47,702 nucleotides of DNA from Aphanocapsa sp. GSE-SYN-MK-11-07L (GCA_019359715.1 JAHHGS010000100.1:1-47702); one strand, 5' to 3'; counted from the first letter of the stretch, positions 1 through 47,702 are shown. The notes: generated from the sequence alone by a model not told the origin. A program made the numbers and translations.

Positions 1-123
1 AAATCACTGCCGTAAGTTTTGAGTTGTCCCATTCTCTTAGCCTCATGCAACTCTGATTTCCTAATCCTCTCTGTTAGTAGAATTCAGTCACTCCTCTCGT
101 AATCTTTGTTTACAAACATACTC

Positions 124-2154
124 TTAGGCAAACAAAGAGAGCTGCGATCGTACGCCCAATCGAATTGCCACAATTGTAATGTTGTCATGCCCATTGTGCT
201 GATTTGCCAAATCAATCAGTTGTTTGCCGCCCTGTTCAAGGTTTGTGGCTGGGTTTAAGAGGGGTTGTAGGTGACTGGTAGAGTGTTTTTCTAACAAGTC
301 ATTGTCTGTCAAACCGTCTGAGCACAGCAGCAGAATCGAATCTTCATCCACCTCAAAGGATTGAATTTCGGGCCGAATAAACTGCTGATCCCGTGGCCCC
401 AGCGCCTGGGTGAGTTGGTAGGCATCAGGGCGGGCATAGGCTACCTCTGGTTCAACTCCTCTCGAAATGTCGCGCTGTCCGACCTCGTGGTCAACCGTAA
501 TTTGCTCCAGCTCTCGATGGTGAGTGATCCGATACAAACGGCTGTCACCGACGTGGGCAATCCAAACTTGGGTATTTTGGACCAGCACCAGCACTAAGGT
601 TGTCCCCATTCGCCCACTGCCTGAGCGAGCATTTCCTTCATTACTGGTAAATAGGGTCTTGTTGGCGGCAAAAATTGCCTCAGCCATCAGCGGTTCTGGG
701 TCACTCCCCTGCCCTAGCCAATGGGTTTTAAAGTATTCATAGAGCGTATGGGCAGCTAACGAACTTGCGACTTCTCCCTGAGCGTGCCCGCCCATGCCAT
801 CGCACAAAATATAAATGCCTTCAGCCTGCACCTGCTTGCCCAGAGGCGTCACCTGCTGCTCCAAGCGGTGATGAATCAAAAAGTAGTCTTCATTGTGGTC
901 GCGGTCTTGACCTTTATCGGTGTAACCAAACGCTTCCAGCCCAACCAGTTGATTTGGCAAAATTACGGTTGGCACGTCTGTGCTAATACTGCTTGCCAAC
1001 TCAGGCGATGACATGAGTGAGATATCTAGTTCATCTTCCAAGCTTAAATTCTGGAGTTGATCAATCCCTGGCTCAACTCCAGAAAGCTGAATTGCAACTT
1101 CTGACAGTAAGGCTTGCAGCCGATCAATCCCTTCAATCTGCTCAGTCTCTAATCCGGCCAGTAAAATGGCAAAGGCCTGTTGATGGGTGGGATCAGAGGT
1201 GGCAAATAGGCTTTGCCAAAGCGCGCCTAGGTCTTTTGGTTGGGCGGCGATCGGGGATTGATGCAAATACTGCAAGCAGAGAAATTGTCCCTGATCAACC
1301 CAGAGATTGCGCTCTTCTAGCAAACTAGCGCAGCAGCCCCAGGGTTCTAAAGCGCCCCAGAGGTCAGTCATTTCATCCAGCCAGCGCAGAAGCTGAGCCG
1401 GAGGCAGGGAGCGATCTTGCCAAGACTGGGCTAGGGGTTTGAGCTGGGAGCGATCGCTGACTAAAAGCACCTGGTTTGATCGATCTAGATCTTGCCAAGC
1501 ATCGTGCAGTTGGGGAACCACGTAGGGAAATTGCAGGTTCAAACCCAGATAAATGTAGACCGTCTCTGGCAGATGCGGGAGTGAAAGTTTTGATCCAGCG
1601 GCGAGTTCGTTAGCTATTTTTTGCAGATGAGCCGTAATCGCATTCGGATTAGTGACATCAATTGATTGAGCGTATTCCGGCAACTCGGCCGTCAAAGCCA
1701 CCAAAGGCGAGAGTTGAAGCGGACAATGATCTTGAACTCGACCTTGGAGTTCGTGTTTCTCAGCCAGCGGCGGCTCAACCCACTGATAGCGCTGCTCAGC
1801 ATCCAAATAATCTCCAGCCTCAGGGTTGCTCTTGCGGCTGGCCTCTGGGTTTACGGTAGATTCAACTTGATCTTTAGCAGATTGCTCTTCAGCCAATTGC
1901 TCTGGAGTAGAAGCAGGATCTGCCCCAAAAGCAGAACCAGTAGAGCCAAAGGCGTTTTGCTGCCCAGCATCTGCGATCGTCTGAGTGACAATGCCCCACC
2001 AGTAGACTTCCACGGGATAGTCAGCTTGGTCGATCGTGTCAGCAGAACCAACCGGGCGAGAGGAACTGGAAGCTTGCACCAATGATGTGCCACATTGCTG
2101 GCAAAAATTATTAGGGTCAGGGTTTTGAAACTGACATTGAGGACAGACAATCAT
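124..2154 (-). CDS. Zinc-ribbon PP2C-type protein serine/threonine phosphatase
   Basis: A 676-residue protein with three visible parts. Residues 1-25 form a zinc ribbon with two CxxC pairs (CPQC and CQQC). Residues of roughly 130-400 are a poorly conserved middle region. Residues of roughly 410-670 are a complete PP2C (PPM family) domain. The metal-binding and catalytic motifs are all present: RDHNED, LCDGMGGHAQGE, GTTLV, HVGDSRLY, CSDGLTD and GHDNIT. PPM enzymes remove phosphate from Ser/Thr using two metal ions, so this is probably an active cytosolic phosphatase acting against Ser/Thr kinases. The ATG at 2154 places the zinc ribbon at the very N terminus. The middle region may be a degenerate kinase-like or scaffold domain, which is inference. 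The target is unknown, and no partner kinase gene lies nearby. Confidence 0.9.
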   Translation of the reverse strand: MIVCPQCQFQNPDPNNFCQQCGTSLVQASSSSRPVGSADTIDQADYPVEVYWWGIVTQTIADAGQQNAFGSTGSAFGADPASTPEQLAEEQSAKDQVESTVNPEASRKSNPEAGDYLDAEQRYQWVEPPLAEKHELQGRVQDHCPLQLSPLVALTAELPEYAQSIDVTNPNAITAHLQKIANELAAGSKLSLPHLPETVYIYLGLNLQFPYVVPQLHDAWQDLDRSNQVLLVSDRSQLKPLAQSWQDRSLPPAQLLRWLDEMTDLWGALEPWGCCASLLEERNLWVDQGQFLCLQYLHQSPIAAQPKDLGALWQSLFATSDPTHQQAFAILLAGLETEQIEGIDRLQALLSEVAIQLSGVEPGIDQLQNLSLEDELDISLMSSPELASSISTDVPTVILPNQLVGLEAFGYTDKGQDRDHNEDYFLIHHRLEQQVTPLGKQVQAEGIYILCDGMGGHAQGEVASSLAAHTLYEYFKTHWLGQGSDPEPLMAEAIFAANKTLFTSNEGNARSGSGRMGTTLVLVLVQNTQVWIAHVGDSRLYRITHHRELEQITVDHEVGQRDISRGVEPEVAYARPDAYQLTQALGPRDQQFIRPEIQSFEVDEDSILLLCSDGLTDNDLLEKHSTSHLQPLLNPATNLEQGGKQLIDLANQHNGHDNITIVAIRLGVRSQLSLFA

Positions 2155-2328
2155 GGTGATTTACAAGTCCAGAAGTATCGATTCTACAGGGTTTAAACAT
2201 TAATGCGCCAATGATCTACTGATCTATCTATAGTCAAAACCACAGCTCTCTTGATAACTGCTAATCACAGATATCTGATCTGTCGTCATAAATTCATGAC
2301 CTGTCCCCCACCTAATTTTTTTTAAATG

Positions 2329-2964
2329 TTAATTAATCCAAGGTCTATCCAATTTAGTCAATTTTAAGAGGTGTTGTCGCTCTTGATCCGTTAGAAAACG
2401 CCATTCACCAACCGCGAGTCCGGTCAGAGCCAGATTGGCGATCGCCACCCGGATTAGCCGCAATGTCGGAAATCCGACGGCTGCCGTCATCCGCCGCACC
2501 TGTCGATTGCGGCCTTCGGTTAAGGTCATTTCTAGCCAACTGGTCGGAATGCTTTTCCGAAAGCGAATCGGGGGCTGGCGATCGGGAATATTTGGCGCAG
2601 TCAGTAGAGGCTGAACCTGGGCCGGGCGAGTCTGGTAGTCCTGAATCTCAACGCCTTGCTGCAAAGCAGTTAGGGCCGAGGCGGTCGGCAATCCTTCCAC
2701 CTGTACCCAATAGGTGCGGGTATGACCAAACTTGGGATCGCTGAGCCGGTGTTGCAGTTGCCCATGATCCGTCAGCAAGAGCAGCCCTTCGCTATCGCGG
2801 TCTAGTCGTCCGACTGGGTAAACCTCTGGAATCGAAACATACTCCCTGAGAGTCTGCTGGCCCAGTCGGGAGGTTGCACGATCGGCTTTACCGTCCGGCC
2901 GGGAATCGCTAAACTGACTCAGCACCCCATAGGGCTTATAAAAAATCAGGTATTGATAAGACAA
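2329..2964 (-). CDS. rluE: RluE-type 23S rRNA pseudouridine synthase
   Basis: A 211-residue member of the RsuA/RluB/E/F pseudouridine synthase family, which isomerises a uridine in ribosomal RNA. It starts with the family's FYKPYGVLSQF element and carries the catalytic Asp in GRLDRDSEGLLLLT. Near the C terminus is the conserved GRNRQVRRM segment. It lacks the N-terminal S4 domain of RsuA/RluB and matches the short RluE form; E. coli RluE acts on U2457 of 23S rRNA. The start must be the TTG at 2962-2964. An in-frame TGA lies one codon upstream, and any later start would remove the conserved N terminus. The exact target uridine is inferred from family only. Confidence 0.88.
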   Translation of the reverse strand: MSYQYLIFYKPYGVLSQFSDSRPDGKADRATSRLGQQTLREYVSIPEVYPVGRLDRDSEGLLLLTDHGQLQHRLSDPKFGHTRTYWVQVEGLPTASALTALQQGVEIQDYQTRPAQVQPLLTAPNIPDRQPPIRFRKSIPTSWLEMTLTEGRNRQVRRMTAAVGFPTLRLIRVAIANLALTGLAVGEWRFLTDQERQHLLKLTKLDRPWIN

Positions 2965-3073
2965 TGCTCACAGCCAGCCAACACAGCTAACAAAGGAGTC
3001 GGTCAAGTCATGAACCTGAGCCGTCAAATCACTCCAGTCACATCACTTGAGTCAAATCGACTTTCACGACGGC

Positions 3074-3433
3074 TTACTTCGTCATTTCATCTTCAATTAT
3101 TTTTCTGAGCCGCCCAGACTCTTTGGTGTCTGGGCCAGACACCCCCACCACACCAATCTTGGCGTTCTTTTCGCTAAAAATGCAGTAGACATAGCCTTCG
3201 TAGGGAGCTTTAGTTGCAAAAACAGCGCTTTCGGTGATGCTGAAATCGGACATGCCCGCTTTGGCCAAGGCCGATGTCCCCTGTGACTTACAATCATCAA
3301 CGTCAGTGCCAGGTTGATCCCAAGTCACGTAAGTTAGGCTAGAGAATGGAGCAGGTTGAGCAACAATCGGCACCGGCAATGCCACAGTGGCCAGTCCGAG
3401 CACAGAGCGCAGGCAAAAAGTTAGCAGATTCAT
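3074..3433 (-). CDS. Small secreted protein of unknown function
   Basis: A 119-residue protein that I do not recognise. It begins with a clear signal peptide: a hydrophobic stretch at about residues 6-24, ending near PIVAQ. The predicted mature part is about 90 residues with two cysteines (in DDCKSQG and VYCIFSE) that could form a disulfide in the periplasm. It ends in a charged helix-like segment, RLRKIIEDEM. The ATG at 3433 fits the signal peptide. It stands alone between the pseudouridine synthase gene and the divergent ecfT. It could be a small periplasmic or thylakoid-lumen protein; no enzyme motif is visible. Confidence 0.65.
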   Translation of the reverse strand: MNLLTFCLRSVLGLATVALPVPIVAQPAPFSSLTYVTWDQPGTDVDDCKSQGTSALAKAGMSDFSITESAVFATKAPYEGYVYCIFSEKNAKIGVVGVSGPDTKESGRLRKIIEDEMTK

Positions 3434-3551
3434 GCGGTCAGGATGAGGTAAAGGTAAGTGGTTGAAGCGTCGAGGCTGAGATGATGAAATTAGCCCTCAG
3501 GCGCTTGATTTGTAAGTTGAGTTTAGCAGGATTGACTAACCGAAATTAAGC

Positions 3552-4529
3552 ATGGATTTACTCCGTTCTCTTCCGCTGGGTCTATACCTGGAGCAGCCTG
3601 TAACCTGGCTCCATCGGTTAGATCCACGGGTCAAGCTGGTTTGGCTGATGACTTTTTTGCTTTCGCCGCTGCTGGCAGATGCAAAGTGGCGAGTTGCTTT
3701 AGTCGGTCTGCTGGTGCTGCTGACGGTGCTAGCGGGGATTCCTTGGCGCGCGTTTAAGCGCCAACTGGGTTGGTTATTGTACTTTTGCATCTTGATTTTG
3801 GGGATTACTGCCTTGACGGCGGACGGGTTGGCGATCGCCTATCAATCTCGTCTGCCAGCGGATGAGCTAGCCTTTGCAGAAACAGGCCTGTCAGCGACTC
3901 CGCCCCAGCAGTCCTTCTTTTTTTGGCAGCGGCCCCGTCTGCCTTCCGCCTCAACTCCAACGTTGACGAATTTACCGCAGCCCACCCCCTATCGCTACAT
4001 TCTGTTTCAGCAGGGTTGGGTCAAAATTACCCAGCGTTCTTTGGAGTTGGGGCTGCGACTGAGTACGTTGCTGTTCACGCTGGTGTTTAGCACCAATCTT
4101 TACCTGCTGACCACGCCCCCAGAAGAAATTACCGCGGGTCTAGAAAACCTGATGCAGCCCCTCAAACGCTTACGAGTGCCGGTGGCTGAAATTGTCCTAA
4201 CGCTGACCTTGGCTTTGCGGTTTATTCCGTTGGTGTTAGAGGAAGTTCAAAATTTGGCTCGCTCAGTCCAAACCAGGGCAATTAACTGGCAAAAAATTGG
4301 CATTAAAGGGGCGATCGCCATTTGGTTAATGCTGGCAGATCGCCTGCTCGAAAATCTGTTTCTGCGGGCTGAGCAAGTGGCCGGGGCGATGCAGGTGCGA
4401 GGGTTTACCAACCCCAATCGTCATCGGAGTCAGTGGAGCCAACTGCGCTTGGGGCGGCTGGACTGGTTAGCGCTGGGGCTGGTCTTGAGTTTGTGGGTGA
4501 TTCGGCTGTCACTGATTGGACAAGCTTAG
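3552..4529 (+). CDS. Energy-coupling factor transporter membrane protein (EcfT/CbiQ family)
   Basis: A 325-residue integral membrane protein of the CbiQ/EcfT family, the transmembrane T component of ECF vitamin and metal importers. The N terminus has WLHRLDPRVKLVW, followed by several hydrophobic segments. The cytoplasmic coupling helices end in the small-residue motifs QTRA (in LARSVQTRAI) and QVRG (in AGAMQVRGF), which contact the ATPases in known ECF complexes. A loop at about residues 95-150, rich in Pro, Ser and Thr, makes it longer than compact EcfT proteins. No EcfA ATPase or S component is nearby, so the substrate cannot be stated and the partners must be encoded elsewhere. The next gene starts 14 nt downstream, so the two are probably co-transcribed. 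Confidence 0.85.
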   Translation: MDLLRSLPLGLYLEQPVTWLHRLDPRVKLVWLMTFLLSPLLADAKWRVALVGLLVLLTVLAGIPWRAFKRQLGWLLYFCILILGITALTADGLAIAYQSRLPADELAFAETGLSATPPQQSFFFWQRPRLPSASTPTLTNLPQPTPYRYILFQQGWVKITQRSLELGLRLSTLLFTLVFSTNLYLLTTPPEEITAGLENLMQPLKRLRVPVAEIVLTLTLALRFIPLVLEEVQNLARSVQTRAINWQKIGIKGAIAIWLMLADRLLENLFLRAEQVAGAMQVRGFTNPNRHRSQWSQLRLGRLDWLALGLVLSLWVIRLSLIGQA

Positions 4530-4543
4530 GATTCGGAAATCTA

Positions 4544-5965
4544 ATGACGAGACTGCAACCCTGGTATTGGCGATCGCTGCCTTTGGCTGGGCGCAGCGGG
4601 GCGGAGGTTTTTGCGCAACTGTTTTTGACCTCTAACATTGCCACCTTACTCGAAAGCCCATCCGCCAGTCCCCTAGCTCGCTACTCCATCTGTGCTGGCC
4701 CGCCCCGCCAAGTCAAGGGGGTTTGGCAAGTTTGGACGCCCGCGATCGGGTCGATTTTGCCCTGCTTAAAGCAGTTACTCAAAACAGCTAGCCCCGGTCA
4801 GGCTGATCAATCTTGCCTGCCGGCTGATCTGCCGTTCACTGGTGGCTGGTTGGGTTGGCTGGGCTACGACCTGGCCTGGGAAATTGAGCGTTTGCCTTGG
4901 CTCAGTCCCGATCCCCTCCCGTTTCCGGTCAGCTATTGGTACGAGCCAGCCTCGTTTGCCGTTTTAGATCATCAAGAGCAATGCCTCTGGCTAGCAGCCA
5001 GCCAGCCTGATCAGCTTGATCAGCTCCAAGATGCTCTGGAGGCAAATCCCCAAGCCATCATCTCAATTGCCAACCATGAGCGAAAAATTTTTCAGCCCCG
5101 CTTTTGTACTGACCAGATTGACTACGAAGCAGCAGTGCTGAAGGCCAAAGCCCACATTCAAGCTGGGGATATTTTTCAAGCAAACCTGTCGCTGCGGTTT
5201 CAGGCAGCCGGCCGGGTCAACAGTTGGCAGCTCTACCAAGCCCTGCAAAAAATTAATCCTTCTCCGTTTGCCAGCTACTGGCAGACTGCTTGGGGATCAG
5301 TGGTGAGCTGCTCACCTGAACGCCTAGTCAGCGTCCAGGGCAAACAGGTGCAAACTCGCCCGATCGCCGGTACGCGAGGGCGGGGATCAAGTCCAGAGCA
5401 AGATCAGCGTCTTGCTCAAGATTTGCTGGCCAACGCCAAAGAGCAGGCTGAGCACACGATGCTGGTTGATCTAGAACGGAATGATTTAGGGCGGGTCTGC
5501 GCTTGGGGTAGCGTCCAGGTAGATGAGCTGCTAACAATTGAGTATTACAGTCACGTCATGCACTTAGTCAGCAATGTAGTTGGCACTTTACAGGACAAGC
5601 AAGATGCGATCGATGTCATCCAGTCCCTATTTCCAGGGGGGACGATTACAGGCTGCCCCAAGGTTCGCTGTATGGAAATTATTGAAGAACTAGAGCCAGT
5701 CCGTCGCAGTTTGTTCTACGGTTCCTGTGGCTATCTAGACCAGCGGGGCGATCTGGATCTGAATATTTTGATTCGGACATTGCTGGTCGTACCAGAGCTA
5801 GTCGTACCAACGGACTTTAAGCCAGCAAAACAGCTTGCGGCGGCGACGATTTGGGGGCAAGTTGGGGCTGGAATTGTTGCCGACAGTCAACCAGAGCAAG
5901 AGTGGCATGAATCACTACAGAAGGCCCAAGCCCAGATAGATGCCCTGCAGCAGATAATCTGCTAA
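4544..5965 (+). CDS. Chorismate-binding enzyme, anthranilate synthase component I / aminodeoxychorismate synthase family
   Basis: A 473-residue enzyme of the TrpE/PabB family, which aminates chorismate at the start of tryptophan or folate synthesis. The C-terminal chorismate-binding domain is intact: DIFQANLS, TRPIAGTRGRG, EHTMLVDLERNDLGRV, GTITGCPKVRCMEIIEELE and GQVGAGIVADS. The residue aligned with the catalytic Lys of E. coli PabB (PIKGT) is Ala275 here (PIAGT), as in TrpE. An LLES sequence near residue 30 also resembles the tryptophan-binding motif of TrpE. However, the length and N terminus are PabB-like, so the role is left open. The ATG at 4544 was preferred to an upstream in-frame start at 4433, because translation from 4433 would run deep into ecfT. 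The glutaminase subunit is not encoded nearby. Confidence 0.88.
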   Translation: MTRLQPWYWRSLPLAGRSGAEVFAQLFLTSNIATLLESPSASPLARYSICAGPPRQVKGVWQVWTPAIGSILPCLKQLLKTASPGQADQSCLPADLPFTGGWLGWLGYDLAWEIERLPWLSPDPLPFPVSYWYEPASFAVLDHQEQCLWLAASQPDQLDQLQDALEANPQAIISIANHERKIFQPRFCTDQIDYEAAVLKAKAHIQAGDIFQANLSLRFQAAGRVNSWQLYQALQKINPSPFASYWQTAWGSVVSCSPERLVSVQGKQVQTRPIAGTRGRGSSPEQDQRLAQDLLANAKEQAEHTMLVDLERNDLGRVCAWGSVQVDELLTIEYYSHVMHLVSNVVGTLQDKQDAIDVIQSLFPGGTITGCPKVRCMEIIEELEPVRRSLFYGSCGYLDQRGDLDLNILIRTLLVVPELVVPTDFKPAKQLAAATIWGQVGAGIVADSQPEQEWHESLQKAQAQIDALQQIIC

Positions 5966-6041
5966 GCTGTGATGCTATCAAATCCTGTCAGAGGCTAGCT
6001 GTCAGACCGCGCTATCGGTGATCAACCCCAGTCTTTGATAA

Positions 6042-6311
6042 ATGACGAATGAAACCTATCTAAATCATCCGACTTTTGGTCTTCTGTTCAGCGTTTGCCA
6101 AGTTGAAGAGAACTGCGAACTCTACACGACTCTTTATGCTCAGCGGCTATTTTTTTTAGTCAGTACCGGTGCTCAAGGGATTGAATTTGAACCGATCAGC
6201 CGCAGTGAGTCTCGGATATTAGTTGAAAATCGGCTGCGGGCGCTGCGCCGAGCTGGACGATTGCCAGAATTCAGTCACCTGCAAGCGATTCATAAACGCA
6301 CATTTATGTAG
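6042..6311 (+). CDS. pipX: PII-interacting protein X
   Basis: An 89-residue protein matching PipX closely from its first residues (YLNHPTFGLL) through TLYAQRLFFLV, FEPISRSESR and ENRLRALRR. PipX has an N-terminal Tudor-like beta domain and C-terminal helices. It binds either the PII protein GlnB or the nitrogen regulator NtcA, according to the 2-oxoglutarate level. When bound to NtcA it co-activates nitrogen-assimilation genes. The ATG at 6042 puts the conserved motif at residue 6, as expected. pipY follows 33 nt downstream, which is the normal cyanobacterial arrangement and implies co-transcription. No NtcA box was found in the short upstream gap. Confidence 0.95.
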   Translation: MTNETYLNHPTFGLLFSVCQVEENCELYTTLYAQRLFFLVSTGAQGIEFEPISRSESRILVENRLRALRRAGRLPEFSHLQAIHKRTFM

Positions 6312-6344
6312 ACATGGTATTTAGACATAGAGATCAAAGCTGCC

Positions 6345-7043
6345 ATGTTTGGCTCTGAGTCCAGCTTGCATAACGACAAGCAGCCTTTGCGGGCTGATTT
6401 AAGCGATCGGATTGCTCAGCTCCAACAAACTCTGCCTGCTGCTGTCAAGCTGGTGGCGGTCAGCAAATCCGTTGGCGTTGATCAAATGCGGCGGGCTTAT
6501 GCGGCTGGAATCCGTGATTTTGGCGAAAATCGAGTCCAATCGGCAGTCGAAAAAAAACAGCAGTTGGCAGACTTACCCAACTTGACGTGGCATTTCATTG
6601 GTCATCTCCAAACCAATAAAGCTCGGCTAGCCTTAGAAACCTTTGATTGGATTCATTCTGTAGACAACTTAAAGCTGGCTCAGCGCTTGCAGTCTCTGAC
6701 GGTAGATCTGCCCCAGCCGCCCAGATTGCTGCTGCAAGTGAAGATGCTGCCCGACCCCAACAAGTATGGCTGGTCAAGTTCAGAATTGTTCAATGATCTA
6801 GCGCAGCTGTTGCAGTGCGATCGGCTGGCAATTCAAGGGTTAATGACAATTTTGCCCCTAGGATTAACTGATGTTGAACAACTGGCTGCGTTTAACCAGA
6901 TGACTCAACTGGCCCAAGCGATTCATCAGCAAACAGCTATACCGATGACTCAACTTTCAATGGGCATGTCTGATGATTACTTGCTGGCAGTCCAAGCCGG
7001 AGCCACAATGGTCAGGCTGGGCAGAATTTTGTTTAGCGAATAG
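6345..7043 (+). CDS. pipY: PipY, YggS/PROSC-type PLP homeostasis protein
   Basis: A 232-residue member of the COG0325 (YggS/PROSC/PLPBP) family. These are single-domain TIM-barrel proteins that bind pyridoxal phosphate and help control PLP and amino-acid pools without known enzyme activity. Family motifs are visible: KLVAVSKSVG with the PLP-binding lysine near residue 41, the FGENRVQ element, WHFIGHLQTNK, and MSMGMSDD with GATMVRLGR near the C terminus. In cyanobacteria this gene is called pipY because it is linked to pipX. The ATG at 6345 gives a usual family length. It is followed by a 660-nt gap before sepF. Confidence 0.94.
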   Translation: MFGSESSLHNDKQPLRADLSDRIAQLQQTLPAAVKLVAVSKSVGVDQMRRAYAAGIRDFGENRVQSAVEKKQQLADLPNLTWHFIGHLQTNKARLALETFDWIHSVDNLKLAQRLQSLTVDLPQPPRLLLQVKMLPDPNKYGWSSSELFNDLAQLLQCDRLAIQGLMTILPLGLTDVEQLAAFNQMTQLAQAIHQQTAIPMTQLSMGMSDDYLLAVQAGATMVRLGRILFSE

Positions 7044-7704
7044 GCTTTATAACCATTAATTGATGGGGATATAAAGAAAATCTAAGAATTAGTAGAAGTC
7101 ATTTGAACCCAAAATTTCAAAAAATACAGCGTTTCGATCCTGATTTTCTGAGCGAGCAGACTGGCTGTAACGCCCAGCTTCTTTTAATCTTTTCTTAATG
7201 AACCCTCTCTGATTCAGCTTTAATTTGTAGATTACTGTAAGTCACATTCTCTGAAAAGCTTCTTAAAAGCGAGCTTTTGCGCCATTAGACCCTTTAATTT
7301 TCCGCTTGCGGCTGAGTTTATGCCGTCGACTGACAAAATTAGGATTGAAATAATGAATACTGCACCTGACCATGCAAAATTGAGTGTAATTGTCGCGGAA
7401 CTGACTTTTCTAGGAAGTTCATGTATAATTTCCTTTTGAATCTGAGTAGGCATTCATGAAATTTGGTGCCCACCAAGTTTTAGAAAAGAGTCAAGTTGAA
7501 GGCTCAAAATTTATTTCAGTTAGCGTCTGTTTTCTGTTGTTTTAGATTTAGCCTGAGTCAGATTAAGTCCCATCGGCAAAACTGTCTTTTTTGCCCTATG
7601 CGGATACTTTGCTTAAGATCACACTCTTTAACAGCAGAGCCTTAAAATTGGCAATTTCTGAGTTACGGAGTTTTTCCAAGTTCGATTGTTATGGAGCAGC
7701 AGCG
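7044..7704. other. Gene-free 660-nt interval between pipY and sepF
   Basis: No convincing gene lies here. The stretch is AT-rich compared with its neighbours and has only short open frames. A possible 73-codon frame on the minus strand (7232-7453) has no ribosome binding site and no recognisable motif. A small inverted repeat, GGCAAAA/TTTTGCC, lies at 7575-7595, about 110 nt before the sepF start. The region probably carries the sepF promoter and a long 5' leader, but I could not pick a promoter with confidence. Confidence 0.5.
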
Positions 7705-8289
7705 GTGAGTAATTTTATTGGCAAATTCAGGGAGTTCATGGGGTTCAGTCAGCAGGGCTACTACGACGATGACTATGACGAAATGGACGGAGGGAATTAT
7801 TCATCCTCTTTCCCAACCACATCCGCTCAGCCTCTGATCCCCAGAGATGAGGAGCTGCTATCACGTCAACCAGAAATAGAATCTAGACCCGCAATGAACA
7901 CTGCAATGAATAATGTTGTTGGGATGCCCGGCGCAAACAAGTGGTGGGGTGCCGTTGCTGAAGTGATTGTGATGGAGCCCCGCGAGTTTGAAGAAATGCC
8001 GCAGGTGATTCAAGCGTTGCGCGATCGCAAATCGGTTGTGCTCAACTTGACCATGATGGAGCCTGACCAAGCTCAACGGGCCGTTGATTTTGTAGCAGGT
8101 GCAACTTACACCATTGATGGCCACCAAGAGCGGATTGGTGAAAGCATCTTTTTGTTTACCCCTAGCTGTGTGCAGGTGAGCACCCAGTCTGGAGCAACCA
8201 GAGAAGCTCCTGAGCCTAAAATTCCTTTCTCTCGCCCTCCGATTCCGGCTTGGACGCCAGAGCCTGTTTTTGATCGGATTGCTCAGTAA
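7705..8289 (+). CDS. sepF: Cell division protein SepF
   Basis: SepF (194 residues, also called Cdv2 or YlmF in cyanobacteria) binds FtsZ and anchors or bundles the Z-ring at the division site. The N-terminal [13 protein letters not shown] resembles the SepF amphipathic membrane helix. An acidic, tyrosine-rich linker follows ([10 protein letters not shown]). The conserved C-terminal domain has [40 protein letters not shown] and IFLFTP. I chose the GTG at 7705 because it has a GGAG site about 8 nt upstream and gives the normal SepF N terminus. An in-frame ATG at 7591 would add 38 atypical residues. It lies in the conserved pipX-pipY-sepF-proC cluster. Confidence 0.93.
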
Positions 8290-8408
8290 TTTTGGTTGGG
8301 AGTTAGCTTGCAAAGGCTAGCAGGAGTATTTGCCAGTTATGTTGAGCCAGCGGTTTAGAGTCTGTCTGGTAAGATGTTTTAGGGGCAAATCGCAACAAGA
8401 GTGTTTTC

Positions 8409-9233
8409 GTGACAAATGGTCTTTCCAGTTTAAAGCTCGGCGTGATTGGCGGTGGTGTGATGGCAGAGGCCATTCTCTCCCGCTTGTTAGCCGCAAATGT
8501 TTTTTCGTCCGACCAACTGCTGATCAGCGATCCCAGCCAGCTCCGGCGTCAATTTTGGGCTGAGCAGTATCGGATTCAAACCACGCATGATAATGCTGCT
8601 GTGGTAGCTGCCTGTCAGCTTTTACTCCTCGCAACAAAGCCCCAGGTTCTCGATCAGGTGGCGGTGGATTTAGTTTTAGGCCCCGATCAGGGTCGCCCAT
8701 CTCTAATGCTGTCAATTCTGGCTGGTGTTCCATTGGCAAAACTTCAGCGGTTGCTGCCGGGTATTCCAGTGGTGCGGGCAATGCCCAATACTCCGGCCAC
8801 GGTGGGAGCAGGTATCACGGCGATCGCTTATGCAGCGGACGTGAGTGCTGAGCAAAAATTGCAGGCTGAGGCGATCTTTGGGGCTGTGGGGGAAGTCTTA
8901 GAAGTTCCCGAAGCCCTGATGAATGCGGTGACGGGTTTGTCGGGATCTGGCCCGGGCTATATTGCAGTGATCATTGAAGCGCTCACCGATGGAGGAGTGG
9001 CCGTTGGGCTTTCCCGACAGGTGGCGACTCGGTTAGCGATCCAAACGGTTTTGGGGACAGCCCAACTTCTACAAACTTCAGGTATTCACCCAGCTCAACT
9101 CAAAGATCAAGTTACTAGCCCTGGTGGCACGACCATTGCTGGCATTGCCGCTTTAGAGCAAGCAGGCCTGCGAGCAGCTTTGATCAATGCCGTCAAAGCC
9201 GCCTGCGATCGCAGCCAAGCTCTCGGAGGTTAA
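8409..9233 (+). CDS. proC: Pyrroline-5-carboxylate reductase
   Basis: A 274-residue enzyme catalysing the last step of proline synthesis, reduction of pyrroline-5-carboxylate with NAD(P)H. The N-terminal Rossmann fold starts LGVIGGGVMAEAIL. It is followed by LLLATKPQVLDQV, the conserved RAMPNTPATVGAG, and the C-terminal dimerisation helices with the active-site segment TGLSGSGPGYI, DQVTSPGGTTI and GLRAALINAVKAA. The start is a GTG at 8409 that gives the expected short lead into the Rossmann motif. Its place after sepF is the standard cyanobacterial cluster. A broken sugar-kinase fragment begins 16 nt downstream. Confidence 0.95.
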   Translation: MTNGLSSLKLGVIGGGVMAEAILSRLLAANVFSSDQLLISDPSQLRRQFWAEQYRIQTTHDNAAVVAACQLLLLATKPQVLDQVAVDLVLGPDQGRPSLMLSILAGVPLAKLQRLLPGIPVVRAMPNTPATVGAGITAIAYAADVSAEQKLQAEAIFGAVGEVLEVPEALMNAVTGLSGSGPGYIAVIIEALTDGGVAVGLSRQVATRLAIQTVLGTAQLLQTSGIHPAQLKDQVTSPGGTTIAGIAALEQAGLRAALINAVKAACDRSQALGG

Positions 9234-9249
9234 AAGATAGGTACGGGCT

Positions 9250-9546
9250 GTGAACATAGACTTTTACCGGCAGCTACGCACTGCATTACCTCGTCTTGAT
9301 CTCCACGGGCAACCCCAGCCCATTCCTGCTTTTAACCGAACCGACGTTTTTGACGTAACAGGGGTTGGGGATACGATTGTTGCTGCTTTGACCGTGGCTC
9401 TAACTTTAGGTGCTTCCGGTTGGGAAGCCGCCGTTTTAGGCAATATTGCTGCTAGTCTTGTTGTTCAACAGTTTGGGACAGCGACTACGACACCGATCGC
9501 AATGAAAGCTGCTCTTTTAAAGCTAATTGAGGCAGAACAGCCCTAA
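9250..9546 (+). pseudogene. C-terminal remnant of a PfkB/ribokinase-family sugar kinase (HldE/RfaE-like)
   Basis: This 98-codon frame covers only about the last third of a PfkB-family kinase. It contains the family's second signature, VFDVTGVGDTIVAALTVAL, which holds the anion hole and the catalytic Asp of GxGD. The following helices (NIAASLVVQQFGTAT) resemble the kinase domain of heptose-phosphate kinases HldE/RfaE. The sugar-binding N-terminal part of about 200 residues is missing, because proC ends 16 nt upstream. No strong ribosome binding site precedes the GTG at 9250. I read it as a truncated remnant; expression as a small protein cannot be excluded. Confidence 0.75.
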
Positions 9547-9590
9547 AGTTAGCTGCTACAGACAAACTGAGGGCTTGCCTAAAATCCTCG

Positions 9591-9620
9591 TTAAGTATTG
9601 TTACTTACCCGTGATATGAT
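9591..9620 (+). promoter_or_regulatory. Candidate promoter of the main atp operon
   Basis: A TTAAGT box at 9591-9596 and a TATGAT box at 9615-9620 are separated by 18 nt and lie about 45 nt before the atp1 start. The -10 box is good and the -35 box is weak. The position directly upstream of the first gene of the operon supports it. No experimental start site is available. Confidence 0.4.
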
Positions 9621-9664
9621 TAGCAGTGGCTTGTTTTTGACCTCTCAACCAGCATTTCCAGACC

Positions 9665-10111
9665 GTGAACTCGCCAAATCTGCCGCCTCCAGAAATATCC
9701 AGCCCTGAGACTGAAGCTACTGCTAGCAGTCCTCCTGAATCCGGTAACTCCATGGCTGAGTTCTACAAACTCAAGCGAGAGTTACTGATTTATACGCTCG
9801 TTCTGATCGGTTTGATTTTTTTCCCTGTCTGGTATTTCTATTCCCTGAACATTGCTCTGAATTATTTAATTGGGGCGTGCACAGGTGTGGTTTACTTGAG
9901 AATGTTGGCTCGCAACGTTGAACAGCTTGGTAAGGAGAAAAGCAAAATCGGCAAGACACAGCTCGCCGTTTTTATTGGGTTGATGATTGTTGCAACTCAG
10001 TGGAACCAGCTTCATGTCGTGCCCATCTTTTTGGGTTTTCTGACCTATAAGGCCGCCATTCTGTTTTATACGTTGCGAACTGTGCTGTCACCTCAGTCAG
10101 GCTTTCGGTGA
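9665..10111 (+). CDS. ATP synthase accessory protein Atp1 (AtpI-like)
   Basis: A 148-residue protein at the head of the operon, matching the cyanobacterial atp1 (gene 1) product. The first 35 residues are rich in Pro, Ser and Glu, and about four hydrophobic segments follow. Family features visible are KLKRELLIYTLVLIG and the NYLIGACTGVVYLRML segment. Atp1/AtpI proteins are membrane proteins that help assemble the c-ring or other Fo parts and are not stoichiometric subunits of the enzyme. The start is a GTG at 9665; a later in-frame ATG before AEFYKLKREL would skip the low-complexity leader. The subunit a gene follows after 111 nt. Confidence 0.85.
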   Translation: MNSPNLPPPEISSPETEATASSPPESGNSMAEFYKLKRELLIYTLVLIGLIFFPVWYFYSLNIALNYLIGACTGVVYLRMLARNVEQLGKEKSKIGKTQLAVFIGLMIVATQWNQLHVVPIFLGFLTYKAAILFYTLRTVLSPQSGFR

Positions 10112-10222
10112 TTGATTTGCCATATTGATTGAAGTTGGTTCCCCTCTGGGTGGGCTGTTTTGCACGGGTAGCAACAAGGTCATGTCAATGTTGTTTGTTA
10201 AATATTTTAAGGGGTTGGGCAA

Positions 10223-10969
10223 ATGATGCACCAGAGCTTAAATCTGCTCCCTTTAGCCAAGCTAGAGGTTGGTCATCACCTGTATTGGCAACTTGGCAAT
10301 CTCAAAATTCACGGGCAGGTGTTTATTACAACCTGGATTGTGATGGGACTGCTGCTAATTGCAGCGATCGCCGCCACACGTAATATCGAGCGGATTCCGA
10401 AAGGGATTCAAAACCTGATGGAGTACGCTCTAGAGTACGTCCGCGATTTGGCCAAAAACCAGATTGGTGAGAAAGAATACCGGCCATGGGTTCCTTTCGT
10501 GGGCACGCTTTTCCTGTTTATCTTTGTGGCTAACTGGTCAGGGGCGCTGGTGCCCTGGAAGTTAATTCACTTGCCAGAGGGAGAACTGGCTGCACCTACG
10601 AACGACATCAATACCACGGTCGCGTTAGCGCTGCTGGTCTCCTTAGCTTATTTTTACGCTGGTTTTCGCAAGCGGGGGCTGGGTTACTTCGCCAAGTACA
10701 TTGAACCTACGCCGATTCTGCTGCCGATCGCCATCTTAGAAGATTTCACCAAACCGCTTTCCCTCAGCTTCCGATTGTTCGGTAACATCTTGGCCGACGA
10801 ACTGGTAGTGGGAGTTTTGGTGTTACTTGTTCCTCTATTTGTGCCGCTGCCAGTGATGATGCTGGGGCTATTTACCAGTGCAATTCAAGCCTTGGTGTTT
10901 GCCACCCTAGCGGCCGCCTACATCGGAGAGGCGATGGAGGGACATGGCGGAGAACATGAGGCTCACTGA
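10223..10969 (+). CDS. atpB: ATP synthase Fo subunit a
   Basis: A 248-residue Fo subunit a (AtpI in cyanobacterial and plastid naming), the stator channel through which protons reach the c-ring. It has five or six hydrophobic helices and the conserved segment [20 protein letters not shown], which contains the essential Arg facing the c-ring. The last helix region, [19 protein letters not shown], is also typical. AAGGGG precedes the ATG at 10223. It is the second gene of the operon, before subunit c. Confidence 0.96.
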
Positions 10970-11016
10970 GCCAACGCTTACTCTGTCAATTTTAGAAGAG
11001 TCATCCTCTCGTTTGA

Positions 11017-11298
<282 letters not shown>

Positions 11299-11310
11299 GG
11301 GTAGATGGAT

Positions 11311-11342
11311 GAGCAGTTGCTGAAATTTGTCAGCAACTGCTC
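11311..11342 (+). promoter_or_regulatory. Intra-operonic hairpin between subunit c and b' genes
   Basis: A perfect 13-bp inverted repeat has arms at 11311-11323 (GAGCAGTTGCTGA) and 11330-11342, with a 6-nt loop. Only TGTT follows, so it is a poor intrinsic terminator. It sits between the stop of the c-subunit gene and the start of b'. It may protect the 3' end of a processed c-subunit mRNA or cause partial termination; both are inference. Confidence 0.7.
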
Positions 11343-11370
11343 TGTTCATACCCGTCTTTAGGAGAGTCAA

Positions 11371-11802
11371 ATGTTTGATTTTGATGCAACCTTGCCCTTG
11401 ATGGCTGCCCAGTTTTTACTGCTGGTGGCGATCTTGAACCAGGTTTTTTACAAGCCGCTCACGAAGTCATTGGATGACCGGGACAACTATATCCGCACTA
11501 ATAATACAGAAGCTCAGGAGCGCTTGGCTAAAGCTCAGCGATTAGCCCAACAGTATGAGCAAGAACTAGCCAACACTCGCCGTCAGGCGCAATCAGTGAT
11601 TGCAACTGCCCAAGCTGAAGCTCAAAAAACGGCCGCTCAAGAGCTAGCTGAAGTGCAGCGAGAAGTCCAGGCTCAGTTTCAGCAGGTTCAGCAAGAGCTA
11701 GACCAGCAGAAGCAGGTCGCCCTGCAAGCTCTAGAGTCGCAGGTGGGAACGCTGAGTCGGCAAATTCTAACCAAGCTGCTGGGCACAGAGTTGGCGAGCT
11801 AA
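11371..11802 (+). CDS. ATP synthase Fo subunit b'
   Basis: A 143-residue b' subunit (AtpG in cyanobacterial naming), found in photosynthetic bacteria and plastids. It pairs with subunit b to make the heterodimeric peripheral stalk. The N terminus holds one membrane helix ([18 protein letters not shown]). It is followed by the conserved [14 protein letters not shown] and a long Glu/Gln/Ala-rich coiled coil to the end. AGGAG precedes the ATG at 11371. It lies between the c and b genes, as in other cyanobacteria. Confidence 0.94.
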
Positions 11803-11835
11803 CCATTTTTTCGATCGCAAATCATTTAGGTGTAG

Positions 11836-12396
11836 ATGATCATCATGGGTACGTTTTACTGGCTGGCAACCGAAGCCGCCATGGGTGAAATGACAGAATC
11901 GGCCGGTGGGTTCGGACTCAATTTCGACATCCTAGAAGCTAATCTGATCAATTTGTCGATTGTGATTGCGCTGGTTGTTTACTTTGGGCGCGGATTCTTG
12001 GGCAAAATTTTGTCTGAGCGACAGTCGGCGATCGCCACTGCCATTCAAGAAGCAGAGCAGCGCAAGCGCAAAGCCGCTGAAGAACTGGCGATTGAGCAGC
12101 AAAAGCTGGCTCAATCGCAGCAAGAAGCCCAGCGAATTCGAGATGCGGCCGCTGTTTCTGCCAAAGCCGCCAAGGAAGAAATTTTAGCCCGCGTTGCCCA
12201 AGAAATTCAGCGCCTGCGGGAAACAGCGTCTCAAGACACCACCTCTAGTCAAGAGCGGGCGATTTTGGAGTTGCGTCAGCAGGTAGCAGCCCAGGCGATC
12301 AAGCAAGTAGAAGCTGAGCTATCGACCAAGTTGGGTAACAATCAAACCGCTCAGCAGCAACTCGTAGACCGCAGTATCGCTCTGTTGGAAAGGTAA
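11836..12396 (+). CDS. atpF: ATP synthase Fo subunit b
   Basis: A 186-residue subunit b of the peripheral stalk. One N-terminal membrane helix ([20 protein letters not shown]) is followed by [19 protein letters not shown] and a long charged coiled coil reaching F1. An N-terminal extension of about 28 residues before the helix ([13 protein letters not shown]) is typical of cyanobacteria. Two in-frame ATGs, at 11836 and 11845, could start it; an AGGT upstream slightly favours 11836. The delta gene begins 3 nt after its stop, so translation is likely coupled. Confidence 0.95.
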
Positions 12397-12399
12397 ATT

Positions 12400-12957
12400 A
12401 TGAGTCAAGCTACCGTTAGTGCCGCCATTGCTGAACCCTACGCCGAGGCGCTGATGTCGCTAGGGCAAGAGCAAAATCTGACCCAGAAATTTGGGGAAGA
12501 TGTTGGTTTTTTATTAGGTCTACTCCAGTCTTCGCCAGACCTCCAGCAGTTTTTGGCCAACCCGTTTGTGCAGGGAGAAGATAAGAAAGCCGTCCTCCGC
12601 CAAGTCGCAGGAGCAGAGATTCATAGCTACATGCTGCAAATTTTGCTGCTGCTGGTTGACCGCCGCCGAATTTCATTTTTGGCTGGCATTTGCAAGCAGT
12701 ATCAGGCCCGGTTGCGGAAGTTGAACAACGCAGTCTTAGCGGAAGTTACCTCCTGTGTTAGCCTCACAGAGGCTCAAAGCCAAGCGATCGTTGATAAGGT
12801 AAAAGCAATGACTGGCGCTAGCCAAGTCGAGCTAGAGGTTAGCACTGACCCCGATCTGATTGGCGGTGTGATCATCAAAGTTGGCTCCCAGGTGCTCGAT
12901 GCCAGTATTCGGGGACAACTCCGCCGGATTAGTAATTCTTTGCTGAGTGCCGCCTAG
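12400..12957 (+). CDS. atpH: ATP synthase F1 subunit delta
   Basis: A 185-residue delta subunit (AtpD in cyanobacterial naming; OSCP homologue) that joins the peripheral stalk to the top of F1. The N-terminal helical domain contains AEPYAEALMSLG, and RRRISFLAGICKQYQ lies mid-sequence. The C terminus has the family signature DPDLIGGVIIKVGSQVLDASIRGQL, shown here in part. It starts 3 nt after subunit b. A 76-nt gap without a clear terminator separates it from the alpha gene. Confidence 0.96.
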   Translation: MSQATVSAAIAEPYAEALMSLGQEQNLTQKFGEDVGFLLGLLQSSPDLQQFLANPFVQGEDKKAVLRQVAGAEIHSYMLQILLLLVDRRRISFLAGICKQYQARLRKLNNAVLAEVTSCVSLTEAQSQAIVDKVKAMTGASQVELEVSTDPDLIGGVIIKVGSQVLDASIRGQLRRISNSLLSAA

Positions 12958-13033
12958 TATGTGAGTGCCCCAGTTATTCCCACCTTCTGATTCATTCCTT
13001 TTTTCTACTCGTTAACCTTTTGAGAGCAATCCC

Positions 13034-14551
13034 ATGGTAAGCATCAGACCAGACGAAATCAGTAGCATTATTCGCCAGCAGATCGAGCAGTACGACCAAG
13101 CCGTCAAAGTAGACAATGTGGGTACCGTTCTCCAGGTCGGTGATGGGATTGCCCGCGTCTACGGTTTGGAAAAAGCAATGGCTTCTGAGCTATTGGAGTT
13201 TGAAGACGGCACCGTCGGGATTGCCCTCAACTTAGAAGAAGACAACGTTGGCGTTGTGCTGATGGGTGATGGACGGCAGTTGGAAGAAGGCAGCACTGTC
13301 CGCTCGACGGGCAAGGTGGCCCAAGTGCCGGTGGGGGATGCCGTGATTGGTCGGGTGGTGGATGCCCTCGTCCGCCCAATTGACGGCAAAGGTGACATTC
13401 AATCGAGTGAAAATCGTCTCCTAGAGTCTCCGGCCCCAGGGATTATTCAGCGCAAATCGGTCTATGAGCCAATGCAAACCGGCATCACCGCCATTGACGC
13501 GATGATTCCGATCGGGCGGGGACAGCGGGAGTTAATCATTGGCGATCGCCAAACCGGCAAAACCTCGGTGGCGATCGACACGATCCTGAATCAAAAAGGG
13601 AATGGCGTGATCTGCGTTTACGTGGCGATCGGGCAAAAAGCTTCCACGGTAGCCCAGATCGTCAACGTCCTTAGAGAGCGAGGCGCGCTTGAGTACACGG
13701 TTGTGGTATCTGCCAGTGCCAGCGAACCGGCTGCCCTACAATACTTGGCTCCCTATACGGGTGCAACCCTAGCTGAGTACTTTATGTACAAGGGACAAGC
13801 CACCTTGGTTGTTTACGATGACCTCTCGAAGCAAGCCCAAGCCTATCGCCAAATGTCGCTGCTGCTGCGCCGTCCGCCCGGACGAGAAGCCTACCCCGGC
13901 GATGTGTTCTACCTCCACTCCCGCTTGCTGGAGCGAGCCGCCAAGCTCAGCCCCGAACTCGGTGAAGGCAGCATGACCGCTCTGCCGATTGTCGAAACTC
14001 AAGCTGGCGACGTTTCGGCCTATATCCCGACCAACGTAATTTCGATTACGGATGGGCAAATCTTTTTGTCCTCTGACTTGTTTAACTCTGGCTTGCGTCC
14101 CGCTATCAACGCCGGGATCTCAGTCTCCCGCGTTGGCTCAGCCGCTCAAATCAAAGCCATGAAGCAGGTGGCTGGCAAGCTGAAGCTAGAGCTGGCTCAG
14201 TTTGATGAACTGCAAGCGTTTGCTCAGTTTGCCTCTGACCTAGATAAAGCAACCCAAAACCAACTGGCGCGGGGGCAGCGGCTGCGGGAACTGCTCAAAC
14301 AGCCCCAATTCTCGCCAATTCCGGTTGAAGAGCAAGTTGCGATTATTTATGCCGGCACAAACGGCTTGTTGGATGATGTGCCGACCGAAAAAGTGACTGA
14401 GTTCACGATCGGTCTGCGGGAATACCTCCGCACCAGCCAAGCCCAGTACGGTGAGCTTGTCCGCAGCGAGAAGAAGCTGGGTGATGAAGCCGAAAAACTG
14501 CTGAAAGCTGCCGTGGCTGACTACAAGAAAACCTTTATGGCCATGGCCTAA
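13034..14551 (+). CDS. atpA: ATP synthase F1 subunit alpha
   Basis: A 505-residue alpha subunit, the non-catalytic nucleotide-binding subunit of the F1 hexamer. It shows the N-terminal beta-barrel start ([17 protein letters not shown]), the P-loop GDRQTGKTS, the Walker B region [12 protein letters not shown], and [23 protein letters not shown]. The alpha signature [17 protein letters not shown] is present, with the arginine that reaches into the catalytic site. The length is standard for cyanobacteria. An inverted repeat follows the stop codon (14561-14602). Confidence 0.98.
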
Positions 14552-14560
14552 GTATCGTTG

Positions 14561-14602
14561 GCTCAGCGGTGGGATGAATTTTGCATTATTCCACCACTGA
14601 GC
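14561..14602 (+). promoter_or_regulatory. Intra-operonic inverted repeat between alpha and gamma genes
   Basis: Arms GCTCAGCGGTGG (14561-14572) and CCACCACTGAGC (14591-14602) pair with one C-A mismatch and an 18-nt loop. It lies just after the alpha stop codon. No U-rich run follows directly, so it is more likely an mRNA processing or stability element, or a weak attenuator, than a full terminator. Confidence 0.55.
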
Positions 14603-14646
14603 TTCTAGCAATTTGAGCTTTTTAGACATCATCGCTACTCCTTGTC

Positions 14647-15594
14647 ATGGCTAACTTAAAGTTAATTCGCGATCGCATCCAAACCGTTAAGAACACCAAG
14701 AAAATCACAGAGGCAATGCGGCTGGTGGCGGCGGCCAAAGTGCGACGGGCCCAAGACCAAGTTACGGCCACTCGCCCGTTTGCCGATCGCTTAGCCCAGG
14801 TTTTATACGGACTCCAAGCCCGACTCAAATTTGAAGAGGCTGACCTGCCCTTGCTCAAAAAGCGAGAAGTTAATAAAGTGGCGCTTTTGGTTGTTTCGGG
14901 CGATCGCGGTCTGTGTGGTGCCTACAACAGCAACGTAATTCGTCGGGCCGAAGAACGCACCAAAGAGCTAAAGGCAGAAAAGCTGGATTACACCTTAGTC
15001 CTGGTCGGGCGCAAAGCTACTCAGTATTTTCAGCGCCGAGAACAGCCAATTGAGGCCAGCTATACCGGACTGGAGCAAATTCCAACGGCTGCTGAGGCAG
15101 CTAAAATTGCCGATGAGCTACTCGCCTTATTTTTGTCAGGGACAGTCGATCGGGTGGAGTTAATCTACACCAAGTTTGTTTCTTTGATTAGCTCTCGTCC
15201 TGCGATTCAAACTCTGCTGCCGCTTGATCCACAGGGATTAGAAGTCGCTGATGATGAAATCTTTCGTCTAACGACGCGCGGTGGGCAGTTTGAGGTGCAG
15301 CGGGAAAAGGTGGCTAGCCCCACCCAAGCAATGCCGCAAGACATGATTTTTGAGCAAGATCCGGTGCAAATTTTAGATGCGTTGCTGCCGTTGTACCTGA
15401 ATAATCAGCTTCTGCGCTCGTTGCAGGAGTCTGCGGCCAGTGAGCTAGCGGCTCGGATGACGGCGATGAACAACGCCAGCGATAACGCCAGCGAGTTAAT
15501 CAAAGGCCTATCCTTAACCTACAATAAGGCGCGCCAAGCGGCTATCACTCAAGAAATTCTAGAAGTGGTCGGTGGCGCCGAAGCCCTCAATTAG
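14647..15594 (+). CDS. atpG: ATP synthase F1 subunit gamma
   Basis: A 315-residue gamma subunit (AtpC in cyanobacterial naming), the central shaft turning inside the F1 hexamer. The N-terminal helix has [20 protein letters not shown] and the C terminus has [16 protein letters not shown]. It is about 28 residues longer than the E. coli protein because of the insertion typical of phototrophs, at about residues 195-230. That insertion has no cysteine pair here, so the dithiol switch of plant chloroplast gamma is absent, as usual in cyanobacteria. It is the last gene of the main atp operon. Confidence 0.97.
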
Positions 15595-15625
15595 AGTTCG
15601 ATTATTGTTATGAGGTAAATTTACG

Positions 15626-15942
15626 GTGCGAGTAGTAACCTTTCTCATATCTGCTATCTTTCTAGCAATCGCAACTCCTTCACTGTTCAAGCTTCTAACA
15701 GTGGTGATTTCTCTTGTGCTTACGGTGCAACTTTAAGTGGCGCTAAGTTAGTTAAAGCGAGTCTCGTAGATGCCAATCTTTGTTTCACGGATTTAAGAGC
15801 TACAGATCTACGTGGAGCAAATCTGAGTGGTGCAGATTTAAGATTTGCAGATTTAAGCAGTGCAAATCTAAGTGGAGCAAATCTGAAAGGTGCTAGGTTC
15901 CAGAAAACAAAGATGCCTGATGGTTCTTTACGGAATCAGTAG
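15626..15942 (+). pseudogene. Frameshifted secreted pentapeptide-repeat protein
   Basis: Two frames make up one broken gene. From the GTG at 15626 the first frame encodes a signal-peptide-like start (VRVVTFLISAIFLAIATPSL). It then runs into a TAA about 50 nt further on. The -1 frame, open to the TAG at 15940-15942, continues with VQASNSGDFSCAYGATLSGAK and then a run of A(D/N)LxG-type pentapeptides: ANLCF, TDLRA, TDLRG, ANLSG, ADLRF, ADLSS, ANLSG, ANLKG and ARFQK. That second frame has no ATG, GTG or TTG until near its end. A single-base deletion near 15660-15690 explains the pattern best; programmed -1 frameshifting is possible but less likely. It is directly downstream of the atp operon. Confidence 0.72.
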
Positions 15943-15987
15943 GAAAGTTGACCCTCAACCCTACGGAAATTTGCATTGTCTGTAAAT

Positions 15988-16491
15988 TCATCCAGCCAGT
16001 TGCTGGATGAGATGTCTCAATTCAGGCAAAATTAAGCGTTCTGTTGCTAGCTTAACGGCGTTCGTTGAACCTGGTAGCGAAAACACCAGCGTCTGCCCAA
16101 TTACTCCCGCTACAGCCCGTGAGGCGATCGCCCGCGAGCCAATTTCCTGGTAGCTCAACCAGCGAAACAGCTCACCAAACCCCGGCAGCTCTTTCTCTAG
16201 GCGACTGGCGATCGCATCGTAGGTTGTGTCTCTCGGAGCAATTCCCGTGCCGCCATTGAAAATAATCGCCTGCACTTGCGGCTGCTTAACCAAAGCCTGG
16301 AGTTCCGCTTCAATCTGGGCCGATTCATCTTTAAGCAAGCGGTATACCCATACATCATGCCCAGCCTTAACTAGTAGCGTTTGCAATAACTGCCCACTGC
16401 GATCGCTCTCTGGAGTGCGAGTATCGCTGACAGTTACGACTGCACAGCCAACTCGCACCAGCGCAGCATCTGGGTGAGGCAGAGATGCCAT
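15988..16491 (-). CDS. MoaB/MogA family molybdenum cofactor biosynthesis protein
   Basis: A 167-residue MoCF_BD-domain protein. Motifs are VGCAVVTVSDTRTPESDRSG, IIFNGGTGIAPRDTTYDAI and SLPGSTNAVKLATERLILPEL, in the order seen in MoaB/MogA. MogA adenylylates molybdopterin before molybdenum insertion, while MoaB proteins are related and often similar in role. Which of the two this is cannot be decided here. The ATG at 16491 lies 8 nt after the psb28 stop; an upstream in-frame start would run into psb28. The two are likely co-transcribed. A 9-bp inverted repeat spans its stop codon (15988-16010). Confidence 0.88.
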   Translation of the reverse strand: MASLPHPDAALVRVGCAVVTVSDTRTPESDRSGQLLQTLLVKAGHDVWVYRLLKDESAQIEAELQALVKQPQVQAIIFNGGTGIAPRDTTYDAIASRLEKELPGFGELFRWLSYQEIGSRAIASRAVAGVIGQTLVFSLPGSTNAVKLATERLILPELRHLIQQLAG

Positions 16492-16499
16492 CAGGTCGC

Positions 16500-16832
16500 T
16501 CAAGGTTGATTTAAGCCCAAACCATGAGTCTCGGCATAGCGATCCATAAACCGGATAAAGCGTTCCCACTCCTCGGTGCTCCGCATGTTGTAAACGGTCT
16601 CTAGAGCAACGGGTTTGCCATTGATAAACTTGGCATTTACTTCTCGACTAATCAGTTCTCCTTCTTCGTCAATCATGTACATTCCCATCAGTTCTAGGTT
16701 GCCTTCTTGAACGACGATTGGGTTATCAAAGTAGAACACGGCTCTGCCGCTGCCCCCATCTTTGGCACGGGTTATTTTTACATCTGGGACTACTTCTTCG
16801 TTAACACCCCTAACAAATTGAATATCGGCCAT
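16500..16832 (-). CDS. psb28: Photosystem II assembly protein Psb28
   Basis: A 110-residue Psb28 (Psb13/Ycf79). It matches the family along its length: [54 protein letters not shown] and [19 protein letters not shown]. Psb28 is a soluble factor that binds the cytosolic face of photosystem II assembly intermediates near cytochrome b559 and helps PSII biogenesis and repair. Start and length are standard. Its pairing with a MoaB/MogA-type gene in one transcript has no obvious functional link. Confidence 0.96.
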
Positions 16833-16944
16833 AGGTCCTCTTTTGAATTGCGAATGTTTAGCGAGTTGCTAATTAAGCTGCTCTTTTGGTTATTCGCTCT
16901 ATTGTAAAGCTTGGTGTAGCCCCAACTTTAATCTCTGTTTTACC

Positions 16945-17715
16945 TTACCCGGTCAAACTGGTCAGGTAAACATCGGTGGTGTGGGCTAAATAGACCAATC
17001 CTTGCTGATCGCAAAACTGGTGATAAAGCTCGTCCAGAGATTGGTTGAGGCGATCGCGAACCTGTCCAGCTTCTGGAATATAAGAGAGGCTGTCTGTCCG
17101 CCCCAGTAAGCCTGCCAGGTTAAGGGAATGGGAATGCCGAAAAGATTGGTACTGGCTCAGGCTAAACACAGACTGAGCAAAAATATCTGCCGTTAATTGT
17201 TTAACTGTTTGAGCTGGGTGCTGATTTGATGCTATTCGCAAGAGTTCGCTGTAGGCAGCAGTAAAGGCATCTTGACGATCGCGGTTATTCCAAACCACAG
17301 CCAGCCGACCATTGGGCTTAAGAATGCGAGCAAATTCAGGCAGAGTTTTTGACGGGTTGAACCAGTGGAAAGACTGAAACGTCGTCACCAGATCGACGCT
17401 GCCATCTGCTAAACCCGTTTGCTCAGCGCTGCCTTGCCGAAACTCAACCTGGGGATGGGGTTCGGCGGCTGCCAGCATGGCTAAATTGGGTTCGATCGCG
17501 ATGACCGTTGCTCCCTGGGCGGCCAGAAGACGAGCGGCAATCCCTGTGCCGGCTCCAATATCTGCAATTAGAAGCATGTCTGAGGACTTTAGCCCCTTTA
17601 AGATGAAATGAATTGCTTCTGGAGGGTAGCTCGGACGATACTTTGCGTAAGCTTCAGCTCGATTTGAGAATCGGCTCTGAGGATTCATTGTATGCAGTTC
17701 TGATGGTTGATGCAT
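16945..17715 (-). CDS. Class I SAM-dependent methyltransferase
   Basis: A 256-residue methyltransferase with the Rossmann-like SAM fold. Motif I is LIADIGAGTGIAARLLA, followed by VIAIEPNLAML at the acidic end of beta-2, then LVTTFQSFHWF and LPEFARILKPNGRLAVVWNN. The N terminus, FSNRAEAYAKYRPSYP, is typical of the methyltransferase type 11 group that methylates small molecules. The substrate is unknown. The ATG at 17688, nine codons inside, gives a more usual N terminus and may be the true start; neither start has a clear ribosome binding site. It diverges from the RNA-binding protein gene. Confidence 0.85.
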   Translation of the reverse strand: MHQPSELHTMNPQSRFSNRAEAYAKYRPSYPPEAIHFILKGLKSSDMLLIADIGAGTGIAARLLAAQGATVIAIEPNLAMLAAAEPHPQVEFRQGSAEQTGLADGSVDLVTTFQSFHWFNPSKTLPEFARILKPNGRLAVVWNNRDRQDAFTAAYSELLRIASNQHPAQTVKQLTADIFAQSVFSLSQYQSFRHSHSLNLAGLLGRTDSLSYIPEAGQVRDRLNQSLDELYHQFCDQQGLVYLAHTTDVYLTSLTG

Positions 17716-18034
17716 TGGTTTAAATCCGGCAAACTTACGGATACCGGCTGTGGTTGAAAATGATTTTAGAAATTGCGATCGGCTAATCCTGCGTTTTTAG
17801 GTGATTTGGGGACAGAGACCGTGATACCTTAATGAATGACTGCAAATAAACCTATCATTAGCAAAATGCTTACGGCGTTTCTGAACAAGCTACCTTGCTT
17901 CTAAAGTCAGTTCAAAACTTTGAGAGTTGCCCCCTCAATAAAATGTCAGAGTTTTATCCAACTAGACCCTGGTTTTTCAACTAAACAGCTTTTGCTCCAT
18001 TAACCCAAATTCTAATTCTAGAGGTTGTTCAATC
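17716..18034. other. 319-nt divergent intergenic region upstream of the RRM protein gene
   Basis: No gene is seen here, only open frames of about 20 codons or fewer. It must hold promoters for the leftward methyltransferase and the rightward RNA-binding protein. An AGAGG site lies just before the RRM gene start. Many cyanobacterial rbp genes are cold-induced with long 5' leaders, but nothing in this sequence proves that. Confidence 0.4.
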
Positions 18035-18466
18035 ATGTCCATTCGTCTGTACGTCGGTAATTTGCCCAAAGAACTAGATCGTAAAGAACTAGAGGCTCTA
18101 TTTGCCAGCGATATTGGCGAAGCTGGCTCAACCAAAGTTGTCACCGATCGCAAAACTGGTAAGTGCCGAGGATTTGGCTTTGTCACGGTCGAAACGTCTG
18201 AGCTAGCAGATCAGGTGATTGAAAAATTCAATGGACATGTCTTCAAGGACAGCCCGCTCAAAATTGAGATTGCTACTCCTAGAGAAAAGGAAGAAAGCAA
18301 ACCTGTTGAGGCCCCTAGCGGCAAACGTAATAATGCCAAAGCTAAGGGTCGCCGTGACAGCTCATCGGTGGAGCGAACCGCTTCGACTGAAACCCAGCCT
18401 GATCCGCGTTGGGCCCAGGAACTTGAGAAACTGAAGGAAATGCTGCTGGCCCAAGCTACAAATTAG
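18035..18466 (+). CDS. RRM-type RNA-binding protein (cyanobacterial Rbp family)
   Basis: A 143-residue protein with a single RNA recognition motif at residues 3-82. RNP2 is LYVGNL and RNP1 is KCRGFGFVTV, both with the aromatic residues that stack on RNA. The C-terminal part is a flexible basic and Ser-rich tail of about 60 residues ending in a short helix. Cyanobacterial Rbp proteins bind mRNA; some are cold-induced and some help place photosynthetic mRNAs at the thylakoid. The usual glycine-rich tail is absent, which suggests the longer Rbp type. A strong terminator follows at 18520-18546. Confidence 0.93.
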   Translation: MSIRLYVGNLPKELDRKELEALFASDIGEAGSTKVVTDRKTGKCRGFGFVTVETSELADQVIEKFNGHVFKDSPLKIEIATPREKEESKPVEAPSGKRNNAKAKGRRDSSSVERTASTETQPDPRWAQELEKLKEMLLAQATN

Positions 18467-18519
18467 CTAATCCTGGTTAGGGCTTTTGCGATCGCCTTCG
18501 ATCATGAAATTCGATCATC

Positions 18520-18546
18520 AAAAAGGGTTCCATCGGAACCCTTTTT
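18520..18546 (+). terminator. Intrinsic terminator after the RRM protein gene
   Basis: A perfect 12-bp stem (AAAAAGGGTTCC pairing with GGAACCCTTTTT) closes a 3-nt ATC loop and ends in a T run, 54 nt after the stop codon. This is a textbook rho-independent terminator. The A run on the 5' side could let it work in both directions. Confidence 0.92.
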
Positions 18547-18851
18547 CACGCAACCCCTGAATTTAGATCTGGCTGCGTTGATATGTATTAATAAAGTTAG
18601 GCTAGTCGCTAAGCCTCGACTTGAGCGATCAAGTTGAATCAGCGATCCGTGCATCTGGAAGGATTCAATTGCATAAAATGGCAGGGTGACACATATCTTC
18701 TTTGACTCTTAGAGCGCAGACTTGCTCATCTCTGGTCGATCGTGCTTGCGATAGTGATCCGAAGGGACTGTGAGTGGTTTAACCTTTGCCTGAACTAGCT
18801 CAGTTGTTTCAATTTTACCCCCTGACGTTAAACTGCCATTGCTAGACGCTG
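18547..18851. other. 305-nt gene-free interval before the M15 peptidase
   Basis: After the terminator I see no open frame of note, no tRNA and no strong hairpin. It presumably holds the promoter for the peptidase gene, but no convincing -10/-35 pair was found. Confidence 0.4.
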
Positions 18852-19601
18852 ATGAAAGATGATATTCCTGAGGCTCGCCGAGAACATAGCTTGACTGCCA
18901 AAGCTTCGGCTGGGACGAGATCGAGTATCTTTTTGGGGCTGGGTACTGCTGTGATTGTTTTAGCAGCAGTCAGCGCCTGGGTAATCTTACGCTGGCCGAC
19001 ATCAAAAACTGCCCAAGCCCCTGCCCCGACGGCTCCAACTGCTGCTCCCTCAGCGGTCGCAGCTTCACCCAGTCCAGATATTTTGTTGGGGCACTTTGCC
19101 TACAAAGAAGCGCCTCAGACTGACCTTAAATCAATTACTCCAGATGGTAGAGTCAAGCTGAGAGCGGCGGCGGCCCAGAAGTTTATGGCGATGGTAGCCA
19201 GCGCTCAGTCAGCGGGTGTGGTTTTGCTGCCTTTATCGGGTTATCGCTCAATCCAGGATCAAAATTATTTGTTTTTTGATGTCAAGGCTGAACGAGGTCA
19301 GGTGACAACGGAGCGAGCCCAAGTCAGTGCCCCGCCTGGTCACAGTGAGCATCATACAGGCTATGCGATCGACATTGGCGATGGCTCTCAACCCGATACT
19401 CACTTAAAGCCAAGCTTTGAAACTTCTGCCGCTTTTCGCTGGTTGGCAGCAAATGCTGCTTACTATAGCTTTGAGCTATCTTTCCCGGCTCACAATCAAC
19501 AAGGGGTCAGCTATGAACCCTGGCATTGGCGGTATGTCGGCAATCAAGATAGCCTAAAGACTTTTTACAAAGCCCGCCAAGCGAAAAAGCCGCCTGATTA
19601 G
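18852..19601 (+). CDS. D-alanyl-D-alanine carboxypeptidase-like M15 (VanY) family peptidase
   Basis: A 249-residue protein with one N-terminal membrane segment (about residues 24-46), then a Pro/Ala-rich linker (residues 50-75), then an M15 metallopeptidase domain. Zinc-site motifs are visible: GHSEHHTGYAIDIGD, which carries the HxxxxxxD pattern, and EPWHWRYVG with the last His ligand. LSGYRSIQDQNYL is another family element. M15B enzymes trim D-Ala-D-Ala or related bonds in peptidoglycan stem peptides. It is probably membrane-anchored with its domain in the periplasm. The ATG at 18852 fits the membrane anchor. It appears to be a single-gene unit. Confidence 0.9.
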   Translation: MKDDIPEARREHSLTAKASAGTRSSIFLGLGTAVIVLAAVSAWVILRWPTSKTAQAPAPTAPTAAPSAVAASPSPDILLGHFAYKEAPQTDLKSITPDGRVKLRAAAAQKFMAMVASAQSAGVVLLPLSGYRSIQDQNYLFFDVKAERGQVTTERAQVSAPPGHSEHHTGYAIDIGDGSQPDTHLKPSFETSAAFRWLAANAAYYSFELSFPAHNQQGVSYEPWHWRYVGNQDSLKTFYKARQAKKPPD

Positions 19602-19773
19602 TTTATTGTTGTGCGATCGCTGTGTTCACAAAATCTGTAGCGATAACCCTAACATCTTTAGGGCAACGCAAACCCTGGTTTGGACGGATTATGACAGTGG
19701 ATTCGAGGGGAGCCTGTAAGATGGATACTCTAGCATTAGTGGCTACAGCTCTCAGCAGAACAACTATCTTTTT

Positions 19774-19826
19774 AGTCTTCTGCTCCTTCTAGTCTTCTAC
19801 CGTCTGCCTTTTCCCTTCTGCCTTAA
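19774..19826 (+). repeat. Pyrimidine-rich degenerate short tandem repeat upstream of miaB
   Basis: A CT-rich run made of degenerate units such as AGTCTTCT, CCGTCTGCCTT and CCCTTCTGCCTT. It ends a few bases before the miaB start. It resembles decayed forms of the short tandemly repeated repetitive sequences common in cyanobacterial intergenic regions. It replaces the place where a Shine-Dalgarno site would be expected. Confidence 0.45.
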
Positions 19827-19832
19827 TTTATT

Positions 19833-21200
19833 ATGACCTCCTCTGCCCGTCGCTACCATATCACCACTTTTGGCTGTCAGATGAACAAAGCCGATTCTGA
19901 GCGAATGGCAGGAATTTTAGAAGACTTAGGCTTTGAGTGGTCAGAAGCAGCGGAAGAAGCTGACTTGGTGCTCTACAACACCTGCACAATTCGAGATAAT
20001 GCTGAACAAAAGGTTTACTCGTATTTAGGTCGGCAGGCTAAGCGTAAACAGGAGCAGCCGAATCTCACCTTAATTGTGGCGGGCTGCGTGGCTCAGCAGG
20101 AAGGAGAGCAATTACTGCGGCGGGTGCCAGAGCTAGATTTGGTGATGGGTTCGCAGTACGCCAACTGCCTCGGCGATTTGCTAGAGCAGGTGTTTAACGG
20201 TGCCCAGGTAGTAGCAACAGAGCCGATCCAGATTGTGGAAGATATCACCAAACCGCGACGCGGCAGCACTGTCACCGGCTGGGTGAATGTGATTTATGGC
20301 TGTAACGAACGCTGTACGTATTGCGTGGTGCCAGGGGTGCGGGGGGTTGAGCAGTCAAGAACTCCAGCGGCGATTCGGGCTGAAATTGTTAGTTTGGCTG
20401 AGCAGGGCTTCAAGGAAATTACCCTCTTGGGGCAAAACATTGATGCCTACGGGCGCGACTTGCCGGGCGCGACTCCAGAGGGACGCCACCAGCACACCCT
20501 GACTGATTTACTTTACTTTATTCATGATGTGCCAGGCATTGAGCGGATTCGGTTTGCGACCAGCCATCCACGTTACTTTACGGAGCGGTTGATTCGAGCC
20601 TGCGCTGAATTACCGAAGGTGTGTGAACACTTTCATATTCCGTTTCAGTCTGGCGATAACGAGATCCTAAAAGCCATGGCTCGCGGCTACACGCAGGAGA
20701 AATATCGGCGGATTATTCATACGATTCGCAGCTATATGCCAGATGCAGCCATTAGCGCCGATGCGATCGTCGGATTTCCAGGCGAGACGGAAGCTCAGTT
20801 TGCCAATACGTTGCAATTAGTGGAAGAGATTGGGTTTGACTTGCTCAACACCGCCGCCTATTCTCCTCGCCCAGGCACACCCGCCGCCCGCTGGGACAAT
20901 CAAATAAGTGAAGCGGTGAAAAGCGATCGCCTCCAGCGCCTTAACCATCTAGTATCGCAATCAGCCGCCGCCCGATCGCAGCGCTATCTAGGCCGGACTG
21001 AAGAAGTGTTGGTTGAAGATCAAAATTCCAAAGATCCGAGTCAGGTGATGGGCAGAACGCGCGGCAACCGGCTGACGTTTTTTCCCGGCGACCTGGCTCA
21101 ACTCAAGGGCAAACTCGTCACTGTTAAAATTACTCAGGTGCGCCCCTTTAGCTTGACGGGGGAGCCAATGGTCGCTGCGACGACACACCAGCTTAATTGA
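19833..21200 (+). CDS. miaB: tRNA-2-methylthio-N6-dimethylallyladenosine synthase
   Basis: A 455-residue radical-SAM methylthiotransferase that adds a methylthio group to i6A37 in tRNAs. The N-terminal UPF0004 domain has the cysteines for the auxiliary iron-sulfur cluster: [14 protein letters not shown] (Cys15), [15 protein letters not shown] and [12 protein letters not shown]. The radical-SAM CxxxCxxC is at Cys157, Cys161 and Cys164 (CNERCTYC). [20 protein letters not shown] and the C-terminal TRAM domain ([14 protein letters not shown]) support MiaB over other family members. It ends one base before the opposite-strand coaE stop codon. Confidence 0.96.
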
Positions 21201-21201
21201 T

Positions 21202-21810
21202 TCAAGTCTTTGACAATGCCTGCTCAATTTGCTGGCAAAGCGCCGCCGGAGTTGATGAATTATTCAAAACAAGATTGGCTTGAGCAGTTTTAACCGCCAA
21301 GGGGAATTGACTCTCAATCCGAGCCTTTGCCTGCTCTAGGGTGAGGGCATCTCGCCTCACCAATCTTTGGAGCTGTAGGTCTGTCGGGCAAGCGACAACC
21401 CAAATCTCCGTCACCAAATCAGTCATCTGAGCTTCAAATAGCAACGGCACAACCATGACAATGACTGGAGCATCAGCAAGTGCCCGCTGTTCTGCTTGCA
21501 GGCGATCGCGGACATAGGGATGAATCTGAGCTTCTAGCCACAGCCGTTCATCGCGATCAGAAAAAATAATTTCTGCCAGGGCCTGGCGATTGAGCTGCCC
21601 AGTTACTGAGACAACCGATGAACCATAGCGTTGAGCAATTTTTTTGAAAGCCAAAGCGCCAGGCTGCACGGCTTGCCTGGCGTAAATATCTGCATCCAAG
21701 ATCGGGACATCTAGACTGGCTAGATGCTCTGCAACGGTAGACTTACCAGTGGCAATTCCACCCGTCAAGCCAATCACGCGCTGCCAGCGGGCTGGATTTT
21801 TCAGCAACAC
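21202..21810 (-). CDS. coaE: Dephospho-CoA kinase
   Basis: A 202-residue P-loop kinase for the last step of coenzyme A synthesis, phosphorylating the 3'-OH of dephospho-CoA. It has the P-loop GLTGGIATGKSTV, then DADIYARQAV, the CoA-domain helices, VVPLLFEAQMTDLV and RRDALTLEQAKARIESQ. The start is a GTG at 21810. It is 27 nt after the small proline-rich secreted gene upstream and may be read with that group. Convergent miaB abuts its stop, leaving no room for a terminator between them. Confidence 0.95.
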   Translation of the reverse strand: MLLKNPARWQRVIGLTGGIATGKSTVAEHLASLDVPILDADIYARQAVQPGALAFKKIAQRYGSSVVSVTGQLNRQALAEIIFSDRDERLWLEAQIHPYVRDRLQAEQRALADAPVIVMVVPLLFEAQMTDLVTEIWVVACPTDLQLQRLVRRDALTLEQAKARIESQFPLAVKTAQANLVLNNSSTPAALCQQIEQALSKT

Positions 21811-21837
21811 TGGAATTTTTCCACTCGCTGAGGATGA

Positions 21838-22167
21838 CTACCAGAGCAGGCGAACCGGCGGTGTAGCTTTTGGTTTGGGCTGAGGCACAGGTTCAGGAAT
21901 CACTTCAGGCTGAACTTCTACCGGCGGAGGGGCTGGCGGCGCTGGTAAAGTGACTGGCTGATTCTGAGCCACCGAAGACAACAACTGATCGGATGGGGGT
22001 TGAGCCGGGAAAAATAGCGGCGGAGCAGCCAAAATCGGGTTACTGCTGGTTATCAGACCGCCAGTTGTATCAGTCGTAAACTGAGCCTGCGCAGGTTTGG
22101 CTGCCTGCATCCAAACGGCTGACGAGATGCCAGCCAAGATTGCTGCTAAGACAAATCGATGATTCAT
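21838..22167 (-). CDS. Small proline-rich exported protein, unknown function
   Basis: A 109-residue protein with a signal peptide (hydrophobic LAAILAGISSAVWM, cleavage near AKPAQAQ). The mature chain is short and ends in a Pro/Val/Glu-rich tail with PAPPAPPPVEVQPEVIPEPV and PQPKPKATP. Such tails are unstructured and could span the periplasm or contact the wall. I chose the ATG at 22167, preceded by an AAAGG site, over one 14 codons upstream that would add a charged non-signal leader. It lies in a leftward run with the next two genes, so it may belong to the same envelope module. No enzyme motif is seen. Confidence 0.62.
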   Translation of the reverse strand: MNHRFVLAAILAGISSAVWMQAAKPAQAQFTTDTTGGLITSSNPILAAPPLFFPAQPPSDQLLSSVAQNQPVTLPAPPAPPPVEVQPEVIPEPVPQPKPKATPPVRLLW

Positions 22168-22221
22168 AAAGTTCGACCTTTGTTCAAAGAAAATACTGGA
22201 AACCCTCAATTGAGTTTGGCG

Positions 22222-22665
22222 TTACTTGTTCTCTTTCAGTCCCTCGGAAAGTTGGGACAGGAAATTGAAAATTGATAAAAACTCTTTGGGGGGGTTCCCC
22301 AGGTATTCATCATTGCTGGCCTCCACAACTGCATTATAGGCTTTGATTGTTTCCAGCAGCCGCCCCCGGTTGACCCGGTTATCCTGGGTTAAGCCCTTCA
22401 TTTTATCGAGCAATGTTTGCGCTAGTTCCCGTGGAGGGGCACCTGGTGGGGTGGTCAAGGCTGTGACAATCCGCTCAGCAGCGGTGTCTGGGTCAACCGT
22501 TTCTCCGGCTGGAGCGGGTGGAGATGCCTCTGGAGTTGGCGGCGCTGTCTCCAGAGTTGGAGCTAACGGCATTGTTTCTTGAGCCAGCGCAGAGAGAGGA
22601 AACTGGAGGGGGAGGGCAATCAAGCCCAAGCATAGACTTGGCCCCAATAACGCACGGTAGTTCAT
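22222..22665 (-). CDS. Secreted alanine/proline-rich protein, unknown function
   Basis: A 147-residue protein with a signal peptide (hydrophobic core LGPSLCLGLIALPLQF, cleavage near ALAQE). A Pro/Thr/Ala linker follows (about residues 32-55), then a helical domain of about 90 residues with no cysteine. RNRGRLLETIKAYNAVVEAS-like segments and FLSIFNFLSQLSEGLKE suggest a compact helical bundle. The family is not recognised. It sits 54 nt before the proline-rich gene and 69 nt after the predicted barrel gene at 22735-24165, consistent with an operon. A periplasmic location is expected. Confidence 0.62.
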   Translation of the reverse strand: MNYRALLGPSLCLGLIALPLQFPLSALAQETMPLAPTLETAPPTPEASPPAPAGETVDPDTAAERIVTALTTPPGAPPRELAQTLLDKMKGLTQDNRVNRGRLLETIKAYNAVVEASNDEYLGNPPKEFLSIFNFLSQLSEGLKENK

Positions 22666-22734
22666 AAATTTCTGCCTCGATTGCTTCTGATTGAAAAACC
22701 AACGGAACTCAACGGAACTAATGAATCTAAAGGT

Positions 22735-24165
22735 TTAGAAACTAAATCCATAGCCCACCGTGAGTAGAAAGCGGGGAGGAGAGCCTGCATTACCCGTCAC
22801 ATCTGCAACGGCGGGAATGACGATAAATGGAACATTCTTGATCGGGGCGATCGCAAACCCCAAATCCAGGTCTTGACCGTTCCAGTTGGTAATAAAGGCG
22901 ACTTGTTGAATCACCTGCAGAGCAGCACTGCCAAAAACGTTAATGCTGTCAGTGTCAGTCACTTTGATGACAGTTGGCGGCGTAAACAAGTTGGTGATGC
23001 TGCCAAACCGGCCGGAACCTACCCCAACTGACAAGGTTAAAAAGCTGAGGGGTTTGGTCGGATCTTCTCTAAGCGGGAAAATCTTACTCACAACCCCATA
23101 GACGCTCCTGGGGCTATCTGTATTGCCAAATTTGATCGCATTTTCCACCCCGACGGCGATCGCCGTTAAATGGGGCAAGCGGCGGTGCACCTTAAAGCTA
23201 AATCCACCGCTGGAAAATGGCGTATTGTTGATGCCCGTAAACGAGTTAACAACAACTTCTAAGCCAACATACTTAAACGGGTCGCCAAATCCGGCTCCAA
23301 ACCCAACTCCACCGTCAATCTCGTCATCAAAGCGGGTGCGAGACTGCAAGCCTGCCACGACGAATAAGTCTCTCCATTGAGCCCCAAAGGCAACCGGCGT
23401 TGTAATACTCATGCCAGTGATTACCTGGGTCAGCCCCAGACGAGACGCGAATTGGAGGTCACTCGGTGAAATTTTAATTAAATACTTTTCCTTCAAGGAA
23501 GTCGTTTCAGCGGTCGTTGCCTGAGCCATTTCAGCGATTTTTACCCCAGGCAAAGCATCGGTGGGGGCAGCGCTAATCTCTGATTGAGGGGTGTCAAGGG
23601 GGGCTAAGTTGACTGCTTGAGTATTGGCGATCGCCAGGTCCGCGATCGACTGAGCCTGCATCGGGACATTCGATTCTCCAGTCTGCCCAGCTTGTTGATT
23701 TGCTACCAATCGTTGGCTCGGCGCTTGATCTGAGACTGATAAAGCTGAGGCGACCAGCAATGCAACGGGCTTGGCATCCGTAGGCGTTTGAGCCGGTATC
23801 TCGCTGCTCGCAACCAAAACAACTTGACTGACCTGTTGCCCAACCAATCCTGGCAGGTTGGTTGCTGGAGTCACGTTGGCTGTTTGAGTAACACCATCTG
23901 TTTGAGTAACACCATCTGTTTGAGCAACAGACGTTCTCTCTGCTTGGGCAGGTAGACTCTCACTACTGGTGGCAGCAATCAAAAGTGCCTGTCCGGCTTG
24001 TTGCCCGACGAATCCAGCCTCATTTCGTTCAGCGATCGCTGCCTTGGCCGGCAATAAACTACTGCTGCTGGCAACTAGGGCGATCGCAACCAAGGCTGCC
24101 CTTAACGGCTCTGACAGCTTAGTTGACTTTAATTGTTTAATCTTCTCTGGCTGATAAAAACTCAT
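22735..24165 (-). CDS. Putative outer-membrane beta-barrel protein with repetitive N-terminal region
   Basis: A 476-residue exported protein. A long signal region ends near LLPAKAAIA. Residues of roughly 45-220 are low-complexity, rich in Ala, Gln, Thr and Val, with degenerate repeats of the type GFVGQQAGQALLIA, GLVGQQVSQVVLVAS and LVANQQAGQ. They also include a DGVTQT tandem. Residues of roughly 225-476 show alternating hydrophobic/polar beta strands and end in GYGFSF. A C-terminal aromatic residue like this is the usual recognition signal for barrel insertion. The natural reading is a small outer-membrane barrel with a periplasmic linker, but no family could be named. It is likely the first gene of the leftward group 24165-21838. 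Confidence 0.68.
   Translation of the reverse strand: MSFYQPEKIKQLKSTKLSEPLRAALVAIALVASSSSLLPAKAAIAERNEAGFVGQQAGQALLIAATSSESLPAQAERTSVAQTDGVTQTDGVTQTANVTPATNLPGLVGQQVSQVVLVASSEIPAQTPTDAKPVALLVASALSVSDQAPSQRLVANQQAGQTGESNVPMQAQSIADLAIANTQAVNLAPLDTPQSEISAAPTDALPGVKIAEMAQATTAETTSLKEKYLIKISPSDLQFASRLGLTQVITGMSITTPVAFGAQWRDLFVVAGLQSRTRFDDEIDGGVGFGAGFGDPFKYVGLEVVVNSFTGINNTPFSSGGFSFKVHRRLPHLTAIAVGVENAIKFGNTDSPRSVYGVVSKIFPLREDPTKPLSFLTLSVGVGSGRFGSITNLFTPPTVIKVTDTDSINVFGSAALQVIQQVAFITNWNGQDLDLGFAIAPIKNVPFIVIPAVADVTGNAGSPPRFLLTVGYGFSF
23881..23929 (+). repeat. 18-bp tandem repeat inside the barrel-protein gene
   Basis: TGTTTGAGTAACACCATC occurs twice in perfect tandem (23881-23898 and 23899-23916). 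A third copy follows that matches for about 13 bases with one change. It is in frame and encodes a duplicated six-residue unit (DGVTQT) on the minus strand, a sign of recent slippage in the low-complexity region. Confidence 0.85.
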
Positions 24166-24573
24166 ACACCATACACTCCTCAGAATCTTAAGTTTTCAGC
24201 TCTAGGTCGGCTTAAACCACCGCTTATTCCGATCGCAATCAGGCCTTGCCTAGAGGCTTTTTGAAAACAGCAACACACCACAACAGTCTATTTAAGAGCA
24301 AAGACTGCAACATGTCCTGGCATCTTACATAGACTTTATCGAGTAAAGCAAGTTTTTTATAGCGTTTCGCGCTGGCAGCAATTACAGCTATTTTTTGAAA
24401 GCTTTTCAGCACAAGGTTTTCAAAACACAACTGAAACGTAATCTAAGTAAGGATTGCTACACAGTAATTTTAAAGCCGATAAGATTTCCAAAATTAAGCA
24501 GTTTTATCAAACAAAATGCTTGCAAAATCCTGTTTTATAACTGCTTAATCGCTTTAAGTTTGAAACAGGTTCA
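24166..24573. other. 408-nt gene-free interval between the two large barrel genes
   Basis: AT-rich sequence with only short frames on both strands, none with a ribosome binding site or recognisable product. It holds the putative terminator of the upstream leftward gene (24494-24548) and presumably the promoter of the gene starting at 24165. The two barrel genes are therefore probably separate transcripts. Confidence 0.45.
24494..24548 (-). terminator. Putative terminator of the 728-residue barrel gene
   Basis: A 10-bp inverted repeat, TTAAGCAGTT/AACTGCTTAA, encloses an AT-rich loop that itself has complementary AAACA/TGTTT runs. On the minus strand the hairpin is followed by TTTT. It is about 25 nt past the stop at 24574. 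The stem is AT-rich and the loop is long, so efficiency is uncertain. Confidence 0.5.
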
Positions 24574-26760
24574 CTAAGGCTTTTGTGACCCTCCAAACAG
24601 CCAGTGAATATTGAAACCGACGGTTGGATCTTCTTGGGCAACCAGCCCGCCAACTGGCGTGTTTTGCCCCGCCGCATTACTGCCATATAGATCAAATCCA
24701 AGGTTGAGTTTCGGAATCACATACCGAAAGCCGGCGCTCCAAACGCTCTGTTCTCCAGTAATCAGGGGCGTAAATTCGCCAATGAACTGCAAGCCTTCCC
24801 AAATTTGGTAGTTAATTCCCAACCCAACCCCAACTGGCGTCGTAAACGAGATTAAGCCAACTTTGGGGTTTAAGAACAGCGCCAACTGCGGAATCGGCTG
24901 ATAGGTAAACGGTAGCTCGATAAAGCCTGAGGTTCTGCTCCGCCCCTCACGGGTGACGATTCCTTGGGCGTAGGCTGCCTTAATTGCCAGCGAGAATGGG
25001 TCTCCCTGGGTTTGATCTAAAAAGCGAAGTTTCGTCGCCAAGCTGATTGTGAAATCTGCACTGTAGTTAATTGACTCGATCAGGTCTACACCTGGCCCAA
25101 GTTGTTCGCCACTTACCTCAAGTTGAGCATCGTTGGCGATGCCGTAGGCGAAGCCAAACCCTGTGCCGGAGCCAATTCCGGCTCGGAAGCGCAGCATTCC
25201 AGGCAATAAGGTGTTAGCACTGGTTAGCGTCAGCCCTTCTAAAAGGAGCTGGCGATCGCGCTCTGTCAAAGGCACCCTTGGGCCACTGCGAAAGCTGGCT
25301 TGGTAGTTTTGGCCAATATCAGGCGTAAACGTCAGCCCAGCTACCAGTGCCACTTGGTCGCCATCTGGCAAATAAGCCAGCAGTTGGCTGGCTGGGGTCG
25401 CACCAAAGGCGTTGGTCGCGTATAAATTTAGGCCAACGGCTGGGTTAATTAAATAACGGGTGCCAACGCTCCAGACTGGCTGTTTAATAATTTCGCCGCT
25501 GTCAGAGCTAATGGTGTTACCGCCAGGGCCAAGCGGCAGATTCAGGTCTGCAAAAAAGCCTAGGCGCTGTAGGGGTTGCCAACTTAAACCCGTGCCGAGA
25601 TAAAATCCTGTTCCGTAGAAGGAAGCATCATTAAAGGTTTCGGGGAAAAAGGCGATCGCCGGCGTGAAGTGAAGCTGGAGCTTCGAGTTAAAGCTGTAGG
25701 TAATTGGGAACTTGAGGGAACCGGCGATCGTGGCGTTAGTTGTCGTGTTGCGGGGATCTAGGTCAGTTGTAAAAACACCAGAACCAGTCCGAATACTCAA
25801 ATACTCGACCGAGCCACTCACTGCTAAGGTTAAGTGTTTCTGCTTCAGCAATTGGTACTTAAAGTTAGGAGCAATACCGACAAAGCTGAATTCTTGGGTG
25901 GTCAAGCCCTGTACTGTCCGACCGAGCGGATCGTCATAAAACGAGAACGACAGCCCCAACTGCAATTTATCAGTGACGCCGCCATCCACGCCAAAGTAGA
26001 AAACTTCTCGTCCACTGCCTCCCCGACTGACCTGACTTTCTTTCGGAAAGTTGCGAATGCCGCCCGAAAAATAAAGTCCGCCCGCTGGCAGTTGATTCGC
26101 CGTCTCCAGATTAAACAATCGAATCGGTGGCTGCTGAAGGGGGGTAAGTTTGAACTCTTCTACCTTTGAGTCGGTCGGCGAGTCAGGAGCGGCTGGCGCA
26201 GTTGAGTCAGGGGTGACGGGTGAATCAGGGGCAGGAGGCACACCCTCTGGCGATTGATTCGCAGGGGTTTCAGTCTGAGCTTGAATTGCACCAGTTTCAC
26301 CCGGCAATTGCTGGGCAGGCGTGCTGCTACTAAGGGAAGTATCGGCAGCCGGCTGCTGATCGGCAGGAGAGCTACTGACGACTGAGGAATTGGGTACAGG
26401 CGTAATCCCTGGTGTGAGTTGCGTGGGAAGTGAAGCTAGAGTGAGGATCTGCCTAGCAACCACCTCGGCGACAGAGGTGGTTTTAATCTCTTCGAGCGGA
26501 GGAGCATTGACAGTAGGCGGGATCAGTTTAGGAGTTTTAGTCTCCAAGGTGACTTGCCCTTGGGGCTTATCCGACTGACCATTGGTCACGGGTTGAATCA
26601 GCCTTGCTTTGCCTTGCGGAGCAATAACTCCCAAAGTCTGTTCCGTTGGCTCGTACCGTTGACTGTTGGGAACTGGCGTCATGGACTGGGCAAAAGATGT
26701 AGCGGGTAAGCCCAGAATCCACAGGCAGGTCAGCCCGGTAGAAAATCGATAAAACGACAT
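24574..26760 (-). CDS. Large putative outer-membrane beta-barrel protein
   Basis: A 728-residue exported protein. The signal peptide ends near ATSFAQS. Residues of roughly 25-217 are low-complexity, rich in Pro, Ser, Thr, Gln and Ala (for example DSPVTPDSTAPAAPDSPTDS). From about residue 217 onward there are many amphipathic beta strands with Gly and aromatic residues at strand ends (FSGGIRNFP, FYFGVDGGVTDKLQLGLSF, LQLHFTPAIAFFPETF, WSVGTRYLINPAVGLNLYA). The apparent strand pattern repeats twice, suggesting two barrel halves or a large barrel. I could not assign a family. It is the first of a run of leftward envelope genes and is preceded by a hairpin with flanking direct repeats. Confidence 0.68.
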   Translation of the reverse strand: MSFYRFSTGLTCLWILGLPATSFAQSMTPVPNSQRYEPTEQTLGVIAPQGKARLIQPVTNGQSDKPQGQVTLETKTPKLIPPTVNAPPLEEIKTTSVAEVVARQILTLASLPTQLTPGITPVPNSSVVSSSPADQQPAADTSLSSSTPAQQLPGETGAIQAQTETPANQSPEGVPPAPDSPVTPDSTAPAAPDSPTDSKVEEFKLTPLQQPPIRLFNLETANQLPAGGLYFSGGIRNFPKESQVSRGGSGREVFYFGVDGGVTDKLQLGLSFSFYDDPLGRTVQGLTTQEFSFVGIAPNFKYQLLKQKHLTLAVSGSVEYLSIRTGSGVFTTDLDPRNTTTNATIAGSLKFPITYSFNSKLQLHFTPAIAFFPETFNDASFYGTGFYLGTGLSWQPLQRLGFFADLNLPLGPGGNTISSDSGEIIKQPVWSVGTRYLINPAVGLNLYATNAFGATPASQLLAYLPDGDQVALVAGLTFTPDIGQNYQASFRSGPRVPLTERDRQLLLEGLTLTSANTLLPGMLRFRAGIGSGTGFGFAYGIANDAQLEVSGEQLGPGVDLIESINYSADFTISLATKLRFLDQTQGDPFSLAIKAAYAQGIVTREGRSRTSGFIELPFTYQPIPQLALFLNPKVGLISFTTPVGVGLGINYQIWEGLQFIGEFTPLITGEQSVWSAGFRYVIPKLNLGFDLYGSNAAGQNTPVGGLVAQEDPTVGFNIHWLFGGSQKP

Positions 26761-26858
26761 AAGACTCTATTTCTCTAGCAATGAGGTTGTCTATGAGCAC
26801 CAATGGTAAGCCTACAGCATTAGTTAATCTTGTCTACGCACTGAATTAGCTTCTCTTT

Positions 26859-26962
26859 CAAAAATTGGTAGCGGTATTCAAGTAATGATTTAAGGGAGTG
26901 TGAGCGAAGCCCACACTCCCTTAAATCATTAAAAATTTAGGACTATCCAAAAATTGGTAGCG
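26859..26962. repeat. Hairpin palindrome flanked by 15-bp direct repeats (possible MITE/REP-like element)
   Basis: CAAAAATTGGTAGCG is found at 26859-26873 and again at 26948-26962. Between them is a perfect 20-bp stem (26883-26902 pairing with 26912-26931) with a 9-nt loop, AGCGAAGCC. No U run follows on either strand, so it is not a plain terminator. Strong palindromes flanked by direct repeats in intergenic DNA are typical of small non-autonomous elements. It lies between the CobO-like gene and the large barrel gene. Confidence 0.8.
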
Positions 26963-27036
26963 CTAGATTTTAATGCCTGGGGGTCGCGTTTCTAGGGGCG
27001 GTTTATCCTCCTAGAAACACGACTATAGATGACGAC

Positions 27037-28170
27037 TCAAAAATCAACGCCGCGCTTGAGGTCAATCCCTTTTTCAGCGTAGTGTTTGTGGCAAACCATC
27101 TCCGAGTGAATGCTGGCTAGATCAAAGTAAGCAGGCGGAGTTTTACAGCGCCCGGTAATAATAATTTCCGTTCCTTTCGGTTTGCGTAAGAATGATTGGA
27201 CAATTGGCTCTTCTGGCAGCAGTTCTAGATCAACTGTCGGGTTGAGTTCATCTAGAATAATTGTCTTGTAAAAACCAGAGGCGATCGCTGTTCTGGCAAT
27301 TTCCCAGCCTCGTTCTGCTTCTACATAGTCTAGTTCCTGCTGCTGGCCCCGCCAAACAATTGCATCACGCCCGCACCGCTGGTGATCGACCAAACTGGGA
27401 TAGCTTTGCTGGAGAGCGGCGATCGCGGCATCTTCGGTATAGCCACTGCCGCCTTTCAGCCACTGCATAATCAGGACTCGATGGGATTTATCCTGACCTA
27501 TCCCGCGCCCAATCGCTTGCAGGGCCTTACCCAAGGCGCTAGTAGACTTGCCTTTGCCGGCCCCGGTGTAAATTTCAATCCCCTCAATCCCTTGGTCAAT
27601 CGCGTGAGGATGAAAATGGGGCTTCATCTCTGAGTGCAAATCCGCTACATCCAGCAGCGGTTGCGGCGCCCCTCGCCCGGTGGTAATAATTTCTAACTGC
27701 TCTGGTTTTTGCTTCAGGGCATGAGTCACTTCTTCAATCGGCAGCAGCCCCAAATTCAGGACTGGGTTAAGCTCATCTAAAACCACGACCGAATAGAGTC
27801 CAGAGGCGATCGCCCCTTTGGCAATATCCCAGCCTCGCTGCGCCTCTAAGCGATCAAAGCGGGTAATTTCCTCGGCGTTAAAAAACTCGGCTCGCCCCGT
27901 TCGCACCTGATCAATCAAGTGCGGAAACCCGCGCTGGAGAGCCTCGATCGCCGCATCTTCATCGTAGGTGCGGCCTGGCCCCTTTAAAAAGCGCAGCAGC
28001 AGGACTCGCGTCTGCCAGGACAAACTGATGCCCAAACCAATCGAACGCAGCACCACGCCCAGAGCCGCCTGCGACTTGCCCTTGCCCGCTCCATCGTAGA
28101 CATGAATCTGCCCGATCATCCGCTCTGGGCGAACTTGAGCAGTCCGAATCCCAATTCCCGCTCGTGTCAT
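27037..28170 (-). CDS. Tandem-duplicated CobO-type P-loop protein (corrinoid adenosyltransferase family)
   Basis: A 377-residue protein made of two related CobO/BtuR-like domains. Each half has a P-loop (GAGKGKSQAA near residue 25 and GAGKGKSTSA near residue 203). Each then has a YxEDAAI segment, an RGW(D/E)IA helix, a Walker B-like (V/I)(V/I)LDELNP, an ITGR element and a LHSEM or IHSEM ending. Single-domain CobO/BtuR enzymes adenosylate cob(I)yrinate or cobalamin as homodimers, so this fusion may form its own pseudo-dimer. Similar double-domain proteins may be common in cyanobacteria, but their activity is uncertain to me. The ATG at 28170 was chosen over a TTG five codons upstream because it has a GAGG site about 9 nt before it. 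No other cobalamin gene is nearby. Confidence 0.82.
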   Translation of the reverse strand: MTRAGIGIRTAQVRPERMIGQIHVYDGAGKGKSQAALGVVLRSIGLGISLSWQTRVLLLRFLKGPGRTYDEDAAIEALQRGFPHLIDQVRTGRAEFFNAEEITRFDRLEAQRGWDIAKGAIASGLYSVVVLDELNPVLNLGLLPIEEVTHALKQKPEQLEIITTGRGAPQPLLDVADLHSEMKPHFHPHAIDQGIEGIEIYTGAGKGKSTSALGKALQAIGRGIGQDKSHRVLIMQWLKGGSGYTEDAAIAALQQSYPSLVDHQRCGRDAIVWRGQQQELDYVEAERGWEIARTAIASGFYKTIILDELNPTVDLELLPEEPIVQSFLRKPKGTEIIITGRCKTPPAYFDLASIHSEMVCHKHYAEKGIDLKRGVDF

Positions 28171-28357
28171 AGCCGTCAGCCTCAATCATGAACGCTTTGG
28201 GGAGCAAGCCTTGCAGAGGCTGAAACACCAACTTGCCTAGCCCAGCAATGGGTCTACTTAGCAAGATTTTAGCATTCAGCTTTGATCGCTCGATTTGATT
28301 AGACGTTTACATTCTGGATCGATTAGAGTTTGAGGCGAGGGATTCAAGGAGACGAGG

Positions 28358-29131
28358 GTGAACGTGAATCGGGTGGGGGTCATTGCAGCCAATGTGTTCC
28401 GGGAAGTCTTCCGAGAGCGCGTACTTTACTTGGCGGCTCTGTTTGGCGGACTGCTGCTGCTGGCAGTCACGCTATTAACTGAAATTTCGGCTGATACAGA
28501 GAATAAAATCACGCTCGACTTGGGCATGGCGGCGATCGGGGTGTTTGGCTTAATCATCGCCATATTTGTCGGTACAGGACTAATTCACAAAGAAATTGAA
28601 AAGCGGACGGCACTGGTGCTGATGGCTAAACCGATGAGTCGGGCCGAGTTCATCGTCGGTAAGCATTTAGGACTCTCCGCTGTTTTAGCCGTACTAGTAT
28701 TCCTGATGACGCTGATTTTCTTCGCGATCATGAGCTTTCGACAATTTCAGTACCCGGCGGGTAGCCTATTGATCGCAGTTGGATTCACCCTGCTTGAATT
28801 GGTTTTGCTAGCGGCAGTCGCGATGGCTTTTGGCGTTTTTACTAGCCCATTGGTGGCAACCATGCTCACGTTTGGGGTTTATCTGATGGGTCACTTGAGC
28901 CAGAATTTAGTCACGTTAAGTCAGTCAATTGAAAACCCAGCCTTAAAGACAGCGATTAAGGGACTCTACCTCGTTTTTCCAAACCTGTCGACTCTAGATT
29001 TAAAAAATCAGGCAGTGTATGGTATCTTGCCGCCAGCCTCTGAGCTATTGGCCAATACAGCCTATGGATTGATCTATGCTGTGCTGATGCTGGCGATCGC
29101 CACTTGGATTTTCTCCTACCGGGAGTTCTAG
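28358..29131 (+). CDS. ABC-2 type transporter permease
   Basis: A 257-residue membrane protein with about six hydrophobic helices. It begins VGVIAANVFREVFRERVLYL and contains the coupling-region sequence HKEIEKRTALVLMAKPMSRAEFIVGKHLG, typical of ABC-2 permeases that work with a separate ATPase. The start is a GTG at 28358, preceded by AAGGAGACGAG. No ATPase gene is adjacent, so the partner and substrate are unknown. The recD2-type helicase gene follows after 76 nt. Confidence 0.82.
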   Translation: MNVNRVGVIAANVFREVFRERVLYLAALFGGLLLLAVTLLTEISADTENKITLDLGMAAIGVFGLIIAIFVGTGLIHKEIEKRTALVLMAKPMSRAEFIVGKHLGLSAVLAVLVFLMTLIFFAIMSFRQFQYPAGSLLIAVGFTLLELVLLAAVAMAFGVFTSPLVATMLTFGVYLMGHLSQNLVTLSQSIENPALKTAIKGLYLVFPNLSTLDLKNQAVYGILPPASELLANTAYGLIYAVLMLAIATWIFSYREF

Positions 29132-29207
29132 CTTAGGAGCATAAAGCTTAGAATGATGGCTGTAAAGATCAGCGATCGCTACAGTTTCTGATTGACTCTC
29201 CACTGAG

Positions 29208-31421
29208 ATGGGTGTTGCTCCTAATTCGTCGTCAGATCAACTCCAGGGTGTTGTAGAACGCCTGACCTATCATGCCGAGGAATCTGGCTATGCGATCGCC
29301 CGCCTCAAGGTTCCCCGCAGTCGCGAGCTGATCACAATTACGGGCACCTTTTCCCAGATTCAAGCCGGGCAAACCCTCAAACTAGAAGGGTTTTGGCGAG
29401 ATCATCCCAAGTATGGCCCCCAGTTTCAGGTCACGCAGTATCAAGAGACTAAGCCAGCTACCCTGACCGGAATTGAAAAATATTTAGGCAGCGGCTTAAT
29501 TAAGGGGGTTGGGCCAGTCACCGCCAAGCGAATTGTCGCCCATTTTGGTTTGGAAACCTTAGAGGTGATTGAGCAGCAAATTGAGCGCTTGGTGGAAGTG
29601 CCAGGAATTGCCAAAAAACGAGTCAAGCTGATTCAATCCGCTTGGGAGCAGCAAAAAACGATCAAAGAAGTGATGCTGTTTTTGCAGGGGCACGGCGTGT
29701 CGACCACCTATGCTGTCAAAATTTTTAAGCAATACGGCGAAAAGGCGATCGCCGTCGTCAGCGAAAATCCCTATCAACTGGCAATTGATGTCTATGGGAT
29801 TGGCTTTGTGACTGCCGATGCGATCGCTCGCAATTTGGGGATTAGTCCTGGCTCTGAATATCGCTATCAGAGCGGCTTGTTGCATACCCTCAGCACCGCT
29901 GCTGAAGATGGCCACTGCTTTTTGCCGCAAACTGAACTGATCGAGCGTGCCGCCAAACTTTTGACCTTGCCCGATCATCAGCCAGCGACTGAAACGCTGC
30001 TGGCGCTGACCACCCAAATGTCGATCGCCCAAGACATCATCATGCAGGGGGGCAGCGGCGACCTGCAGGGAGAATTTATTTGCTATCGGCCTTCGTTTTT
30101 TCATACGGAGCAGGGGGTGGCGAATCGGCTAAAGGAATTGCTGAGCCAGCCGCTCAGCGTTGATCGACCACGGGTGCGGGCTTGGATTGAGCGGTTTATC
30201 GCTCAAACGGGGATGGCTTTGTCGGAGCAGCAGCAGCAGGCAGTTGAAATGGCGGTTAGCCAGCGAGTGCTGATTCTGACCGGCGGGCCGGGCACGGGCA
30301 AAACTTCCACCACGCGGGCGATCGTTGCCCTTTGGAAGGCAATGGGTAAAACGATGGTACTGGCTTCACCCACCGGTCGAGCCGCCCAGCGTTTGAGTGA
30401 AGTGACCAGACAACCGGCTAAAACCCTGCATCGGGTGCTAGAGTTTGACCCGAAATCGATGGGCTTTTTGCGCGATCGCCATAACCCGATTCCGGCTGAG
30501 GCGATCGTTGTCGATGAAGCCTCGATGCTGGATTTATTTTTGGCTCATTCGTTGGTGAAGGCGATCGGCAATGATGCCCAACTTTTGCTGGTCGGGGACT
30601 GCGACCAACTGCCCAGCGTTGGCCCTGGCAATGTCCTGCGCGATTTGATTGCTTCTAAACAAGTGCCCGTTGTCCAGTTGAGCCAGGTGTTTCGCCAAGC
30701 CGCCGCCAGCCAAATTGTCAGCCATGCCCATCAAATTAACCAAGGTCGGTTGCCTCGTATAGATCCTGTTTCAGATCAGCCGACGACGGATTGCCTCTGG
30801 CTGGCGGCCCCAGAGCCTGAACAAGGCGTACAAGCGATTCAAGATTTGCTCCAGCATTTAATCCCAAAATTGGGGTTTGATCCGATCCGGCAGGTGCAGG
30901 TGCTGGCTCCAATGACGCGGGGACTAGTCGGAACACGCCATCTGAATCAGACCTTGCAGCAGTTGCTCAATCCGCCAGGGGACAATCAGCCAGAGCTAAC
31001 CTACGGAGGAATGACGCTGCGGGTGGGCGATCGCGTGATCCAGCAAGTGAACGACTACGACCGGGAAGTCTTCAACGGCGACTTGGGCACAATTACCAAC
31101 CTTGATCGGGAAGAGCAGGAAATCCAGATTCAGTTTGGCGATCGGTTTGTCAACTATGACTATGCCGATCTGAATGAGATTGCCTTGGCTTGGGCGATTA
31201 GCGTCCACAAATCCCAAGGGTCGGAATATCCGGTGGTGATCTTGCCGCTGTACATGCAGCACTATCTGCTGCTGAGCCGCAATCTGCTCTACACCGGGCT
31301 AACGCGGGCCAAAAAACTGGCGATTTTAGTCGGGACAAAACAGGCGATCGCGATGGCGGTTAATCAGGTCAAAGACCAAAATCGCTATACCTATTTAGCT
31401 CGGCGTTTAACAGCAGTTTGA
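29208..31421 (+). CDS. ATP-dependent RecD2-type DNA helicase
   Basis: A 737-residue SF1B helicase of the RecD/TraA (RecD2) family, which unwinds DNA 5' to 3' without RecBC. The N-terminal part includes an OB-like segment (GVVERLTYHAEESGYAIARL) and helix-hairpin-helix repeats (LIKGVGPVTAKRIVAHFG, VPGIAKKRVKLI). Motifs are in order: Walker A GGPGTGKTSTT near residue 358, VVDEASMLD, LLVGDCDQLPSVGPGN, QVFRQA, VHKSQGSEYP and YTGLTRAKK. The ATG at 29208 fits the family length. The role in cyanobacteria is inferred to be DNA repair or replication restart. Confidence 0.93.
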   Translation: MGVAPNSSSDQLQGVVERLTYHAEESGYAIARLKVPRSRELITITGTFSQIQAGQTLKLEGFWRDHPKYGPQFQVTQYQETKPATLTGIEKYLGSGLIKGVGPVTAKRIVAHFGLETLEVIEQQIERLVEVPGIAKKRVKLIQSAWEQQKTIKEVMLFLQGHGVSTTYAVKIFKQYGEKAIAVVSENPYQLAIDVYGIGFVTADAIARNLGISPGSEYRYQSGLLHTLSTAAEDGHCFLPQTELIERAAKLLTLPDHQPATETLLALTTQMSIAQDIIMQGGSGDLQGEFICYRPSFFHTEQGVANRLKELLSQPLSVDRPRVRAWIERFIAQTGMALSEQQQQAVEMAVSQRVLILTGGPGTGKTSTTRAIVALWKAMGKTMVLASPTGRAAQRLSEVTRQPAKTLHRVLEFDPKSMGFLRDRHNPIPAEAIVVDEASMLDLFLAHSLVKAIGNDAQLLLVGDCDQLPSVGPGNVLRDLIASKQVPVVQLSQVFRQAAASQIVSHAHQINQGRLPRIDPVSDQPTTDCLWLAAPEPEQGVQAIQDLLQHLIPKLGFDPIRQVQVLAPMTRGLVGTRHLNQTLQQLLNPPGDNQPELTYGGMTLRVGDRVIQQVNDYDREVFNGDLGTITNLDREEQEIQIQFGDRFVNYDYADLNEIALAWAISVHKSQGSEYPVVILPLYMQHYLLLSRNLLYTGLTRAKKLAILVGTKQAIAMAVNQVKDQNRYTYLARRLTAV

Positions 31422-31449
31422 GATCAGATTAAAATCCTTGATTCCCCGT

Positions 31450-32646
31450 TTAGGTTTCTACCTGCCAACCTTTTTTCTGCCTCGACTTAATCGTCATTTG
31501 ACGGCGAGCAAGCTGCTGAAAGAATGGCTCTGGCGGGACGGCAACTTCCGGGGGCAGCGTGCCAGTCTGGGTAATTTCACCCCTAGCTAACATTTGAGCG
31601 GCGATCGCCGGCGGGGCACCCGTGTCAATATCCAAGCCAATCCCCCACTCTGGCATCCCTGGCGTGTGGCAATCGACAATCCAGGTTATTTTTTTGCCAG
31701 ATTTTTTGCCCTTGACGATCGCCCGAATCACCTCGTACTGCTTCAATTTACCGACTGCCTGAGGCGTGGGTTGATGCATGGCCAAGTAATTAGCCACCTC
31801 AATCGGAGCCACTTGCCCGCCCGCCACTGGGATGGGCTGGCTGCTGGCAAAGCCCAAATCTCGCAGAAACTTAACTTTGGCAGTAAAGTCGGGGTCAAAG
31901 GCAATTTTAAAGCTGACCTCTTGCACACCTTGATCAGCAAACGAGAGCGGCAGGGTTGCTACTTCGGAGTGGAGCGTATACATCGGCGATCGCACCCCGA
32001 CTGGCGGCGGAAACTTAAGCGGCTTCGCCCCCGACATTTGGTCAATAAACTGAAATTCCCCTTGCGTAAATACAGCCGGTGGAAACGAAAATTCTTCCAG
32101 AATAGTTTTAAGAGAATAGGAGACAGATAAAGCTGGCTCAACATCGTAGCGAGTGCGGTCAACCCCGGCGACCCGCAAATGAATCTCTTGCACTTGCTCA
32201 AGCTGATCGGCTGCATATCGAGCCAGAACGTTAGAAATACCAGGAGCCGCTCCCATCCCTAGCAGAGCAGTCCGATTGATCGCCTGAAAGCGATCGTGCA
32301 AAGCTAACTGCTGACGGGTGGTATGAAACAACCCACCCAAATCGATGTAGTGCGCTTGGGCCAGCAAAGCGGCTTCCATCACTGCCAAATTAAAGGCATA
32401 GGGAGCCGTGTTGATCACAACAAGAGCGCCCTCTAGAGCGGCGGCAGTGGCTGTAACGTTATTAATATCAATCAGCAGCGGCTGGACGCGATTGCCACCT
32501 AAGCTAGCTGCCAACTGACTTGCCTTGTCTAAGTTGTAGTCTGCAATCACAACTTGGTCGGCTGGCGGGCAGGTTTCGACCAGATCTTTAACCGTGATTT
32601 GGCCCATGGCTCCGGCTCCACCGATCACAACGTAGCGATCACTCAT
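31450..32646 (-). CDS. Saccharopine dehydrogenase-like oxidoreductase
   Basis: A 398-residue protein with an N-terminal Rossmann fold (VVIGGAGAMGQITVKDL), then VVIADYNLDKASQLAA and LVVINTAPYAFNLAVMEAAL. The GAAPGISNVLARYAADQL segment is typical of the Sacchrp_dh_NADP family. These enzymes act on amino acids or lipids, or as carboxynorspermidine dehydrogenases; the reaction is not evident here. The ATG at 32646, with an AGGA about 7 nt upstream, was preferred over a TTG two codons before it. It converges on the helicase gene with a 28-nt gap. Confidence 0.87.
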   Translation of the reverse strand: MSDRYVVIGGAGAMGQITVKDLVETCPPADQVVIADYNLDKASQLAASLGGNRVQPLLIDINNVTATAAALEGALVVINTAPYAFNLAVMEAALLAQAHYIDLGGLFHTTRQQLALHDRFQAINRTALLGMGAAPGISNVLARYAADQLEQVQEIHLRVAGVDRTRYDVEPALSVSYSLKTILEEFSFPPAVFTQGEFQFIDQMSGAKPLKFPPPVGVRSPMYTLHSEVATLPLSFADQGVQEVSFKIAFDPDFTAKVKFLRDLGFASSQPIPVAGGQVAPIEVANYLAMHQPTPQAVGKLKQYEVIRAIVKGKKSGKKITWIVDCHTPGMPEWGIGLDIDTGAPPAIAAQMLARGEITQTGTLPPEVAVPPEPFFQQLARRQMTIKSRQKKGWQVET

Positions 32647-32686
32647 CGGCAAATCCTACTGCACTCAACATTTTTCTCTGACCACG

Positions 32687-33292
32687 CTAATCATATGGCG
32701 ATCGCCGCAGATGACCCCAGTGTTCTTCTCCTTGGCGTTTGAGCACAGAATTGTGGACAGGCACCAGTTCCAGAATCTGAAAATCAGCGGCAAAAAGCTG
32801 GCGAATCTCTTCAGCCGTTGAACCAAAGGGCGGGCCACCGGGACGGGTATGGGTGAAAAACAGGGCTAAAACTTCTCCTCCGGGTCGCAATAGCTGCCGA
32901 ACCAACTGGACATAGGCAGGGCGCTGGGCTGGGTCGATCGCGCAGAAACAGGTGTGTTCAATTACATAATCAAAGCTGCTGGCAAACTCAGGCAGCAAGT
33001 CAAAAATATCTCGCTGGATAAACTGGGCTGATTGTCCTTGCTTTTCAACCAGGGTCTGGGCAATGGCGATCGCCGACGGGGCAAAATCCACCCCGACCAC
33101 CTGCAAGCCGTGGGCAGCAAACAGCAGCGCCTCGTAGCCCCGCCCACAGCCCAGAGCGATTGCACGTCCTGCCAAAGGCGCTGGCTGAGCGTTGAGCCAA
33201 CTGACGAAGGGCGGGGCTGGCTGTCCCAAATCCCAGTGGGTTGTGCCCTGCTGGTAGCGGTCTTCCCAATCACTGGGATTAGCGATAGTCAT
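32687..33292 (-). CDS. TPMT-family SAM-dependent methyltransferase
   Basis: A 201-residue methyltransferase of the thiopurine S-methyltransferase group. The start WEDRYQQGTTHWDLGQPAPPF, SAM motif I ALGCGRGYEALLFAAHG, the acidic VVGVDFAPSAI, and YVIEHTCFCAIDP are all characteristic. Relatives methylate halides, thiols, selenium or tellurium compounds as detoxification; the substrate here is not known. The ATG at 33292 was preferred to a TTG seven codons upstream since the family starts close to the WEDRY motif. The gap to the downstream saccharopine dehydrogenase-like gene is 40 nt, so they may share a transcript. Confidence 0.87.
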   Translation of the reverse strand: MTIANPSDWEDRYQQGTTHWDLGQPAPPFVSWLNAQPAPLAGRAIALGCGRGYEALLFAAHGLQVVGVDFAPSAIAIAQTLVEKQGQSAQFIQRDIFDLLPEFASSFDYVIEHTCFCAIDPAQRPAYVQLVRQLLRPGGEVLALFFTHTRPGGPPFGSTAEEIRQLFAADFQILELVPVHNSVLKRQGEEHWGHLRRSPYD

Positions 33293-33331
33293 TAGTAAAG
33301 TACTCAATTTCAAGCCTAGAGACGGGATCCC

Positions 33332-33361
33332 TTGTATGTCATAATAATTTACACATATTCT
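33332..33361 (+). promoter_or_regulatory. Candidate promoter of the rubA-ycf48 genes
   Basis: TTGTAT at 33332-33337 and TATTCT at 33356-33361 are 18 nt apart and end about 30 nt before the rubA start. It is a moderate match to a sigma-70 type promoter in a divergent intergenic region of about 100 nt. Confidence 0.35.
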
Positions 33362-33390
33362 CAGGCTATCAAGTCAAAGCAGCAAGGGCA

Positions 33391-33726
33391 ATGAGCACCG
33401 AAGTCATTGAAACAGAAGACTTAGATCGTCATGAATGTCGAGCCTGTGGCTACATCTATGAGCCGCTTAAAGGGGACGACAAGAGTCAAATTGCCAAAGG
33501 CACTCCTTTTACCGCTCTTCCTAAGAACTGGCGCTGTCCTGTTTGTGGTGCTCCTACCTCTCAGTTCAGCAATGTTGGTCCGTTAGGTCAACCCTCTGGC
33601 TTCAAAGAAAACCTGAAATATGGATTAGGAGTCAACGTCCTTACCCCTGGGCAAAAAAACCTACTCATTTTTGGTGCGTTAGGCGTTGTTTTCTTGCTTT
33701 TAATCAGTCTCTACGGGCTTCAGTAA
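33391..33726 (+). CDS. rubA: Membrane-anchored rubredoxin (RubA)
   Basis: A 111-residue protein. Residues 10-62 are a rubredoxin domain with the iron-binding pairs CRACG and CPVCG and the FTALPKNWRCPVC signature. The C terminus has one membrane helix (LLIFGALGVVFLLLISLYG). Phototroph RubA is thylakoid-bound and needed for photosystem II assembly. It is the first gene of the conserved rubA-ycf48-psbEFLJ cluster; ycf48 follows 14 nt downstream. Confidence 0.95.
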   Translation: MSTEVIETEDLDRHECRACGYIYEPLKGDDKSQIAKGTPFTALPKNWRCPVCGAPTSQFSNVGPLGQPSGFKENLKYGLGVNVLTPGQKNLLIFGALGVVFLLLISLYGLQ

Positions 33727-33740
33727 TTATCTCCAATCCA

Positions 33741-34745
33741 ATGCAATCAATTCTGCGATTCTGGCAAAAACTTTGTACTCTGGCGGTCGTTCTGCTGCTC
33801 TGCGTCAGCTGCGGCTATGCCCCTGCCTTAAGTTTTCATCCTTGGGAGTTAATTTCGCTACCCACAGACTCTACTCCTTTAGATTTGAGTTTCATTACTC
33901 CTCAGCATGGCTGGTTGGTCGGGACGCACGCCAGCCTGCTCGAAACCTTCGATGGGGGTAAAACCTGGGAACCTCGCAGCCTCGCTCTGGGTGATGACCA
34001 AGATTATCGCTTCAATTCAGTTAATTTTTCTGATCAAGAAGGCTGGATTGCGGGTGAACCCTCTTTGCTGTTGCACACCACTGATGGCGGACAGTCTTGG
34101 TCAAGAGTGCCCCTGAGTGCAAAATTGCCTGGGGCGCCGAATACAGTTGTTGCGCTCGGCCCACAGTCGGCTGAAATGACCACAGATGTGGGAGCGATCT
34201 ATCGGACTGATGACGGGGGTAAAACCTGGAAAGCAATGGTACAAGAAGCCGTCGGGGTTGTTCGCAATATGGAGCGATCGCCGGCTGGCCAGTACGTGGC
34301 TGTTTCCTCTAGAGGCAGCTTTTACTCAACCTGGAAACCAGGGCAAGAGGCTTGGGAACCCCATAACCGGAATAGCTCTCGCCGCGTTCAAAATATGGGC
34401 TTTGGCCCTGATGAGCAGCTTTGGATGCTGGCCAACGGCGGCCAGTTGCAGTTTAATGACCCAAATCAGCCAGACGAATGGAGTAAAGCCAGTAATCCTC
34501 AAATTGCGATTAGCGTTGGCCTGCTAGATTTAGCCTATCGGACTCCTGAAGAAGTCTGGATTTCAGGCGGCAGCGGCAATTTGCTCTGTAGCCTGGATCG
34601 GGGGAAAACTTGGCAGAAAGATATGGCATTAGAAAGTGTCCCTTCTAATCTTTACAAGATTGTTTTCTTCAGCCCTGACCAAGGATTTGTGTTAGGACAA
34701 GATGGAATGATTCTGCGCTACATCGGCGAGACTAAGGCAGCTTAG
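33741..34745 (+). CDS. Photosystem II assembly factor Ycf48 (HCF136 homologue)
   Basis: A 334-residue protein with an N-terminal signal region (TLAVVLLLCVSC) and probable lipid attachment at the Cys of VSCGYAP, then a seven-bladed beta-propeller. Blades are marked by Asp-box-like motifs: FDGGKTWE, TDGGQSWS, DDGGKTWK and LDRGKTWQ. Ycf48 acts on the lumenal side, helping insert and mature the D1 protein during PSII assembly and repair. The ATG at 33741 was chosen because the in-frame region upstream overlaps rubA and lacks a signal sequence. psbE begins 118 nt downstream with its own promoter. Confidence 0.95.
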   Translation: MQSILRFWQKLCTLAVVLLLCVSCGYAPALSFHPWELISLPTDSTPLDLSFITPQHGWLVGTHASLLETFDGGKTWEPRSLALGDDQDYRFNSVNFSDQEGWIAGEPSLLLHTTDGGQSWSRVPLSAKLPGAPNTVVALGPQSAEMTTDVGAIYRTDDGGKTWKAMVQEAVGVVRNMERSPAGQYVAVSSRGSFYSTWKPGQEAWEPHNRNSSRRVQNMGFGPDEQLWMLANGGQLQFNDPNQPDEWSKASNPQIAISVGLLDLAYRTPEEVWISGGSGNLLCSLDRGKTWQKDMALESVPSNLYKIVFFSPDQGFVLGQDGMILRYIGETKAA

Positions 34746-34801
34746 AGCCTAAAACAGAGTTCTTAATCGGTTTCGGAGGCAGATAGTTGATCTAAATCCG
34801 G

Positions 34802-34830
34802 TTGTGAGAGGTTCCCTGGTTACGTATGAT
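34802..34830 (+). promoter_or_regulatory. psbEp: Promoter of the psbEFLJ operon
   Basis: TTGTGA at 34802-34807 and TATGAT at 34825-34830 are separated by 17 nt, a near-consensus sigma-70 arrangement. The predicted start is near 34837, giving a short 5' leader of about 27 nt before the psbE ribosome binding site. It separates psbEFLJ expression from rubA-ycf48. Confidence 0.68.
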
Positions 34831-34848
34831 AGAGATTACAAAGCTTTC

Positions 34849-34856
34849 AAGGAGGT
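34849..34856 (+). promoter_or_regulatory. Strong Shine-Dalgarno site of psbE
   Basis: AAGGAGGT is a full match to the anti-Shine-Dalgarno sequence, 7 nt before the GTG at 34864. It decides the psbE start against an upstream in-frame codon that would add 20 unrelated residues. Confidence 0.85.
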
Positions 34857-34863
34857 ATCTAAA

Positions 34864-35112
34864 GTGGCCGGCACAACTGGTGAACGTCCTTTTTCTGACA
34901 TTATTACAAGCGTTCGTTACTGGGTAATCCACAGCATCACAATTCCAGCCCTGTTTATTGCAGGTTGGCTGTTTGTCAGTACGGGTTTGGCTTACGATAC
35001 GTTTGGCACCCCCCGACCTGATACTTATTTCTCGCAAGAGCAACAGCAAGTCCCTCTGATAACTGACCGTTACGAAGGTAAGCAGCAAATTAAGGAATTT
35101 CAGAGACGCTAA
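34864..35112 (+). CDS. psbE: Cytochrome b559 subunit alpha
   Basis: An 82-residue PsbE, starting at a GTG with a perfect Shine-Dalgarno site. The haem-ligand His is in [19 protein letters not shown], followed by [17 protein letters not shown] and the lumenal tail. PsbE and PsbF each give one His to bind haem in cytochrome b559, which is needed to assemble the photosystem II core. It is the first gene of psbEFLJ; psbF starts 3 nt after its stop. Confidence 0.97.
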
Positions 35113-35115
35113 ATT

Positions 35116-35250
35116 ATGACTTCTAATACTCCCAATCAACCCATTTCTTATCCCATCTTTACGGTGAGATGGATAGCTGTTCACACCTTGGCCGTTCCCA
35201 GCGTCTTTTTCCTGGGAGCGATCGCGGCAATGCAATTTATTCAGAGGTAA
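35116..35250 (+). CDS. psbF: Cytochrome b559 subunit beta
   Basis: A 44-residue PsbF with one membrane helix and the haem-ligand His in [17 protein letters not shown], ending in AAMQFIQR. It pairs with PsbE around one haem in photosystem II. It begins 3 nt after psbE and is followed 7 nt later by psbL. The length and sequence are normal for cyanobacteria. Confidence 0.96.
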
Positions 35251-35257
35251 GCCCTCC

Positions 35258-35374
35258 ATGGCAGAACGAAATCCGAACAATCAGCCTGTAGAACTTAACC
35301 GGACGTCTCTGTACCTCGGTTTGCTACTCATTTTTGTTTTGGCTTTGCTTTTTTCAAGCTATTTCTTTAACTAG
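35258..35374 (+). CDS. psbL: Photosystem II protein L
   Basis: A 38-residue single-helix PSII subunit: the polar start [18 protein letters not shown] is followed by [17 protein letters not shown]. PsbL sits at the monomer interface and affects electron flow at the quinone side. It is the third gene of psbEFLJ and the size is standard. Confidence 0.95.
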
Positions 35375-35426
35375 CTGGGTCGATCGATCCAGCCAACCCA
35401 ATTCAGAATCATAACGATATAAATTT

Positions 35427-35434
35427 AAGGAGGT
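35427..35434 (+). promoter_or_regulatory. Strong Shine-Dalgarno site of psbJ
   Basis: AAGGAGGT lies 4 nt before the psbJ ATG at 35439. It may raise translation of the last gene of the operon, which sits 64 nt after psbL. Confidence 0.8.
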
Positions 35435-35438
35435 AAAC

Positions 35439-35561
35439 ATGCTTTCAGGAAGTGGCAAAATTCCCTTGTGGATTGTCGCTACCGTTGCCGGAATGGGAAT
35501 TATTACCGTTCTCGGTATCTTCTTCTACGGTGCTTATGCTGGTTTGGGTTCATCCCTCTAG
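35439..35561 (+). CDS. psbJ: Photosystem II protein J
   Basis: A 40-residue single-helix subunit ([15 protein letters not shown], then [17 protein letters not shown]). PsbJ lies near cytochrome b559 and the plastoquinone channel and is needed for stable PSII assembly. It ends 6 nt before a perfect 54-nt palindrome that closes the operon. Confidence 0.96.
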
Positions 35562-35566
35562 TAGAT

Positions 35567-35620
35567 CAATCTAAACAAAAAGCCCTCCACCGATCGGTGG
35601 AGGGCTTTTTGTTTAGATTG
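35567..35620. terminator. Bidirectional terminator: perfect 54-nt palindrome between psbJ and atpC
   Basis: The 54 nt from 35567 to 35620 are identical to their own reverse complement. A GC-rich core (GCCCTCCACCG and its mirror) is flanked by AAAAA on one side and TTTTT on the other, so each strand gives a hairpin followed by a U-rich run. It lies 6 nt after psbJ and 9 nt after the opposite-strand epsilon gene. It should stop transcription from both. Confidence 0.93.
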
Positions 35621-35628
35621 TTTTCCGG

Positions 35629-36045
35629 CTAGATTTCTACCACTCCACCCGCCGCTTGCAAACGAGCGCGAGCTTTCTTCATCTGCTGCATGGCTTGAAT
35701 TTGCTCTTGCTTGTTACCGCTTTGGTCGGCTTTGCTCAACTGGGCTTGAGCTTCGGTGTAGTCAACTTTGGCTTGGGCTTGATCAATTGAATCGCCGCGC
35801 TCAGCGCCGTTGACCAAGATGGTGACTTCGTTATTCTCAATTTCGGCAAACCCGCCCACAAGGGCGATCGCCACCCAGTCTTTGTCTGAGCGCACCCGCA
35901 TCACGCCTGTTTCCAGAGCGGTCAGCAAGGGGGCGTGCCCACTTAGAATCCCCAATTGACCAGTCGTGCTGGGTAAAATCACTTCTTGGGCGGCAGAGTC
36001 CCAAACGGTCTTGTCGGGGGCAATTACACGAACAGTCAGGGTCAT
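35629..36045 (-). CDS. atpC: ATP synthase F1 subunit epsilon
   Basis: A 138-residue epsilon subunit (AtpE in cyanobacterial naming). The N-terminal beta-sandwich has [23 protein letters not shown] and [19 protein letters not shown], and the C-terminal helices are [25 protein letters not shown]. Epsilon binds the rotor foot and can inhibit ATP hydrolysis. It is 75 nt after the beta gene, forming the separate beta-epsilon operon. Both genes read leftward towards psbJ. Confidence 0.96.
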
Positions 36046-36120
36046 AGTGCTGTGCTCTAATAATGGTCAGAGCTGAGTTTTGAGCTTTGGTCTGCTCAAA
36101 ACTCAGCCCTAAAATGGTGG

Positions 36121-37701
<1,581 letters not shown>

Positions 37702-37739
37702 CTAGACCAAGTCACTCCCTTCTACTCAGCTTGGCTCCC

Positions 37740-38927
37740 TCACCCAGAGCTGAATGACGCTGTTAAATGGGCGAGCAGATATTGACAGTCCGCCGGGGTA
37801 TGAGTGGCCATCACGGTTAGACGCAGCCGACTGGTTGAGACGGTGGGTGGGCGAATGGCGGGGGCAAAAATCCCGTCTTGACGTAGTGACTGGCTGGCCT
37901 GGAGAACGCTGGCTGGATTAGGCATTTGAATACAAACAATCGGTGACTCGGAAGGCAATAATTTAAAGTCTGGTCTGATTTGGCTAAAAATTTGCCCTAA
38001 ACCCTGCTTAATCTGCCCGACATTCTGCCAAAGCTGTTGGCGGCGGGCGGGATCTTGTTGAACAATCGCGATCGCCTTTAGCGCAGCCGCCGTATCAGCC
38101 GGAGATAAGCCCGTCGTATAAATCCAACTAGTTGCTCGATTTCGCAGATAGTCAATCAACTCGGCTGAACCGGCAATGTAGCCGCCCAAGCTGCCGAGGG
38201 CTTTACTGAGGGTGCCCATTTGGATCAAAGGTTGCCTCGAACAGCCCAACTGCTCCACGCAACCCGCCCCAGTTGCTCCCATTACCCCCGTCGCGTGGGC
38301 TTCATCTACCAGTACCATGCAGTCGTATTCAGCCGCGATCGCCAGTAGCTCTGGCAAAGGGCACAAATCTCCATCCATGCTAAAGACGGTATCTGTCAGG
38401 ATCAAACAACGCCGATGGGCTGACCGCTCCTGCTCTAAGTGAGCCGCTAAGTCAACCAGATTGAGGTGGGAATAGTCCAGTACCGTAGCACCGCTCAACT
38501 TGGCTCCAGTTTTGAGGCTGGAGTGATTGTAATGGTCAGCCAGAATCAGGTCTTTTTTGCCGACCAAAGCCGCGATCGCCCCCAAATTAGCCAAATAGCC
38601 GGAGCTAAACACCAAGGCGTCTTCTGTTTGTTTAAGCTGGGCGATCGCCTGCTCTAATTGCCGATGTAAGTCTCGGTGGCCGGTGATCAGGCGCGACCCC
38701 GTGCTGCCAGTCCCGAATTCTTGAGTCGCAGCGATCGCAGCCGCAATCATGCGTGGGTCAGCCGCCAGTCCTAAGTAATCATTGCTGCCAAAATTGAGCA
38801 GCAGTTGTCCCTGCAAATTAATTTTGGCTCCGGCCCGACCGGCAATTGGTTGCGGCGATCGATACCAGTTAGCTTTGTGAATCGCTGCCAGTGACTCAGC
38901 AATCCAGCCGTAGGGGTCAGAACTCAT
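37740..38927 (-). CDS. bioF: 8-amino-7-oxononanoate synthase
   Basis: A 395-residue PLP enzyme of the alpha-oxoamine synthase family that joins pimeloyl thioester and alanine in biotin synthesis. Seen are [57 protein letters not shown], and the PLP-binding Lys in [17 protein letters not shown]. Similar sequences include 2-amino-3-ketobutyrate CoA ligase, but the fit to BioF is better. It shares a TAATG overlap with the DUF1823 gene, so translation is likely coupled. Confidence 0.9.
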
Positions 38928-39319
38928 TAGACTGTCTGACGTTGCAGGTAGCTGAGCAACCAGTTGGCTGCGGTTGCCCGCCGAGTCAAGCGCGGATTCA
39001 GTTCTGAAACTTGATAGCCTGTAAATCCCAGTTGTTCTTTGAGCAACTGCTTATGGGCCGCCGGGATGGAGCGAGTCAGCTTCACGGTCGCTGGACGACT
39101 ACCGATAAAATCAGGAGGCTGCGGATAGTCTGTAGACCATTCCTCAGCCACAGCCACCGCATTCCACTGCTGCAAATCAGGATCATACTGATAGCCGAGG
39201 CAATGCCACAGCAGCGCATTGACGATTTGATCACTGAGCTGATCGTCGAGAATCTGCCAGCAGGTGGCTGAGTTGAGGGCAGGTAAATCAGTCATTTGCA
39301 AATGTGCATAAATCCCCAT
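38927..39319 (-). CDS. DUF1823 family protein
   Basis: A 130-residue protein resembling the cyanobacterial DUF1823 family. Recognisable segments are [61 protein letters not shown]-like [12 protein letters not shown], and [13 protein letters not shown]. The function is unknown. No signal peptide or membrane segment is seen, so it is likely cytosolic. Its stop overlaps the bioF start by one base, suggesting a shared transcript, although no direct link to biotin is known. Confidence 0.82.
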
Positions 39320-39532
39320 GTTTAGCAGCTTAACAAATTGGTTGACAGAGTAAAAACATTAGTGCTAAAAGGATTCAGCCTTAATCCCAATCTGTTTAAA
39401 TTCCACTAAAGAATGTAAATTTTAGGATGGGCAATCCTGGATAGTCATTGGGAATGAAATTGAGGATCAAAATTCCTCAAAATCGTTGCAGATACTAGGA
39501 CTCCCCAGTCTTTACACAGGAAATATTCAATC

Positions 39533-40057
39533 ATGAGACTGTTCCCGCTCACCGGCATTAGCCTGATTGTCTGCTGTTTGATCAGTGGATGCATGAGCAG
39601 CAGTCAAAGCCAAGAGCAAATCGGTCAACCGATGCCAACCCTCAGTCCCCAGGCGAGTCCAACTGCTCCTGTTTTAACAGTTGAGCAGGTGCTGCTGGCA
39701 AAAGACGGCAGCGACGGCAAGCTAAAACCTTTAGATGAAAATATTTTTAGTCGGGGCGAAAATGTCAACATGGTGTTGCTGAACGTGAAAGGGTTTGTCA
39801 AAGGCAGCGATGGCAAAAATAAATTTGACATGGATATTCAGGTCAAAGATGCTGAGGGCAAAGTTATTCTTTCTCAGAATAATTTGTTGGGCACGGAGGG
39901 ACATCGAGATTTACCTGGCAATGTGGCACGCACACCCTATGGCGTTTTCAAAACATCAAGTCAGCTTGCCCCTGGTAACTACACAATTACCCTGACCCTC
40001 TACGATCAGGTTGGTGAGGGGGTTGTCACCAAAAGCAAAACTGTGGCGCTGCAATGA
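39533..40057 (+). CDS. Putative lipoprotein of unknown function
   Basis: A 174-residue protein with a lipoprotein signal (hydrophobic LTGISLIVCC, lipobox LISGC). A short Ser/Pro-rich linker follows (residues 22-50), then a beta-rich domain with ENVNMVLLNVKGFVKGSDG, DMDIQVKDAEGKVIL and APGNYTITLTLYDQVG. The strand pattern suggests an immunoglobulin-like fold, as in many cell-surface proteins, but this is not proven. It would be anchored in the outer or inner membrane through a diacyl Cys. It stands alone. Confidence 0.72.
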   Translation: MRLFPLTGISLIVCCLISGCMSSSQSQEQIGQPMPTLSPQASPTAPVLTVEQVLLAKDGSDGKLKPLDENIFSRGENVNMVLLNVKGFVKGSDGKNKFDMDIQVKDAEGKVILSQNNLLGTEGHRDLPGNVARTPYGVFKTSSQLAPGNYTITLTLYDQVGEGVVTKSKTVALQ

Positions 40058-40227
40058 TCATAAAGTCCTGACTTGAACGCCATCACTGGTTATTTTTTGA
40101 ATAATTAAAAATAGTCTTGAAAGCTGGGAATCGCCATTAAACAGTAGAGTGATAAGTAAGCTGCTGGCGCTGCTCCCCTCGCTCGCCCGGCTTGGCCTTC
40201 AGTTGGATTCCAAGGAACATCTGTGAC

Positions 40228-41265
40228 ATGTTGACGTACCTGCTGGTGTGGATTGTGGCATTGGGCAGTTTGGGCATCTATCTCACTGCTTTTTTCTTTC
40301 CTGAGCTTCATCGCAAGAATGACCTAATTTGGAGTGGTGTTGGCTTATTTTATGCCCTGGTTTTATGGGTTTATAGCGATCGCATTCGAGGTGGATTTTT
40401 ACTCGGACAAACCGCTGGCGTGGCTCTCTTAGTTTGGTTGGGCTGGCAAACCTGGCAACTGCGCCGAGAACTAACCCCGGCTGACCTCAAAACCCCCATC
40501 CCCGCCGACCTCAAAGACAAGCTGACGGGTCTAGTGGCAACCGTACAAAGCAAGTTAGGTGGTACAAGTCAGCCAACGCCAGCTAAAGTTGACGTTTCTA
40601 GGCTCAAAACTCAGGCGACTGGGTTACTTGATACAGCCAAAGCTAAACTGCAAGACTTAGGCATTCTGGCCAAGCCATCTGGTACTCCGAAAGTTTCGAC
40701 GCCGCCCGCTGTCACCGAAACGATCGCAACCGTCGAGACGATTGTGGCCGAAGTCGGTGAGGATGCAGCGGTGATTGAAGTGGTGGAAGTGATTGAAACC
40801 GTGATTGAAGAGGCTGTTGCTGAAGCACCGGATCCTGAAGTCGTTGAGCCTCTGGCTGTCGTTGAGGAGGTGCCAGAAGCGCCGCCCGTCAGTGCGCCGG
40901 AAATGACGGAGCCTCCTCTAGTCGAAATTGACTCAGTTGATGCCACAGAACCCCCAACTCCAGAGCCATTGGCGGCTGAAGCAGCCGCGATCGCCGATAA
41001 TTCCCTCGTCGAGCCATCGGAGCCTCAAACCTTAGAACCTAGAGTAGAAGCTGTTCCAGAACCAGAGCCGGTGGCTGAATTAGAACCAGAGGCCCCCCCG
41101 GAGAACTTAACAACTAATCAACCAACGGTCGCGAATCCAGAAGAGTTAACGTCTCTGTCCCATGAACTGATGCAGTCAACTGAAGAAGCGGTGGAAACAA
41201 CAGAAACTGCAGCCGATCATAAATCTGAAGGTGAAAATTGGCCACCCCCAGAACCGACGCCTTGA
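40228..41265 (+). CDS. Ycf66 family membrane protein with long acidic tail
   Basis: A 345-residue protein. Residues 1-78 are a membrane domain with about three helices: LVWIVALGSLGIYLTAFFFPEL, LIWSGVGLFYALVLWVYSD, and AGVALLVWLGWQTWQLRREL. This matches the N-terminal Ycf66 region found in cyanobacteria and plastids. From about residue 155 the chain is low-complexity, rich in Glu, Val, Pro, Ala and Thr, and strongly acidic. It probably lies free in the cytosol. The ATG at 40228 was chosen because AAGGA lies before it and 12 extra upstream codons lack support. The function of Ycf66 is unknown. Confidence 0.85.
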   Translation: MLTYLLVWIVALGSLGIYLTAFFFPELHRKNDLIWSGVGLFYALVLWVYSDRIRGGFLLGQTAGVALLVWLGWQTWQLRRELTPADLKTPIPADLKDKLTGLVATVQSKLGGTSQPTPAKVDVSRLKTQATGLLDTAKAKLQDLGILAKPSGTPKVSTPPAVTETIATVETIVAEVGEDAAVIEVVEVIETVIEEAVAEAPDPEVVEPLAVVEEVPEAPPVSAPEMTEPPLVEIDSVDATEPPTPEPLAAEAAAIADNSLVEPSEPQTLEPRVEAVPEPEPVAELEPEAPPENLTTNQPTVANPEELTSLSHELMQSTEEAVETTETAADHKSEGENWPPPEPTP

Positions 41266-41570
41266 GCACATATTATGATATGCGATCGCCGTCTTAAATC
41301 ATTCATGGAATGAAAATAAATCATCGATCATGCAGCGATTAGAATCCATCGCTTGCAAATTAATCAAGCATGGCAGAGAAAACTTCCACAGGTAAGCCTT
41401 CGCACTCATATTTCTAACTGTGCTATAGCTACTTCTAGGCGCGAACAGTAGCTGCGATCAGCTTCATTCAGATTGAGATTTCAAATCACAAATTGTTGAC
41501 AATAACGCTGACCTGTCCGAGAATTGGGGGGTTCTTTTGGACGTCGTTTCAGACAGGTAGGTGAGGAAGA
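41266..41570. other. 305-nt intergenic region before the exported sorting-signal protein
   Basis: Only short frames are seen. It holds one HIP1 site near 41283 and, near its right end, a candidate promoter (41496-41524). No terminator for the Ycf66 gene was recognised. Confidence 0.45.
41496..41524 (+). promoter_or_regulatory. Candidate promoter of the exported sorting-signal protein gene
   Basis: A consensus -35 box TTGACA at 41496-41501 is followed after 17 nt by GAGAAT at 41519-41524. The predicted start near 41531 gives a 40-nt leader before the GTG start. Confidence 0.5.
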
Positions 41571-42635
41571 GTGCTAAGTCTTACATCCCATGCCAAGGTT
41601 ATTGGGCTAACTGCTGTTGCTGCTGGATTAGGGGGCGCTCTTTCTAGTTCGCCAGCGATCGCTTTTACAAGTGCAACGGGCGTCACTTTCGGCCCCTTAA
41701 CAGATGGGGCTGACAGTTCAGTTAATAGCATTACCTATAGCAGCCAATCTTTAACAATCACTGGCGTGACCGCCGGTAGTGATTGGACGACAGTGGGTGG
41801 GGTTTCAACAAGTTTAACTTTGCAGCGATCGTCCACAGGTAATGAAAATCAGACTGTTTGGAGCGAAAGGGCCGGCAGTGCAACTACGCTTAAGACTAGC
41901 GACCCTAGCACGACTGAAGCAGCTCTAGCGCAGACCAATATTTATCTGGGGACAGATAACCTGTTTGCTAACACGAGTGCTGGTAATCCGGGTACACCTA
42001 ACTTTAGCAATGTTGAGCGAGTAGACTTTGTTAACACGGGTGGAATTACTTCTGCCGCCGACTTGGGCGTATCTATTTTTGAGCGTGGGGTGGCCAACGG
42101 TCATGATGCATTCAATATTGCCGCGATTACTGGTATTGATGGTTCAGGAAACCCGACTAGCTTTGGCTCATTACTATCTCTTGTTAATGGTAGTTGGGGC
42201 ACGACTGGCTTGAGTCCAACTGCTAGTTCTGGTTATACCGTTCTAAATGATGGAGGCACTGGCGACTTTGCCAACACCAATCAACAAATTAGTGGTCAGA
42301 ACGTTGGGGGTGTAGTGATTCCCCTCACCGATTTAGTTAGTGCAGGTACAACGATATTTGGTTATGCCCTGTTTGCTAGCGATACAACCGTGGCTGGAGC
42401 TTGTAGTGCTATTGATTTGCTCGACATTAACAATGCTGCTTGTTACCCGACCACTACACCCCAAGCAAGTGGTGGCATTGACTTGATGGCGGGAAACTTG
42501 GGAGTCCTTCGAGAAGAGGTACCAGTGCCAGTGCCACCCCAGTTTGTGGGGATGATTCTGTCGGCGGTTCTAGTAGCGGCTGGGAAAGTCCGCAGCAAGC
42601 GCAAGCAGCGAGCAGCCGAGAGTACGAGTCAGTAG
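41571..42635 (+). CDS. Exported protein with PEP-CTERM-like C-terminal sorting signal
   Basis: A 354-residue protein with an N-terminal signal peptide (about residues 10-32, VAAGLGGALSSSPAIAF). The large extracytoplasmic part is Gly/Ser/Thr/Asn-rich and likely beta-structured. The C terminus has the three-part layout of an exosortase substrate: a short VPVPPQFVG motif at about residue 325, a hydrophobic helix (MILSAVLVAAG), then a basic RSKRKQR tail. The motif is not canonical PEP but resembles cyanobacterial variants. The start is a GTG at 41571 with GAGGAAGA just before it. Two cysteine-containing turns lie near residues 280-300. No exosortase gene is nearby. Confidence 0.7.
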   Translation: MLSLTSHAKVIGLTAVAAGLGGALSSSPAIAFTSATGVTFGPLTDGADSSVNSITYSSQSLTITGVTAGSDWTTVGGVSTSLTLQRSSTGNENQTVWSERAGSATTLKTSDPSTTEAALAQTNIYLGTDNLFANTSAGNPGTPNFSNVERVDFVNTGGITSAADLGVSIFERGVANGHDAFNIAAITGIDGSGNPTSFGSLLSLVNGSWGTTGLSPTASSGYTVLNDGGTGDFANTNQQISGQNVGGVVIPLTDLVSAGTTIFGYALFASDTTVAGACSAIDLLDINNAACYPTTTPQASGGIDLMAGNLGVLREEVPVPVPPQFVGMILSAVLVAAGKVRSKRKQRAAESTSQ

Positions 42636-42702
42636 CAGTTTCTTTGATTGGGTTGAGATCTCTTGATCTAGTTCTCAAGCAGATCAGCCCAAATTTTTAG
42701 TC

Positions 42703-42744
42703 ACTTTGAGTCGTTTGAGCTTTGCTTGGGCGACTCAAAGTTTT
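42703..42744 (+). terminator. Intrinsic terminator after the sorting-signal protein gene
   Basis: An 11-bp perfect stem, ACTTTGAGTCG (42703-42713) pairing with 42731-42741, has a 17-nt loop that can pair further, and runs into TTTT. It is 67 nt after the stop codon and ends 69 nt before the chosen ileS start. Confidence 0.75.
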
Positions 42745-42813
42745 GCGAGTTGAAGCGATCGCGGATTCTAACCGATAATGGCTGGAGTATGCCCTTACCT
42801 TGGCCAAGCGATC

Positions 42814-45699
42814 GTGACTGAATCAGGAAAGTACAAAGACACTGTTAATTTGCCCAAAACCGCGTTTGAGATGCGGGCTAATGCTGCGAAGCGAGAACCC
42901 GAACTGCAAAAATTCTGGGCTGAGCAAGGCATTTATGAACATCTGTCTAAGCACAATCCAGGCGAAGTATTTGTGCTGCACGATGGGCCGCCCTACGCAA
43001 ATGGCGACTTGCACCTGGGTCATGCCGTTAACAAAATTCTCAAGGACATTATCAATAAATACCAACTGCTGCAAGGGCGAAAAGTCCGGTATGTACCCGG
43101 TTGGGATTGCCATGGCTTGCCGATCGAACTCAAAGTCCTGCAAAACCTGAAACCGGAGGAGAAGAAAGACCTGACGCCGATCGGCATTCGCAGCAAGGCC
43201 GCTCAGTTTGCCAAGGAGACGATCGGCAAGCAGCGGGAAGGCTTTAAGCGGTATGCCGTTTGGGCCGACTGGGAACACCCCTACGTCACCCTCGAACCGG
43301 CCTACGAAGCCGCTCAAATTGGCGTCTTTGGCGAAATGTTCCTGAAAGGCTTTATCTATCGGGGATTGAAGCCAGTGTATTGGAGTCCTAGCTCCCGGAC
43401 TGCCCTAGCCGAAGCAGAGTTGGAGTACCCAGAAGGGCATACCTCTAACAGTATGTTTGCTGCCTTTGAGCTACTGACTCTCTCGCCGCCCTTGCAGATG
43501 CCCTTGGATGAGTTCTTGGGCGAGTTGGGGATTGCGATCTGGACAACCACCCCCTGGACAATTCCCGGCAACTTGGCTGTAGCGGTTAATCCCGATTTGG
43601 TCTATGCCGTGGTGGAAGTGGGCGGTGATAATCCGACCCGGTTTAAGTATTGGCTGGTGGCCAAAGACATGGTGGCCGACCTAGCGGCAAAGTTGGGTGT
43701 GAGTTTAGAGATCAAAGCCTCAGCGATCGGTAAAACCCTAGAGCACTGTACCTACAAGCATCCGCTGTTTGATCGCACCTCGGAAATTGTGATCGGTGGT
43801 GACTACATCACGACTGAGGCTGGCACAGGCTTGGTGCATACGGCTCCCGGTCACGGTCAAGAAGACTATCTGGTTGGTCTGCGCTATGGGTTGCCAATTC
43901 TATCGCCGGTAGACGATGCCGGCAACATGACGGCAGAAGCGGGGCAATTTGCCGGGCTAAACGTGCTCAAAGATGCCAACCCCGCCGTGATTGAAGCCCT
44001 GCGCGAGGCCGGTTCGCTCATTAAGGAAGAACCCTATCAGCACAAATATCCCTACGATTGGCGCACTAAAAAGCCGGTCATTTTTCGGGCAACCGAGCAG
44101 TGGTTTGCCTCGGTCGAAGGCTTTCGGGATGCCGCATTACAGGCGATCAAAACAGTGAAATGGATTCCCGAACAGGGGGAAAACCGGATCACCGCCATGG
44201 TGTCGGAACGGTCGGACTGGTGCATTTCTCGCCAACGAAGCTGGGGAGTGCCGATTCCCGTCTTCTACGACGAAGCGACCGATCAGCCGTTGTTGACCAA
44301 AGAAACGATTGCCCATATCCAAACAATTATTGCCGCCAAAGGCTCGGATGCCTGGTGGTCAATGAGCGTGGCGGAATTACTGCCAGCACAATATCGCCAG
44401 GATGGCAAAACCTACCGGAAAGGGTTTGACACGATGGATGTTTGGTTTGATTCCGGGTCATCCTGGGCAGCGGTGGTGCAGGCCCGCCCGGAATTGCGCG
44501 ATCGCTATCCGGTCGATGTTTATCTCGAAGGTTCCGATCAGCATCGGGGCTGGTTTCAGTCCAGCTTGCTGACCAGCGTGGCCGTGAATGGGCATGCCCC
44601 CTACAAAACAGTCTTGACCCACGGTTTTACAATCGATGAGCAGGGGCGCAAAATGAGTAAATCTCTGGGGAATGGAATTGACCCAGCGGTGGTGATCAGC
44701 GGCGGTAAAAACCAACAGCAGGAGCCAGCCTACGGGGCTGATATCCTCCGCCTCTGGATTTCGTCGGTGGATTACACCAACGACATTCCCCTTGGTAAAA
44801 CCATCCTCAAGCAGCTCAACGATGTCCGAGGCAAAATTCGCAATACGGCCCGGTTCCTGATCGGAAACCTGCACGATTTCGATCCTAATTCGGATGCTGT
44901 AGCTTATGCCGATCTGCCAGAGCTAGATCGTTATATGCTGCACCGGATCAGCGAAGTCTTTAATGAAGTAACCGAGGCGTTTGAAACCTACCAATTCTCC
45001 AGGTTTTTCCAGACTGTGCAGAATTTCTGCGTGGTGGATTTGTCTAACTTCTACCTCGACATTGCCAAGGATCGGCTCTACATCAGCGCCCCGAATGCGG
45101 CGCGTCGGCGCAGTTGTCAGACTGTGTTGCAGATTGCCCTAGAGAATTTAGCGCAGGCGATCGCGCCGGTTCTTTCCCACTTAGCAGAGGATATCTGGCA
45201 ATTCCTGCCCTACCCGGTTGAGCAAAAATCTGTGTTTGAGGCCGGCTGGGTGAAGCTTGATCCAGCTTGGCAGCAACCCGCACTGGCGGAAAAATGGCTG
45301 CAACTGCGGGAACTGCGGGCTGAAGTCAATCAGGTTTTAGAACAGGCCCGCAGCCAAAAAGCGATCGGTTCTGCCTTAGAAGCGAAAGTTTTGCTCTCTG
45401 TGGCTGAGCCAGACTTTCGCCAAATTCTCCAAAGCATGAATCAGACCAGCGGTAACGGCGTGGATGAACTGCGCCATTTGCTAATTACTTCTCAGGTGGA
45501 AGTGTTAGAGTCCAGCGATCTCCTGGGCGGTCTCCAACATAGCGCTCAAACAGCGAGTTTAGGGATTGGCGTTGTTGATGCCGAAGGCCACAAGTGCGAT
45601 CGCTGCTGGAATTATTCAACCCATGTCGGCGAGAACTCAGACCATCCGCTGCTGTGCGAGCGCTGCCTGTTAGTCATTGCTGACGAAGAGAATCACTAA
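42814..45699 (+). CDS. ileS: Isoleucyl-tRNA synthetase
   Basis: A 961-residue class I aminoacyl-tRNA synthetase charging tRNA-Ile. The HIGH motif is HLGH at residues 67-70 (in YANGDLHLGHAVNK), and KMSKS is at residues 613-617 in GRKMSKSLGNG. The editing domain shows WTTTPWTIPGNLA and HTAPGHGQEDY. The C terminus carries a zinc site with CDRCW and CERC. I chose the GTG at 42814 because the family starts TE.G.YKDTVNLPKT; an in-frame ATG at 42778 adds 12 residues and is the alternative. It follows a terminator, so it is likely transcribed alone. Confidence 0.96.
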   Translation: MTESGKYKDTVNLPKTAFEMRANAAKREPELQKFWAEQGIYEHLSKHNPGEVFVLHDGPPYANGDLHLGHAVNKILKDIINKYQLLQGRKVRYVPGWDCHGLPIELKVLQNLKPEEKKDLTPIGIRSKAAQFAKETIGKQREGFKRYAVWADWEHPYVTLEPAYEAAQIGVFGEMFLKGFIYRGLKPVYWSPSSRTALAEAELEYPEGHTSNSMFAAFELLTLSPPLQMPLDEFLGELGIAIWTTTPWTIPGNLAVAVNPDLVYAVVEVGGDNPTRFKYWLVAKDMVADLAAKLGVSLEIKASAIGKTLEHCTYKHPLFDRTSEIVIGGDYITTEAGTGLVHTAPGHGQEDYLVGLRYGLPILSPVDDAGNMTAEAGQFAGLNVLKDANPAVIEALREAGSLIKEEPYQHKYPYDWRTKKPVIFRATEQWFASVEGFRDAALQAIKTVKWIPEQGENRITAMVSERSDWCISRQRSWGVPIPVFYDEATDQPLLTKETIAHIQTIIAAKGSDAWWSMSVAELLPAQYRQDGKTYRKGFDTMDVWFDSGSSWAAVVQARPELRDRYPVDVYLEGSDQHRGWFQSSLLTSVAVNGHAPYKTVLTHGFTIDEQGRKMSKSLGNGIDPAVVISGGKNQQQEPAYGADILRLWISSVDYTNDIPLGKTILKQLNDVRGKIRNTARFLIGNLHDFDPNSDAVAYADLPELDRYMLHRISEVFNEVTEAFETYQFSRFFQTVQNFCVVDLSNFYLDIAKDRLYISAPNAARRRSCQTVLQIALENLAQAIAPVLSHLAEDIWQFLPYPVEQKSVFEAGWVKLDPAWQQPALAEKWLQLRELRAEVNQVLEQARSQKAIGSALEAKVLLSVAEPDFRQILQSMNQTSGNGVDELRHLLITSQVEVLESSDLLGGLQHSAQTASLGIGVVDAEGHKCDRCWNYSTHVGENSDHPLLCERCLLVIADEENH

Positions 45700-45878
45700 T
45701 GGGTAGCTTCAACCCAGCATAAATCGTTGCGCTTGACCGCTGATTAATTGCTAACACGCTCAGCTAACTTCAGCGGGGCAAAACATCCTGATCACTGAGT
45801 GTCGGGATGCTGCCAAGTTTTGTTACCATCTGTTAAGCGTCTGCCCGGTCAGCCCTTCTTTAATTTCTGGAATTTCCT

Positions 45879-47582
45879 ATGCTGCGACTCTCACACATCA
45901 GCAAAATCTATCCGTCCGGCGAGGTACTCAAAGATGTTAACTGGGAAGTCAAACCCGGCGATCGAATTGGGCTAGTTGGCGTGAACGGAGCCGGTAAGTC
46001 TACCCAACTCAAAATCATTGCGGGTGAGATTGAACCAACCGATGGTGAAGTGATTCGTCCGGCCAGCCTGCGAATTGCCTACCTGACGCAAGAATTTGAA
46101 GTCGAACCAACTCGGACGGTGCGAGAAGAGTTTTGGATGATGTTTCGGGAAGCCAATGCAGCCCATCAGGGTTTGAACAGCGTCCAGCAGCAAATGGAAA
46201 CGGCGACCCTGGAAGAACTTGATGCCTTAATTAATGAGCTAGACCGCCTGCAACGTCAGTTTGAAAGCCTGGATGGTTACGGCTTAGATGCCCAAATTGA
46301 GAAGATTTTGCCCGACATGGGCTTTAGCCTGGAGGATGGCGATCGCCTGGTCAGTGCCTTCAGTGGGGGGTGGCAAATGCGGATGAGTTTGGGCAAAATT
46401 CTGCTCCAGCAGCCCGATTTACTGCTGTTAGACGAACCGACCAACCATTTGGACTTGGAGACAATCGAATGGCTGGAAACTTACTTAAAAGGGCTAACCA
46501 CCCCGATGGTGATTGTCTCCCATGACCGAGAATTCTTAGATCGACTATGTACCCAAATTGTCGAAACCGAGCGCGGCGTTTCAACCACGTACTTGGGCAA
46601 TTATTCAGCTTATTTAGAGCAAAAGTCCCTCAACCAAGAAGCCCAACTGAGTGCCTACGAGCGCCAGCAAAAGGAACTAGAAAAACAGCAAACCTTTGTC
46701 GATCGCTTCCGAGCCAGCGCCACTCGCAGTACCCAAGCCAAAAGCCGCGAAAAGCAGCTCGAAAAAATCGAGCGAATTGAAGCGCCTACCGACGGACTGC
46801 GGACGCTCCACTTTCGGTTTCCGCCGGCCCCCCGCAGCGGGCGAGAAGTGATTATCGTCGAAGATTTGGTGCATACCTACGGCGACAAAATTTTGTTTTT
46901 GGGGGCAGAATTGCTGCTAGAACGGGGCGATCGGGTAGCGATTTTGGGCCCAAACGGGGCTGGCAAATCCACCTTACTGCGCTTACTGATGGGAACTGAA
47001 CCCGTCGATGAAGGCACGGTCAAACTGGGCGACCATAATGTAATTCCCGGCTACTTTGAGCAAAACCAAGCTGAAGCGCTTGACCTCTACAAAACCGTGA
47101 TTGATACGGTTCACGATGAAGTCCCCCAGTGGACAAATGAAGAAGTACGGACGCTGCTGGGGCGATTTCTATTTAGTGGTGAAATGGCCTTTAAACAAGT
47201 CAGCGCCCTGAGCGGGGGCGAAAAAGCCCGCTTGGCCTTAGCAAAAATGCTGCTCCGCCCCGCCAATCTGCTCATCCTGGATGAACCGACTAACCACCTT
47301 GATATTCCAGCCAAAGAAATGTTGGAAGAAGCCCTCCAAAACTACGATGGGACAGTGGTAATCGTTTCCCACGATCGCTATTTCATCTCTCAAGTTGCCA
47401 ACAAAATTGTTGAGATTCGAGACGGCGAACTCCGCCTCTATCGCGGCGACTATCACTACTATCTGGACAAAATTGCCGAAGAGAAAGCCCAATCCGAACT
47501 CGAAAAAATGATTGGCGAAAAAAATGCCAAAACAGCCGCCAAGAAAGCCAAGCAAAAATCCAAAAAAGCCGCCAAAACTTAG
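45879..47582 (+). CDS. ABC-F family ATP-binding protein
   Basis: A 567-residue protein with two ABC ATPase domains and no membrane segments. Walker A motifs are GVNGAGKST near residue 35 and GPNGAGKST near residue 360. Signature motifs are FSGGWQMRM and LSGGEKARLALAKMLL, with LLLDEPTNHLD and LILDEPTNHLD as Walker B. The interdomain linker (SLNQEAQLSAYERQQKELEKQ, shown in part) is the charged ABC-F P-site tRNA interaction motif region. The C terminus is very Lys/Ala-rich. ABC-F proteins act on the ribosome, in translation or antibiotic protection, rather than in transport. Which ABC-F subgroup it belongs to cannot be fixed here. Confidence 0.93.
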   Translation: MLRLSHISKIYPSGEVLKDVNWEVKPGDRIGLVGVNGAGKSTQLKIIAGEIEPTDGEVIRPASLRIAYLTQEFEVEPTRTVREEFWMMFREANAAHQGLNSVQQQMETATLEELDALINELDRLQRQFESLDGYGLDAQIEKILPDMGFSLEDGDRLVSAFSGGWQMRMSLGKILLQQPDLLLLDEPTNHLDLETIEWLETYLKGLTTPMVIVSHDREFLDRLCTQIVETERGVSTTYLGNYSAYLEQKSLNQEAQLSAYERQQKELEKQQTFVDRFRASATRSTQAKSREKQLEKIERIEAPTDGLRTLHFRFPPAPRSGREVIIVEDLVHTYGDKILFLGAELLLERGDRVAILGPNGAGKSTLLRLLMGTEPVDEGTVKLGDHNVIPGYFEQNQAEALDLYKTVIDTVHDEVPQWTNEEVRTLLGRFLFSGEMAFKQVSALSGGEKARLALAKMLLRPANLLILDEPTNHLDIPAKEMLEEALQNYDGTVVIVSHDRYFISQVANKIVEIRDGELRLYRGDYHYYLDKIAEEKAQSELEKMIGEKNAKTAAKKAKQKSKKAAKT

Positions 47583-47602
47583 AGAATGTTTGTAAATGTT
47601 AG

Positions 47603-47702
47603 TTAAGCTGTTTCTTTTTTCCACCTTCTGCGATTGTTGTCTAATCGCCGTAGCATCAAGCGAATCATGGCAACATACACCATTCCCTCATGATTCTCTG
47701 GC
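47603..47702 (-). mobile_element. C-terminal end of an IS5-family-like transposase, cut by the window edge
   Basis: Read on the minus strand, the last 100 nt encode 32 residues ending at a TAA (47603-47605). They include PENHEGMVYVAMIRLMLRRL, which matches the usual C terminus of IS5-type DDE transposases (the form ..SEAMVYIAMTRIMLRRL). The rest of the gene lies beyond the window, so I cannot tell whether the element is intact. It ends about 20 nt from the ABC-F stop codon. Confidence 0.6.

Follow-up and report, generated by a model that had tools for sequence, protein, structure and literature searches.

Positions 21838 to 26760 of the analysed window, a 47,702-nucleotide stretch of DNA from Aphanocapsa sp. 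GSE-SYN-MK-11-07L, hold four consecutive genes encoding exported proteins, and the question raised by the locus is which of these genes belong together and what their products may do. The genes, called as the longest open reading frames (ORFs), are:

24574-26760, minus strand: gene A, 728 residues, predicted to be an exported double-barrel outer-membrane protein, outside the B-C module.
22735-24165, minus strand: gene B, 476 residues, predicted exported barrel protein, central gene of the conserved module.
22222-22665, minus strand: gene C, 147 residues, exported partner of B.
21838-22167, minus strand: gene D, 109 residues, exported and proline-rich, ending in RLLW, possible second partner.

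The original prediction of four leftward genes with signal peptides is borne out: all four ORFs are present on the minus strand, and signal peptides, called by eye or by a crude rule, can be read in A (LPATSFA-QS), B (LLPAKA-AI), C (PLSALA-QE), and D (AKPAQA-QF). The length of D is 109 residues if translation starts at the ATG and 123 residues if it starts at the TTG at position 22209. The gaps between the genes are 408 nt for A-B, 69 nt for B-C, and 54 nt for C-D, the last two agreeing with the predicted spacing of 54-69 nt for the small genes. The spacing of B, C, and D suits an operon, from which A is set apart by its 408 nt. Scans for promoters and terminators returned fewer sites than in shuffled sequence. 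A palindrome located upstream of A occurs in one copy in the genome, and therefore does not belong to a repeat family.

The four genes are real exported leftward genes, yet they are not one module. B and C constitute an undescribed two-gene cyanobacterial module, and A is a different protein that merely adjoins the module at this locus. It is very improbable that A, B, C, and D together form a single envelope module, as was originally proposed. The genes are consecutive, lie on one strand, and all encode exported proteins; furthermore, A and B are adjacent, in divergent orientation, in Rivularia MS3 (locus L104) and Calothrix parasitica NIES-267 (L107). However, A and B are apart in the other loci examined, most of the close relatives of A carry A without B, and 408 nt separate the two genes here. 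Scattered gene order in relatives, which had been named as the outcome that would speak against the module, is found for A and B and is not found for B and C. The idea of barrels encoded with partners thus holds for the conserved B-C pair and does not extend to A. The sequence profiles of A and B are also unrelated (hhalign probability of 6%).

Gene A encodes the following parts downstream of its signal peptide:

26152-26688, minus strand: low-complexity linker rich in proline, serine, and threonine, identified by reading of the sequence.
25306-26151, minus strand: first barrel repeat, residues 204-485, starting with LFNLETANQLPAG, 12 predicted strands.
24577-25263, minus strand: second barrel repeat, residues 500-728, starting with LTLTSANTLLPG, 12 predicted strands.

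A low-complexity N-terminal half had been predicted for both large proteins; the low-complexity part makes up half of B and only about a quarter of A. In some relatives of A, the linker is replaced by a stretch resembling pentapeptide repeats (N-termini of the proteins from L118, L101, and L113, by reading). A profile comparison aligns the first half of the barrel region of A with the second (probability 99.4, E 9.3e-22, 211 columns). As judged from this alignment, the C-terminal 520 residues of A are made up of an internal duplication. Relatives of A are present in 32 of 58 related genomes. They occur in genomes of 2.1-2.8 Mb from the same family, including Thermosynechococcus records, and, more distantly, in genomes of 1.7-1.8 Mb, in which both halves of A are kept (matches to residues 219-709 and 247-724); other named relatives are from Calothrix, Rivularia, Leptolyngbya, Nodosilinea, and Phormidesmis. 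The neighbours of A differ between loci. A GH3-family gene is positioned immediately downstream of A in three genera, and the cobO-like gene at 27037-28185, near A in the window, is also a neighbour of A in genome G009.

The closest named family of A is the DUF5777 membrane beta-barrel (PF19089), which A matches with E 7e-4. The match is below the curated cut-off, since the whole protein scores 19.4 bits and the barrel part 21.2 bits against a gathering score of 23.1 bits. Half of the relatives of A (11 of 22) match the model, the best with E 2e-8. A differs from DUF5777 in being duplicated in tandem and in having an N-terminal extension that varies. Relation of DUF5777 to B is not detectable, and a search of PDB sequences with A produced only chance matches.

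The AlphaFold model of A, built from 22 sequences, has a pLDDT of 86.8 and a pTM of 0.81 and contains 12 strands in each half. The alignment profile of A is strongly beta-amphipathic, with a z-score of 5.3 at 175 degrees versus -0.7 at 100 degrees. Foldseek aligns all of A with 22-strand TonB-dependent receptors at E 1e-9, which could mean that A forms a single large barrel of 24 strands instead of two of 12. This arrangement is improbable, because the TM-scores of the alignments are only 0.17-0.26 and the rmsd values are 15-27 Å, the halves of A repeat each other, and the DUF5777 model matched by the relatives has 247 positions, approximately the size of one half of A. Were A one large barrel, its superposition on the receptors should be much closer. 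Moreover, TonB-dependent receptors combine a 22-strand barrel with a plug domain, and A has no Pfam match to a plug and does not share this architecture. The model therefore indicates that A is likely composed of two tandem 12-strand outer-membrane barrels, which originated by an old tandem duplication within one chain.

The protein encoded by gene B has two parts that follow its signal peptide:

23419-24040, minus strand: low-complexity N-terminal arm of about 200 residues; the family median is 193 residues before the barrel.
22738-23418, minus strand: C-terminal barrel domain, residues 250-476, ending in FSF; this portion is conserved across cyanobacteria.

When the family is defined by the C-terminal 230 residues, B is present in 112 of the 291 cyanobacterial genomes of a class-level sample, representing 47 of its 128 genera, and the matches in a phylum-level sample are confined to the same class. 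A first scan of genome contigs with B alone gave no match. Single-sequence searches with the window B reach other genera at E 6e-58 and weaker, and its score against the family profile, which includes the window B among its members, is E 2.2e-89. No relatives of B were found on viral contigs, and a plasmid search with a B of the W type, defined below, found nothing. The original prediction that none of the four proteins matches a family applies to B, C, and D as far as significant matches in Pfam or NCBIfam are concerned; it does not apply to A, with its weak DUF5777 match, or to C, which belongs to the partner family described below. Known outer-membrane families do not match B, and its profile retrieved only chance matches and no homologue from the PDB sequences, including that of FapF.

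As predicted, the 476-residue protein ends in FSF (its terminus is GYGFSF), and a C-terminal phenylalanine is typical of the family, being present in 55 of 85 members. The long flexible arm is nearly constant among B proteins. The beta-amphipathicity of B has a z-score of only 1.4. The model of B, built from four sequences, is poor (mean pLDDT of 45.7, pTM of 0.49) and shows an antiparallel strand meander. Its best fold matches are FapF, with a TM of about 0.52, and further barrels of 12 strands, with a TM of about 0.5, and the oligosaccharide porins KdgM and VhGalP are also among them. Because of the poor quality of the model, the barrel fold and the likeness to FapF are weak when based on it, and it was dropped as the sole argument for the fold. 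Taken together with the C-terminal phenylalanine of the family, the meander and the fold matches point to B being likely a small outer-membrane beta-barrel, with about 12 strands and, at the N-terminus, a long disordered arm.

The neighbourhoods of B homologues, including L104 and L107, were collected. In 83 of the 84 B genes that are followed by an ORF, the downstream ORF is on the same strand; the median gap is 40 nt, and the product of the downstream gene is nearly always exported. This partner is the sole constant neighbour of B. The partners, classified by profile (YN), by motifs (CHAT), or by the last residue (W), comprise 40 of the YN kind, 27 of the W kind, 11 of the CHAT kind, and six others. 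In partners of the YN kind, the C-terminal domain is helical and its core reads AIxAYNxIV. The W kind are small proteins ending in tryptophan or phenylalanine, and the next gene commonly encodes a DUF4114-like exported protein. Partners of the CHAT kind are exported proteins of 500-630 residues, all of which contain HxxTH and LSAC motifs; the two that were run against the CHAT model PF12770 contain the complete domain (4e-74 and 7.5e-61). Since there is no entry for them among the Pfam and NCBIfam models tried, B and the YN and W partners stay hypothetical proteins when annotated with these libraries.

Gene C is located directly downstream of B on the same strand, with a gap of 69 nt, and its product has a signal peptide, as is the case for other partners. 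The domain that assigns it to a partner kind is:

22234-22470, minus strand: helical YN domain of C with the TIKAYNAVVEASN core, recognised by a YN profile trained without C and by BLASTP to the partner from L139.

When a set of 862 ORFs is searched with the YN profile trained without the window, C scores E 4.5e-7, and the ORFs below 1e-6 are neighbours of B. The set is biased, because its seeds were picked beside B, and the search was therefore repeated on 28 whole genomes with a profile that included the window C. All 21 of the YN hits below 1e-8 adjoin a B gene on the same strand, bar one, from G157, where B ends at the contig end. No YN hits below 1e-8 were found among the 28 genomes in those without B or with B of only the W or CHAT type (G093, G194). 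BLASTP aligns C with the L139 partner at 38% identity over 112 residues (E 9e-19). From single-sequence searches, C would appear to be an orphan, and the original prediction could not name its family; the profile built from the neighbours of B rules this out. In terms of sequence, C is a YN-kind partner of B and a member of a wide family that is visible by profile only.

Many partners open, just after the signal peptide, with a tag of the pattern NxS-D-[ITV]-[TS]-G. The pattern is found within the first 110 residues of 29 of 83 first-downstream proteins versus 2 of 636 other ORFs, and it is repeated several times in the partners from L126, L128, and L145. Proteins with unrelated C-termini carry the tag, namely W partners, part of the YN partners, and one or more CHAT partners (L144). 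The majority of YN partners do not have it, and it was not found in the window C. A possible form of the tag is present in D:

22048-22083, minus strand: QFTTDTTGGLIT in D, possible form of the partner tag NxSDxTG, a regular-expression match only.

The segment TTDTTGG of D fits the tag pattern and is not significant by profile. The resemblance of D, with its RLLW end, to the W-ended partners was noted by eye only, its best library match is TonB at just 0.087, and single-sequence searches found no relatives, leaving D orphan-like. D may be one half, bearing the tag, of a partner that has been split, or possibly a second partner, as a suggestion that the tag profile does not support.

On the tree of the 84 barrel domains, the partner kind changes six times, compared with a mean of 37.4 for shuffled labels, and none of 200 shuffles is as low, although relatedness inflates such a contrast. 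The CHAT kind occupies one side of a branch with a weak support of 63, and the W kind requires two changes. The window B branches close to the base of the side that holds the W and CHAT kinds, without strong support. The barrels nearest to it by path, again without strong support, are those of L143, L135, L134, L136, and L139, and their YN partners are tagged. That B is paired with its downstream partner is highly probable. The pairing of the genes and the co-variation of the partner kind with the barrel phylogeny suggest that the two proteins are physically paired as well.

By analogy with known systems, B may export its dedicated partner or anchor it at the cell surface. As a whole, this proposal has slightly less than an even chance of being correct. 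The partner would cross the inner membrane by the Sec pathway and would be recognised by B, for which the NxSDxTG N-terminal tag perhaps serves in the lineages of the W and CHAT kinds and in part of those of the YN kind. The barrel would then thread or hold the partner, and the payload, which may be the helical YN domain, the small W-ended protein, or the CHAT cysteine-protease domain, would be exposed at the cell surface or set free from it, in many cases in an exopolysaccharide or exosortase setting. In this window the partner would be C, with D as a possible second one. Roles of the partners in the periplasm fit the gene pairing equally well as roles at the surface. Export or anchoring is favoured since FapF of the Pseudomonas Fap system works likewise, as a barrel with a flexible arm and a dedicated exported protein. 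FapF is a 12-strand barrel with a periplasmic N-terminal region, Sec-exported substrates, and a periplasmic cysteine protease (PMC5557850). The B system would share with Fap a dedicated 12-strand barrel preceded by a long N-terminal region outside the barrel, as far as the low-confidence model of B, for which FapF is the top fold match, can be relied upon. Both systems also have Sec-exported partners encoded alongside the barrel, a biofilm-matrix setting, and a cysteine protease, which is C39-like FapD in Fap and CHAT in one lineage here. However, sequence similarity between FapF and B is not detectable, and CHAT belongs to another peptidase family than C39. On the sequences and the weak model of B, the likeness does not extend to a coiled coil, a trimer, a helical plug, or amyloid-forming partners. 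Type Vb two-partner secretion is similar in having a barrel gene beside an exported partner gene, and some B partners have a conserved N-terminal stretch; Pfam searches of B and of the partners examined for Omp85/POTRA or haemagglutinin TPS domains detected none.

The surroundings of several B loci relate to polysaccharides or exosortases. Downstream of its YN partner, L158 encodes cyanoexosortase A (TIGR03763, with 213 bits for a cut-off of 150) and the associated protein of that enzyme (TIGR04153), and similar-looking genes, as judged by sequence, follow the YN partners at L152, L154, and L155. Some B-YN pairs are thus located directly upstream of genes of the cyanoexosortase/PEP-CTERM sorting system; the window B and C, in contrast, have no adjoining exosortase. 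L135 contains Wzm/Wzt-type ABC exporter genes, and L134 a WcaI-family glycosyltransferase. Polysaccharide and exosortase neighbours are absent from this window and from most B loci. These neighbours, together with the presence of KdgM and VhGalP among the fold matches of the B model, could indicate that B forms a pore through which exopolysaccharide or small solutes pass the outer membrane, and that its partners are not cargo, but periplasmic or surface accessories such as a gate, plug, lectin-like, or matrix protein. We consider this function unlikely, as the polysaccharide genes flank a minority of B loci, the constant neighbour is the partner, with a kind that tracks the barrel clade, and a CHAT protease would be an odd accessory of a sugar pore.

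The 11 loci with exported CHAT domains, with intact His and Cys motifs, are also compatible with B being a surface substrate or scaffold that is acted on by its partner in a proteolytic or signalling relay, for example with CHAT cleaving the disordered arm. The long flexible arm, which B has nearly always, would provide a target, and Fap secretion requires a periplasmic cysteine protease (PMC5557850). Nevertheless, an enzyme domain is not recognisable in most partners, those of the YN and W kinds, and a relay is improbable. If B instead exports or anchors its partners, the pairs may belong to an unrecognised export or display system, in which one barrel family had its payloads swapped in evolution and recognises them by the short tag at the mature N-terminus; this broader idea is speculative and somewhat doubtful. 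Protein transport across the outer membrane of cyanobacteria is poorly known, and a 2025 study of cyanoexosortase B, on CrtB, called it unclear how PEP-CTERM proteins get past the outer membrane (PMC12188702). The B-partner pair provides a concrete candidate: the B barrel is encoded in more than one-third of the sampled cyanobacterial genomes, and is then almost always accompanied by an exported partner.

The Aphanocapsa genome contains traces of a second pair. The window partner C is not of the CHAT kind, and the CHAT kind is represented in this genome only by a decayed remnant on contig C93 (L069:8883-9835), which consists of a truncated B end and pieces of a CHAT partner spread over two frames and lacks the stretch with the His and Cys motifs. 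B-CHAT pairs are present in relatives from the same family, for example G003, G006, G012, G017, G019, G021, G023, and G025. The genome thus carries one B of the YN type together with the ruins of a CHAT-type copy.

The gene of A, the predicted double-barrel outer-membrane protein, lies downstream of a cobO-like gene, and a palindrome is positioned between the two:

26883-26931, near-perfect palindrome AATGATTTAAGGGAGTGTGGGCTTCGCTCACACTCCCTTAAATCATT
27037-28185, cobO-like gene, whose product resembles cob(I)yrinic acid adenosyltransferase (NF005647, 745 bits) and is a tandem duplication

The palindrome occurs once in the genome and is perhaps a terminator. The cobO-like gene is likewise positioned upstream of A in a second genome, G009, with 86% identity. 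In three genera, a GH3-family gene directly follows or overlaps A (L118:9579-11261, PF03321 match, 3e-70; L101:9595-11352; and L082:2789), whereas the window contains no GH3-family gene beside A. In the A relatives of some genera (L118, L101, L113, and L022), a pentapeptide-repeat-like stretch replaces the Pro/Ser linker before the barrels.

The genes of A and B, the predicted exported barrel protein, are divergently oriented neighbours in Rivularia (L104:5931-9578) and Calothrix (L107:1363-9536). The Calothrix locus contains two tandem copies of a trio formed by B, its partner, and a DUF4114-like gene, and the copies are separated by a transposase-like gene.

The genome that includes the window also carries a second, decayed B gene on contig C93 (approximately 27382-28334, corresponding to L069:8883-9835), followed by remnants of a CHAT (caspase-like) partner that are frame-broken and lack the active-site region. 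In one lineage (L056, L057, L058, L071, and L072), a COP23-like exported gene (PF14218 match in L056, 2e-34) and a Ser/Thr protein kinase gene are located directly upstream of B-CHAT pairs. The second B gene of L171 is followed by a helical YN partner (+1) and a CHAT protein (+2); therefore, one locus can hold both kinds of partner.
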